From: Physcia stellaris
Lineage: Eukaryota; Ascomycota; Lecanoromycetes; Caliciales; Physciaceae
Length of the DNA: 64,000 bases
Direction: 5' to 3'
NCBI GenBank assembly: GCA_018902385.1
Contig: JABSSW010000069.1
Span: 124,001 to 188,000 of the forward strand
Shown piece by piece: positions 1 through 64,000 of the stretch. Under the pieces are notes generated by a model. It had not been told where the DNA came from and searched no databases. It was given only the letters and a program-made list of their open reading frames with translations. The position numbers and the translations under genes are program-made. How positions within the stretch are numbered: position 1 is the first letter of the stretch; every line of letters starts with the position of its first letter.

Positions 1-735
1 TATAAACTTGACTTCCCAGTAAATACCACGCTGCGCAAATCACCGCTTCCATGGGGTGTCTCCAATTTCGGTTTACTGCCGACTGCACATCACGCCCACT
101 TGCCGGAATTCGAAAGAATCGATGGCTTTGGTCACTTGTCGAAGTGGCTTGCTTGAGTAGTGATAATCGGCATGAGCTCGTTTGTGCCACTGCTGATCAT
201 TCCGTTGGAACATGTCACGCCAAGACAATGTTACATCAGCAGGGGGGTTTCATGCTGACGGCTGAGACTGATAAAGCCGAAAAGTCCGGAGCTAGCTTCG
301 TCCACGATCTTGCTCTTGGCTGAAGAGGTTGGCTGCATCTTTCTGGCTTCCATTTCAAGCAATTACTAAGGAGCTAAGGTGGTCAACTTCCGGTGTAGCC
401 TCTACCCGTGTATTCATTCAGCAATAGACAAATGTCAAGCCAATCTGTTTGTCGCACTGTCGCTAACGAGACTGAAGCACCCAATGAGACGTGGGTGCCA
501 ACGGCCCCCAAAATACAGCGGAAGATCCCACACCAATGATTGATGGATGGACCAGGATTTGCTGCGCATTAACATGGGCGCCCCTGCTGATGGTAAAACG
601 CGTACGGAGGTAGTACTTTTAAATAAACACAGCTGAACTGCAAATTGGCAACATGTTTTTCAGAGCTTCGGTCCCTCGATTCTGGCTACTATCATCATTT
701 CTGATTTTGTCTAGTTCCTAAGTAGACTTCAAGCC
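1..735. other. Intergenic, 5' of the NACHT-ankyrin gene
   Basis: No convincing gene is visible. A 90-codon open frame at 51-323 has no recognisable domain and no splice or promoter support. The stretch presumably holds the promoter and 5' leader of the gene starting at 736, but I see no clear TATA box. Confidence 0.5.
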
Positions 736-3700
736 ATGATGACTACTGACAGCAGGGATGATGCGCCACCGGCCTATGAAAGCAACGATTCCATGAAAAA
801 GAACACCAGTAGCGCAACGAATTATACATCAAGCTTATGGGCCGAAGCTGTGGATCAGATCAAGAGCGATCTTCCTAAGGAAATACGAGACCAGCTTCCA
901 GATAATCTAGATAAAGCTGGGGCCTCCAATATACTACTTAGCGTTGTCAAAGAGGCAGAAGAGCGACGGCAAGACTCGACCGCAAAGGAACATCAGATCC
1001 AGGTGCCTGGCGGAAGCGGTAAGAAAGTCAAACTTCGCGATGTCTACGGCGGTATCCTCTCATTTGCAATGAAGTTCCGGGATGTCGGTGACATTGCCAT
1101 TCAAGCTTCTCCTCCTCAAGCTGCATTGCCATGGGCTATCGTCCGCCTGTGTTTGACTGCTGCATTCAATAAACACGAGTTCTACGGTGTTGTCATTCAA
1201 GGTCTGGAAATGGTGTCTTCGATCGTTAGTCATTACGTCGTCATTGAGCGAATCTTCGTCGGCGTAGACTCCGTCAACGCTCGAGCTGTTCGGAGTTCTC
1301 TCCTCGCGCTATACGCTGCGGTACTGAAATTCTTACGAGAAGCATTGAAGTTCTTTCCGTCTTCCGAAGAACCGGAGGAGAAAAAGGGTTCATCCATCGG
1401 AAGTTCTCGTCCGGCATGTCCAAAGTTCGGAGAACCTTCCGCAACCTGGATGTCACGTATCAGGAATCGGTGAAGACTATGCTGACACAAGTTTCCGAGA
1501 GGAAGGACAGTACGGATAGCGACGCCGACCATGCATACGCCGAGATGAACTTCGATGCGTTTGACAGATTGGGGAAGCAGCTTGAGGCGATGGGATATGC
1601 AGAGTCCGAGCGCAACCAGAAGCTAGAGATTCTTAGAGAGGAATTTGATCGGCAGCTAGAGTCCATTGACTACAAAGTCTCCGAGATGTACGACGATATG
1701 AAGGAGCATCAGCAAGAGAACAATGTGCGCAAAATCCTTGACTGGCTCTCACCAGCCATTCACGATCAGCGACGTGAGACTCTTCATCAAAGTCTGGCGA
1801 ATCGTCGGCTCCCGGCTTCCGGCTCGTGGCTTCTGGAAGATCAAGAATTTTCACAATGGCAAACATCCGTCAGTCTTCCATTGCATGGGTTCGAGGCACT
1901 TCTGGAACTGGTAAGACGATGCTGCTATCAAACATTGTAGACCACCTCCACAACGTCTTCTCCGAACAATCTTACAGTAGCCGTCTCGCCTTCTGCTATG
2001 TTTCACCTGGGCAAGAGAGCCATGCCGGAACCGACCCGGACGAGATCATCCGCAATATTGTCCGGCAGCTTTCCCACACGCGGACGGCCCTTGATCTTGA
2101 CGCAGCAATTGCGCAGGCGTACCAACAAGCCATCTCGACGACTGACCAGCCACCAAGACCGATGAGGACTGAATGCGAAGACATGATCATGAGTCTTACT
2201 CACAACTTCCCTATTTGGATAATCGTAGATGCTCTTGACGACATGGCTAGTGGCGAATCAGCCGACCAAGTGCGGAGCTCTCGTAACGATTTCATTGAAA
2301 GCCTGCAAAACATTCTGGACCGAAGCGAAACCCCGGTCAAGGTTCTGCTGTCGACTTTGCCGGATTCTCTGACAGAAACACGATTGCGCAGTGTCTTCGG
2401 AAATGGTTCCCTGCAAGACGAATCTCCAAATCGCTACAATACCCATGTCATCGAGGTGAACGGGGATCGGAATCACGGTGACCTAAGCCGATTCATAAAC
2501 GACACGCTCACGAAGAGAATCCGTAGAGGGGACTTACTTGAGGGTACTGTCGAGAAATCGCTCAAGGAAGATATCGCTGCCCGGATCCTCGAACGGTCAA
2601 AGGGCTTGTTCAGTTATGCAAGTCTGGCGATCGATCGATTATGCGACGAGAGTATCAGTGAAGCCATGGTGCTTCAAGAGATCGACGAGTTCCATGGAAT
2701 GACTGACCTCTATGAGCGGAGTATGGACGAAATAAGGACCCAGAGTAAGAGTCGGGTTCAGCTTACGGCCAAAACTACGCTTAGATGGCTATTATGTGTT
2801 CAAGATACACTTTCGGTCGGTGAAACTCTTGAGGCTGTCGATGTAGAGGTGAGTTCGGTGTTGTCTGACGTGCTTCCCTTGTATTGAATTCGAATGCGAA
2901 AGCCTGGGATAGCCTCTTAGATACCAACCAACCGATTTCTCTGCGAATTGTGTAGTCTTCCAATCTTTAGATGACGCTGATAGAATTCAATGCAAATATG
3001 GTCTTCTCTACACACATCGCACTACTATGGGTTCTGCTGACATTGCGTCTAGGGGGCCATCGAGAAGCCATCGCAGAACAATGTCCTCAGCGCCTGCCGT
3101 TCGCTTGTCAAGACGGACCGCCAAGCGGCGACCGGCCGATCCTTTTTCGTTTTCCAACACGATGCCGTTCGAGATTACTTGAAAGGTCTCCCGGAGTACA
3201 CTGAAAGCGACTGTAACTTGACAGCGGCGGACCGGTGCCTGAGAATGATGAAAGTTGCCTCTTTCACCTCCGCTGGCCACTCGCCTGAACAGAGATACTT
3301 TCACTGGTATGCGAATCGCTTCTGGGCTCTCCACTATCAGAGAATTGACTTCGAACTCATTGGCGAGGACAAGGCTCTGGCAGAAGAACGTCGCAAAGGA
3401 TATGATCATGTGCGCAAGTCCTTGAAGGAATTCGTCATGCAAGGCCACAAAACATCACTAGCGTTCAATAAATGGCTCAAAAAAGTCCCAGACTATATCG
3501 CGGATCTTGGGATAGATCATCCGCTGTCACGACAATTATCCTCACTACAGGCATCTGTTATGACCCCTCTCCATGCTATCGCTGTATTTGGCTTCACGGA
3601 TCTCATCGACGTCAACGCTAAGCACTTCAACTTCAGCCAAACAAACGCTTGTGGACAGACAGCGCTGATGCTCGCTATTGAAAATCGACAAGTTGATACA

Positions 3701-6313
3701 GTCAAGGCTTTGACAGCTTCAAGTCGAGCGGACATCAATCAGTTCTCTCCAAGAGCAGTCTATCAGCTCCTTGAACAGAACTTTGAGCCTGTAATTTGCT
3801 ATGCCAGTGCACTCCAGGCTGCGATTGTACAAGGTTCTCGGCCCATTGTCGACCATCTAATCGATTGTGGCGCCAGAATGGATCTGGTGGCTGGCTATTA
3901 CGGGAACTTGCTTCAAGCGGCATGTCTACATGGGCATGTCGAGATTGTAACGTATCTGTTGGATGAGGTCAAAGTAGACCCTAACACTCAGGGGGGTTTC
4001 CATGGAAATGCTCTGCAAGCCGCTTGTGCTTCAGGCCATTTGGAGATTGTGGAAATCCTTCTTGGGGCCGAAGACGCCCGGATATGTGAGCTTGTGCCTG
4101 GAGGTCATTATGGGTCAGCCTTTATGGCTGCTACATGCGCCGGAAGCTTGGAGATCATGGAAAGCCTTTTAGCTTATACCGACGAAGTTGGAGTTATGGT
4201 AAGCCAACGAAGTCCAAAGTATGGCACGCCATTACAACAGGCCGTTGACTTGAACCGGAAAGATCTGGTGGATCTGCTCATTGGGCATGGCGCAGATATC
4301 AATGCCTTAGGGGCCACAGAAGGCGACAAGTCCCAGCAGGAGTCGAGTGCATTAGCCACCGCGGCGAGGAAAGGCAACCACAAGATTGTCCAGATGCTAG
4401 TCGAGATGAAAGCTGATGGCGATTTCTCCGCTGCAGATGGGAAATTCCACCTACTTCACCAAGCAGCGTTACACGGCATGCTGGGACTGGCTCAGTACTG
4501 CGTGGAAAAGAAATGCAATCTCAACATGACGACCGAGAAGGGTGTCAAGTATCACCCAGAGCAGAAGCAAATGACTGCTTTAGCAATTTCATGCGCAGAG
4601 GGTCACAGTGATATCACAGAGTTGCTGCTCAGCGAAGGGGCGAAGATACAGTATCCGGGTGACGTTATCTCGACCCTTATTCTGGCCGCTTCTCGGAATA
4701 ACGCACAAATCGTGGATATCCTGATCCAAAACCACCGAACAAGGCATCCCAATAATGCTCAAGCCACTGTAGATTTCATCAACAGGTGTGTCCCAAGCTC
4801 TAAAAACACTGCACTCCACGAAGCTGCGCGCCTTGGCTGTGTTGACTCTGTAGCTAAGCTTCTGGAGCACAATGCACCTTTCCTCCGAGCCGAAATTGGG
4901 GTGGGTGTCTTCCAAAGAGCAACGTGGGATGGAAGACCTCGCGTGGTCAAGGTCATCGTTGAGCATCTGGAAAGACACGCCTCAAAGACAGAATGCTTAC
5001 AGATAATCAACGCTCTCGATAATAATGACAAGTCTGCCCTCGTTGACGCAGCTCAACGCAATCGAGTCAATATCTTCCCTTTCCTCATCGAACATGGAGC
5101 TGACATTAAAGTCCGAGACAAAGGTGGCAGCACTCTATTCCATTATCTAGCTGTACCCAATCATCACGACCTACTCCGCACATTATTGTCTATTTGGGCC
5201 GAAAAGGATCCAGCCGAGCTGAAAGCATGTTTATCACTCGAGAACAATGAGAGGATGACGGCTTTGCAAGAAGCCGTTCGTCGCCGTCATTACATCACCA
5301 TTCGCCTGCTTCTCGACGCCGGCGCCGAAGTAACCCCTGCATTCAAACGCTACGCTCTCATTCTGAAAGACTGGCCTACTCTCACGGATATTCAAACCCT
5401 CATTAAGGAAGGTTTTGACGGCCACCAGGACCAAGCTATCAAGTTCCTCAACCATCGTGCCGGCCAAGACGGGTTCTCGATCCTTCATGACATCGCCACC
5501 TTTGGCGCTCACCACAACCTTCCACAACAGCGCCGCCTCGATCTCGCCCAATATGTCATCGATTACGGCGCCGACCCCACAACTCTTGATGCAGAACCTA
5601 CCCTTGACCTCCAACGCGTCGATTCAGCCACGCCGCTTCACCACGCCGTCTGCGAGAACTTCCAACCTCTAGTCCGCCTCCTCCTCTCCCACGCCGCGGA
5701 GCGCTGCGACAAGCCCAAGCTCACCCGCTTCGTCAACCGCCGCAACCGGCTCGGCAAAACCGCACTCATCGACGCCGCGGAGAGGAACCACTTCGAGCTT
5801 ATGGACCTGCTGCTCTCAGAACCCTATTCCGCAGACTGGTCCCTCGCCGACAACAACGACCAGAACGCGCTCCACTGGTGCGCATGGCGCCACCACGTCC
5901 CCGCCGTCGAAACCCTCCTCCGACACGCCTCAGCCGCCGATCCATCCCCCATGGGCCAGCGCCGCTTCGCCGCCTTCCTGAACCAGCGCAGCAAAAGCAG
6001 CGGATCCACGCCCCTCAATGACGCCGCTTCCAGAGGATACGAAGACCTCGTCAAACTCCTGCTCTGGGAATATCATGCGGATTACGAAGTCTGCGATAAT
6101 AACGGGGATACGATCCTGCATCGGGCGGTGCAGGAGGGGCATGAGGAGCTGTTGAGGGTGTTTTTGGAGTATATGCAGAGGTCGGGGGATATGGAGAAGG
6201 GGAGAAGGGTTTTGGCGCATCGGAATGATGGTCCGAAGAGGACGGTGAGGGAGGCGTTGGAGGTTAGGGGGAAGATGGCGTTGGCGGAGTATGTGAAGAG
6301 GTTTGAGGGATAG
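736..6313 (+). CDS. NACHT-ankyrin NLR-like protein, two frame breaks
   Basis: This is a fungal NLR-like signal-transducing NTPase, the class associated with non-self recognition. It starts at ATG 736. The first 230 codons resemble the conserved helical domain in front of many fungal NACHT modules. The NACHT domain follows, with P-loop GTSGTGKT at 1895-1918 and a Walker B-like IIVDALDD near 2220-2243. One clear intron spans 2849-3052 (GTGAGT donor, CTGAC branch, TCTAG acceptor). It joins in phase to about 1,060 codons that are nearly all ankyrin repeats, roughly twenty. Two frame breaks remain. One near 1387-1426 could be a 38-nt intron, which would be very short and lacks a branch site. The other, at 1860-1893 between the F-x-x-W motif and the P-loop, has no room for an intron and is one base short. 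Spliced length 5,374 nt plus two bases gives 1,791 residues. It is either a recent pseudogene or an assembly artefact. Confidence 0.85.
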
Positions 6314-7772
6314 GAGGACGTCTTTTAAGATGGTGGGGCGGGGTGGGACTGCTGCAGAGGAGGAAAGCGAGGAAGGCGGGAGGAGGGAGGAGTGGCGGTG
6401 AAGACGTCGTGTAGATGATCGGTATCATAAAGTTGGACTAAGTCGTTGGATTGGAAACTGTGAATATAGCGATGTCTTTTTGCATTTGGATTGGAAAAAG
6501 CAAACACCGAGAGCTTCTTGTTAAGAGTAGGAGATCCGAAAAATAATCCGGCGATCAGCCTCAGGTTCGATGTATAACCCCATATTGTGCAAATAAGATT
6601 TATCTCGAGAATATTCATATCTCTCGAGACCTAAAAGCGAAGACATCTCATACGTGATATATCTGGCTTCCGTCTAGCGAAATGTGTGTAGATACCTTGA
6701 ACAACAATGCTGTCTTTCACAAGCGCGGACCTGTTCCCAACCACTTAGTGGTTAGTAGCCTCGACCTACTTTGGGACGCTCTTCATTTTGGAGAGAGGAC
6801 GTTGATAAAAAGTCCGATCTTTCGGGATTGCGAAAGGTGATGGGAGATGCTGACACTCGGTAAGGGTTTACTGGGAGAAAGAGTGGTCAGGGAGAATTTG
6901 CAGTCGATAGACTGGAAAATAATTGGAGGTTTATCATTACTTCCTTGCGATGACGTCTGAGAGAGGATAAACCTAAGATCGTCGGGTGGACCTAAAGCCC
7001 ACAGAGGGGTTTTGTGATAGAGTAAATGTCACGAGCAAGGAATTGGCGTGCAAGGCCGCTTGGTGGTTTCAGAACAGCGACGCACCATTGTACAGTCTCG
7101 CAAGTTTACAAGAACAGTGCTTCATGTATGTGCAAGTCTACAGTGACAATCAGTCCTTCTTACTAATTCGCTGGTGATACGAGTCTGTGTCTACTCTACT
7201 CTCCATGTTTGAGACAGCGTATGCTGATTGAAATGTATTGTTGAGTTTACGCAATGAGGATATATATGTTTTTTTTTGGGCATTCGCGGTAGGAATTCGA
7301 TGTTGTAATGTAGTAGCTCCGCTCAGGATCAGCGGATGACTCCTCCATCCTGCCGCGTCTTAGCAAGAGGGATGATCTCGCCTGAACTGAGGATGGAAGC
7401 CCTGTTCTGGGGTATCATACAAGTAGAATAGCTGAGAGGGATTATCCAAGCTTCTGTGGAATGCCTATGTCTATTGATGAATCGAGGGGATTTTATTGGA
7501 CTTTGGTCAAGATTTCGAGGTTTTGACTAGGTCCTGATTCTTTTCTGGCTAGAGCCTATGACAAGAGAATCCAAGCCTCGATGTTCTGGTGATGGAAAGG
7601 TGAGTTGTTATTCGTGCCGCGCAGTTGGAATGTGTAGATTGTCTCATGAGCTCTGGCGCTCTCTCTGAGGATGCCGTCCAGTTCTAGGGTCCCGTCGAGG
7701 CTTGATACTTGTTATCACTGGGCAAAATGCATGGCAACAGTAACCTAAAACGGTGCCTAGGTATTCAAGCTC
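6314..7772. other. Intergenic, no gene seen
   Basis: The first 150 bases are strongly G-rich and continue the G-rich end of the upstream gene, probably its 3' UTR. Beyond that only short open frames without recognisable features occur, for example 6986-7177. I see no RNA gene and no clear repeat. Confidence 0.5.
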
Positions 7773-8012
7773 TCAGTGCATGCCTTTGGAGCGCCTCCAC
7801 CGGAAATCGAAGTGGAATTCGAACAGTAATAGTGGTAGTCCAGCAGGCCATCCGGAGGAGGCTTGATTCGCAATCACACCTTTGATGTAGTGTACCACCA
7901 CAATGACGGCAATGACCATTGCCACGAATACCGCGATAGAGGCTACAAAAAGCCCTTTCCGATGTCCGGGGCGATGCCCGCGAGAACACTCAGACGCAAT
8001 GGGTTTTTGCAT
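7773..8012 (-). CDS. Possible small single-span membrane protein
   Basis: This is a 79-codon open frame with an ATG start and no introns. A basic stretch (residues about 9-19) is followed by a strongly hydrophobic segment (about 20-44) rich in Val, Ile and Ala, which would make one transmembrane helix. The tail is aromatic and basic. I recognise no family. Support is limited to the ATG, the helix and the isolated position more than 800 bases from the next gene. It could be the terminal exon of something longer, or chance. Confidence 0.35.
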   Translation of the reverse strand: MQKPIASECSRGHRPGHRKGLFVASIAVFVAMVIAVIVVVHYIKGVIANQASSGWPAGLPLLLFEFHFDFRWRRSKGMH

Positions 8013-8352
8013 GATTGATAGGGTGGTGGGAGCGAGTCGTTGTGGAATGGTTCAAAGAGAGTATTGGGTATTTTGCGAGTAAGGCGGAAGGTAAAGGTTC
8101 CGAGGCTTGAGTCTTTGCGGTGCTGCCATTATATGCAGGGGATCTAACATGATGCGTGGACAATGAATTTAGGGACTGCGCCTTTTGAGACGTTGTTGTC
8201 TGTTTTATATTTCAATGTATAGTGATAGCTGAATTTTTAGGAATCAAGATGAATAGATCCGAGTGATTTTTCTTAAAGGTCTACTGTTTTCTCCGAAACG
8301 TATTTTTTCTGTTATCGCTGTGATAATTCCAAAGTGGAGATTGGTCTCCCAC

Positions 8353-8534
8353 GCACTGGTGTGGCACTTTGGTTTCAGATGGATTTTGAGTATCCCATGC
8401 ATAGGGATAGCGCTTCGATTCTGGGTGGCACATAGCTGAGGACTAACTAGAGCGATGCCCTGAAACGGCCCTACAGCGTTCCGCTGCCGGGAACCCGTAG
8501 CCGCGGAATCTGAAGTGCCACCTTCCACCAGTGC
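8353..8534. repeat. Dispersed MITE-like repeat, copy 1
   Basis: The segment is bounded by GCACTGGTG and its inverse CACCAGTGC. It shares a right half of about 95 bp with 41,517-41,639, including the identical blocks TCCGCTGCCGGGAA and AATCTGAAGTGCCA. Next to each end, GGCACTT and AAGTGCC extend the inverted repeat with a small gap. This copy has about 60 bp in its left half that the other copy lacks. No obvious target-site duplication is visible. A short non-autonomous DNA element is the simplest reading. Confidence 0.6.
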
Positions 8535-8861
8535 ATGAGATTCAGCGGGAGGATTATCATTTGTCTATCATCACCTGATTCGCTGGTGACAAAGCTAGGC
8601 TGAGCCTCCTCTGTGGTCGTATCAGCGCGATCATTATGCGAGACGAGATGGAGAAGATTTGAAAGTAATTTCGCAATAGGAATAAAGCAAGAGCAACTCG
8701 CAAACTAAAGATGAACTTGAAAGCAATCGAGGTTTACCGACCGCACTTGACTCCCTGGTCGCATGTGTCCCACGTCGATGTCCTGCTGGAAATGTCACGG
8801 TACCCCACAAGAAAAACTAAAAGAAATGGCTGGAAGCATGGGTGTTCAGACTTTCGCTCGA

Positions 8862-10034
8862 CTAAGTGTCAACCTCCTCATACTCAAACCACTTTTTACC
8901 GACCCGGGCTTTTTCACCACCATGGAAAGCATGTAGTATCTTCTCTTCTGCTCTTTTCCTCATAATTTCCTCGAATATTGCTATGTTCTCTGTTGTTGTG
9001 TCATTCGTGATGCAGTTACAGAAGTCAACTGCATTCCGTATTGCCGTATCAGCTCCAGCACCACCTAAAGGACTCATAGGGTGCGCCGCATCGCCTATTA
9101 GAGTAGCTTTCCCGCCGTACGTGGACCAAGCTCCAATGTCGGGCTTGCTGGAAATTACACGCAAAAAGGCTGAAAGCTCGTGGTCTGCAGAACTTAGCAG
9201 CAATTTTATGGAAGGATGCCAGTCCTGGACCGCTTCGATCAAGTAGGCTTGTCTTTCTTTTGCATTTAATATCTTCTTGTCAGACGCTTCCGTGCCCAAG
9301 GCAAAATACACATAGTCCTCCATATCTGGAAGGCGTCCATGAGATTCCTTGTTCACGCTTTGAGACCATTCCATAGGGCCAATGATTACCCGGCGATTCT
9401 TTTCCTTGTCATGAGCTATCATCCATGTGAAAAGATCTGCTGGCAGCGACTCCCTCAGTTCGGGTGTCAAGGTCGTCCGGCCCCACATGATGTTGCGCTC
9501 GAGATCGAGTAAACGTCGATTCGGCTGGAGCTGTCGCCTGACATGACTTTTGATACCATCGGCACCGACCAGAAATATCCCAATAGCCTCAGTTCCGTCC
9601 TCGAAACACACTTTGACAAGTCCGTCTTCGAGGTCGAGCCTTTTGAACCGTTTCTCATACGCGATGAGATCTTCCAACCCCAAACTTAGCAAAGATCGTA
9701 GCCAAGCTCGATCTACAGACATAGACTCAGGTGAATCTACTGGTACCGCGTCCGGGAAGTCCAATGCCTTAGCATCTACGTAACGCGTCTCAATCTTCGT
9801 TGGGTTGGCTTGCGTTGAGCGGAGGAGCTCTTGGAGGTCGGATGGTAGGATGCTGTTGAGAGCGGAGAGAGCATCGCCACTTAGATAAAATCGGTGGCCT
9901 TGGACGACGCTTGTGCGAGGATTGGCTTCATAGATACGGAAGGGAATGGAGCGCTGGAGGAGACCTTGACCGATGGTGAGACCGGCAATGCCGGCGCCTA
10001 TAATAAGAATCGGGAGAGCGGTGGTGGTGGACAT
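8862..10034 (-). CDS. FAD-dependent monooxygenase (PHBH-fold)
   Basis: This is a single-exon flavoprotein hydroxylase, about 390 residues from the ATG at 10,034; a weaker upstream ATG exists at 10,061. The dinucleotide-binding motif GAGIAG lies at residues 13-18 just after a beta strand. The second FAD-binding motif GDAAHPMSPLGGAGAD starts near residue 314, as in class A flavin monooxygenases of the salicylate hydroxylase or UbiH-like group. The length is normal for the family. Such enzymes hydroxylate aromatic or polyketide substrates with NAD(P)H and O2. The substrate cannot be told, and the neighbours do not form an evident biosynthetic cluster. It faces away from the GT2 gene across a 2.1-kb intergenic region. 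Confidence 0.85.
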   Translation of the reverse strand: MSTTTALPILIIGAGIAGLTIGQGLLQRSIPFRIYEANPRTSVVQGHRFYLSGDALSALNSILPSDLQELLRSTQANPTKIETRYVDAKALDFPDAVPVDSPESMSVDRAWLRSLLSLGLEDLIAYEKRFKRLDLEDGLVKVCFEDGTEAIGIFLVGADGIKSHVRRQLQPNRRLLDLERNIMWGRTTLTPELRESLPADLFTWMIAHDKEKNRRVIIGPMEWSQSVNKESHGRLPDMEDYVYFALGTEASDKKILNAKERQAYLIEAVQDWHPSIKLLLSSADHELSAFLRVISSKPDIGAWSTYGGKATLIGDAAHPMSPLGGAGADTAIRNAVDFCNCITNDTTTENIAIFEEIMRKRAEEKILHAFHGGEKARVGKKWFEYEEVDT

Positions 10035-12182
10035 GATCTCACGGTAGGTGACTGCTATCAAGATGAGATACTAGTGTGAGACACGTACCGATTCAAACCA
10101 GTATTCGAGGATTGAGTCCGTGTCTTCCAGTTTGAAGACGATATAACGCAAAGAGGGTGTTGCCTAAAGGATCAACGTGACAGACTATTTCATGGAAAAC
10201 AGCGTCCGGTTCGTTTTGATGATGTTATTTCGCACGACAGAGGAGATGAAAACGTAGAGGACAAGGATCGCAAGGGTGCAAATGACAAGCCAGCGAAGCT
10301 GCTTACATAAGCAAGATCGTTCATGCAGGATAATGCAGAGATGACGATGTGAAAAGAAGCTGGGATCGGCAGGCCTTTCTATTAATACGACATTCGCTTC
10401 TCCTTTTCATTCTCTCCCATTTTTAGTCTTTGTTTTGTCTCGCTCCTTCACTTCTTCTTTGCACCTTTCCTGCTTTTCCGTTTTCCCAGGAGGTTTTCAC
10501 CACTCAACCCGCAGAGAAAAGGAAAAGTAGCAGAGAAGCCTGCTCTGCTGGGCCAAAAGCGCCTACTGGGAGGCCTATAGGTTCGCTAGGCCGAAAACAT
10601 CAACGGATTCAAACAAACCATGTTAAGAAAAGAAGCAGCATTAGCTGAGTCATTAATCAGCTCTCAAATTCCATCTCTGATTGTTCATTCCTCCTTCGGT
10701 GTAATTTAAATCTTTCGTTGGTCTTCTATAAAGACCAGTGAAACTCTCCGGCGTCTGAATCAAAGACAACATACCGGACGCGCTTGAAAGTCAGGTAACA
10801 ATTTCCCAGACCTTGTGCTACAGTCATCCAACCTCGCGAAAAAGGCCATGGTGACTGTCAGTAGTCTAGCGCCATGTTGTCTTTGCTTCTTTGAATAGAA
10901 CACATCAGCTGTCTTCATGTATCCCCAGGATTTTGGAAAATCTCTGGGCTGGATCTGGATCGGCCAGTGTACGTGTATATGTTCTCTTCTGCAGGGTTGG
11001 CTGGAAGAGGAAAGGTACGACCACACCTAAGCCATATAGGTCTATCGGATCGGAAAACAGATAAAAGGTTAGGGTCTATGGCTTTCTGGTACTGCATCTT
11101 GCCCAAAAGATTCTTTAGTTGAAGCGGTCGTGTTATCTTTTCGCAGAAATTTCAAGATTATGCAGAGGGATTTTAGCTAAGTGATCGACGTAAGGGTTGA
11201 TTAGCCTATCTGCAAGTCATGCGATAGTGAAAACTAAGCGATCGTCCGTCGTTCTCGTAGAACATGCTGCATTTTCAGTGGCCGATTGGATGGACCACGC
11301 GAAGTTTTCCGGCTCATGAGCAGGCTAGGGTGATCCCGCTGCTAAAATCGAATCACTTCCCGATGGCATTCTTCAGAAGTCGCATAACCATCAGTGACCC
11401 GACTGGTCCAAATAGCGACGTTGCATGATCCGTTGACGCCAAGGCAATGTTATCTTATCGGTCCAATCCGTTACGAAATCTGTGTTACCCAATGACGTGT
11501 TTTCTACAGATGCCTCAAGCGGGATAGCGTCAGACTGATGTAAGTGGTGTTGGAAAAGACAAAGGCATTGTGCAACACGAGATTCGGCTTTGATCGGATT
11601 TTTCAAAGAAAGGATGATTGAGACAAAGGAAGGAGTGAAAACTTGGAGTGTGATGGTGTTTAGGTACTTTACCGTATGGAAGCTGCAAAAGACGCAAACA
11701 TGATCAAACCCTTGCGTGGGGCTTAAGGTAGAGACGCGTCAGACGGGCCGAAGTCTCTGATTGCCATAGTGGAGCAATCGGAAAATGATCCGGGGTAGAA
11801 GGCATGGAAGGCATGGAAGTTTCTCGTTTGTTATCACAAACGTGATTGGGCCAATTCCAGAAATTTTCTTACTTCACTTGGCTTCATCACTCCCCAGCTT
11901 CACTCTTCACTTTAGGACACTGCGCCTCACTCGCTAGTATATGTGTCAAGGAACACACCTTCCATGTTCCATTGCACCTTCCCCATCACACTTACCCTAC
12001 CTATAAAAGCGCAGCGGTCTTTCCAAATCTTCAATCCAACTACCTCCTGCACTTCATTGAGAAGGAAAAACGAACAACAAAACCCAGTAACTTGACTCTG
12101 ACCGGAGACTGATGCAATACTTCTCCTACTTGGCTCAAGGACCAGTTATCAACACCCTGGTATAAAAACCATCTACAGTAAC
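10035..12182. other. Divergent intergenic region
   Basis: This region lies between the 5' ends of the monooxygenase and the GT2 gene and should contain both promoters. A TATA box for the GT2 gene is at 12,002. A small direct duplication of GGCATGGAA is seen near 11,800. Short open frames here (for example 10,430-10,648 and 11,846-12,112) have no protein-like features, and the latter is probably the GT2 leader. Confidence 0.5.
12002..12009 (+). promoter_or_regulatory. TATA box of the GT2 gene
   Basis: TATAAAAG lies 174 bases upstream of the ATG at 12,183. Only a pyrimidine-rich leader lies between. The match and spacing suit a fungal core promoter. Confidence 0.55.
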
Positions 12183-13586
12183 ATGAACTACCTTTTGGCA
12201 TTCGTCTGCCTCTGGTAAGTATTCCCTTCCAATGGTCGAGAGTACATTGCTGACAATATGTTTGGTAGGCTCTGGCGATACACCCGCCTCGTCATCAACG
12301 TCATCTCCTCTTGGACATTTAAGCCCATAGCTTTGTCCAGCTCACCGTCCTACACGACCAAAGACGTAACGGTCGTTATTCCTACCCTTGGCACCAGCGA
12401 TGACTTCCGCCGCTGCCTCCTCTCTGTCGTTGCTTGTTTACCCAACAACATCATTGTCGTAACGCCTACCCCCCGTATGCAGCACGTTCGCAAGATCTGC
12501 GAAGAGCTAAATGTCTCTTCCAGAGTCCGGATCTTAGGCGCTAAGAAAGCCAATAAGCGTCTTCAAATGATCCAGGGCCTCAAAGAAGTGCGGACACCGA
12601 TCACTGTCTTCGCTGACGACGACGTCTTCTGGCCTACAACTTTCCTTGTCTACCTCTTAGCAGCCTTCGAGGATCCGAAAATTGGAGCAGCAGGTACCTT
12701 CACGAAACCAGAACGTCCTTCAAACCCCAATCTGTGGAATTTCTTAGGTGCCTGTTATTTGGAACGCTGGAACTTCGACATCGCGGCAACCTCACATGTC
12801 GACGGAGGTATCTCCTGCCTGTCCGGTCGTACTGCCGCTATACGTACTAGCATCATCCAGAATCAGAAGTTCATCGATGACTTCAATGGCGAGAAGTGGC
12901 TTGGCCGCATCAACTTGCTTGCGGCCGATGACGACAACTTCATCACCCGCTTCTTAGTCAACCATGGCTGGAACATCGCCATTCAAGGAGCGCCAGAAGC
13001 GGCATTGACTACAACCCTGGAGAGCGACTCAAAATTCATCGGTCAATGCGTCCGCTGGTACCGAACGACCTGGAGGAGCAACTTTACGTCGTTGTTCATC
13101 GACAGAGTCATCTGGAGGGAGCAACCATGGTCCTCTTACGCTCTTCACCTGTCAAGCTTCAATCCTCCGGCTTTCATGATGGATAGCACCTTGGCATACC
13201 TCCTTTATCGTGCTCTCGAAACTTCCCAGCCGGACTGCCACGGTCTTTCGTCATCAACGGGCCTCATCATCTTCGGAGTCTGGCTTCTCTTTACCAAGAC
13301 GGTGAAGCTTTGGCCTTACTTCTGCGAGTATCCACGCGATTTGACAATGCTCCCCGCGCAGATCATCTTCGGCTACCTTCACGGCCTGATCAAGCTTTAC
13401 ACCTTGTTCACCCTCCACCGAACTACATGGGGCGGCGGAAAGGCATCGTTGGTGGCCAACTACACCAAAACCACCGGCGCAGCGTTCCTCTCCTCCGGCT
13501 ACAAAGCCCTGGAGAGTACGGGACTGAAACGTGTCGGAAGTTCGGCATCCGACCTCCATCGCCTTGGCGAGAAGAGTGACGTCTAA
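12183..13586 (+). CDS. Type 2 glycosyltransferase, membrane polysaccharide synthase
   Basis: This is a processive GT2-family membrane glycosyltransferase of 449 residues. Exon 1 (12,183-12,214) encodes a short hydrophobic start. A 54-nt intron (12,215-12,268; GTAAGT, CTGAC, GGTAG) joins it in frame to the main exon. The GT-A domain shows the substrate-binding aspartates in FADDD (about residues 125-129), a second acidic cluster AADDD (about 229-233), and QCVRW (about 270-274), which corresponds to the Q-x-x-R-W motif of chitin and hyaluronan synthases. Hydrophobic segments at both ends anchor it in the membrane. Related GT2 proteins are known to be needed for hyphal growth on solid surfaces in plant-pathogenic fungi. 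That this is the same orthologue is inference. The product polymer is unknown. Confidence 0.88.
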
Positions 13587-14267
13587 GCTCGGACAGCAGC
13601 AGTGATCGGAGAGCAGAGTCCAAGTGCTGGATGAGTCTCTTGAATTGAGGAGAATGGTTAATGACTTCGGTTTAAATTGATGAAAGGTGGCTTGACAGAT
13701 TGTGCAAGAGACACAGAGTGGGAGTCGGAAAAGCCTGCACTTGCGGGCAAGTGTACATTATTGTTTAGCTGGCGCATCAGCCATAGCTTTAATAGGCAGC
13801 TGTAGAAACTCTGCAAACCGTGCTATCCCATGGTTTGATCAAAGTGTCTTTGGGCATTATTACCGCTCGCCTGATCTGAGTCATCTGTGTTGGGAGAAGT
13901 ATGATATGAGTGATCGTAACATGTCGTCTGATTTAAGTATTGGGACGGGTCTCTACACTACCTTAGGTGCGCAAGACGAAGATCTTTCTCTAGTGGATCC
14001 TCCTGTTTTCGTTGGTTCGCAGGGGCGGACGAACGGCACAGCAGAAATCATAGCTGACTTTTCTAGCGCCGCCTCTGTTATGAATTTGCATCTGTAAGGT
14101 AGCTAGCTTCAACTAGGCCTTTATGCAGGGGGATCTGCAAGCTTGGAATCTGACAAAGGGTTCGCTTCGACAAGAAATCTTACCTTGAATCATAGAGAAG
14201 CCCGCAAATATACCTCGAAAACTCCACAGCTGTCACCAAGGCTCTTCGCCGATAGGACATCCCTCCC
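13587..14267. other. Convergent intergenic region
   Basis: This separates the 3' ends of the GT2 gene and PRP4. An open frame of 131 codons at 13,702-14,097 has no recognisable motif. I see no supported gene. Confidence 0.45.
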
Positions 14268-16035
14268 TCACACCCCACCCCCATCATCCATCCCCCACAA
14301 CTTCACCGTGCGATCATGCCCGCAACTCGCAATCCACTTCCCATCCCTACTGACATCGCACCCGAGCACATTCCCAGAATGCCCACTCAGACTCTTCACC
14401 TTAGCCCAATCATCCGCGCTGAACACATTGACCTCCTTATCGAACCCGCTGCTCACGAAGAACGTGCCCGCTTTCTTGGGCTTCATCTGATCCGGCCTTG
14501 CCCCACCCAACTCTTGCTCTTGCTGACTCCCATCCACGGGGCCATCCACGCCCTTGAACCAGCGCAGGTCGCTGACCACGGAGCGATGCGCCCCGAAGCT
14601 ATTGACGCACTTCACAGACCGCACGTCCCAGCACTTGACCCACCCGTCCGCGCTGCCAGACAGCACGCGATGCCCATCCGTGCCCCAGTCCAGCGCGTGG
14701 ATGGCGCGGATATGGCCATCGAGGATCATCACCGTGCGCCCGGTGCGGAGGTCCCAGATGCGGCCGATGCTGTCCAGCCCCGCGGACGCGAGCAGCGAGC
14801 CATCGGTGTTGAAGGCCAGCGCGTACACTTCGCGGCTGTGCCCTTCTTGCAGCAGGAGCTCGGTTGTGGTGGCTACGTCCCAGAGACGCCATGTTGTGTC
14901 GCTGGACGCGGAGGCGAGGTAGGATCCTGATGGGTGGAATTCGATGCGCGCGACGCGGTCGGTGTGTCCGCTGAGGGTGGAGAGGGGGGTGTCGGAGTCG
15001 AGGGACCAGAGGTGGATTTTGCCTTCGCCGCCGCTGGTGGCGAGGTTTACGGAGCTGGGGGACACGGTCGATGTTGGGAGCGTGGAGGTCGGGTACCAGG
15101 ATATGCCGCCTACGCGGTCGGTGTGCCCGCGCAGCGTGGATTTGGTGTCCAGGTTGGGTACGTCGAGGAGTTTAACGCCGCCGCCCCAGTTGCCTGCTGC
15201 GATGAGTTGGCCGTTGGGCGAGAAGCGGACGAGGCTTATGGGTCGTTCGCCGGCAATCTGGGTTCCAAAGAGGTCGAAGTTTTGAAGGCGGTCTTTGAGG
15301 GCTTTGCGGTGCTTGATGTGCGTGCGGAGCGGGATGGCGGATTCGAGTTTCTGGGATTGGATGCGCGCTTTTGCGCGGGGAGGGAGTACCGCGCGATCGC
15401 TTTGCGGGCGGAGAGCAGCTCTGCGAGGCCTTCGGTGTAGAATTCTTCCTCTTGCTCGCCTTGTGCTGTGTCTGGGACTTCCCCCATTTGCACGTCGCCG
15501 TCGGATCCTTCTTCGAGCTCGGCTTGTACTGTAAGGAGTTCTCGTAATCTGTCTCTTCGATCGCCGGGACCTTCTCCAAATAATGTGATCGGTTCGCCCA
15601 TCTCGCGCAGACGGGCTCGTACCCTGCCATCGTCTGTAGGAACTGCTATGGCTGCAGCGCGTCGTTTTCTTTGAAATTGGTTGAGGATGGCAGAGGCTTT
15701 CTCGGGAGCTATACCCGCTGTAGATGAAGGGAGATCGTAGTCACGGTCGATGGCTAAGAAACTATTGTAAGAAACGCATGCAAGGTTCTGTTGGCAAAGG
15801 AAACCCACGTATGTTCGCCAGATCCACCCCCATCTCCGTGTCCTATTTCCTCAAGCCATCCCATCAGCCGGCGTCCTTCAGACGAATCCCGATACCATGT
15901 ATCCCAGGCTGAGGAGACGCGCCCTTCTGAAGTCGTGGTATGAACATTGCTGCAAAGAGCCTTTGGGGGAGGGAATATGCATTGGCTTACCTCAGGCTCT
16001 TCCTCCACGTACGCTTGCCTTGAAGGGTGCATCAT
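14268..16035 (-). CDS. PRP4: U4/U6 snRNP factor PRP4, one frame break
   Basis: This is the WD40 component of the U4/U6 snRNP, needed for pre-mRNA splicing in the nucleus. Exon 1 is 16,035-15,991 (15 codons). A 34-nt micro-exon, 15,842-15,809, follows. Exon 3 runs from 15,753 to the stop at 14,268. Both introns have GT...AG and the joins are in frame. The N-terminal half carries the splicing-factor motif region with [18 protein letters not shown], diagnostic for Prp4. The C-terminal half holds seven WD40-type blades ending in VKLWGMD. The frame breaks once at the CCCC run of the coding strand (15,377-15,380). One extra C restores the expected sequence and gives 521 residues. Because the gene is essential and normally single copy, a sequence or assembly error is likelier than inactivation. 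Confidence 0.88.
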
Positions 16036-16353
16036 TTTGGCGGCTGGAGAGTATGACTCGAGAGATCTTCAACAGCACTGCAAAGCTGCTTGTGGTTGGA
16101 CGTCTTCTCGACGGAAATTGAAAGAGGTTCGAATTGAATGTGCGTGGAGCGCAAGGCAAACGTTAAGGCGAGCTGCTAAAGATGGCTTGGCATCATTGAG
16201 CCGAGGCAGGCTTCTCTGCCAATCTCTTGGGGCGAGGTGTTAGCTTACGGGATTTTTGAATTCGTCATTCCTTCTCCTGCTGACAGACATGATCCGTCTC
16301 TGAGTATGGATCCTCGGCGTCTAAGTATCCAATAATACGAGTGGACGCGAGGG

Positions 16354-17625
16354 ATGATGCTCCCATTGAAATCGATCAGTCTACTCGGATTTACGCCCAT
16401 ACTCCAGACTGCAGCTTGCCGCTTCGCACCACTTTTCTCGCAGCAGGAACTGCGACCTCAGTGCTTCACTAGAGCTTCCACTAGTCCTTGTAATGACATC
16501 CGGTCTACGACCCGAGTCTTGAATCCACCTACCTCGTCTCGAGCATATTCTACAACATCATCTCAAGCGGCTCCTCAGCAGAGTATAGCCTACCGTGTTG
16601 GAGCTTCCTTTTCTGCGAAAGGGCGTCGTTTCGACCCTAGACGGGATCACTACACTTACGACCCGGACAGTCGCGCGTCTACAAAATATAGTACTGGACG
16701 ACCCACAAGTGGTCAAGATGCATTTTTCATCAGTAGGGTAGGCAATGGAACGAACTTGGCGTTTGGGGTGGCCGATGGTGTGGGTGGATGGTCAGACTCG
16801 GGCATCGATTCCGCACACTTCTCCCACGGCCTGTGTGACCATATGGTCGAAGCAGCCGAGAATACCGATAAGACGGCAGAAGAAACCCTAGGCGCTGAAA
16901 AGCTGCTGAAAATTGGATATGACGGAGTTGTTGCCGATGAGGCCATCGCTGGCGGAGGAAGCACGGCTTGCGTGGCTGTTGGTAAAGGAAACGGGAGCTT
17001 CCAAGTGGCAAAGTAAGTGATGGGTAGCAAATGAGTAGATTGCCTAGCTAACTGGTTTGAAAGCCTTGGAGATTCCGGCTTTGTCCAACTTCGCCTCAAC
17101 GCCGTCCATTACTACTCTAATCCTCAAACTCATGCATTCAATACCCCATACCAGCTTTCCATAATACCTCCAAAAATTCTAGCCAGATCCAAACTATTCG
17201 GCGGACAGCCATTAAGCGACTACCCACGCGATGCCAGTGTCACAGACCATCAAGTCCGGCATGGTGATGTTTTAGTTTTCGCAACGGATGGAGTCTGGGA
17301 TAATCTCAGCTCCGTTGACCTCCTACGAATAGTCAGCAGACACATGACATCGTTCCAGGCATGGCAGGTAGGCGAAAAAGGATTAGAGGTATCAGATCAC
17401 ATCCGAGATTTGACGAGCGAAGGTGGTATACCCAAGGAGCATGAGAATACCCTGCAAACGCTGCTAGCAGTAACGATCACAGGTGAAGCGAAGATGGCCA
17501 GCCTAAACACTAAGCGGGATGGACCTTTTGCAAGGGAGGTCAAAAGATTTTATCCTGGCGAGGACTATCATGGGGGCAAAGTCGACGATATATGCACTGT
17601 GGTTGCTATCGTTGTTGAGAGGTGA
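16354..17625 (+). CDS. PTC7: Mitochondrial PP2C-type protein phosphatase
   Basis: This is a metal-dependent serine/threonine phosphatase of 406 residues in two exons (16,354-17,012 and 17,064-17,625). They are joined across a 51-nt intron with GTAAGT donor and GCTAAC branch. The first 70 residues are rich in Arg, Ser and Thr and nearly free of acidic residues, as in a mitochondrial presequence. The catalytic core has QDAFF (about 121-125), the metal-binding GVADGVGGW (about 138-146), GGSTACV, LGDSG across the splice junction, FATDGVWDN, and the C-terminal DDICTVV. This arrangement matches the Ptc7/PPTC7 branch, which in yeast acts on coenzyme Q biosynthesis proteins in mitochondria. The orthologue call is good; regulation is not visible. 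Confidence 0.88.
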
Positions 17626-18027
17626 ATTGGACTGATAGGATTAGCCTGAATTAAGATGAACAATGAAAGGCTCAAGAGGCCCTTCAAGAAAGAACGCAGG
17701 CAACCAAGAATGATCGGGACACCATAACAGCCGTCCTGGAGCTGGTTGAAGATCAGCCAAAAGAATCCGTGACGTCTGGATTCCTGCTGTGCCTAAGCGG
17801 TTATCACGAGTCGTTTGGTACGCTGTGTGCCTGAGAAGAGTGAAAACGGCTAGCAAAGGCTTTCAAGCATATGCCGAGGACTTAAAGAAGGCATTTCCGG
17901 GAAAGAGCCAAGAAGGAGGGAGAAGCGGCTGTCTGCTACAGTAACATGAAGGGAGGAAACTCCAACTGCAGCCTTCGTATATTTTTTGAGAGGCTTTGTA
18001 CATCATCAGTGTACTCAGGTTTGGACG

Positions 18028-18792
18028 TCAGTCGTCCTCATCAGAGCCTTTGCCCTGGCTACACGTCGGTAAGTGTGTATCGATCGTGGACCTCATCGGG
18101 AAACTATGGTCTCGCAGATGGCGAATCATAAACTCGTTCCTTCCATTTTCTAGGCGTTGTGCTTGCCTCTGCGAGAACGAGGAGGCAAGCTCCGCCCAGG
18201 GGGTCTCGCTTTCTTCGCTAGCTGTCGCAGAGATGGTTGTAATGCTGAGATAGCTCTCTGGAAACACATCTATTCCTCCTAGCGGCACAACGATATCAGG
18301 GTACTCCAAGAATATCGCACTGAGTAACTGCCGAAAAATCCTGCCATTCCCGGTCAGAAATCAATGTACCATCACAAAATCGTGGCAATAATATGCCGAA
18401 AGAAAGAAAAAGTCGACTTCCTGAGCACTCCTGCTCTCTTAAAATCGGTGATTTGGAAAAGACGAGGATGTCTCACACTACGATGTCTACTAGAACCTAC
18501 TTGAACTTACACACACAGTTCTCATAAATGGCAAGCATGACCAAGAAACATCCACGACATCACCCCCAGTTGCTACCAACGTGTACGGGCCTTTCATGGT
18601 AAATGACAAGTATGCTAGCTGGCTGAAGTGGTACATCAAGCCTTCAATGCGCACGATTTCTTCTCCTAATTCGTGCAGACATTGTGTTTCAGGATCCAAA
18701 CAGTCGTTCTCCATATGTGCGATATCTCCACTGATCTTCTTGTTCGCCAGCCTTCTCTCTTCCCTTCCGCTCCCCTCTGTAATATACCGCAT
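18028..18792 (-). CDS. Probable multi-exon protein of unknown function
   Basis: Two protein-like open stretches lie in the same orientation. The first, 18,792 down to about 18,514, starts at an ATG, encodes about 93 residues (including TLVATGGDVVDVSW) and ends at a GTAAGT donor. The second ends at 18,028 after the acidic tail GSDEDD and can be read back to about 18,340 through an acceptor in GGCAG. Another acceptor near 18,425 would instead give a short tail ending at a stop near 18,365. Exon joining is therefore ambiguous. No family is recognised. Codon variety and the splice signals argue for a real gene; the exact model needs transcript data. Confidence 0.4.
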
Positions 18793-19191
18793 AGAGAACT
18801 CGTAATCGTCAATCTTCTAGAATCACCGTAGGAGGTAGTGCAAAGCGCAAGGGATATTGCTTTCTGGAAAGGTACTGCAATCTACGCTCTACAAAAAGCG
18901 ATCCCATCCTTCGAATCAAATGAACAAGCACCAAGCTCCTGAAGGGCACACAATATCAAGTCAGAGATCAAATTTCGGTCATCTGCCAGATGGTCTGTGT
19001 TCCGGAAGCACAATGAAAGCATCGACCGCCGCACGTGGAGTATTTCCACGCGGGACATGCATGATGCATATGCGCCAAGAAAGACTCGTGCGGGCAATTG
19101 AGTGGTCGGAAACATGATCTCTCGTGCTCTGCAGACGTCAGGATTGGAAGGGTTGATTCTCATGTGCAGATGATAGAGAACTAATGATGAA

Positions 19192-19350
19192 ATGGCAGGC
19201 AAAGCAGGTTGGAGAGTGCCGGGAATCAAAATAGCGGAGGACGGGATGGATGTTATCATCGGACTAGACGGAGATATGTGCGACTTGAAGAACCTTCTCG
19301 ATGGTGTGCAGCCTACTTCGCAACCCACGTTGCGGATGGAGAAGTTGTAG
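19192..19350 (+). CDS. Possible 52-codon small protein or terminal exon
   Basis: An ATG-started frame of 52 codons has an ordered, protein-like composition: VPGIKIAEDG, then VIIGLDGDMCDLKNLLDG, then a Thr/Pro/Gln-rich end. It lies antisense to a longer but low-quality frame on the other strand. A CTAAT...GGCAG sequence just inside its start could also be a splice acceptor, so this may be the last exon of a longer plus-strand gene. Function unknown. Confidence 0.28.
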   Translation: MAGKAGWRVPGIKIAEDGMDVIIGLDGDMCDLKNLLDGVQPTSQPTLRMEKL

Positions 19351-19440
19351 GAAAGATCTGGTACCCCAACTGCGTCTTGATTAGACGCTCTTCTGCTTCT
19401 GAATATTTATTTGCACTTCAGAAAAGAAATTGGCTTGTCA

Positions 19441-19956
19441 TCATTCTTCAGGATAACTGCGTAGTCTAAGCCCAGCATAAATCCCCAAGGTCCTGTCATG
19501 ATTCCAATAAGCCCTATCAAACGTCCCAAGATACCCACGATTAGTCCACAAAACCATCTGATGCGCAAAGCCCACGACGAAGTCCCAAGGCACGACTTTC
19601 TCCAAGGTATCCGCCACAAACGACAGTGTAAACGGTCCCAGCTGGTAGAAGATGTTGCTCTGCTCTGCCACCCCGATCGAGTGGTCGTATATGGCTTTTG
19701 CCAGAACTTGGAGATAGAACTCGGCGACGGCACGTGCGGCCAAATGGCTTGGTGTTATGGCTGTGAGGGTTTGGCTGTGTCGGAGGGTTAGACCATCGTA
19801 TTCGATGAATGATGCGCCCTCTGGAAGTGTGCGCGGTGTCACCATGTTTGGATTTTGTTGGAGGGATCGGAGCGGGCGACATGAAGTACTGGAGAGTATC
19901 GAGGCAAAACAAAGGACAAACAGTATTTGGGAGGGAAAGGACAGTAGACGAGACAT
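19441..19956 (-). CDS. Secreted or lumenal protein of unknown function
   Basis: This is a single-exon 171-residue protein with an ATG at 19,956. Residues 1-26 form a signal peptide: basic start, hydrophobic core ILFVLCFASIL, small residues before the putative cleavage at TSC. The mature part is aromatic and hydrophobic, with motifs such as VVPWDFVVGFAHQMVLW and YWNHDRTLGIYAGL, and nearly cysteine-free, so it does not look like a disulphide-rich effector. I do not recognise the family. The gene runs opposite to the 20,710 gene; their starts are about 750 bases apart. Confidence 0.6.
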   Translation of the reverse strand: MSRLLSFPSQILFVLCFASILSSTSCRPLRSLQQNPNMVTPRTLPEGASFIEYDGLTLRHSQTLTAITPSHLAARAVAEFYLQVLAKAIYDHSIGVAEQSNIFYQLGPFTLSFVADTLEKVVPWDFVVGFAHQMVLWTNRGYLGTFDRAYWNHDRTLGIYAGLRLRSYPEE

Positions 19957-20709
19957 CTTCGTAGCTAGCCACGTGGGGATTTACCCACTGAAAGAGAGAT
20001 GAATTACTGGAAAGGAATTGGACTGCTGAAAGAAGAGAAAGGAAAACATAATCGCAGTCTTTTAACCGAGGGCTAGTACCCTCCTACGCTAAACTTAGAA
20101 TTTCTCAGACGAAGAAAGGCACCCGCGACTGGTTGATCGAACGGGAAGCACTGTCTATCCGATATTGTCGAGCCGAGGAAGTGAGAGTTCCTAACATACT
20201 AGATTAATGTATGAGACCCTGGAAGATTGAGCGGCCAAGAAAACGGTATTTAATATTGCTTCGTATGAAATCCCCGACCCAAGTGTAGCGGTGGACAAGT
20301 TGTTGAGCCTAACCATGTAGGCTTCCGAGCTACATAGGAATCCTGCAGGTAGAAAATCAAATTGGTGGATGTCACACCAATTCCGCGGGAGGAATAGGAT
20401 TGCCATACGTGGGGATGCTGTTTAACTGATGGTTGGCGGAGTGGCGGATGCTCGGCTGTATTGGGCTAAGGGCCTGGCGACAGGCGACATGCGTCTTTTC
20501 CAATATTAAGTAACAATGAGCAAACGTGCTAGTATACCGAAGCTCATTCTAACATTTTCGCCTTACATTCAGCGGAGATGGATTTTTGTTTTCTCGGGAG
20601 AGCCTTCATAACTGTGCTCGCTGTAGCTGATCTTCTGAGCCTGAAATATTGTGCTTCACTTACAGGATTTCGTTTATCCTAAATCGTTCGCCTTTTCATC
20701 TCCCTTCAA
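19957..20709. other. Divergent intergenic region
   Basis: This lies between the starts of the secreted-protein gene (minus strand) and the small gene at 20,710 (plus strand). A short minus-strand frame at 20,191-20,406 has no supporting features. Nothing else is recognised. Confidence 0.45.
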
Positions 20710-21160
20710 ATGGTTCAAAAGTATTCCGCAAGCTCTATCTTTGATATCTTCAGCAGTCATCCCGCAAACTTGGCTGTTACCGAACAGACAAACATACATC
20801 TGCAACCGCCGGGACAGGTTCATGTATCCGCAACACTTAGACGCTACGAGTGTAAGTTAAAAAATTGTACCCTCTACAAAGTGATGCGTTGATCTAGACA
20901 CTCGCGTCAAAGAGGAGCTGGTGTTTGTTGGACAACATCATAGACGACAAAGACGTTTCTCTCAGTCTTCTGTTAATTCTGTCCGAAGATGGTGGCGTTC
21001 TGTCTTCGAGACTCTTGAGGACCTTTTCACCAATCTTGAAACACTGACCGTATATGACTCGTATGAACGAGATATCAGACATATTGCATGGAGCAATTGC
21101 CCCCGTCAAGAACAAGATTCAAATTCAGATACCCAAAATGCTTGCTTTTACTGTTGCTAG
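20710..21160 (+). CDS. Small two-exon protein ending in Cys-Cys
   Basis: Exon 1 is 20,710-20,851. A 46-nt intron (20,852-20,897; GTAAGT...ATCTAG) joins it in frame to exon 2, 20,898-21,160, giving 134 residues. No signal peptide is present. The middle is rich in Arg and Gln (GQHHRRQRRFSQ), followed by an amphipathic, leucine-rich stretch (WRSVFETLEDLFTNLETL). The last six residues are ACFYCC. A terminal Cys-Cys is the type of ending that Rab geranylgeranyltransferase modifies, but there is no GTPase domain, so lipidation is only a possibility. The family is unknown. It is convergent with the next gene; the stops are 15 bases apart. Confidence 0.6.
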
Positions 21161-21175
21161 ACCTGTTCTTGAATA

Positions 21176-21979
21176 TTATGAAGTATCTAGTGACATACCA
21201 GTTGCATTGTAATGCCCTAGTATTTCGATGGACGGTGGCCACGGACGGCCATTAATTGTGTTGTCCATCCGAGAATCTGTAGCCCAGAAGAAGATACCAA
21301 CACTATGATGACGGCCTGCAGGTCACCTTTAGTCACGGAAAAACCCCTAGCTACGCATAAAATACTGTTTGGATTAAAAGGCTGAATTGGAATCATGCTC
21401 CTACCTGCATTATTCCACCCCGCTTGTGGAGGATGCCCATATTTGACACAAGCCTCGTAAACGTACTGTCCTGCTCGGAAGATATTATGGAAGGTGGCCA
21501 CATCTCTCGGATAACGCGTTCGAGCTGGAGGCTGGCCTGGCAAATCATCCGGACCGAAGTGACTGAGCATGACAATAGCGACGGTGCAGCCCTCTGAATC
21601 AGTAAGTTATCTGCTCATCCTCTTGGCGAAGGACCCTGCTGCCATTATAAACAATGGTAGAAGTCTACTGACCGCTATTGTAACGCCTTGGGGTATCCAT
21701 TACCGGCAGTCCGGTTCGGCCTGGCCAGTGGTTGGGTACGAATTCGAATTTCCTCTTGATATGTGGCTCTTCGATAGTGCGGGCTTGCGCGAAAGCCCTA
21801 CGGCACCCTTCTTGGACTCGCTCGGTGAATCTTAGATCCGTCCACGATTGTAGATTTGTGCACTTGTATTCGGGCAGAGCGTTTGGTATAGTGGCGTTGA
21901 GAAATGATGATTTAGGGGCTGTCAAAACCCTGACAGCGAGAAGGCATGATAGGGTTATCAGATATTGATGGGCCTGCAT
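21176..21979 (-). CDS. Three-exon small secreted protein
   Basis: This predicted secreted protein has about 211 residues. Exon 1 (21,979-21,673) encodes a signal peptide (hydrophobic core ITLSCLLAVRVL, then TAP). A 79-nt intron with GTCAGT donor and ACTGATTCAG end leads to exon 2 (21,593-21,405). An 89-nt intron with GTAGGA donor leads to exon 3 (21,315-21,176). Reading through the second intron is also open but yields a low-quality tail. Splicing restores the ordered motif SVGIFFWATDSRMDN, which supports the three-exon model. A GTATGT close to the end leaves a fourth exon possible. The mature region has few cysteines. The function is unknown; it looks like a conserved fungal secreted family rather than a species-specific effector. 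Confidence 0.62.
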
Positions 21980-22862
21980 CAAGTCGATGTCGATTTGATG
22001 TCCCGGGGAAAATAAGGAACATCATCCGAAGAGAGCGAGGATTGGGGACTTCCTCTCTCTGACTCTGTATATTGCTGTGTCTGTAGTGAGACGCTAAGCT
22101 TTTCAAATCGAGAAGGATGAAGAGTTCGCGAACCCCGTGCATTACGGCGAGAAACAATCCTATTTATACCCGGTGCTATGCAATGAAGCAAGGACAAAAG
22201 TGAACCCAGAACAAAGCTTGCGGGTCACTCGGTGCGTGGCTTGCGGAAGAATGACATGAAACAAGGCATTGACCACTCGATCCTCCCGTCGAGCTAAATG
22301 AAGCGTTCGTTGGCGCATAATGACCGACCCTAATTTTGCGTTCCTGACACTGGATGCAACTTTGCAAGCTTGGATGGTTTGTTGTGGGTATAGCTTTTTC
22401 GATCTTGAGGTCAGTCTTTGACGTGAAGACTATCAAACCAAGTTGGTTGCGATGATAATGGGGAAAGCCAGCCGGTCAATCCCGCTCTATTCCTGGGTGT
22501 GCCAAAGACCGGATTGCTGCCTTATTGCTCTGTAGTGATGTATTTTGGCAGGCGCACGCCCTTGAGTCAGGGAAGCGGGCTGCCAGCGTACTTTCCTTCG
22601 AGGGGGGTAGCGTGTTCTGGATCGTTGTAGCTCTAGGGCGTTAATTGGACGATGTCGTACAACCTTTCGAGAATTCTAAGCTGTTGTTTGAAAATTTATT
22701 AACGGAGATTGGTGCTGGACTTCGACAAGGTGCATCAACGTTGCCAACCCAAGAATATAATCGATGAGTTTGAGGTAAGGGGTCCGAGGTGATGGAAGAC
22801 CATGCTGTTGGAGAGAACGATGATAGAAATGAACACGCTATGCAGGAAACCAAATGAAAACG
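21980..22862. other. Intergenic, no gene seen
   Basis: Short open frames on the minus strand (for example 22,176-22,436) have no domain, signal peptide or splice support. I see no repeat or RNA gene. Confidence 0.45.
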
Positions 22863-23992
22863 CTATGCTTGAGCTCCACCATCCTTGTACCATTCATCCC
22901 ATTCCTTCTTAAGTTCATACTGTACCGAATAAGTCGTGAGAACAACCCACAAACCTGCCCACAAGGGAGGAACACCCCAGCCAACCCCATATCCTATATT
23001 CTGGTTGATCTGTGGTATTGCGACCACAGCCGTGCAGGCAAATCCTACCACTAACGCTGGTACTGACCATAATATATCAACTTTCTTCAACAGCCGCCGG
23101 AACCGTGGACTTGCTTCCCATCGCGCATTGAGTGCTTCCCTGTAGTCTCGGCCTTTGCCGGTATCGACGGCAATCACGTCTTCGAGGATTGTGTATGTTA
23201 CAGGACGGATTGGCACGCCTTTGGGAAGGGATGACATCTGGAAGGGTGTTTTAAAGCCAAGTGCGCCGAGGACGGTAAACAGGAGGAGTTCGCCACCGAA
23301 GAAAATAATGAAGCTAGGTGCTGGCATAGCGCATAGGCGAACGAAAGGATGATGTGGAGCCGCGCCGACAATCAGCTCGAGCTGCTCAGGTATTGTCAGT
23401 CTTATTATGACAGGATTGCAATAATGATCTCAACTGACCAAAGCGATACAATAGCCAGTTGTGTAGCTGATATGGAAGAAATCAAACCCATTCCTCTTGC
23501 CACCAATGGGTCGCACGAATTCCTCCCTCCAGAGCCGCCAGGAGCGATACGCCCATTCAAGGCCTGAGATTATCCCAAATAGACCGGTGGTGACGGCGAA
23601 GATGTAAGCTGGTTTGAGGTCCGAGGCGTACCAGAGTGGGTAGAAGAGGACGAGGGGCATAATGGCTGCGTCGAGTGCGAGGAGAGTCCAAATAATGAAA
23701 ATATTACGCTGTGACAGGTATCGGAGTCAGCGTCTCCAGTCTCGGGCAAGCGTTGGAGGAAAAGTTCAAATAGGGTAGTGAATGGTCTGAAGAAAGCTAC
23801 CTTGTGGTCGCGAAGTGAATATGGGAGCTCGGGGAGTGGTGGTGTGAGGGAGGAACTGGCTGAGACATTGGTCACGGTGAGATTTTCGGCTGATTTTCTT
23901 TCTGTTCCTTCCGTAAGATGTGTAGTTGTGTGTCCTCGTTCGGTGGCGGAATGAGTGGCCGTCATTGGGACCGTGTTCATGGTGTTAGCCAT
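22863..23992 (-). CDS. Multi-span membrane protein, unknown function
   Basis: Three exons (23,992-23,801, 23,708-23,439, 23,381-22,863) join without frame conflict across introns of 92 and 57 nt, giving 326 residues. The first 60 residues are polar, rich in Thr and Ser, and probably cytosolic. Hydrophobic segments follow: IFIIWTLLALDAAIMPLVLFY, IFAVTTGLFGIISGL, IIFFGGELLLFTVLGAL, WSVPALVVGFACTAVVA and WAGLWVVLTT, so about five to seven membrane spans. The C-terminus is charged (KKEWDEWYKDGG). It resembles uncharacterised fungal integral membrane proteins. No transporter or enzyme signature is visible. The start at 23,992 was chosen because the upstream in-frame extension is low quality. Confidence 0.72.
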
Positions 23993-25090
23993 GGCAGCAA
24001 GCGTCGAGATGCGAGCTTGTAGGACATAGAGATACTGATCTCTGGTGCGGTAGCAGACATCATGGAGGGTACATTCCTGAAGAAGATAAAGTGAAGCTTG
24101 GTATTTCTTGATCGAGGCGGAGAAAGTGCTGACGTTGTTGGTTCCATGGGTCGATTCCAATAAACACAATGCCATCACCCGGAGCTAATGTCGGGATCTA
24201 TCCGGCTTGGCACGGATCTCATTCCGCGCGTGAGATTTGATTTCCCCCCCTTGTCTCGGGACCTTGTTCCGTTAGCGTCGGCAAGGCACCATCTGGGTCC
24301 GCCACCACCGCTCACAGGTCAGCGATACTTATCCGAAACGTGTTATCTAGCTGTCAATCACGTCTCTTAAATCCAGGGAAGCTCGCATCGTTGAACAAAT
24401 GTAGGGGCTGCTAAAGTCGAATGATACTCGACTTTGGGAGTGCGCGTCGAAAAGCATCAAAGCTAGTCAACAGTCTTGTCGCTTGGATCGAAGAGATCTC
24501 AATACCTTATTGATGTTGAAGAAGCTGGAGATTTGCTAGAGCTCAATCGAGATGGTGGGTCCTCGGATATTTCAATGCCGAGCAGTAGCCACTAAGGACT
24601 GTTGGTTTACGCTCTATTACCAAACATCGAGCAAGGATACCATAGAATTCAAGGTAGGCGTTCCGGCATATATGCATAATCAATAAGCGCTGGAGTCCGT
24701 CCACTAAGCCGACGATAGTATGCGCACTTGGAAGGCCACTAGTAAGTTGGCGGAAGATGAAGATGAAGCAGATCTGAGGATTGGTATTCATCGCTTACGC
24801 TGTGAGACGAGCAGCGACCTTACCTCCACGAAACGTTGCGGGGACTATCAACGGTTTGAACGCTTGGGCCGCCATCAAATCTACTACGTATCCAACATGT
24901 TATTTCCTACTACGCCAAGGCCGCATGAGTCTCTCAGATCTACACCCTCTTCTAGCAGCTTCCCATGGTCACTTCAGATACTATGTTATATTTCAAAATA
25001 AACCTTCCAACAGTTCTTCAATCTCTCGCTTGCACACACGGTAATAGATTTTGAATTAATTCTCCTCGTACTATACATCGGGCTAATTAG
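23993..25090. other. Intergenic, possible 5' exon
   Basis: No complete gene is recognised. The right end, about 24,926-25,042, could contain a first exon of the gene ending at 25,494: open frame, GGTAATAG donor near 25,041, CTAATTAG acceptor at 25,090. The phases I can construct do not join cleanly. Confidence 0.4.
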
Positions 25091-25494
25091 CAAGCTCACT
25101 ACATGAGCGGCACTCGAATCCATACCAACGGCGCCTTGACGGAAGTACACCTATCATGAAATTCTACCACTATCAGCGAGATTTCCCATCAATCACCAAC
25201 GCACAACACACCGAACTCCAAGCGTTCGACTATGTCCCCAAAATAATAGAGAAAGAGGGATATCGAGCCTTGGTCCACACCCTGCCTAATTATCTGACCT
25301 TGGAGTATAAAGATGCTCTACTCTCGATCACTATCTTCGGTTATCTTTACTATTCCGAGATGTCTGAGGCCCTTCGAACAATTGGTGCATTTCACCTCAA
25401 ATATAGATCATTTACCCTCCGCTCTCAATCTCAGCATATCCTGCTTTGTGCTGGGAAGATGACATATACTGGGTCTCTGCCCTTTTCGCAATGA
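25091..25494 (+). CDS. Paralogue of the 26,589 gene, 5' end unresolved
   Basis: The frame from about 25,091 to the stop at 25,494 aligns through most of its length with exon 2 of the gene at 26,589-27,215. Shared features in order are PY-Q-RLDG-TPIM, F-YQRD/YRRD, TELQAF-Y, then SE-LRT-GAFH-Y, and G-M-F-Q near the end. An ATG lies at 25,156, but homology extends 13 codons further upstream to a likely splice acceptor at 25,090, so 25,156 is not the true start. The signal-peptide exon seen in the paralogue was not found in a joinable phase. It may be a degraded copy. Function unknown. Confidence 0.5.
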
Positions 25495-26588
25495 GCTTCT
25501 CAACCAGCCATAGTTCTAGATCGTCTGACAGCAGCATTCTGTGTTTCTTCTTACAGGTACTTGATTTGAAAGCTCGCAATAAAGATTTCTAGGAGTTGCC
25601 CAAACGCCCTAGGAGGGAAGTCGCCATCAGCTTGTCTGGTAGTCCGTCAGGTTAAACTCCCAGCAAGACCGGAAGCTCAAGCAACGCTTTAGGCATGCTT
25701 TTGGGAAGGTCGGATATACCGGTAGAGATCTATCTGCCCGAAAGAACTCGGGAACCTCGCCTGCATCTTTGATGGACGCCGTTATCGACAAGGGGGTACT
25801 CGGTAGCTAACTCGAAAGCGAGAGGTGCGGGTTCCCTTAATTGGGGGACCCTATCACCAGCGTTTTGTTGAAGTATTTGACATCGAGATTCAGCCTCAGT
25901 AATAATCCTCACGGAGTGCTTTTGCTCATTATCAGTGTCTTGCGACGTAGCGCATCGCCTGAATGAATAACCTGGCTGCAATGTATGGACAACCTAGTTG
26001 TTGGAAGACTTGATCTCAAAAGTAGTAACGCTCCATTTGTACATCAGACCGTCAATCAAAATGATCCGATAACCGAAACATCCGTGGCCTCGAAACTTTA
26101 GCTATCAACGCGCCGTAGGCTGACTGTCTCACAACCTGTGCAGACTGCGGACAATACTCCGTAGCGGGCGTATCGGGCACGAGCGCCTGTATTTTGTGCA
26201 GCGGCACGATCCTGCACGCTCGATCGGTTTCCTACCTTAAGAAGCGTAGTTGACGTCCCTGAATAATACGCAGCCTGATGTTTCATATTGACAGCACCGG
26301 AGGGCCTCCGGTCTACTGCTCCAGTTCAACTCGTGCGCATGTCTCCTCCGCAGGGTCAATATTGCTTGTGCACTTGACCCTGAGTCTGTCACATGACTCG
26401 CTTGCGCTGATAACGAAGTTATAACGAGAAGTGCTTGGACAAGAAGCGTTTGCACTCAGAAAACGGCGCTCGTTTCTTCCTGCCCCTGCATCAGGCTCGA
26501 AGTCAGCTATAAGTATGGACGAACAAAATGTTGTTCGCAGGAAGAAACATCCGCATCCTCTGTGTTTCCTCGAACACACTGATTCATC
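25495..26588. other. Spacer between the two paralogues
   Basis: No well-supported gene is visible. A minus-strand frame at 26,237-26,455 begins with a signal-peptide-like stretch (MQTLLVQALLVITSLSAQA), but the remaining 53 residues look random and it lies close to the promoter of the 26,589 gene. I treat it as chance. Confidence 0.4.
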
Positions 26589-27215
26589 ATGAAGCTGCCA
26601 AGCGCCAGCGTCCTTCCTCTGTTTAGCCTGCTGCAACTGGCATTCTATGTTCAATTCACGCTACAATTCCCGGTACTACACCTAGATTCGCTGTTAGGTT
26701 CCCTGAACGTATCCTCCATCGACTCTACCACAATACCATTTCACGTTGGGTAAGTACACCTCCTCTGCTTTATGAATTCGGCGAGAGGAGACTCAACGAC
26801 CACTAGACCAAATATCAGACCTGTTGACCCTTATCTACAACGCCTCGATGGGGACACACCGATCATGAATTTCTTCCAATACCGGCGCGACTACTCGAAC
26901 CTGGTCAACCCAATAACTACTGAGTTGCAAGCTTTCCAGTACATCAGCCGCGTCCTTGCAAAACAAGAAGGTCATGATAGTCCAGTACATATACCGCCAA
27001 GACGCCTGGAGTTCAGACACAACAATGCTCTACTATTATTCAATCTATACCCGAGACTATCGTATTTCCAGCTGTCCGAGAGCCTCAGGACCATGGGTGC
27101 TTTTCATGGCCAATATGGATATTTCGAGAAGTTATTCTCGCTCCAAGAAGCTGGGGGGCGTCTTCTTTTCACCGGGCAGATGAGTTTCAGCCAACCTTCG
27201 ATCTCTGCTGATTGA
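26589..27215 (+). CDS. Predicted secreted protein, two exons, paralogue of 25,091
   Basis: Exon 1 (26,589-26,749) has an ATG and a hydrophobic N-terminus (VLPLFSLLQLAFYVQF) that can serve as a signal peptide or anchor. A 69-nt intron (GTAAGT...ATATCAG) joins in frame to exon 2 (26,819-27,215). The product is 185 residues. Exon 2 encodes PVDPYLQRLDGDTPIMNFF and then the paralogous region. No cysteine is visible, and no known domain is recognised. The pair lies 1.1-1.5 kb apart in the same orientation, so it probably arose by tandem duplication. Sequence divergence is large, suggesting an old or fast-evolving pair. Secretion is inferred from the N-terminus only. Confidence 0.58.
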
Positions 27216-29349
27216 CCTCATACAGAGGATCTTGAGTCCTTCACCTACTCATAAAGGGGATAAAGGTGCTGCTCTATCCATACGGACAGCCAGCAAGACA
27301 ATTTTTGCTACTTCGCATCGCCTTGGACCGATTTAGGATAAATTCCGTCACATCAATCATTAACTGTGACGGCTGAAAAATTTTTCTACACATAGCACTT
27401 TCTAAGGATGGTCGCCTTTGGAGATTAACATGTTTGAGACCATCATGCCTTTTCTAGAGTTGCAACTTGTTGGAGTACAGTGTGTTCCCGCGGGGGTCCT
27501 CTCTTTAGTTTCCCAAATTTGTCTAGTTTCAAGGTGTAATTAGTACTTGTGAGACTAGCCGTTACGACGCCGTTAAGGCGGCTGCATAGACTAACAATTA
27601 ACTCGTTCACCCTTCGTGAAAGCTAGTATCCTTTACAGACTTTTTCGTAAGACTTCCCAGGCTACGGCTACCTCTAGCAATCAGTGCACAGCCATCAAAC
27701 GTTTTCTGGTTGAAGGCACGTCTAGTCGAGTATCCCCTAGGTCGAGTCTTGAGTGAGTCACATTCAATACATCAATTGCGATCAAGGCCATAGAAGCATT
27801 GCTACCGAAAAAGATAAGTACATCATCCAGACCCCGCAAGTTGGTGAGGGGTTTGTACAAATTAGGCGGGACGGTGGGGGAGTCTGCCCAAAAGCTTCTC
27901 ACATTGGCTCCCAGACCGGACCAGTACTCCCTCTTACGTCAACTGCTATCCTAGTGACGCTCTAACGCCAAATCACACTCTAACTTACCTGGGCCGCACG
28001 AAGTTACCCCCGAGTACTCACTATCAATCTCCAGAGAAGAGTCACATTGATCAGATCATATCCCTTGGCCATTCTTCGATCCGTTGGGTCGAGCTTTCAC
28101 TACATTCGAGCAGCTCAAAGTCTAAGGCCATACGCGGCGGCTTCCGCTTATCTTCCTTCATAGTATCCTCAGATGAGGTGGTCGAGCTCCGGTTTTTTAA
28201 ACTGCAACTCCCAATCAATCTCTCTCATGTTTTCAGTCTTACAGTTTTGAGATTTTTGTATGGTCCAAGACAGCTTACTCAGGCCAACACGGATATTACC
28301 TTTCGTGATCATGCCAATCATTGCTGCCCCTGCAACAGGGTAAGGTCATTGCCGCCCCTGCAACAGGGTGAGGAAAAGGAGTACCGCACGCGTGTACGAT
28401 GCGAGGAATTTGCTTGCTCAAAATCAGGGACCGAATCGCTCGGGCCGTTACCAGATTAAGTGCTATCGTTCTTGGACATATCACCATGCTCGGTGGTAGA
28501 TCACTAGTATGATATCCTCTACCGCTGGCTTTTGCATCAAGTTCTTCGGTGACACTGCTGCGCGATACGGGCTAATAACATACGACTACGCCCACAGGAT
28601 GGTTCGTCGAGTTGAAATTCACCCTCAGCCGAATCGCCAGAAAGCTCGCCACATGTCAGGCTGATACAAGGCTGCTGAAGCCTGAAGGTTGATTGAAGAA
28701 GTTCGGCCAAAAGTCTAGAGCCACGTCGGGGCACTCTTCCAGCCGGTTAGTACTAGTTTCCACACGAGGCAACAAGGTGAGCGATGACTTTAAACTTGTC
28801 AATTGTAATAAAACAACACTCCTTCAATCAACAGCAAAATCCATTGAGAAAAGTACTTCGTCTATCGCTGCTAATAATAGATGAAGAGACGGCGTCTGCA
28901 CTAAGAACTAAGCGATGGCTAGAAAGTAGATGGTCTAGGCTGTATACGGTCTAAGCGGTCGCTTGAAACACGTTTAGCGAGAATTTAGAATCTTATTTCG
29001 AGCATTGGGTTGCTGACATCAGATGGGCCCGGAGAGGCTGGAACTCTTGGCGATCATCAGCGCGCAGCGTTTTGCTATTTTCACCAATCACCCGAGCTAT
29101 TTCGAAGATGATTTGTCTGACTTTAGTTACCGAGACAGATCCTTCCGACTCCACATTTGGTGCTATCTGACCCGTCAGCTGGAAAGACCACTTCGCGGCC
29201 CCGGGAAGACGTACATTTTGGGAAAATGCTTTTATTGTCCTTCACAGCTAATGTGACCCTGTGAGCTCAGATTAACATCACGCGAAGTAACCAAGATCAC
29301 AATCCTTGAATATCTCACCTTTGTCATCAGGCGCTGTATAGCTCAGCAG
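27216..29349. other. Gene-poor spacer
   Basis: No complete gene is recognised. It includes a 28-bp tandem duplication at 28,318-28,373. At 29,023-29,256 a plus-strand open frame follows a CTGACATCAG acceptor-like sequence and could be a 3' exon, but I found no upstream exon to join it to. Confidence 0.45.
28318..28373. repeat. 28-bp tandem duplication
   Basis: Two adjacent 28-bp units differ at two positions. Each contains GCCCCTGCAACAGGGT, so a short imperfect palindrome (CCCTG...CAGGG) is present in each unit. Confidence 0.8.
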
Positions 29350-29855
29350 TTAGCGTATGCAGAACTCATCGGAAAGCTCGCTTAGATGCAGATTCGCAAA
29401 TCCCCTCCCCGCAATACTACGAATAAAAACGACTTTCGCAATTTCGAATTTTTGAAATATCTGAAAACGCACATTTGTTTGAAATGTTTTAATTGATATA
29501 CAAAACAATTTTTATTCGATTTAATAATCGTTACATACGATAACATGTCATTTTTTGTATTGAAAGCGCGAGGGAAATTGAAGTTCAAATATTTGCTAAA
29601 ATAAGCTTAAATTTAGTATATCTTGGCAGTTTTGTATCACAACATTGAAATTTCAATGTTGTAAATACATTGTTTTAAATTTATAAATCAATAAGTCATA
29701 TACGTTTAAATAATAGTACAAATTTTCAATTCATTTGTACTTGTTGTTGTTGTGAAAACTCAATTATTGACGAAAATTCGTTATAATTTCTTGCGGGGAG
29801 GGGATTTTCGAATCCGCATTTAAGCGAGCTTTCCGATGAGTTCTGCATACGCTAA
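29350..29855. mobile_element. 506-bp element with 65-bp terminal inverted repeats
   Basis: The arms 29,350-29,414 and 29,791-29,855 are inverted copies, 65 bp each with three mismatches by my count. Both start TTAGCGTATGCAG at the outer end and finish with CCCCTCCCCGCAA inside. The interior of about 376 bp is AT-rich, carries no coding capacity and contains a perfect 24-bp palindrome at 29,639-29,662. A 2-bp AG flanks both ends, which may be chance. This is the structure of a foldback- or MITE-type non-autonomous DNA transposon. The outer end lies about 240 bp from the ATG of the secreted-protein gene, so the element sits in its upstream region. Confidence 0.78.
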
Positions 29856-29892
29856 AGTCTTGGTAAGGGTGAAACAAGCGAGATCAGATCAG

Positions 29893-29898
29893 TATAAG
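29893..29898 (+). promoter_or_regulatory. Possible TATA box of the duplicated-domain gene
   Basis: TATAAG occurs 195 bases upstream of the ATG at 30,093. A pyrimidine-rich leader follows, as is common before fungal start sites. It lies 38 bases beyond the inverted-repeat element. Confidence 0.35.
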
Positions 29899-30092
29899 AA
29901 GCCTTCCCCCGACAGTAGAAAAACATCTCTCCATCATCATCATCAACACCAAACAGCAAGCTCACAATCTTCTCTTTTCCTTTTCCTTACTTTCTTATTT
30001 CCTTATTTCCTTTGTTAGCTGTCTCTTATTTTCTTCTTTGCCTTTTATTCAATTCATTCTATCCCAATCTTTGCACCACCCCACCGCTCAAA

Positions 30093-30818
30093 ATGCAATA
30101 CTCCAGCATCATCCTCGCCGCTCTCGCAGCATCCAACACCCTCGCCGCCCCATGGTCCTACCAATCACAAGACAACTCGATCCGCGTCAAGCTTAGCGAC
30201 CTCGATAAGGTCCACACCGTCAATTCATTCCCCGAAGGCCAGCGCGCCACGCAATCCCCCGCGCACCACGGGCCCTTCAAAACAGTGGAGCTCTCCGTCG
30301 GCCCAGCGGTCAAGAACCAAGACTACCGCTGCCAAATCCTCGACGACGCCGGCGCGCCCATCGTCATCCAACGCAAAGCCGCCACCGACATCGCCTTCAG
30401 CGACGCCCACAAAGGCGCCTGGACACTGCGCCACCCCAGCAAAGTCAGCGCCATCGTCTGCGATCCCACCTTTGTGAAGATCGGCGCCGATGCCAATCAG
30501 GTCCGCGTCATCCTCAGCAATCAGGCTACCGAGACTGCATCGCAGACGGTGTTCACTGGAGCCGAGCGCGAGCACAAGCCACCTGTTGGCTCCAGGGGCC
30601 CGTTTGAGACTATCGAGTTGGCGGTTGGCGCGCTGGTCGAGAATCAGAAGCTTCGGTGTCAGGTTCTTGATCATGATGGAAAGCCTATCGTTGCGAAGAG
30701 GAATGCTAATGTTGATGTTACCTTCTCGGATGCTAAGAAGGGCCCGTGGACTTTCAAGCAGGTTAGCGAGGTTAGCAAGATTGTTTGCGATCCGGCGTTT
30801 GTGGCTGCTCCTCAGTAA
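30093..30818 (+). CDS. Secreted protein made of two copies of one domain
   Basis: This is a single-exon protein of 241 residues. I chose the ATG at 30,093 rather than an upstream in-frame start because it gives a clean signal peptide (residues 1-19, ending in LAA before PW). The mature protein contains two homologous units, residues 60-129 and 169-238, each starting GPF-T-EL-VG and ending VCDP-FV. Each unit has two cysteines (80 and 123; 189 and 232), suggesting one disulphide per unit. The linker is about 40 residues. The first unit uses mostly C-ending codons and the second does not. I do not recognise the domain. Extracellular location is inferred from the signal peptide. Confidence 0.8.
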   Translation: MQYSSIILAALAASNTLAAPWSYQSQDNSIRVKLSDLDKVHTVNSFPEGQRATQSPAHHGPFKTVELSVGPAVKNQDYRCQILDDAGAPIVIQRKAATDIAFSDAHKGAWTLRHPSKVSAIVCDPTFVKIGADANQVRVILSNQATETASQTVFTGAEREHKPPVGSRGPFETIELAVGALVENQKLRCQVLDHDGKPIVAKRNANVDVTFSDAKKGPWTFKQVSEVSKIVCDPAFVAAPQ

Positions 30819-32662
30819 AGCATGCGCTCAAGGTGTTTGGGTTCGGATGATACGCCTTGCACACAAAGGAGGGAACTCTCGATAGGCGAGGAGGATGATG
30901 ATGATGATTTGAACGGTCTCTGGTTTGGTGCATTGATCTATTGGGATTTGTGTTTTGTCTCTGTTTCTGTTTTCGCATAGCCTGCTGGAGTTGTTTGATG
31001 ATCTGCTTTTTTGCTTGTTGCACGCACACTGTCTCTATCTACCTTCTCGACTACTATAGATTGAATATCATGACTCTATTCGATCAAGTTTGCTTCACAG
31101 ATTGACGCACCGCATCCTAATCCAATCCGATAGTCGAGTTCTAAGAATACTTCCTGCAACAGAGCCTCCTGACATGTCGCATTTTTTAATGCCAGCCCCC
31201 AGCACACTATCCATCCTAACCTCAACCTCACTCCCCTATTCTAATGCCCCCCCCCTCCCTTCCCCTCCCCAAAATAAAATATAAAATCCTCCGCCCCATC
31301 CACTAAACCTACCAAATCCCCTCTCGTAGCCTATAAACACCCATTGTGCCCCTACTCCCCCTCGACCTCCCATCAACCCCATCCCTCTACCCTCACACCT
31401 CGTTAGCTCCCCCAATTCCATTTCTGTCCCTCTCCCTACCCGCGGGTGAAGCCAAGCTTTTCTCTAACGCCACTTCCTGGAGCAGGTGCATTCTATACGT
31501 AGTTGTCAACGCTCGCTGATCGATAGAATAGGGGATTGGTAAGGGGAGTGGAGATGGGGACAAAGGACTTTACCACGGGCTAAGACGAGCTGGTGTAGTG
31601 CCGTTGATTTTCCCGGACGAGTCCAGCAGAACCAACTACATCACGCATGGACACACTATCCTGCTCTCTCTCTCTAAAAGCACCCACCCAATCTATCCAA
31701 TAAATACGCCCCATCTCCACTCCATCTACTATGGGACTCATGGGCTTTCGAGCTCTCCCCGTCGCTGTGGTGGTCCCACTACCCTGATCTAGGTACGAAA
31801 AAATGAACAGGCGTTATGTCGGTCCGAGTTGCTCGGATATGATGCACCCCATTTCCCGGCGCCGAGATGAGGGGGCGTTGGATATTTTAGGGCTGAGGGG
31901 ATTTAGATAAAGGAGACGGCGACGGGGAGTGCTTTGGGATTTGAGTGAGGGTTTTGTGGGGTGTGAATGGTTTTGGGAATCCCAAAAGTGTGAGGGATCA
32001 CACCACTTGGGGCATTTAGTAGGACTGCAGGTACGTAACCATAATCCTAGGCACCCAAGAGAGTCTGAAAACTACGCGGTTAATGGATATGCATGGATGG
32101 AAAAGGAAAATCTCCTAGGATGGATTTGCCTTCCTGGTATACCGTCTCTAAGAGGAGAGTGATATAACGGTGATTATTTGAGGAAGCTTTTCTTCCAGTA
32201 GCACGATTAACGCAGGGGGATATCCTTTCATGGACCGGTCCGCTTTGGAGTGCAGAATTGGCACTATCTTCTACGTTCAAAGCTCCCCGGTTGAGTATTG
32301 ATTCTTAATCCTTACGGATAGTTCCAACAACATGGAGCAGATGTAGCTCCCAATGGGTCCGCGGACGAATGCAGATCTTGGAGGAATAACGACGAACTTG
32401 ACGAGAGCTGAATCGAGATCTGTGGGTGATTCAGCGATTTTACTTTCTCGACACAGGTTCTTGATACCCTTCATGACCCAATTAGTTTGTAGGCACGAAT
32501 TAATCACGGTTGCTACCAGGAAATGTCATGAATAAGCAGTCCCTTCTCGGAAAAGGACGGAGTTGAAGGAGGGAATATCGAAACAATGACATGGGAAAAT
32601 CAGTTTCTACTTCAAATATCAAAGAGAGCGCTATTAGTAACTCCCGTAGTTTCTACTTGATA
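30819..32662. other. Intergenic with C-rich and G-rich tracts
   Basis: No gene is recognised. A strongly C-rich tract at about 31,180-31,440 includes closely spaced runs of C, so the minus strand could form a G-quadruplex. Another C-rich stretch (31,600-31,790) switches to G-rich near 31,800. Open frames here are low-complexity. Confidence 0.5.
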
Positions 32663-34108
32663 TTACCACTTAAGCTTGATTTTCAGAACCACCAGCAGGC
32701 CCGAGCATATCGCAAGCGCCGCTGCGCTGAAAACCTGCAGTGGTACCCAACCAGCACCCAGCACTATCCCCGCCAGTGGGTTTCCAAGTAAATAGCCAAA
32801 CGCCATGGGCACGAACAGCATTCCGAGTCTTGTGCCGTATGAGTCGGGATCTGGATAGAGTCTTGCAATGACGTTTGGGCAGAGGGATATTAACGGACTC
32901 GAGAAGAAGCCGTATAGGATGCAGAAGATGACGATACCGGCAGTTGATCGCAAGGGGATCCATAATAGGAGGGTGACTGCGGAAAGCAGAACGCAAGGAA
33001 TGAGCGTATTGATCGGGCCGAGGTAGTGTGCGAGGGTGTTGGGAATCTGTCAGAAACAGGTCAGACTGTAGCTTGATCATGCATTCATTTGAAGAGACTC
33101 ACTATACGACCAAGAAAGGCTCCGGCGCTGAGGATAGGTAGCAAGTAAAAGGCTAATTCTTTGCTCATGATAGCTTTATCAATTGAGTAGGCTTGGATGT
33201 AGCAGAATGGGACGTAGAAGCCCACGAAGCCGAAGAATATTGCGACAGCAAGAAGAAGGTATGGCAACTCTCGCCATGCAGACATATCCAATACGCGGTG
33301 ATGCTCCGAGTTACTGCGATGCATCCTCGTGGCAATTAACGGCAGCGTAAGGGTCACAGTGGTTATTAGAGCTATGATGCGAGTCGTCCAACCGAATCCG
33401 ACTTTGGGCTGCAGTTGGGTGAAGATGATAGGGTAAATGACGCCTCCTGAGCTTGAGATTAGCGAGGGAAATCTTTGGAGGTTAGAAATACTAAGCACCT
33501 AAGCAACCGCCACTGGTTGCGATGCCCTGGGACAGAGTTATTCTTCGATTGAAATAGTCCGAAAGAACTAACAGTCCAGGCAGAAAGATCATGCCGCCAC
33601 CCAGACCAACCATTATGCCCTGAGTGATTATGAACTGCCAATACTGTCTGGCAAAGCTTGTAATAAATATGCCAGAGACGAGTAAAGAACTCCCGGTGAT
33701 GGTAAGTGATCGGAGGAAACCGAAGTCGTACAAGGGGCCTGCGACAACACCAAAAAGGACAGAGAGGAACGCTTGAATCGAGCCTATCCAGGCGATGTTG
33801 GAAGGAGGCTCATTTGACAAGAGCTCTTGTTCGTAGAAAGTTTGAAAGACGCCTATCGTTGAATATTAGCGATCAGCAGCCAAGGAGGGATCCCATCAAC
33901 TCAACGTACCAAAGCTATTGATGATCCCCCATCCGTTGAAGAACAAAAGAAATGCCGAGAGACAGTGGAGCCAAGCAATAGATCTTCCAACAGCTCGATC
34001 TGCTGCAGTGGCCGCCCCTGCATCACAAGAAATCGCACGAGTCGCCTTTGAAGGGCTTGGTGGCAGTGACTTCTCCTCATCACGAGGCGCTAGTCGAGTT
34101 GCCATCAT
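32663..34108 (-). CDS. MFS transporter, monocarboxylate-transporter type
   Basis: Four exons (34,108-33,910, 33,852-33,499, 33,446-33,103, 33,046-32,663) join in frame across introns of 57, 52 and 56 nt, giving 426 residues. The N-terminus is cytosolic and polar. About twelve hydrophobic helices follow. Family-typical motifs appear at the joins and inside: GVFQTFYEQELL, SNIAWIGSIQAF, ATSGGCLGGVIYPIIF and GRIIPNTLAHYLGP. This is the fungal MCT-like branch of the major facilitator superfamily, located in the plasma or an internal membrane. Many members are orphan transporters, and the substrate cannot be inferred. Two adjacent ATGs open the chosen start; an upstream in-frame extension to 34,195 is possible. 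Confidence 0.85.
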
Positions 34109-35554
34109 CTCTTTCTTATGTTGTTTCCTAAAGCTTGAGGAAAAACTGGATCGACGCTGCTTAACAACGACACTCGACCGTAGACTAAGGCACAAGAGTC
34201 TTCATCTTGCGAGCATATGTACCCTCCATGCCATGCAAATTTTACCCGACACGGGTGAGGAGTGACGTCGGCGCGAGTGGTGCATTAATTTCCTTTGAAT
34301 CATCGCGACAGCTGGAAAGTCTTCGAATGAGGGATGAGCTGCGTCCAGACACTACCGATTGAATATGTCTCGGTATGACCCCTCAGGCTATGACGCAGTG
34401 GCTTTCTGGTATCCAGTGGCAGTCAGGTAGTATCAGCATGTTTAATATCGTTGAGCCTATTTCTGTAGTGAGCTTTGCAGGGGACGGTGTTATATCCGCA
34501 ATTATCCAGCATCTTACTCCCAAATGACCATATTGAAGGATACCCCTCCGCGGAAACTCGATATATTGAAACATCTACCCGCCGCTATGACTCGGGACTG
34601 TAGCCCAAGCTGCAGTATGCACGACATCGAGCGCGTGCGGCTCCAAGCGTGCATGAAAGCTTCAAATCAGCTCTACGTACAGCAGTAAGGATGGCTCAAA
34701 TCTTAGAGCTTTCATGACGACTCCCCGCAGAACGAGGATCTGACCAAGGGATAAATCCCCGCAGTGATCCCACGTAGATCGGCAGTTGGTTCAACAAGCA
34801 GATACTTTCCGCCGTATACATATCTAAGTGGAGCTGAAGATCGAATTATTGAAAAGAAAAGGTAAGGATGCTACAGAGAGAATAAACATAATGCAGGATC
34901 ACTCAGGCTCGGATGAGATCCTTCACGAAGAATCTGGGTGGTCGCGCTCTTCTGAACAGAGCCTTTTTCCACTCTCAAAGAGGGGACTTCGTCGACACAA
35001 TGCCTTGAGAAAGAAGTAATTTTATAGATTCGCCTGTGAGAGATGAAGGTAACACGATGATTATGAACTCAAAGCATACTCAATGTCAGCCACTTATCGT
35101 AATGCATGTATTTCCCATATTTACGAGTCGGGAGTTTGCGTATAACTCCTGGAAATAGCAGATGGCTATCTGGAGTGAACCTCTTCAGATGGCCTCAAGG
35201 AGTCAGGAGAGTGGAGGGAGGCTCGGAGGAGAACGATAAACGCTTGTAAATACGCTAGTCCAATATGGCTAGATCGTATCTCATGGGCATGAGAGAATCT
35301 ATCTGCCCTGCTGCTTTGATCTCATCCTAGCATTGTTCAGATTTCACGCTGTAAGATATACTAACTACAGGGCATTCTTCCCGGAGTACGCAAAGTTGGG
35401 ATATACAGGATCACGTGATGATAGTGACCCCACCATCACCATGGAGGGGCACAAAACCTGCTTTTGCACGTTCAGAAGACCGGGCCTCACCACCGTCTTC
35501 CTCCATCTCTCATCCTAGTCCCGTCGTGGCTCCAGCACAAGCACCAATTTGAAA
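34109..35554. other. Intergenic, no gene seen
   Basis: Only short open frames without motifs are present, for example 34,828-35,019. It separates the MFS gene and the LEA-like gene, which diverge, and presumably contains both promoters. Confidence 0.45.
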
Positions 35555-36325
35555 ATGGTCAAAGTCATGGAAAACTCGCTGGTCGACCTCGACGTCGTGC
35601 CGGGGAAAGATGAGCAGCAACTGCAAGCCGCAGCCCGACAGCAAGCCCAAGCACTGAAGAGCGGCGGCAGGTAAGGTATCCGGGCTGCAAGCGCACGATG
35701 TCGCCTTTGCTGATAGCGGAGTGGATAGCCAACAGGCAGAGCAAGCCATGAAAAACCTTCCCCCTGAGCAACAAGAACAAGCAAAAGGCATATTAGCCAA
35801 TGCCCAGGGCATGGCTGGCGGCGTCGCACAAGCCGGAGGAGGCGCTGTTAAGGGCGTACTGGACACTGCTGGAAATACTGTATGCCTTTTATCGCGCCCT
35901 TTGACCTACCGTTGCAACAAGGCTTTGGTTGACCTTTGACCCAGGTCGGGGCTGTAGGCGGTGGCCTAGCAAACACCGTTGGTGGCGTCACAGAAGGCTT
36001 GGGCACCACCGTCAAATCCGGTGGTAACATGGCTCGAGAGGGACTGAGCTCTGGCGAGACGGAAGGATCCACTGCTGCCAAAGATCCTGCGGACACGGTC
36101 GGGGAAGCAAAAAGTAAGGCCTCCGAAGGGGTCGAAAACGCCACCGACAAGAGCTCTGAGATCACTGATACGGCTGCGCAGAAGACTGAAGACCCTTCGG
36201 CTGGAAAGGTAGCGAGCGATGCCCAGAGCAAGATTGGCGAAGGCGTCGAGGAAACGACGGAGAAGAAAGCTGATGTAGATGAGGCCGCTGAGAAAAAAGG
36301 CGCAGAGACGGCTTTCCAGGGATAA
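35555..36325 (+). CDS. LEA-like hydrophilic protein
   Basis: Three exons (35,555-35,670, 35,717-35,879, 35,945-36,325) join in frame across 46- and 65-nt introns, giving 219 residues. The N-terminal third is Gln/Ala-rich (QLQAAARQQAQALKSGG, then QQAEQAMKNLPPEQQEQAKG). The middle is a Gly-rich repeat (GAVKGVLDTAGNTVGAVGGG, TVGGVTEGLGTTV). The rest is Glu/Lys/Ala/Thr-rich with no hydrophobic core. Composition and repeats match fungal LEA-domain or hydrophilin-like proteins linked to desiccation and stress tolerance. That role is family knowledge, not shown here. There is no signal peptide, so it is probably intracellular. Confidence 0.78.
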
Positions 36326-36819
36326 CCTGATGTTGGAAGAACAAGCGCAAAGTAAGAGATAAGGGCAGCGTGTGGGGCACGAACGGCACCTGCTATGATA
36401 CAGGTATGTTCTACGTACATCGTATAAAGTTCTCAATATTTCCCCAGAAATTCATTCATCACTATTCTGCTGCTTGCTCCTCTAAGACAAATGTCCTCAT
36501 CGAAATCCAATTGAGTGATTTTACTTTTTTGTCCAGGTTGTCATATCATACTGGATGCTTTGCAAGACTACTCTACTCTCTACCTACGTAACCATGTTAC
36601 TATATGGAAGAGACAGGGGTTACCAGCTCATATGGTACAAGGTCCAGGAGTGTCCAGTCTTTCTCAAGTATTTTTTGCCTTCGTGTGGATCATTACAGAT
36701 GTTATAGAGATACTATGCTGTCTTCGCTTGTAATCACCTCTCCTATTTCACTTGGTCTGTCACTCACGCCCTGCTCCACCCATGAACCCAAGCTTGACGT
36801 GACAGCGCGGTTACCGTGC
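36326..36819. other. Convergent intergenic region
   Basis: This separates two 3' ends: the LEA-like gene and the minus-strand secreted protein. No gene is seen. Short open frames are AT-rich and featureless. Confidence 0.45.
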
Positions 36820-37691
36820 CTACACTCCAACAATACTAATATCATCGATCTGGTAAGAACCCGACGGAGCGGTACAGCTGAACGCTACTCTGAAAGTTTG
36901 GCTACCACTCGCCCCGGTCGTAAAGGTGGTCGATCTAGTCTCGCGAGTAAAAGGAGGAGGATCTCCACTCGGCGGTCCGATATGAACCAAGACCTGACTG
37001 CCCAACGAGATGTCCACCGAGCAAGTCACACCCATGTACTGACCACCATTAATGGTAATGGATGAGGTATAAGTGAGCTTGTAGGTCGTCGAATATCCGC
37101 AAAAAGGCTTGGTGTTTTGGGTAATCGAGGTTGTTTGACCCGAGAACGTACGAGTGTTGTTGTTGTAGATGTAGAAAGAGCTAAGTGATAAAGAGACACA
37201 TCAAAGTCAGTACCACCCGCATCCGGGAGAACTAAATGAGAATGATGGCGTACTTACGCGAGCTCGTTGTTGTTCGAACCGGCACCCGTGGCAACTGTGT
37301 ACGCTCCGGGATCGTTCGGGTTCCGTACCTCCCCTGGGAAGTTCCAGTAGGCCGGCTCATAATTCACTATTTCCTCGAAGTTTCCGTTTAAAATTCGATC
37401 GCTCTTACACGAATCAACTGTGGGGGTGGGGGTAGGGGTGCTCGAGATCGTGGGGGTAGGGGTAGTCGTGATCAAGCAAGAGCACCCAGATGACACTCTG
37501 GAAGCTGGATACTGTGAGACGTAGGTTGGAAGAGGTTGATTGGGTGGAGGCTGAGTATAGGTGCTACAGAATGGAGATGCTTGGGCACTGTAACGTTGCA
37601 GTGCACGGAGGACATTGTCTGCATTGCAGGCACCTAGGGCGACGCTCGGGGTGAGTGCGAGTAGACACAGAGTTGGAAGGAGTCTCATCAT
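36820..37691 (-). CDS. Secreted protein with Ser/Thr-Pro linker and C-terminal beta-rich domain
   Basis: Two exons (37,691-37,258 and 37,180-36,820) join in frame across a 77-nt intron, giving 264 residues. Residues 1-20 are a signal peptide. A short cysteine-containing module follows (about 21-72; ACNADNVLRALQRYS...FCSTY...GCSCL). Then comes a Thr/Pro-rich linker of about 20 residues, expected to be O-glycosylated. The C-terminal domain begins ILNGNFEE and ends SYQIDDISIVGV, which is the usual start and end of fungal carbohydrate-binding-like beta-sandwich domains. Cysteines are few. A cell-wall or extracellular carbohydrate-binding role is likely but inferred from architecture. Confidence 0.78.
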
Positions 37692-39871
37692 GCTTCTTCT
37701 GTTCCAAAAATGAGTTGAACAAGAGATTGTGCTTCATGATGGAAGGTGCAGGTTGCGAGTATTTGTACCTCGTACATGGTCGAAGCCTAGATCATTCACT
37801 AGTAGCTCTCCGTACCGGACATGTCGGTTCCACCATCACTGGGTGTTCGCTTAATCAACTGTCAATTCAGGTTCAGTTGGCTTTCCGCGGCGAGATCTAA
37901 AAGGTATCAGGCGAGCCTTTCCCAGCTTTGGGTGAGTCTGCATACGTGAAGTGATTAAGTGAAGTTGTGGCTTATTACATACTCTTGGCATACCCTCAAT
38001 CAGGTATAACGAGGCGAGAATTCGGCAAGACTAAGGGTAACGGTTATCTAGGTTTTCTGGGCGGAATTGTGGCTGAAGAAATGTTTGTCCGAGGTGTTTA
38101 CCATTAATTGCTGCTTGTCATTTGGCGACATTGACCAGGCTGCTCGTAGCATACTTGGATGCAGCCAAAAAGGGCTGATCAGTGGCCATTATTGTTCATT
38201 GAAACTCTGAATCGGTCGTGAACAGTGCAATCATGTATGATCAAACAGTGAGGGAGGTCCCGTTTTGACGATCCCTAGAGGTGTATGGAAACTTCCCAAC
38301 ACGTGTTGCCACTAGTGGAATCAAAGCGCTGAGCTCATTCACAACGGCAATTGTAGGCCGCCATCTGATGTCGTTGTGGTAGGAACCGATACCGCGGACT
38401 TACCATCTTTGATCGATCAGCCACTGAAGGGTGCTTACGACCGTTGGCGCGAGACCAATTCCTGGCTAAATGTTTGAAAGTGTGGAGCTAAGGTTAGCTC
38501 TGCCAATATCGGTCTGAAAACGACAATCTGCTACACAGATAAGATGAGCGGAAAAAGGAAATGCGTGTAGGCTTCTCCTCAGCCATGTTCTTGGCTTTTT
38601 CTGGGGTTTGAGTCCAAGAGTTTCGTATCGAGCACACTTGCAGAGGCTGTTAGCCGAAGGAGAGGTCCATCGAATTCGGAGCTTTCCTCGGGGACAGTGA
38701 TGGCTCTTCTTCTGAGCTCTCTTTTACCGTTTCTTCATCAGTCTGAAGGCAGAGGCGGAGGAAAACAATGTTCACGGTGCCAGGCTGCCAGCGCATCAAT
38801 TGGTGTACGGAGTACCAAACACAGCTCCGCCCATTGGTGGAACCCCAGGTGGTTACCCCAACGGCCATAGATATGGGTAGCAATCCTGAGATGGAACCAG
38901 TGCGCAAAATCTCAAGCGTTGCCTCTTGACCTTTTCTCTTGTGATAGCTGCAGGTGCAAGGTTCAAACTTCGAGCACCCTAAGGGCAATGCGCGTCACCT
39001 CGAGTAGACAGAGAAGCCAGCCATATCGGTCTTAGTGATTCTCTCGAGGCCCTCACGGCTGCAGTCACCCATGACCGATCACACAGATTTCATACAAGTG
39101 CTGGAGTTGAGGATGGCGTGGGACGGAGCGGATTTCGAGTTGGTCACTTGGTCTTTCATCCTCGATCGTACATGCGCTAAGGTCGTTGCCAAGTAGCGCC
39201 AAGCTTATGATGTCACTCGCATTTACCGTCGAAGAATTCGCTTGCAAATTCTTAGCATCCTCCTCCCAGCGCCTCTCGAATTTGTATGGTACGTACTGTA
39301 GTAACCTGAGAGTGTTTTCAATTGATGTTTCAATTAATTTTTCAAGCATATAGTTGAAGCCTTAGATAGATATGTATAGTTATCTCTTGGTGTTGCAAAC
39401 ATGCTTTACCGTAAAATCGGTAACGTCATCTAAAATTAGGTCATTCTACTCTTTCAGCGAGATCATTGACGACAGATGAAAAATCGAAAGAACAACATCA
39501 AGAAACGGCTATACAGAAAGATTCAAGACTACCATACAAATTTGGAAAAGGGCGAGGAGGATACCAAGAATTCGCGAGCAACTTTTTCAGGAAGATTCGC
39601 CACTAATCCATCCTTCTTCTAAATCGTTACACGTCGGAAGAAAAAAAAGAAGGCAAAGCCCGGATCTTTATGGAAGGGATAGACACTGAGTCAGGCGAGA
39701 AGAAAGGTAGCACACGGTCCGCGGGTTTTGGGGTGAAATCGCCTTCAGACTTTGTATTGGTTTCTGGCACTTAATATATTCCACCTCGTTTCATCCAGTC
39801 GCTCGATATCTCTCGAGGTAAGCAGTTTACAACGGTATAGCTTGAATGAAACATGCTAGATATCAATGACT
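37692..39871. other. Intergenic, gene-poor
   Basis: No supported gene. A 112-codon minus-strand frame at 38,650-38,988 (acidic C-terminal half with ETVKESSEEEPSLSP) and one at 39,065-39,349 have no splice or domain support. The first is the better candidate if transcripts are found. Confidence 0.4.
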
Positions 39872-41155
39872 CTACACATATTCTTTGCCTACTACATTCT
39901 GCTTGCTACTCTTCTGCTCTGCCGGCACCAGATAATCGTCCCGCAGCTTCACATGCTTGCTGTTCGGATGTTCTCTGCCCCACATCTCACTCGAATCATC
40001 ACTCCCCCAGCTCTCCTTCGCAGACCGCCGCTTTACCCGTGACCAGCCAAGTATCGACCCAACCGACGAGCCCGAGCGTGACATTCTTGAAAGTTTCGGC
40101 CCGATGAACTGGAAGAACCTGGGCGAGACGGGCAGGCAGGCGCAGACGATGCCGACGGAGAGCTCAGCGTAGGACCAGAAGCCCATCAGAGCGAGGTTGT
40201 AGCTGATATCACCGGACTGCGCGAGGCGTACAGAGTAGTAGAGGCGCAGAATGGAGGTGATGCAAACGCTGGGGGTAAGGTCAGTTTGCAAGTGTTTTCA
40301 GAGCCGCGGGAGAAAGGGAGGATTCGAGGAGCTTACAAGAGTCCGGTGAGGAAGATGGCGGAAATGCCGAGTTTGCGCTTCAGAGGCATTTGGAGTTTCC
40401 AGATGACTCGTTGGGGTAGCAGCAGGGTTAGAAAGTCTGAAATGGTGTTGAAGGTGCCGGAGGCGATGTTGACTGTTGTTGCGCTATAACAATGCCCGGT
40501 GGTAATGAGAACATTCCAGTATTTCTCGCGTGGACTGCAGAGGAAGAGCTCGGCGAAGATGTCCGCGATGTAAAACCCCAAGTTCAGCCAGATGAGAAGG
40601 TAGGTGCCCCAGCACATCAGGTCCTTTTTCTGGACGGGCGGAAAGATCTTCAGGTATTGAAGGAGGATTGAAAGCTTAATGATGAAGGTGGTAAAACAGT
40701 ATATGATTGAGGTGATGTTCGTATACTGTCAACGTATGTTAGGCAGCTTAGCATCCTATCCATGGGACGACCGACATAGAGTATCGGGATCAAGGCTTTG
40801 ACTTGTATATTCCATTGATGTACGCCTACTCCAGCTTTGATTAATAGAGACGTCGGAACGCAATACCCGATAAACAACAAGTACCCCAAAATCAGTGTAT
40901 CTGCAGCAGTCAGGTTCTCTGTCAAAATGTAGAGAAACGGAACATACAATCTTCCCATCCTGCTTTACGAATAAGAAAAGTTTTGGTATAAACGCGCATG
41001 AGGAACGCAAACGTAGAAACCGTAATGGTCAGGACGACAGTCAACACGAAGTACCTGGTCTCGTTCTCCGGGTTGACAAAGTTGGGTTCGATGCCCGAAG
41101 GTGGTACCATCGCTGGACCGTCAAGCAGTACTTGCATTTGTTGCGCTGTTGCCAT
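39872..41155 (-). CDS. Rhodopsin-domain (Pth11/SAT4-type) integral membrane protein
   Basis: Four exons (41,155-40,948, 40,900-40,776, 40,725-40,337, 40,268-39,872) join in frame across introns of 47, 50 and 68 nt, giving 372 residues. Seven hydrophobic segments follow an extracellular-type N-terminus. Characteristic features of the fungal rhodopsin-like family are present: NPENETRYFV before helix 1, AGWEDYTL after helix 2, GVGVHQW, YTNITSIIYCFTTFIIKLSIL, CWG..L.WLNL, GHCYSATTVNIASG, SDF...LLP and the helix-6/7 Ala-Glu-Leu (WSYAELSVGIVCACLP). The C-tail is cytosolic and polar. Relatives include Pth11-like receptors, but no cysteine-rich CFEM domain is present here. Ligand and role are unknown. 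Confidence 0.85.
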
Positions 41156-41516
41156 GCTGGAAGCGATTAAACTATGTCTCTTCTGAAAAATTCAAAGATG
41201 TAAAGCAAGTTGACGAATGAGAAAGCTGAGGAGCATCGCGAAGTACTTATAGCAAGGGGTGCATGAGATTTGATCTATGCCTTGATTGACCAGCAAGCCG
41301 TGGATATGTCCGCCTGCAGCTTGGTAGAACCGATAATTGCTACTATCGTACGAGCTGGCCAGGCTGCGTGCATATACGAACCCCATCTCTGCCAAAAAAG
41401 CCTGCTGTGATCAACAGACAATGCAGCGCTCTCCACTTATCACAATGTTTTAAAAAAGTGTGGGTCGCACACGCAGATACTCGGATGCAAAGAGACATGG
41501 CTCACAATAGAACCAT

Positions 41517-41639
41517 GCACTGGTGTGGCACTTCGTCTCTTGGTGGACTAACTGGAGCGAGGCCTGGAGTCGCTCCTAGAGCGCTCCGCTGCCGGGAAGC
41601 CGTGGGCACGCAATCTGAAGTGCCAAGCTCCACCAGTGC
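41517..41639. repeat. Dispersed MITE-like repeat, copy 2
   Basis: This starts GCACTGGTG and ends CACCAGTGC, like copy 1 at 8,353-8,534, and shares its core and right half. Here the palindromic ends extend by two bases (AT...AT). It is shorter than copy 1 by about 60 bp, in the left half. Confidence 0.6.
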
Positions 41640-41948
41640 ATAGGATAAAGTATGGCGGAGATGCAAATGTTGGGTTCCAAATGGATCTCGGAGGCCACAT
41701 TCTGCCTCTTCGAAGCTGAAGCTTTGGGATTGACGTTGAACATTGGCGCCGCATGCAAGATTGAAACAAGGTCCTGCCGGCACTTGCAAGATGGTGGTGT
41801 GGATACTGCAGAACTTATCATCGGCGCTGTTGATAGGAAAGAAGGGACACCCTCTCTCAAGAGCGCCTGCAGATGATTGGATTCTGGCAGGTAGAGAGCG
41901 CATACGAGGTGGCTGTAGTGTAACTGGTTATGCGGTCAACAGTGTATC

Positions 41949-42256
41949 GGGGTATTCAGATATCTCTTTTCGAGGCCCATATGGGCCCATAAATAATAAA
42001 TGGACCCCTTTTATGTGCCAAGAAATGTGTTTATGGGCCCATAAGCACATATGTGAACCCATAATGGGACCCATAATCACATAATGAAGCTCATAAGATG
42101 GTGTTTTTGCCAAGAGGTCTATGTAGGTCGCTAAATGACATAATTCAAGCATCTGGGGGGTTCAGATATCTTATGGCCCATTTGGGCCATATGGACCGTA
42201 ATGGGCCAAAATGGACTTGTGGGCCGAGTTTTGCAAAATAGATATCTGAATACCCC
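41949..42256. mobile_element. 308-bp inverted-repeat element packed with TGGGCCCA palindromes
   Basis: Perfect 17-bp inverted ends, GGGGTATTCAGATATCT at 41,949-41,965 and its inverse at 42,240-42,256, bound the element. A near copy of the end (GGGGGTTCAGATATCTTATG) lies inside at about 42,157. The interior repeats the palindrome TATGGGCCCATA or close variants many times, for example near 41,979, 42,034, 42,060 and 42,174, so the strand can fold extensively. No coding capacity. It is probably a small non-autonomous DNA transposon that grew by internal duplication. Confidence 0.7.
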
Positions 42257-43826
42257 TAATTAGAATATAAGGTTACAATAGATAGAAAGTCGTAGTCTAG
42301 AACTAGATTCCTTGAAACAAGCCCTCCTGCCTCGACTGCGGTCATTGCGAATATCCGATCTCGTCGTGGCTATTCAGATCGATGTGTGGCAAGCCGACGC
42401 GGGGGCCATGCAGTCCGATCTGCACGAGTTTCCTATTAGAGCAATATTTCTGCGGGGAGCCGCCTTCTCAAAGCCCTCTCGTACAAGGTATCTAACCGCC
42501 TTCCGTCTGGTGTATGACTAGCTACGTCAATCCCATGCGTCCGCCTTTCGGATGTTAGTATGGAAGTACTAGAAGGTTGACCGGTGCAACCCACCCCCCC
42601 CCCGAAAGAATGACCAGAACATCCTGCAGCTTCACACAGGGGCGGAGGGGGAGCTTGGCGCCTGATTAGGAAGCTGGACAGCGTCATATCCGATTGGGAT
42701 AGTTGGAAGCGATGGGAGTTTGTGGCACCTGCTTAATTCTAGACGGTCGGGCATAATTGACGCTGTTTAGCTTCTTGCTCCCACCACGAGCCTGCCCCCA
42801 ATCGCTTCACGATTACACATTTCGGATTCCACTGCAGAACTCTCTTCCATCTGAGCATTTAAGAGTTTTATTGTGTGATGAAGAGTTCAGACACGCGCTG
42901 AAATGTGCCAAAAATACTTGTCTATGAGTCAAAGCACGAGTAATATCTCGAGCACGGAAACGTCGAAAAGAGAGGTGGTGTGATCATCGATGAAGATGAA
43001 CAATGCAGAGATCGAATGTTGAAACCTAAAGCGACGACGAGGTGTGTGCTCTGCGAAACGTATTTTCGCTCTGTCTCTCAGCACCATACCAGCTCTGCAG
43101 CGGCGGCGACGCCGGCGAGGCATATCAGGTGGGAATCATTGGATATGCAGTACGCATCAATGCGGCATGCCCGCTGACTAGTGACCATAGTACATATACC
43201 AGCCTTGTAAGGGGCTGCCCGCAGAAATATTTTGGGGAAACCCTTTTCGTGACGCGAAGACATGAATGCAAAGTTGTTGAATACGCACCTAAAAAATCGG
43301 AGGTTGCACAGCATGCTGCAGCTTTTATCGAAACACCATATATCCCAAACACGCCGTGAAAGAACATTTCAGCGCTTTATCACCGCAGCAGATCAGCTCA
43401 TAGGGAAGTCAAAGTTCAATGAACTATGACAAAGGACAGGCGATTGACACGTATCCAATAAGCAGCTCTGCGCACAACCTTGCAGAACCTCGATGATCTC
43501 TTGAAGGCCTGGGGAGAGATTGCCGTTGATTTTAGTGCCACCTCTCGCTTGGAAAGGTGTTGAAATCGGGTGGAATCAGCTGCCACTTATCGGCTTGCCA
43601 CTGTTTTCGCTGGCAGATGACACTAGCCAGAACAACAAGGGGAACTAGAGCGGAAATGTATGACTGAGGTACATGGCGACAGTATCTCCAGGGAGCCTTA
43701 AGCACCCAACCCTGGTAGGTCTGATACGACGGTCAACACATGAACAGTCGTGAGAAAATAACATATAGCCATCTACCAGTCAACGCGCATGTATCTGATG
43801 CTTCTGGACTTCTCGTGCAGTTCAAT

Positions 43827-44485
43827 TCAAACTGACAGATCACCTTCCCGAAGCCAGATGTGTATGGCCACGTCCTCAGCGATAGCAACCAACTCATACC
43901 ACCCGACTACCATAGGTCGAAAGATCCTCCAATCGGCAAAGAGGCCAACGAAACGTAAGACGAAGTCCCGTGCCTGCTCGAAATTCCTAGGCAGACCGAT
44001 GAAACATAACTGGAGTGCCCCGAAGGAAACCAAAATCTGACCTGCAAACAACCAGTGATTGAGAATGGTTAAATCACGCAAAATTAGCTCGAGCTCCCGA
44101 TAGAGCTTCTGATAGATCTCCCAAGCCTCGATCGAATCGACGGTGATCTGATAACTTTTCCATCTCAGCTCGAAGTCCGTGGCTGACAGATTGGAAGACG
44201 ATTCTCTGAGAAGGGCCGAGTTTTTATATGAACTGCGCTTACTCATGGAGCGCGCCGAAAAGTCACGATTGGTTATGGCTGTGGCTGCAGTATTGCTTTG
44301 CGCCCTTTTCGACGGTGAAGAATAGCTGTTAGTAGAAAGAACAAGACTCCTGGGAGTGCGGGAAGCTCTGATATCCTCCGATGGTGAAAATGACGCAAGG
44401 CTCTGCTATCAAGGAAAACGTACCACACATCACGACAAAGAATTGCGAGAGTCAGGAATACAATGATTCTAATACAAGACGGCAT
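43827..44485 (-). CDS. Small protein with N-terminal membrane anchor
   Basis: Two exons (44,485-44,424 and 44,325-43,827) join in frame across a 98-nt intron with GTACGT donor and CTAACAG end, giving 186 residues. Residues 1-17 are hydrophobic (IRIIVFLTLAILC) and may be a signal anchor. A Ser/Arg-rich stretch follows, then an alpha-helical region (TVDSIEAWEIYQKLYRELELIL) and a hydrophobic C-terminal half (ILVSFGALQLCFIGL, then FVLRFVGLFADW). The branch-site-like CTAAC is very close to the acceptor, which weakens the intron model. Family unknown. Confidence 0.5.
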
Positions 44486-45364
44486 TCCCGTGGAAATCCT
44501 AGTATTGTTGCACAAGTGTAGAGAAACGTCGCTATCGTAGCCTTCTGCTAATTGAAGTCATGGTGTGCCTTATTGTATTCGATAATACGCGGATCAGTCC
44601 GATATAGTGGTTCTATTGCCGCCGACGCGACATTCTGATCACCTTTTTACCCAATAATCGGTGATCGAAACGTTCAGGTTCGAGTCATACAGTACTGCTC
44701 TTCGCATTGACGTCTGTACCATATTTGACATAATCAGATGCCTTTCATTGTCGATAGGACCAATTATATCTCCACGAAGCACGACCTATTCAATCTGCAG
44801 CGTTCATCGACACCTTTTTTTTCCGATGCTTGGCCACATTACCCCCTGCGCGCTAATGTAATCTAAATTTAGAAAACACTGAGATTAGGGATGTGCAGAA
44901 CGCACTAGAATCTCTTGGCGAAAAAAATCTTACTTTTTCGCATCCCCTCACCAAATGTTCGCTGCAAAATCACTCGCAATATGACGAGAAATGCTCACAA
45001 TTGATAAAAAACATATACGATCAAACATTTCATCATGATATGTATGAATTGTTATGCACAATAGCAAGTTGTGATCGTTGTTTGTCAACTTGAATAGCAA
45101 AAAGCTGTGAAGATGTCACAAGATGCACCAGGATTTGGTGCCGGGTGCAGATAAGTAAATTTTGTAATGCCAAGACATTCCAGTGCGTTCCGCACATCCT
45201 CAATATAAGCTCCCTTATTAGGGCCAGAAATCTCGAACAAAAATCACCGAATGAGTTTGGCGAATTGAGCCCGGAATTAGAAGGACAGGGGATGGTTTTG
45301 ACAACATGATGGGTGACTATAGTCAGACTCCAACGAAGATGCCAAGTGGCAGAACCATAGATGT
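44486..45364. other. Intergenic, no gene seen
   Basis: This lies between the start of the small membrane protein and the 3' end of the NACHT-TPR gene. Only short AT-biased frames occur. A tRNA-like start near 44,600 was considered and rejected. Confidence 0.45.
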
Positions 45365-48300
45365 CTATCGAGCCCGTCCTTCAAGCTCTCTCAGCACAGC
45401 CTCAGTCCACTTGGTATGTCTATGTACCAGTCCCAAAATTCTCCGTTGCCCTTCTAACGCTGTTTTCTGTAATTTCACCGCCTCGGCTACATCTCGGTCT
45501 ACAGCTCTTCTCGCAAGCACCACACCAATACTGTTCATGGTCCATAACGTGTCCGGGTGCTCGTCTCCTAGTGTCTGTTTCCTTCCTGCGTATGCTTCAC
45601 GGTGATAATGAAGCGCGAGGTCATACTCTCCGTTTTCGAAATGGCACTGTGCAATATCGCCCAAAAGCCATAAGCAGTGTGGATGCTCGTTTCCAAGGAG
45701 AAGCTGGCGAATGTCGAGTGCTCTTCTCGTCTGTGAGATGCTCTCTGTAAAGCGGCACTGCTTGCGATAGACGCGGCCGAGGGTGCTGAGCGTCCAAGCG
45801 ATTTCAAGGTCAGTTGTTACACCGGCAGTGGTGCCATTCATAGCCTGCAGCGCTTTGAGGTGCATGTTCTCAGCATCTATCAGACGCGATTGGTGTCGGT
45901 ACATCCGGCCAAGCTCATTCTGGGTCCATACGACTTCTCTAATATCCGATTTGGGGGTTCTACTCAGTATCGAGAGTGCCTTTTCTTGAGTTTCGGTTGC
46001 TTTCTCGACGTGCCCCTCTTGATCATACAGGACAGCTAGAGAATTGAGAAGCCATGTGAAGCTGACGTCCGAGCCGTCAGACTCCGCTTCTTGCATCTTA
46101 TATGCGCTTTCGAACAGTCGAACTCCGTGCTGAAGTCTTTTCACAGAGTTGAGATGGCGCGATAAATCGCGGACAACCATCATTCTTTCGAAATGTGTCA
46201 ACGATTCGATGTAGTGGGCTGCTGTAGAATTGCGTAGGCTGTCCTCGTTTTCGCAGGACATGTGCGTCGAGTTCGAATAGTCCAGAAGTATCAAAATCAC
46301 ATCAGAAGCCCAATCAAGGTAAATGGGTAACTCAATACTCGTAGGCTCCGCCAGCCAAACAAGCAATTTTGATTGAAGGGAGAAGAGCCTCTGCAGTGGA
46401 AATACATTTCGTTGCCACTGTAGAAAATACCAAATCCACTGTTGACGACAATCAGAGATCATGAAATCGATGATCATTCTGTGGGTTGAACGATTATAAG
46501 TGGACTCGATGACATGCTGAAGCCATGACAGGCATGCATAACGTGTCAAAGGTTCATTTATCGCGCTGTTGGCACGTTTTGTATCAAAAGCAGCAGCCAG
46601 TAAAGCTAGGCAACCCTGCGAGATCCGTTGGTGACATTCGTCCTCAGCTAGAAAGAACTCTTCGAGATCTCCTTATCTTTGTTGCCGTCAGGGACTGTAC
46701 CCAGCAAGTAGTCTGCTACTGATGCATGAAAAGGTCTCACTATTCCATTGGCTGGATCGACTACAAAGAATTGGGAACAAATTCCAGCGACCAACCCCGG
46801 AAATGGCTTTTGGGACCTATCAAATTCAGAGATGCCGGTAGTTAGTCTTGTAGCTAGTGCTGTGCAAAGCTCTGGGAGACTTAAGGGCCTCATGACACAG
46901 AGAATCCAGCAAGCAGCATCTTTGAAAAGCTCACGCTGTGCACGGCCTTGGACAGATATGGAACGAAGTCGGCTGGTATAAATTCCGCTTAGTCCTGCCG
47001 GCAACTGCAAGAGACTGTTTTCAACCTCTCGAGGAGAGCTCGCTGTCTTGAGATGTTCCAGCATAAGGCTCGCCCATAGAAATATTCCATGTGCGGAAGA
47101 CTGGAGCTTCTGGGACACTTTGCTCCCAAGCTCGCCGTCACTTTGCGCGAAAGTGGATGACCCGACAGCAAGCGATACGAAACTATCCAGATCGGTCTGT
47201 GTTTGAGAAGATGTTATGCGTATCTCGGGAAATCGCGATAGCAGATTCCGTGTTTCCGAAGAGTCTCTGCTCACTATGAGGATTGATACCGTATTGCTGG
47301 TTTGGACAAGCTGCCTTAAGTCATGGATGACTCTTCCAGTCTCTATGCTTTCGTCCAAGCCGTCGAGTACAATACAAACCTTTCGATAAGACTGAAGGGC
47401 AGATTTCAACAGCTCAAGAGGTTTATCATCTTCTGATACCCGGACACGACCAGATCTCTGAGACTGCTCAAAGGCCAATGTCAAAGGCGGTGGCAGTTTG
47501 TTACTATGTTGGATCAACTGATAAGTAAGAGTGGACATAATTTTCGGGAATGTGCCACTGGATTGGTCGTTTTTGTCACAGAAGAAGTAGGCCAAACCAT
47601 TCGTCTCGTCGGCAGTCCTGGCTAGCTCCTCGATTATAGAAGTACTCAGTATAGTTTTACCTGTTCCCGGCACACCGTTAAGCCACAGAATTCGTGTGTT
47701 TTCAAATCTCCATTTGTGGAATTCTGAAGTAGCAAAAAGCCAACTTCCACTAGGACACAATTTCTTAGCTGTTTCCCTGGCAAGTACTTCGGAGGCGGGG
47801 CTTGGACAGAGCCATCTCAAGACTTCTTCTCTCTGGATAAGTCAACTCAGAAACTCATAGAGTACCTATACTCAAATACGATACCTTGTCTTGTTCAGAT
47901 ATAGCATGAAAATGGCGCATGAACTCTGACGTCAGTCTGGTCTGACTGTCGAGAGACTGATACAACTTCTGACGATATGCTAGGGTAGCCTGGTCTCGTA
48001 GAGCTTCGATATGAATGGACAGTGTGTTCAGGATATCTTGAAACTCGGTCTCGAAATCGCGCCAGATGGAATGAGTAAACAAATTGACGCCTTTTAATGT
48101 GTAAGCGAAAATTCTAGAACACACCGACCTATGTTCTGACCAGGTTTACGGAAAATCTTTCGAGACTTCGTGAGAAATTCTATGATGTCGGTATAAACTA
48201 AGCAGATGCTCCTCCGAAAAGCAGAACTATTTCCAATGATGGTTTCGTATTCTGAGAAGACAGATACGACAAGGCCTAGGCGCTCCAGGGTAGCAATAAC

Positions 48301-48659
48301 CCTATCAAAGTATTTGCTGTATGATTTGGTGACCTTTACATAGACAAGATTAACGAGAAACATGAGCCCAAATCGCGATCACGTACCACCAACATAGCTC
48401 GGAGTGACCCCCAAACTAATGATGCCGGATTTAGAGTTCCCTGGACAGCTACGTCGACTGCTGATGCATATCGCTCGATGAACGACACGAAAGGTTGTAA
48501 ATGATGGGCGATTTTGCGAGAACGGTGTTTGGAAGCATGTTGTTTTTCTATTTCGTTGATTTCGACGAACAGTCCGTCAAGGGTATCCTTCTGCTGCTGC
48601 ATTGCAGATGCGCTATGTTCTGGCTTTACATCGAAGCAGTATAGGGAAGAGCGCTCCAT
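45365..48659 (-). CDS. NACHT-TPR NLR-like protein, intact
   Basis: Five exons (48,659-48,387, 48,333-48,141, 48,090-47,885, 47,832-46,701, 46,647-45,365) join in frame across introns of 53, 50, 52 and 53 nt, giving 1,028 residues. The first 220 residues are the helical domain that precedes many fungal NACHT domains (SLVWGSLRAML, YFDRVIATLERLG). The NACHT NTPase follows, with P-loop GVPGTGKT at about 277-284 and Walker B VCIVLDGLDE at about 376-385. The C-terminal 250 residues are TPR units of the kinesin-light-chain type (HPHCLWLLGDIAQCHFENG, HPDTLWTMNSIGVVLARR). Domain order matches fungal NLR-like proteins implicated in non-self recognition; the ligand is unknown. Its 5' end lies about 660 bases from the AT-rich block. 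Confidence 0.88.
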
Positions 48660-49320
48660 CTTTGAACAGCGAAATGAGTCCGCTCGAACAGTCCGATGCA
48701 GGTCTTATACCACAGCCTTGCATGAAGGCGTCCTGAACGCCAGGTTGGCGGTGTGATCATATGAGTGCGCCCGAAGGCACAGGTGGGGCTGTGCATTTGG
48801 GGGACAAATATGGCCTGATTGAAGCAAAATCAAGATCAGGACTACGGCAAGTTGAGGGGCAGCAAAGCAGTTTGTTGGGGCTCTGAGACTACTGTTGTTG
48901 TATGATGCTTGCTTTGATCACATTGATAGCCCTAGCCCTGCTGTGTGCTTTTAAGTCTTAGGAGTCCCTCTTAGGAGTCCCCGACTTGGTGTGGGTGAAA
49001 TTTGTGGCGAGTCCCTTCACAAGAGTCGACGACGCCTCTTTCGAGGTCGATCTGTACCGTCGCGCAACTACGCTTTACCTAGCTCTCTGAGCAGCACCTG
49101 AAGCAACTCTTCAAAACCCCCAACACTGACTTACAAGCAAGCTCCCCAAGCTCGAACAAGTCTCAAATGAAGTGTAATTTTACAGAGATGAAATGATCAA
49201 ATGATCAACATTACGCGTCGCTATGCACATTTTCATACGAAATTCAATCTGTAATGTGAAATTCTGAAAAGTGAAATGAAAAATGTTCATGATGATGATT
49301 TTTTCTCGTTCAGACTAAAC
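48660..49320. other. Promoter side of the NACHT-TPR gene and AT-block boundary
   Basis: Normal base composition holds to about 49,150, then grades into the AT-rich block by about 49,320. A short direct repeat of CTTAGGAGTCCC lies at about 48,958-48,982. No gene is seen. Regulatory sites for the NACHT-TPR gene should lie here. Confidence 0.5.
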
Positions 49321-50367
49321 GTGAATGTTAATGCAAAAATGACGAAATGAAAAAAATTTGAAAAAAATTGATTTTTAATTAAATAAAAAATCAATGTTTC
49401 ATTTTTTTCATTTTTCATTTTTCATTTTTTTTTTGCAAATATTTGCAAAAATCAATTGTAAAAATTTTCACATCAATTTTTGATATTGTATATTTCAATT
49501 TTTCGATTTTCGCATATTTTTTGTTGTAATATTTCGTTCGATTTAATTAAAATTCGATTTCGTTGATTTTTTCGTTGTCGCAATAATGTTTGTCGATATC
49601 AAATTCATTTTCATTTTAAATAAAAACAATGTTGTCGTCGTCAAAAAAACAATGATAACGATGTATTCAAATTCAAATTTAACAAATTTGTAATTTTCAA
49701 ACGAATCATTTTCGACGTAAAAAATCGTAATCGAATTAAAAAATTTGTTTTACGTTTTCGTTTTATTTCAACGCGTTTATTTAAAAACATTTTTCGTTTC
49801 GTTCGTTTTCGAATTTTTGTTTTTCGTTCGATCATTTCGAAAATCAAATCGAAAACGTAAATGAAAACAATTTTAACGTTATAAATTTTGATTTTATCAA
49901 TTTCGACAACGACGACAACGACGTATTCGACGACGACGAATTTTAAATTCGACGATTACGCGCACGCGAAAAATTTTCAAATAACGAAAATTTCGTTCAA
50001 AAAAAAAATTTTTCGTCGTAAAATATTTTTTCAAAAAAAAAATTAAAAACGTATCAAAAAAATTAAATGAATTTATTTTCATTCAACGTACGTTGTTTTC
50101 GTTGTTTTTTTTACATTTTTCAAATTCGTATTTCGTTGTCGCGTTTATTGTTCAAACAATCGAAATTCGTACGAATTTTTTACACATGATTCATAATTCG
50201 AAATATTTCAAAATGAAACGAACATTTGTCAACGTTTTGTTTCGATTTTTGCAAAACGTTTATCACGATCGTTTGAATGTCAAAAATTTTTTCAAATTCA
50301 TTTTTTTGAATTGTATTAAAAACAATTGTCGATACGCGTTCAAAATTTTTCAAAAATATTTTTTTTT

Positions 50368-51990
50368 TGTTAATATTGAAAAAATCATGAATAATTATCA
50401 TTTTATTGTTTTGAATTTCGTTGTTCGATAACATACATGCAAAATGAAAACACAAAAATGTGCGAATGTCAAAACATTAATTTCAACAAAAACGCATTAA
50501 TTTTGTTTTCGTCAAATTATATCAATTGAATTTTGATTGCAACATTTGCGAAATATATTTGCGATGATTGTATTTTCAACACTTTTTTACAACAATCGTT
50601 TGTGTTTTTTGTTTTGTATTTTAACGAGATCAGTTTGATTTAGAATTTTCGCGCAAACTTTTTCAACGATGTGACTTTTTCAACGATATGTTGTTTGAAA
50701 TTTTCGAGCAAACTTTCTCGATGACGTAAATTCTGTAAAGTTAAATTATACATCGATGCGAAAATTGCAAAAACGAACGAATCGAAATCAATATGACGTA
50801 AAATCGATTTGTAAAACGTGCGATCGAGCGAAAACGTTCGAAATTCTGAATTTGTTTTTTCATGAAATGTTGCATCGATGTGAAATCTAATATCTAAAAT
50901 TGAATAAACGATATATCATGAAACAAATATCAATTGTTTGAACAATACGATATTGACGAAAATGCAAATCACATAGAATCTTTCTATAATAAAATATTCT
51001 GTAAAATCGTTTAACGCGAATGATCGATCGAGAAGAATTTTGATCAATTTTGCGTTCGTATTGTTTAAAGTCGATAAATTCAATCAATACATAATTCACG
51101 TTTTCAAAGAAAAACGATTATATTTCATTTTATCAATCATCAAAGTTTTCGAATTCGTACAATTGTTGCACGACATGCATCGCAATCATCAACAACGTAT
51201 AAACTTTATATAATTGTTCAAAATTGTAAAATTCTTCATGCGTTTTCCGACGATGTAAAAATCACGTAAATTGATTTCTTCGTTGTGATGTTGTGTTGAT
51301 TTTAACGTTTACGATCTATTTCGATGAATTCTTATTGAGAATTTTTTTGAAAAAATTCACGAACAAACTTGTCATGATTTGATAACATCATTGTGAATTT
51401 CAGAATTTTCAAATACTGTTTGCGACATCAATGATTCAATATCTATGCAATTTGACTGTAAAAATTCATAAAATATGTCAAATGATCGAAAAATCGATAA
51501 AAAAAATAATCGCATCGAATGCGCGACATGCATTACGAACATATATCGATGCAAAAATGCAAAATCGAACTTTTTTGATTTGATTAAAATTTGTCAGAAA
51601 ATCAAATCGATTAATATGCGAAAAAAATCAAATATTTTCAATTTTTGATCGAATTTTTTTTTTTTTGATCGAGTTTTTGCTTTGCAAAATCGAATATGTA
51701 ATGATTTCATAATACGTTTTTTCGAAACGATAATATGTGACTTCTGATTGTATAATACGTTTTCTCGAAATCGTATTATTTAATTTGTTCGTTTTTCTTT
51801 AACAATTGTTCGTACAGTACGTCAATATGTTTTTTCGAAATTGCATTGACGAACTGTATTGTCATTTTTTTTTTTTCGTATTTATCGAGCGATTAAAATT
51901 TCAAAAATAATAAAAAATAAAGACGAAATTAATCGTGTTAAATCAAAACGAAATCACAACAAAAATAAATTTTTATCATATTCGTTAAAC
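50368..51990. repeat. Repeat A, copy 1 (least mutated)
   Basis: The copy starts near TTAATATTGAAAAAATCATG and shares long blocks with 53,773-53,973 and with 54,654-55,018 continued at 61,746 onward. It keeps several CT/AG sites (GAGCAAACTTTCTCG near 50,705) that are TT/AA in copy 3, so it is less mutated. The end is set by matches such as TTTAACAATTGTTC near 51,800 and weaker similarity to about 51,990. Element type unknown; it may be part of a second transposon. Confidence 0.6.
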
Positions 51991-52627
51991 AATAAACAAA
52001 CAAAACATACAACAATTTGTAAAATTTTTTCAAATTGATGATAAAACGAAAAAAACGAAACATCGAATTTCATTAAAACAACAACAACAACAACAATTTT
52101 TAATTTTTTCAAATCGATTAACGATTAATAGAAAAAAGAACGAACAAACAAAACAAACAACACGTTAACTTTTTCAAAGTAATGATTTTTCGAGAAAAAA
52201 TCAATACTTTCTCAAAGCAAAATGAAAAAAAACAAAACGTCAATAACGTATTTTCATGAATATTTCATTGTTTTCGACTTTTGAAACATTTAACATGATT
52301 CAATCGATAAATCGATAAATGACAAAACGTTTTTGACAATGTTTGCAAACAGAAAATGAATGCGAAAATGTCGAAAAAGAAAAACGCATCGAAAAAAAAA
52401 ATCGAAAAATTCGCGAAAATGATATGCGAATCGACTGTTTGATCGATGCGTGCATTGTTGAAAATGTTTCGAATTTGATCGATTTCGAAACAAATGTAAT
52501 TATCGCATGAAAATATAAAGTAATACGTGTTTGTATGAAATTATTGTTTTTAAAATTACATTTGTCAAAATTGCGTAAAAACAACAATTTGTTTTAATTT
52601 GATTGCAAATCAAATGAATTCGATTTT

Positions 52628-53391
52628 TCAACGAACATGCGAAACAAATCGTTCACGATGAAATAAAATTTCGATGATATAAATTTTCGAAACGAAATAA
52701 ACGAACAAATAACGTTTGCATTTTTCGAAAATTTGCATATCGATTTGAATGTCGCAATCGAAAAACGAAAAAATTTCGATGCAACGATTGATCGTGAAAC
52801 AATTTCTGTTCAAAATATCGATTTTCTTGATGTTGCAATCGACGAAAATTTTGAAAAAAATGTAATCAATGACATGATTATCAATTTCGATAACGTAAAA
52901 AACGACGAGATGATCAATCGAAATGACGAAAAAAAATTTCGATTCGAAAACAAATGAAACAACAAATTCAACAAATTGTTGAACAGATTTCGACTTTTTA
53001 ACGTGTCGAATGCGAATATGTTCGTGAAATTTGATATTATTATTAAATTTGATTGAATGTTTGCAACGTTTGCATGTATATTTTTCAATTCGTTTTTTGA
53101 TTAAACGAATTTTTTTTTGTTGTTTTAATAATTTTTTCGTTTTTTGTTTGATTTTGTTTTTCATTTGCAATTCGTGTTTTCGCATCAAATATTTTTTTTG
53201 TTTTTTTGTTTGAGTAAATCAATTGCATTTCGAAACATTAATAAAACTTGAATTCGTGTGTTCGTGATACAACGATCGAAAATTTTGCGTTTTCGAATCA
53301 TTCGCGTCGAAACAAATGCAAAAAAAAAATGATCAAGAAAAAATATCAGATTTCGAAATAAAAATGAATGTGAACGATACGAAACTCGCAA
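52628..53391 (-). pseudogene. Degenerate transposon ORF with C2H2 zinc finger
   Basis: Two adjoining minus-strand frames (53,391-53,185 and 53,188-52,628) read as one broken protein. A Lys/Arg/Gln-rich stretch is followed by YTCKRC...H...H, a C2H2 finger (C-x2-C, then H-x4-H), and then a long tail. A basic stretch plus one finger of this form is common in gag-like ORFs of fungal retroelements. Codons have drifted toward Ile, Phe and Lys as expected from the mutation bias. No reverse transcriptase is seen nearby on this strand, so the element is truncated. Confidence 0.5.
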
Positions 53392-53772
53392 AGATTGTTG
53401 ATTTCGTAAAAGAAATAAAAGTCGTTATTCTGATTGAGTGATAAAATTCGCGTAAATATTTCGACATCGTATTCGTAAAATAATTAAATAAATCGAAAAT
53501 TGATTGTTTCGAAAAACTTCGCAAATAAATAAATGTTATCGATGTAATTGAAAATATTGAATAATATTGATCGTTTGTATCAAAATATTGAATATTGTTC
53601 GATGCAATTAAATCGTTTCTGATTTGACAAAATTGAATATTTTAATGAAATTGATTATTGTTGAAATATTGCAAATCGATTGTTGTATTGTTCGACGATT
53701 AAATATTACGTGTTCATAACGTGTTGTAATTGATATTAAATGTAACGAAAATTGCTAATTCGATTTTTATAA

Positions 53773-53973
53773 TTTATTGAAAAAATCATGAATGATTATT
53801 ATTTTATTGTTTTGAATTTCGTTGTTTGATAACATACATGCAAAATGAAAACACAAAAAACGTGAAAATGTCAAAATATTAATTTCAACAAAAACGCATT
53901 AGTTTTGTTTTCGTCAAATTATATCAATTGAATTTTGATTGCAACACATTTGCGAAAATTGTATTTTCAACAA
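53773..53973. repeat. Repeat A, copy 2 (short fragment)
   Basis: About 200 bp match the left end of copies 1 and 3: GAAAAAATCATGAATGATTA, ATAACATACATG, GAAAACACAAAA, TCAAATTATATCAATTG. The copy ends near GTATTTTCAACA and then diverges. Confidence 0.65.
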
Positions 53974-54653
53974 TTAATGACGATGAAAATGTATTGCAAC
54001 GTTGTTTTTAAATTTTTTCATTCGAATATTCAATACAAATTGAATTTCGTTATAAATGCGTATCGTATTCGTATTATAAAAACGTATTTTTACAAAACGT
54101 GAACGTCGATCGTGACGTGACACAATAAAAAAATTTGATTCGAATCATTCGTACAAATCAAAACGATTTTGTTAATTGATTGATCAAAATCGATTTTATT
54201 AAATGAAAATTGAAAAATTTCGTCGTCGTCGAATTAAACAAAAAACAATTGAATATCAAATTTTTTCGTTTCACGCAAATTCAAAAATAAACGTATTAAA
54301 TTCGCAACAATGTTAATATTACGTTCAACAACAATTTTTGTTGCAACGAAAATTGCAATCATAAATATATTGATATCAAATGTCAACAAAAAAATTACGA
54401 CAAATTCGAATGTATCAACAAAATCATTAAATGATTAATCGTTTTTTTCTTTTTTCGTTCAATTTTCTTTTTTTATTTTTTTTTTTTCGAATTATTCATT
54501 TCGTATGATCATGTCAATTTCAATTGAATAATCGTCAAAAAAAAATTTTTGTATAATGTCGTTTTCGAAAATGCATTTGATTTCGAAATCAAAATATCAT
54601 TGAAAACGACAAAATGAAATCTTTATTTAAAAAATTATTTTGATCGAAATTTC

Positions 54654-55018
54654 GTTAATATCGAAAAAATCATGAATGATTATTATTTTATTGTTTTGAA
54701 TTTAATTATTTTAATAACATACATGAAATGAAAACACAAAAAATGTGCGAATGTCAAGACGTTAATTTTAACAAAAACGCATTAATTTTTTTTTTCGTCA
54801 AATTATATCAATTGATTTCTTGATTATTTTTTTGCGAAAATTGTATTTTTCAACATTTTTTCACAATATTCGTTTGTGTTATCTGTTTTGTATTTCAACG
54901 AATTCAGTTTGATTTAGAATTTTCGTGCAAATTTTTTCGACGAAAACGTGTTTTCGAATTTTTTCAACAATGCGTATTTTAAAACTTTTCAACGATGCGT
55001 TGTTTGAAATTTTCGAAT
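54654..55018. repeat. Repeat A, copy 3, left part, interrupted by LTR element
   Basis: This matches copy 1 from 50,368 up to TTTGAAATTTTCGA near 50,700. It is cut at 55,018 by the inserted LTR retrotransposon and resumes at 61,746. Confidence 0.7.
55014..55018. other. Target-site duplication, left (CGAAT)
   Basis: The five bases before the left LTR read CGAAT. The unoccupied copy at about 50,700 has CGAGC. With AG to AA and CT to TT (the last C is followed by the T of the LTR), CGAGC becomes CGAAT. Confidence 0.7.
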
Positions 55019-55255
55019 TGTTACGAACATGTTTAACAAATAAATCTGACAGATAAATAATTGATATGATAAATGATTGAACAAATATGTTTAAATCGAA
55101 TTATGTTTTAATTTTCTGACGAGATTAACGTGATTTGAAATTTGACGTTCGCACATTGTTTGCAATTTCATCATTTTGTATTTATTTGTTTTTGCAAATT
55201 TATTGTTTTCGTTTAATTAATCAATAATACGTTTATTCAAACACGATTCATGATA
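55019..55255 (+). repeat. Left LTR
   Basis: This starts TGTTACGAACATG and ends TTCATGATA. It aligns over its full length to 61,508-61,745. The terminal pair TG...TA departs from the usual TG...CA. Confidence 0.9.
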
Positions 55256-55835
55256 TTACAATAAATTTTCAATTTTTATCGTTCGTCGTGATACGCGAGC
55301 GTTTAAAAATAAAATTTCAAATCGATTAAGTTTTTTTGACGAGACAAACGACGAAAAAGCTCTGCTGATCAGACAAACGATCAAAAAATATTTTTGACGA
55401 GATATTTGACGAAAATCGTGAAATAACAAATCGAATTTTCACGCAATCGACGATAGAAAACGACGAAAAACGAAAATTGATTCGATTAATTTTTTTTTTT
55501 TATCATTTTCAATTTTTCATTTTCAGTTATGATTCGAAATCATCACGAAACAACTTTTTTCGAATTTTTTATTTCGATGAAATAACGTTTCAAAACGTTA
55601 CGCGTCAACGTGAATCGTATGTTGCATAAAATTAATGACAATTTTTTTGACGAAAATTTCGTTGATCAATTTAAACGTCGTCGATTTGTATCAACGATTT
55701 TTCATAAAAATGAAAAATGAAAAAATCATTTATTTTTGAATATCGTCATTATCGATCAATTGAAATGATAAATCAATTATAAAATCGTCGATTTTTAAAA
55801 AATTTGATCGATTACGTATCGATCGTGACAACTAT

Positions 55836-56105
55836 TTGAACGTTTTGATTCAATATCAAAATTTGTACAATATTGTCAACGTCGATCGTGATGAATTGAT
55901 CAATACGAATGTCGAATTAAATAAAATTCGTCGAAAATTGAATATTTTGAAAAACGAATACGAAAAACAACGTGATTTACTTTTGATCAAACAAAAAAAT
56001 TACATTTTTTTGAAAAAAAATTACGACGTTTTATTAATGAAAATTCGCGATCGTGCACGAAATCTTAACGTCGACGAAAAAAAAACGACGATAAAATCAA
56101 CGTAA
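55836..56105 (+). pseudogene. Gag-region remnant, coiled-coil rich
   Basis: An 89-codon open stretch rich in Lys, Asn and Glu with heptad-like spacing (ELINTNVELNKIRRKLNILK) sits where gag is expected downstream of the left LTR. It is a remnant of the element's structural gene and is not likely to be expressed. Confidence 0.5.
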
Positions 56106-56841
56106 TTAATTTTTTTCAAAAAACAAACGACGTTTCAAAACACATTCAAATTTTTTTAAATTTATCGATGAAATAAAATTCATTTTGACGTGTTTGAAAA
56201 CAAAAATACACGATAAAATGACGATCAACGTTGATTATTACGACACGAACATAATCGCAATCATTATTGTGATTAATTGAATTGAAAATGATATCGATAA
56301 TCACATACAATCGATTCGTGATATTGATATGAATTATTTCAAAATTTGACATATGATGTTGAAATTTTTGAACATTATTTACGAAAATTTTGATTTCAAA
56401 CGCAATATGCGTAATCAATTTCGAACATTGATCATGAATATTCAAAATTTTCAATTTTTTTATTTCATTTTTTTCGTTTTAGCAATTCAATCAAATTATA
56501 ACGAAATCATCAAAATCGAAAATTGATGAACAAAATTTTTGAAATTTGAAAAAAACGATGAATTGTATATTCACGTGAATTTATCACGTTCGATGAAATT
56601 CGAATCATTTTGCAACAAATATACAATCGACAATCGAATTTTCGAAAAAAAAAATCGCGACACGTTAACAACGTTTTGAATTGTTTCAATTCAAATCAAT
56701 TTTTGTTGTTTCGATTTCGATATTTTTTACAAAATTTGTTATTTCGATTTTTTTTTCGTGAAATCATCAACTCATTTTCATTTTAACGTTGAAATCAAAA
56801 TTCGTGATTCGATGATCGATAAATTGATCGTCACGAACAAA

Positions 56842-56883
56842 TGTTTCACATGTGATGAATTCGATCATGTTTGAAAAAAATGT
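56842..56883 (+). pseudogene. Gag zinc knuckle remnant
   Basis: The reading KCFTCDEFDHV, then a TGA stop, then KKC gives C-x2-C-x4-H-x4-C, the CCHC knuckle of retroelement Gag. The stop falls where such knuckles often carry Trp (TGG to TGA). Confidence 0.7.
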
Positions 56884-57044
56884 TCGAACGTTCACAAACA
56901 TCAAAAACGTCATTGACACAAAATGCAAATGTTTTATATGAATTTAATTGACGAATCGAACGATTTTGATTCGAAAAATTAATAATTTACATCAAAACGC
57001 GATTGATGAATGTTTAAAAATTTTTTTTTATTCACGATGATAAT

Positions 57045-57242
57045 ATGTTTGATTTTTTCATCAAACGATTTTTAATCATCAATTGTACGTTATTATTCAA
57101 CGATAATAAACATAAATTAGAAATTTTAATAAACATTGATGCAATTGATTATGCATTCATTGATAAAAAAATCGCGCAATTTGTATGCAACATGTTAAAC
57201 ATAAAATTTCGTATTTTTATTGAAATCGAAATCATTGATTGA
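57045..57242 (+). pseudogene. Retropepsin-like protease remnant
   Basis: A 65-codon frame includes LEILINIDAIDYAFIDKKIA, which corresponds to the active-site strand of Gypsy proteases, where D-S/T-G-A is followed by a Phe-Ile-Asp segment. The Ser/Thr-Gly pair is not present, so the active site is lost by substitution or a small deletion. Confidence 0.6.
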
Positions 57243-57867
57243 ATTCGACGATCGTCAGATTTTTTTTCAATAATTCATGTCATATATTTTAAATTAACGA
57301 TAAAATTGCATTTCGAATTGATCGTTTTTTTGTTAATTATCGATTTGAATAATCATTCGATAATTTTAAAAAAATCGTGAATGAACAAACATGAAATCAT
57401 ATTGAACATAATTTACGATAAATTGATTTTCAAATCGTTTAAATGCAATCATCATGACAATATATTCAATCAAATTGTTCAAATTCGACGTTTGAAAATT
57501 TTCAAATCAAATCGTCGATAAAATGTATTTAATTAACGTCGTGATATCGTATTATCGCAAAAAAACAATTCGAAACATATAACGATAATAAAATTTCGAT
57601 ATATCATTTTATTTCGTTTCAAAATCAAATTTTTATTTTTTACAATTGAAAACGAATCAAATGTATTCGATTCGAAATGTTTCGAATATTCAATTCATTC
57701 GAACGTCGATGACGATGACGAATCGTCAATCATCGAATCAAATAATTCAAAAATTGATATCACAACGATTACGAAAACGACATTCGTCAAAAAAAAATTT
57801 GAAAAAACAACGCAACAAACGTTGAAAAATCAAAAAACAACAATTCGAAATTTTTTCATTTTCGAAA

Positions 57868-58810
57868 TTGAATTTAAACGATTCAATGAATATCGCGATA
57901 ATTGATGCAATTTTTTTGTTTGTTCGTCGATTTCAAAAATCGAAAACAAAAAATACAATGTTTTTTCATTACGATCAATCAAATCGATTTCGCGTTCAAA
58001 ACATTGCGAACGAATTTGAATCGTTAAAAATCGTTGTCATGATTAAAAAATTTTTGAAACACGAACAAATCAAATCGATTTTTGAACGTATAATGAAAAA
58101 AATATCGAAATATTTCAAACATTTGACAAAAATATTCGATTTTCAAAAAATAATTGAATTGTTATCGCATCGAATTTACGATCACAAAATTGAATTTTTA
58201 AACGATAACAATATATTGTTTCGAAACAAAATATATTTTTTGTTCGAATTCAAATTTCAAAAATTCAAAAAATATTTGAAAAATAATTTTCAAAAAATTT
58301 TTATCGTATTCAATTAAATTGTTTACGTTTCGTTCGTTTTATTTGCAATCAAATCAAATAATCAATTACGTTTGTGTGTGAATTATCGACGATTAATCAC
58401 ATCACGAAACGCAATCGATATTTCATTTTTTGATCGAAAAATTTTAATTAAAATGCAAAATTGCAAATATTTGATCAAATTGAATATTATATCGATTTTC
58501 AACAAATTTCGAATGAATGAAAAAAAATGAAAAATTCATCACGTTCGTTATTTTCATGAAATCGTACAAATATCGAATATTATTTTTCGAATTAATCAAC
58601 GAATTTGCGAATTGACAACATTATATGAACGATTTTTTGTTCAATTTTTTAAACGATTTTTGTCAAATTTATTTAAATGATATTTTCATTTACAACAAAT
58701 TCAAAAAAAAAAAACACATCGTTCACGTTCGAAAATGTTGAAAAAATTCAAAAAAATCGAATTACAAATGAATATTGAAAAATGCGAATTTTTCAAAAAA
58801 ATGACATTTT
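57868..58810 (+). pseudogene. Reverse transcriptase remnant
   Basis: The open stretch to 58,317 ends with the region that precedes RT palm motifs (ELLSHRIYDHKIEF). Further downstream, in other frames, LCVNYRRLI, KLNIISIFNKFRMNE and LQMNIEKCEFFKK correspond to family motifs (YRxLN, the K-x-D-I-x-x-x-F-x-x-I-R motif with D changed to N, and the NxxKC motif). Stops and frameshifts separate them. Confidence 0.8.
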
Positions 58811-59055
58811 GAACGTCATATTATCGATAAAAAAGTTTTCGCATGAATTCAAAAAAAAAAAAAATTATTGTCAATTGAAAACGTTTTACGAATTTGAAAA
58901 AAATACAAATTTTCGTAAATTTCGTCAATTTTTACAAACGATTCATTCGTGATTTTTCGAAAAAAATTCGAATTTTCATTCGAATGATTAAAAAGTTCGT
59001 GAATTTCGAATGAATTATTGAAATCAAAAAAAATTTTCAATTTTTCAAAAAAACG

Positions 59056-59277
59056 ATGACGAAAATTTTCATATTACGACATTACGATCGAATCAAACAA
59101 ATCATTTTGAAAATTGATTTTTTTGATTACGTCAATGCGAAAATATTATTTCAATACGACGACGAAAAAATTTTACATTTTGTAATTTTTTATAATCGTA
59201 ACATGATTTCAATCGAATGCAATTACGAAATTTACGACAAAAAATTGTTAATCATTATTCGTTGTTTAAAATATTGA
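59056..59277 (+). pseudogene. RNase H remnant
   Basis: A 73-codon frame reads from ILRHYD through KIDFFDYVNAKILFQYDD to IECNYEIYDKKLLIIIRCL. This is the Ty3/Gypsy RNase H order: the first catalytic Asp region, the L-x-Q segment and the NY-x-x-x-x-K-E-L-L segment. The first catalytic Asp of D-A-S-D appears kept, but its neighbours are changed to Phe (Ser codons TCN to TTN). Confidence 0.85.
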
Positions 59278-59980
59278 CGTTTTGAATTTGAAAACATTGA
59301 AAAATCGATCAAAATTTTCATCGATCACAAAAATTTGAAAATTTTCATGACGTCAAAAAAATTAATTTTTCGTCAAACTCGTTGAACAAAAACTTTTTCG
59401 AAATTCAATATTGTCATTCAATTTTAATTCGAAATTCAAAACGTTAAAACAAATGTTTTGATTCGTATGTTTGATTTTCGATTCAAAAACGAAATTGATG
59501 AACGACATCAATATCGAAAACAAATATTGTTTATTTCGAAACGATTCGAAATTCACGCGATAAAATTTGACGAATTTATTTACGAACGAATTTTGATTGT
59601 CAACAAATTGACGATGATTGCACGATATATCGTGAAATCATCGAACAAAATTTTATTTCAATGAACGAAATCGATTTACGAAATTGCAATAAAAAAAACG
59701 ATGTTTTATATCGAAAATCGATTATAAATATTTGTCGACGTTTTTTTACTCGTTGATTTTTTCAAAAAAATTCATGAATTTTCGATTTCGAAACATTAAA
59801 ATTTCAATCGTATGAAAAATTTTATACGTCGCGATTATTATTAATTTAATATGCGCAAATTCGTTCGTCGATACGTACGCAAATTGTTATAAATGTCAAC
59901 GTACGAAAATTTTCAAAAATCGAAAAATAATTTATTCATTTTTTTGATCATATTTTTGCAACGTTGAATCGACATATTCG

Positions 59981-60816
59981 ATGAATTTTATTATCGAATT
60001 ATTCGACGTTCACGATCACAACGTCATTTGCACGATAATGACAAATTTAATAAAAAACGTCATTACGTGTTTTGCATCGTCGACGACGAAAATACAAATG
60101 CAAAAATCACGATTAAAATATTTATCAATTACGTGTTTCGTACGCATAAATTTTTTTTTTTTATAACGTTTCAAATCGAAAATTTCAATTTATATCATTC
60201 GTTTGACAAACATTTTTGCAAAATTCTCGACATCAAATGTAAATTTTTCATCGTTTTTCATTCAGAAATCGATGAACAAATCGAAAAAATCAATCAAAAT
60301 ATCGAAAAACAATTGCGACAATATTGCAATTACATGCAAAACGATTGAAACGTTTGATTATTCATGATCGAATTTGCAAACAACAACGCGATATTTGCAA
60401 CAACAAAATTATCATCATTTTTTATCAATAAAAATTTTCATTTTCGTATGAATTTTTCATCAAATTTTATTTCGTATGTTACAACGAAAAAACGATTTTT
60501 GATCGTCAAAACAGAAAATATTATCGACACGATACAAAATATTTTCAATTACGTACGAAATCATGCAAAAATGATTCAAAAACGTATGACAATTCAAATC
60601 AACAAATATCGAAAAATCGTGAAATACGTCGAAAAAATTTCGTTTTTGAATCGACGAAACATCAAAACGATCAAATCATTTGACAAATTTGATGACAAAA
60701 AATTAAATTTTTACAAAATATTAAAACGTAAAAACAATTTTTATCGATTCGAATTGTCAAAAATCATGCAAATTTACGATGTGTTTCATTGTTTTTTTTC
60801 GCAAAAATTTTCGTAA
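59981..60816 (+). pseudogene. Integrase remnant
   Basis: Three frames in series cover the catalytic core and C-terminal part: MNFIIELFDVHDH, then the segment ending INQNIEKQLRQYCNYMQND, then EFANNNAIFATTKLSSFF to FLNRRNIKTIKSFDKFDDKK and YDVFHCFFSQ. The order matches the rve core and the GPY/F-like module of chromovirus integrases. At least one frameshift lies near 60,060-60,160. Confidence 0.85.
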
Positions 60817-60852
60817 TTCATTCGAAAATCAAATCAATGAATTTTTGATTTC

Positions 60853-61045
60853 GTCATAATCAACGAGAATTTCGAATGAAAAATGAACGATATTTTGAAA
60901 TTTCGATATCATTACAATCGTTTTCAATATCGTGTCAATTGATCGAATTGATTTCATGATCGAACGTGATATTATGTCGATAACGAAAAATTCGATAATG
61001 TTCGCGACGTGATAAACGATTTTTATCGTAATCATTTCACGACAA
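60853..61045 (+). pseudogene. Chromodomain remnant
   Basis: In one frame, INENFE, a TGA, KMNDILKFRYHYNRFQYRVN, and further TGA codons before YYVDNEKFDNVRDVINDFYRNH match a chromodomain: the E-W-x-V-E-x-I-L start, the Q-Y-x-V-K-W core and the W-E/Y-P segment. Each of the four TGA stops sits where Trp is expected or plausible. Chromodomains target integration to heterochromatin. Confidence 0.7.
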
Positions 61046-61492
61046 CAAATTCAAAATCGTTCAAAACGTTAATTTCAATATTTCAAATCGTCGTTAACGA
61101 ATCAAATTTTTAACGAATTGTCGTCGTTTTCGAAAAAAAATCGTCATGTTGACATTAATCGAAATTATTTTCAATTAGTATTTGAAATCACGAATTCAAT
61201 GTTCATTCATTTCGTTTTTGATTTCACGATTTTTATTCAACATTTCAATTTTTATTATCATTTCGATGTTATTTACAATCAGAATTTACATCGCATAAAA
61301 ATTGAATCGTGTCAAAAATATTTTCAAAAATTGTCGTCAAATTTTATCGAGCGTTGAAATGACAATAAAAACAAAAAATGAAAAATGATGATCGTGAAAT
61401 TTTTGAATTTTGCAATTATACAAATGATCAACAAAATTTTCAACAACGTTTTCAAATTTCGAAACAACAACGAATCGTCGAAACGACGTTCG

Positions 61493-61507
61493 CGAAAAAA
61501 AAAATAA
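61493..61507 (+). other. Polypurine tract of the LTR element
   Basis: An almost pure A run with one leading G lies directly in front of the right LTR, where plus-strand priming occurs. Any original G after A or G would have been changed to A by the local mutation bias. Confidence 0.6.
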
Positions 61508-61745
61508 TGTTACGAACATGTTTGACAAATAAATTTGACAAATAAATAATTGATATGATAAATAATTAAACAAATATGTTTGAATCGAATTATGTTTTAA
61601 TTTTTTAACGAAATTAACGTGATTTGAAATTTGATGTTCGCATATTGTTTGCAATTTCAATCATTTTGTATTTATTTGTTTTTGCAAATTTATTGTTTTC
61701 GTTTAATTAATCAATAATACGTTTATTCAAACACGATTCATGATA
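61508..61745 (+). repeat. Right LTR
   Basis: By my count this differs from the left LTR at eleven sites, all C/T or G/A, plus one single-base indel. It has the same TGTTACG start and CATGATA end. Confidence 0.9.
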
Positions 61746-61750
61746 CGAAC
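61746..61750. other. Target-site duplication, right (CGAAC)
   Basis: CGAAC follows the right LTR. From an original CGAGC only the AG changes, because the last C is followed by A and is spared. This explains the mismatch with the left copy CGAAT. Confidence 0.7.
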
Positions 61751-62645
61751 AAATTTTTTCAATTTGATCAATTATTTAAAACGCATCGATGTAAAAATTT
61801 GACAAAAACGAACGAATGTGAATTTCGATAAATTTTGTTTCAAATTTTTTTAAAATCGAATTGAAAATTAAAAATCGAAATGAATAAAAAATTTTCAATT
61901 TTTTGAATTTTCATCGTTAAATGAAAATCGAACGAAAAAATAAAATCGATTATTTAAAATTGAATAAACGATCGATTTTTTTTTCGAATTTTTCAAATGA
62001 TTTTTAAAAAATGCGATTTTGACGAAAATGAAATCAAATTTGATTTGATACAAATTCGTGAATTTTTTAAATTCAAATTTTTTTGCATGAATTTTGAATC
62101 GATTCAAAAATTAAAATTTAAAAATATATTAATGACAATAAAATTAAAAAATTGATCGAAAAATCGATATTATTGATAAAAAAAAAATCGAATTATCATT
62201 CGAAAAAAATTTCATCGATGTTCGAAAAAGAACAAAATCGAATTTTTTGATTTAATTAAAATTTGTCGAAATTCAAAAAAATCGAAAAAAAAACGATTTT
62301 TATTTTTTTTTTTGAAATAAATTTTTGTTTTTGAATTTGAATTGTAATGAAATAAAATTCGATATTTTTCGAAATGTAAAAAATTCAAAATTAATTTTCG
62401 ATTTCGTGACGATTTTTTTTTCGAAAAACGAATTACGTCATTTTTGATTCGTCGAATTTTCGTGAAATATTTTTAAATCGTTTTTTTAACAATTGTTCAA
62501 TAAAAAAAAAATTTCAAATTTTTGAAAAATTTTTATAAAATTTGATCGAAATCGAACGATTGAATTTTCAAAAAAAATAAAAAAACAATTAAATAATTGC
62601 AAAAATTTTTTAAAAATAAATTTCGAAAATCATTTGTTAAACGAA
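61746..62645. repeat. Repeat A, copy 3, right part
   Basis: The sequence resumes the match to copy 1 at CGAACAAATTTTTTCA (copy 1: CGAGCAAACTTTCTCG). It continues through CAAAAACGAACGAAT, TTTTTTGATTTAATTAAAAT, TTTAACAATTGTTC near 62,490 and weaker similarity to about 62,645. Confidence 0.65.
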
Positions 62646-64000
62646 AAAATTTGAAAAAAATACGATCAAAAAAAATTTTTTCAAATCGAAATAAAAAAAA
62701 ATTGTTTATAAAATTTTTGAATTAAATTTAAAACAAAAAAATTTTTTTTTCAAATATTCAATTTTTCAAATTTTGAAATTTGTTTATAAAAAACAAAAAA
62801 CAAACGAAAAAAAAAAATAAAATTTGATTTCGAAAAATAATTTTGAAAATAAAACAATATTTTTTCGAAATCGATATAAAAATTTCGAATTTTTCAAAAT
62901 TATTTTCAAAATAAAAATTGATTATAAAATTTTTGAAATTTGATTGAATTTCGAATCAATTTTTAATTTTGAAATTGAAAATTTAATTTTGCAATTGATT
63001 TTTGAAAATAACAAAATTAACGACGAAAAATTTTGTAAATAAATGTTTCGAAAATTCGCATCGAAAATTTGAATTAAAATCAATTTTCGTTTTTTAAAAT
63101 AACGAATTTTTCGAAAAAAATAAATCGAAAATTGTTGATTAAATTTTTTTTAAAATCGTTTTTTTTTTAAAAACGTTAAAACGTAAAAAAATTTCGTCAA
63201 AATGCGATTTTCGTTTTGAAATCGATAAAAATTCGATTTTAAAATTCGTATTTGATTTTTCAAAAATTTTTTTCGTTTTAACGATTTGTTAATTTCGTTT
63301 TAAAATTTTTGAATGAATTCGTTTTTTTATTTGATTCGAATAATTTTGAAATCAAATCGTTGATTAAAAAAAATTTCGATTAATAAAATTTTCGAAACGA
63401 AATAAAAATAAATGAAATTTGATTTTTTCAAAATTCAAATTTTTCGATAAAAAACGCAAAAATTTTCGATTTTTAAAAATGCGATTGAAATCGTAAAATA
63501 TTTTCATTTTTTAAATATATTTATACGCGAAAAAAAATTTGAAACGTTTGAAAAATAAAATTTTTTTGATTCGATTATTAATTTTTCGATTATACGTTTC
63601 AAATAAATGTATTTCGACACGCGTAAATTGATTCGACGAAATTTTTTAAATAAAAAATTTAAAATTTTTTCGATCATAACGAAAAATAAAAAAACGATTG
63701 TAAATAAAAAAATAAATTTGTTTTTCGAAAATTTTCGTTTTTTATTCGAAAATTTCGACTTTTTTTCGAAAAAAAAAATATTTTGATGAAATTTAAATTT
63801 GTTGTCGAATTTCGTTAAAAATTTGAATTTTACGAAATTTTTTTTAAATTTTCGCGTATTTCGACGAACGAATTTTTAAAATTTATTTAAATGATTTTTT
63901 CGTGCTCAAATAAACGAATTTTGATTCAACGATTTGAAATAAATTTTTGCAAATTTTTTTAAATACATTTTTGAAATCGAATTATTGACGTCAAATTTGA

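Follow-up and report, generated by a model that had tools for sequence, protein, structure and literature searches.

The window, a stretch of 64,000 nucleotides from Physcia stellaris, consists of a genic part (positions 1-49,320) followed by an AT-rich island mutated at CpY. The part of the island within the window spans 49,205 to 64,000, as located from dinucleotide counts with edges in 100-bp steps. Its left edge falls between 49,146 and 49,320: the last genic CC or GG is at 49,146, the last CT or AG ahead of the clean stretch is at 49,315, and no CC or GG occurs in any 100-base bin between 49,201 and 49,900. The original prediction of an affected block at 49,321-64,000 is borne out over that whole stretch, but not in its limits: the island begins a little before 49,321 and extends beyond the end of the window, to about 73,900 in the window's numbering (C69:197,900), for a length of about 24.7 kb. 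The genic flanks, scanned in the same 100-bp steps, are of normal composition.

A mutated Gypsy-type LTR retrotransposon occupies 55,019-61,765 (plus strand), the type being assigned from the order of reverse transcriptase and integrase in an unmutated relative. Its 5' LTR (55,019-55,275, plus strand) and 3' LTR (61,508-61,765, plus strand) form a pair with 92.6% identity. The open stretch at 59,968-60,348 (plus strand), used as a probe, corresponds to the integrase part of the polyprotein of the unmutated copy and has no Pfam match of its own above the cut-off. For a downstream polyprotein stretch (60,358-60,816, plus strand) the match to a Tf2-1-like SH3 domain is weak and falls below the cut-off (E 0.0018), and a Pfam search of six mutated frames yields no matches above it. 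The element is found at 77-96% identity over more than 2 kb in at least 21 further places, with 20 of 775 candidates scored. The island also holds a repeat unit of about 300 bp at 50,365-50,669 (plus strand), with more copies near 53,775-53,975 and 54,650-54,943.

Dinucleotide counts for 49,321-64,000, where GC is 0.238, are extreme. CC occurs once, at 51,247, and GG never; both had been thought absent, which is correct for GG only. CT (64, observed/expected 0.10) and AG (62, 0.09) are as rare as anticipated, and the survivors are concentrated at 50,580-56,000 (56 of the 64 CT and 50 of the 62 AG). CA (823, 1.19), TG (799, 1.24) and CG (874, 4.19) show no depletion and TA is low (880, 0.41), in agreement with the abundant CpA and CpG and modest TpA read from the sequence by eye. 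Depletion of CpA equal to that of CpT and CpC would have contradicted this reading, and the CpA ratio of 1.19 shows none. The same dinucleotides have ratios of 0.71-1.11 in the genic part. Trinucleotides counted on both strands (NCC 1, NCT 126, NCA 1,622, NCG 1,748) indicate that CC and CT are lost independently of the 5' base, none of which rescues them.

Comparison of element copies shows that this composition was acquired. An unmutated copy, C12, has an open frame of 1,151 aa, a GC content of 0.50-0.55 over most of its length and LTRs identical at 224 of 224 bp. Unmutated copies of the family are of ordinary composition; CpY-free composition in intact copies, another finding that would have told against mutation, is not seen. 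With C12 as reference, C in the window copy has become T at 759 of 787 CC and 627 of 663 CT sites, and at only 111 of 716 CA and 64 of 723 CG sites. This is the near-saturating change at CpC and CpT that had been proposed; most CpA and CpG sites remain intact. Rates grouped by 5' base span only 0.49-0.60, and TCA and TCG are mostly retained. This comparison kept 5,415 of 5,640 columns. Here and in the 30-locus comparison below, columns with a gap at the site or its neighbours were dropped and at least 80% agreement over a 41-column stretch was required, C/T and A/G being scored as agreeing.

A half-mutated copy, C95, shows the order of events (columns within two of a gap dropped). C-to-T change is found at 746 of 963 CC, 338 of 826 CT, 23 of 864 CA and 20 of 895 CG sites, against a reverse-transition background of 1.2%. 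The influence of the 5' base is modest (ACC 0.84 and GCC 0.73; ACT 0.46 and GCT 0.32). The mutations lie in strand patches, with a variance of 0.0899 compared to a maximum of 0.0319 in 1,000 shuffles. Thirty integrase loci were also aligned; with the window's own copy (L009) subtracted, the 29 others give pooled changes at 12,108/12,713 CC, 9,354/10,733 CT, 1,388/11,012 CA and 774/11,395 CG sites. Tabulated by 3' neighbour across copies, loss of CC and CT thus far exceeds that of CA and CG on both strands, as predicted. The targets form a hierarchy in which CpC leads, CpT follows and CpA is lost slowly in old copies; at 13% in the pooled integrase loci this CpA loss is above the reverse-transition background, so that CpA is strongly disfavoured as a target, not excluded. 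TAA stops in many of the listed rows may come partly from CpA change. As a control, two unmutated copies, C12 and C5 (95.3% identical), show C/T differences at 53 CT, 50 CC, 38 CG and 34 CA sites. The counts describe a selected sample of loci, picked up by mutated probes or family models, rather than the genome-wide extent.

The pattern is found in other kinds of repeats. An rDNA unit compared to conserved Rfam columns in every printed block has changed at 29 of 35 CC, 20 of 39 CU, 1 of 33 CA and 0 of 36 CG sites, and 71 of 89 changes are C to U or G to A. This count takes in all blocks with conserved letters, including the gapped SSU ones, and leaves out the opening SSU lines, made up almost wholly of lower-case or insert letters. 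In the best-aligned blocks only, the numbers are 24/26, 16/32, 0/23 and 0/27, with 54 of 57 changes being C to U or G to A. Among eight Copia and DDE_1 loci, which are the best-scoring and hence least decayed, two are strongly CpY-depleted, one partly, two hardly, and three are ordinary. For the selected loci, transposons, tandem repeats and rDNA are affected and genic loci are normal; in this sample the change is confined to repeated DNA, with unique flanks nearly untouched.

RIP is generally regarded as acting on CpA, and its standard indices measure a gain of TpA. With the thresholds quoted in the pertinent section of PMC12550465 (TpA/ApT at least 0.89; (CpA+TpG)/(ApC+GpT) at most 1.03), the values for the block, 0.44 and 1.36, are both on the negative side, so that the indices would class this DNA as free of RIP even though hardly any CpC or CpT is left in it. 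For 135 AT-rich 1-kb windows, none passed the first index, two passed the second and none passed both. Several marks of RIP are present: C:G to T:A transitions on both strands, restriction to repeats and, by motifs, two RID-like methyltransferase genes. CpA is not the preferred target (in C95, 23 of 864 against 746 of 963 for CC; in rDNA, 1 of 33). The CpG depletion of the basidiomycete type is also missing, with a CpG ratio of 4.19 and 0 of 36 CG sites changed in rDNA. Decay of methylated CpG is rejected as an explanation.

The search for RID- and DIM-2-like genes in the same genome was productive. L001 (513-aa model; EET) and L003 (EQT), 40% identical over 174 aa, have a PF00145 domain, a PCQ motif IV and an EET or EQT motif VI, as in the RID/Masc1 definition; the portion of PMC6709928 on this group gives EQT/EET as its mark and names EET for Botrytis and Pseudogymnoascus. 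A pair of RID-like genes of which one carries EET is thus similar to the situation described in some Leotiomycetes. The L001 model has about 73 residues (hand count) between motifs VIII and IX, in keeping with a short target recognition domain of about 80 aa. In the PDB, both RID-like exons match bacterial-type methyltransferases and DNMT1 entries, and L003 also DNMT2 entries; target specificity is not readable from these matches. A third gene, with DNA_methylase and DUF7893 domains and a weak BAH match below the cut-off, is DIM-2-like as judged by domain architecture.

These observations probably reflect a RIP-like mutator of repeats that changes C to T on both strands and chooses by the 3' neighbour in the order CpC, CpT and, far behind, CpA and CpG about equally. 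Each C would be selected by the base that follows it, CpC most, CpT about one third as fast, and CpA and CpG near background. Many rounds of strand-wise patches would remove CC, nearly remove CT and leave C only before A or G, with TpA remaining low and CpG relatively very high. The targeting may be the work of a RID/Masc1-like cytosine methyltransferase of this genome, the EET-type or EQT-type paralogue, which might read its target through an altered recognition domain, act around the sexual cycle as in Neurospora RIP, and proceed by 5-methylcytosine or by direct deamination. A change of RIP specificity in this lineage, by which a RID-like enzyme came to target C before a pyrimidine with CpC first, is somewhat favoured. 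Since two unmutated copies that are 95% identical exist side by side, the process either skips some generations or is not active now.

The DIM-2-like enzyme could instead methylate CpY in heterochromatic repeats, with mutation following there. Such a gene is present, and a review (PMC13297926, in its section on the enzyme) describes Neurospora DIM-2 as methylating all CpN with a preference for CpT; since CpC is lost faster than CpT here and CpR is hardly touched, this origin is unlikely. If 5-methylcytosine at CpY in silent repeats were deaminated slowly and spontaneously, with no dedicated mutator, the outcome would also be C-to-T change only, restricted to methylated repeats. This route is improbable in view of the strand patches in C95 and of its CpC loss (-ln = 1.49), more than 100 times the 1.2% background and beyond the known yield of 5-methylcytosine decay.

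Strand-patchy C-to-T change would fit a cytosine deaminase of the AID/APOBEC or DddA type. These enzymes read the 5' base, whereas the choice in these repeats is set by the 3' base and the 5' effect is modest at most; 5'-context deamination is rejected and a deaminase of this type is very improbable. A search with PF08210 (APOBEC_N) gave no match, nor did it in any control, and so carries no weight here. Least probable of all, with nothing found in its favour, is an ancestral or artefactual composition, whether from an AT-biased element, UV, bisulfite reads or misassembly. Against it stand the ordinary composition of the unmutated copies, the normal genic flanks and the rDNA unit measured against the external Rfam standard; ancestral AT bias and an assembly or bisulfite artefact are rejected. 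UV targets C following a pyrimidine, and its signature is rejected with TCA and TCG mostly kept.

A CpY preference has consequences for coding sequence. From the genetic code, such change cannot make stops from CAA, CAG or CGA; it makes them via TGG to TGA and otherwise causes missense damage. RIP-like defences share a CpA preference, according to the summary statements of a 2025 survey (PMC12543289). If a RID-like enzyme is responsible here, it would represent a change of specificity that arose naturally inside a single enzyme family; a class of fungi with active RIP would have escaped censuses based on CpA/TpA, and the pair of RID paralogues could reveal the residues that set the target.

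The RIP of Neurospora crassa (RID, DIM-2), in which strand bias is a feature, resembles the process in Physcia in C-to-T change on both strands of repeats, near saturation, a RID-like gene and strand bias. The order of targets differs. Neurospora prefers CpA>CpT>CpG>CpC in the account excerpted from PMC5496416, and its last-ranked site comes first here. The same account ranks CpA and CpG about equal in Trichoderma reesei, then CpT>CpC (the text has lost the symbol that separates CpG from CpT); repeats undergo C-to-T change there as well, with CpC least favoured. CpT is a major target in Botrytis cinerea, Sclerotinia sclerotiorum, Magnaporthe oryzae, Colletotrichum truncatum and Anisogramma anomala, as here, but CpA is also a target in all five. 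The main texts of three papers on these CpT-plus-CpA signatures never use the word CpC (PMC4352252, PMC10998396, PMC6180176), and PMC4188875, on Sclerotinia Tc1-mariner elements, has CpY once, CpA 10 times and CpC or CpT not at all. In the portions of the open-access literature searched, CpC is nowhere reported as the main target of RIP. Passages on Monilinia mention CpC-to-TpT double changes (PMC8959702) and those on Stagonospora nodorum repeats mention CpC depletion (PMC2621366); unlike here, CpA to TpA is described as the classical or dominant change in these fungi. Basidiomycete mutation at CpG or TpCpG (Microbotryum, Rhizoctonia AG8) is likewise context-biased C-to-T change. For Rhizoctonia AG8, a table in PMC4014442 has CpC SNPs as the densest of four contexts, while the accompanying text calls the process CpG-biased. 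In Physcia, CpG is spared.

AT-rich DNA begins at about position 49,200 of the window and keeps C almost solely ahead of A or G; the DNA before it (1 to about 49,150) is ordinary, with a GC content of 0.49 over 1-49,320. Within 49,321-64,000, CT and AG occur 64 and 62 times (observed/expected, o/e, 0.10 and 0.09), as rare as originally noted. The absence of CC and GG noted by eye held for GG (0; o/e 0.00) and failed for CC by a single occurrence (o/e 0.00). CA (823; o/e 1.19), TG (799; 1.24) and CG (874; 4.19) are abundant and TpA is modest (0.41), also as noted. Sorting by trinucleotide showed that survival of C is governed by its 3' base. The most extreme stretch, 62,001-64,000 (GC 0.17, CpG o/e 7.0, CpA o/e 0.75), is perhaps older or has lost some CpA. 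The window occupies 124,001-188,000 of contig C69 (the assembly comprises 44 Mb in 147 contigs); the island continues past it and stops near 197,900 of that contig, ordinary DNA returning within a few hundred bases. Some 7 kb before the window starts there is a Copia-type reverse transcriptase (L043, C69:116,005-116,721) in a 571-aa open frame, of ordinary composition.

The island contains a retrotransposon (55,019-61,765) with an LTR at each end, the two 92.6% alike. A DNA search placed it in at least 21 other places over more than 2 kb at 77-96% identity (20 of 775 candidates scored), and a search with its integrase stretch found at least 150 (best 150 of 647 candidates, all scored ones matching). 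Query aside, three of those 150 places, on contigs C12, C95 and C5, have long stop-free open frames. The C12 copy has a frame of 1,151 aa and, for the most part, a GC content of 0.50-0.55; its LTRs are identical across 224 bp. The frame holds, in two pieces, a reverse transcriptase (E 2.1e-38) and then an integrase zinc-binding domain (3.4e-21), while rve scores below cut-off; reverse transcriptase followed by integrase is the Gypsy order. The C5 copy (L042, C5:1,163,594-1,169,000) is of ordinary composition across the element and 95.3% alike to that on C12. Both are unmutated family members, present alongside many mutated places. The C95 copy is half-mutated, with CC at 0.08-0.62 and CT at 0.62-0.88 of expectation across element bins. 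At L040/L041, AT-rich tandem repeats whose units measure about 300 and 150-160 bases flank the C12 copy on both sides (C12 around 56,150-57,400 and 64,300-65,500), and their repeat-only bins have no CC.

Alignment by 3' neighbor, with the C12 copy as reference, bore out the expectation that C-to-T change at CC and CT far exceeds that at CA and CG. In the window copy C is read as T at 759/787 CC, 627/663 CT, 111/716 CA and 64/723 CG sites, with rates of 0.49-0.60 by 5' base. Thirty integrase loci were compared; with the window's own set apart, CC and CT far exceed CA and CG in 29/29 others (pooled, 95, 87, 13 and 7% for CC, CT, CA and CG). The C95 copy is unsaturated: 746/963 CC (77%), 338/826 CT (41%), 23/864 CA (2.7%) and 20/895 CG (2.2%) are changed, against a background (T to C plus A to G) of 1.2% at A/T sites. 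Taking -ln of the fraction left unmutated gives rates of CC 1.49 : CT 0.53 : CA 0.03 : CG 0.02, and the 5' base has a modest influence (ACC 0.84, GCC 0.73). Since CpA change in old copies exceeds the reverse-transition background, CpA is not fully protected, but it is disfavored more than tenfold. In the control, unmutated C12 versus C5, C/T differences occur in every context (CT 53, CC 50, CG 38, CA 34), a CpY excess (C before C or T) that is mild next to that of the mutated copies.

Slow decay of methylation would act on both strands, and the C95 copy does not fit this, being mutated in strand patches. CC is changed at 499/571 sites on one strand versus 247/392 on the other overall, and at 37/40 versus 3/29 in a single 500-base stretch. 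The variance of the strand difference over 250-base bins is 0.0899, versus a maximum of 0.0319 in 1,000 shuffles preserving strand and dinucleotide. Strand-wise patches are in keeping with RIP. Given its excess, CpG in the mutated repeats is probably not decaying. Two nearly alike unmutated copies imply a process not active constantly, as would be expected if a rare sexual cycle were required.

The rDNA offers a test independent of any assumption about transposon ancestry. The only 5.8S match among the 39 scored of 2,644 candidates lies in an AT-rich, CpY-mutated unit (L051, C41 around 45,899-46,052), and this search of the assembly showed no ordinary unit. Against conserved (upper-case) columns of Rfam alignment blocks, C is read as U at CC 29/35, CU 20/39, CA 1/33 and CG 0/36, counts that include gapped SSU blocks with 15/42 changes of other kinds; the best-aligned blocks alone give 24/26, 16/32, 0/23 and 0/27. 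The SSU alignment also contains an insertion of several hundred bases.

The signature is found beyond a single family. The window and fetched loci gave 253 windows of 1 kb, a set skewed to the Gypsy family with some bases counted twice (L009, the integrase locus of the element at 55,019-61,765, lies inside the window). GC is below 0.35 in 135, from 40 sources; of these, CC o/e is <0.2 in 130, CA >0.8 in 134 and CG >1.5 in 135. Among four DDE_1 loci, L048 and L049 are CpY-depleted, L050 hardly and L047 not; among four Copia loci, L045 is partly depleted, L044 hardly, and L043 and L046 not. These eight were the best-scoring matches and hence the least decayed. Of the 135 AT-rich windows, none reaches a TpA/ApT of 0.89, two have a second RIP index <1.03, and none passes on both; verdicts of no RIP based on CpA/TpA indices are unsafe. 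CpY change should create new stops by turning TGG into TGA, with TAG stops expected to be rare; a count by eye put TAG in 1/150 rows of integrase matches and 3/137 of a second match listing. TAA is present in many rows of both, for which CpY change alone is an insufficient explanation.

A PF00145 search of the genome gave four matches at three loci, and the RID/DIM-2-like methyltransferase genes that were sought have candidates there. L002 (DNA_methylase, DUF7893, a BAH match below cut-off) is DIM-2-like by architecture. Identity between L001 and L003 is 40% in the catalytic part (174 residues) and 34% in the N-terminal part (149 residues); both have SPPCQ as motif IV and, as motif VI, EET (L001) or EQT (L003). 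EQT/EET marks the RID/Masc1 group (PMC6709928), and by these motifs both are RID-like. The L001 gene model is clean (513 aa, two introns, about 73 residues in the recognition domain); L003 has a downstream exon with the last motifs, joined at a tentative splice junction. Since RID is linked to RIP in the literature, L001 or L003 may set the CpY target.

CpT is already known as a target. According to published reports, Trichoderma changes CpA~CpG ahead of CpT>CpC (PMC5496416), a ten-genome study found signatures of CpA, CpT and CpG (PMC4352252), and a 2025 survey concludes that a preference for CpA is shared (PMC12543289). An Ascomycota survey relies on CpA/TpA indices, yet CpT dominates its control alignments (PMC7882544). 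Monilinia shows CpA plus double changes of CpC to TpT (PMC8959702), and depletion of CpC was noted in S. nodorum (PMC2621366). The accessible portions of the open-access literature searched contained no report of a process that hits CpC first and spares CpA. The Neurospora order is, in the same source as for Trichoderma, CpA>CpT>CpG>CpC (PMC5496416), which puts CpC last; in contrast, the C95 copy here gives CpC>CpT>>CpA~CpG.
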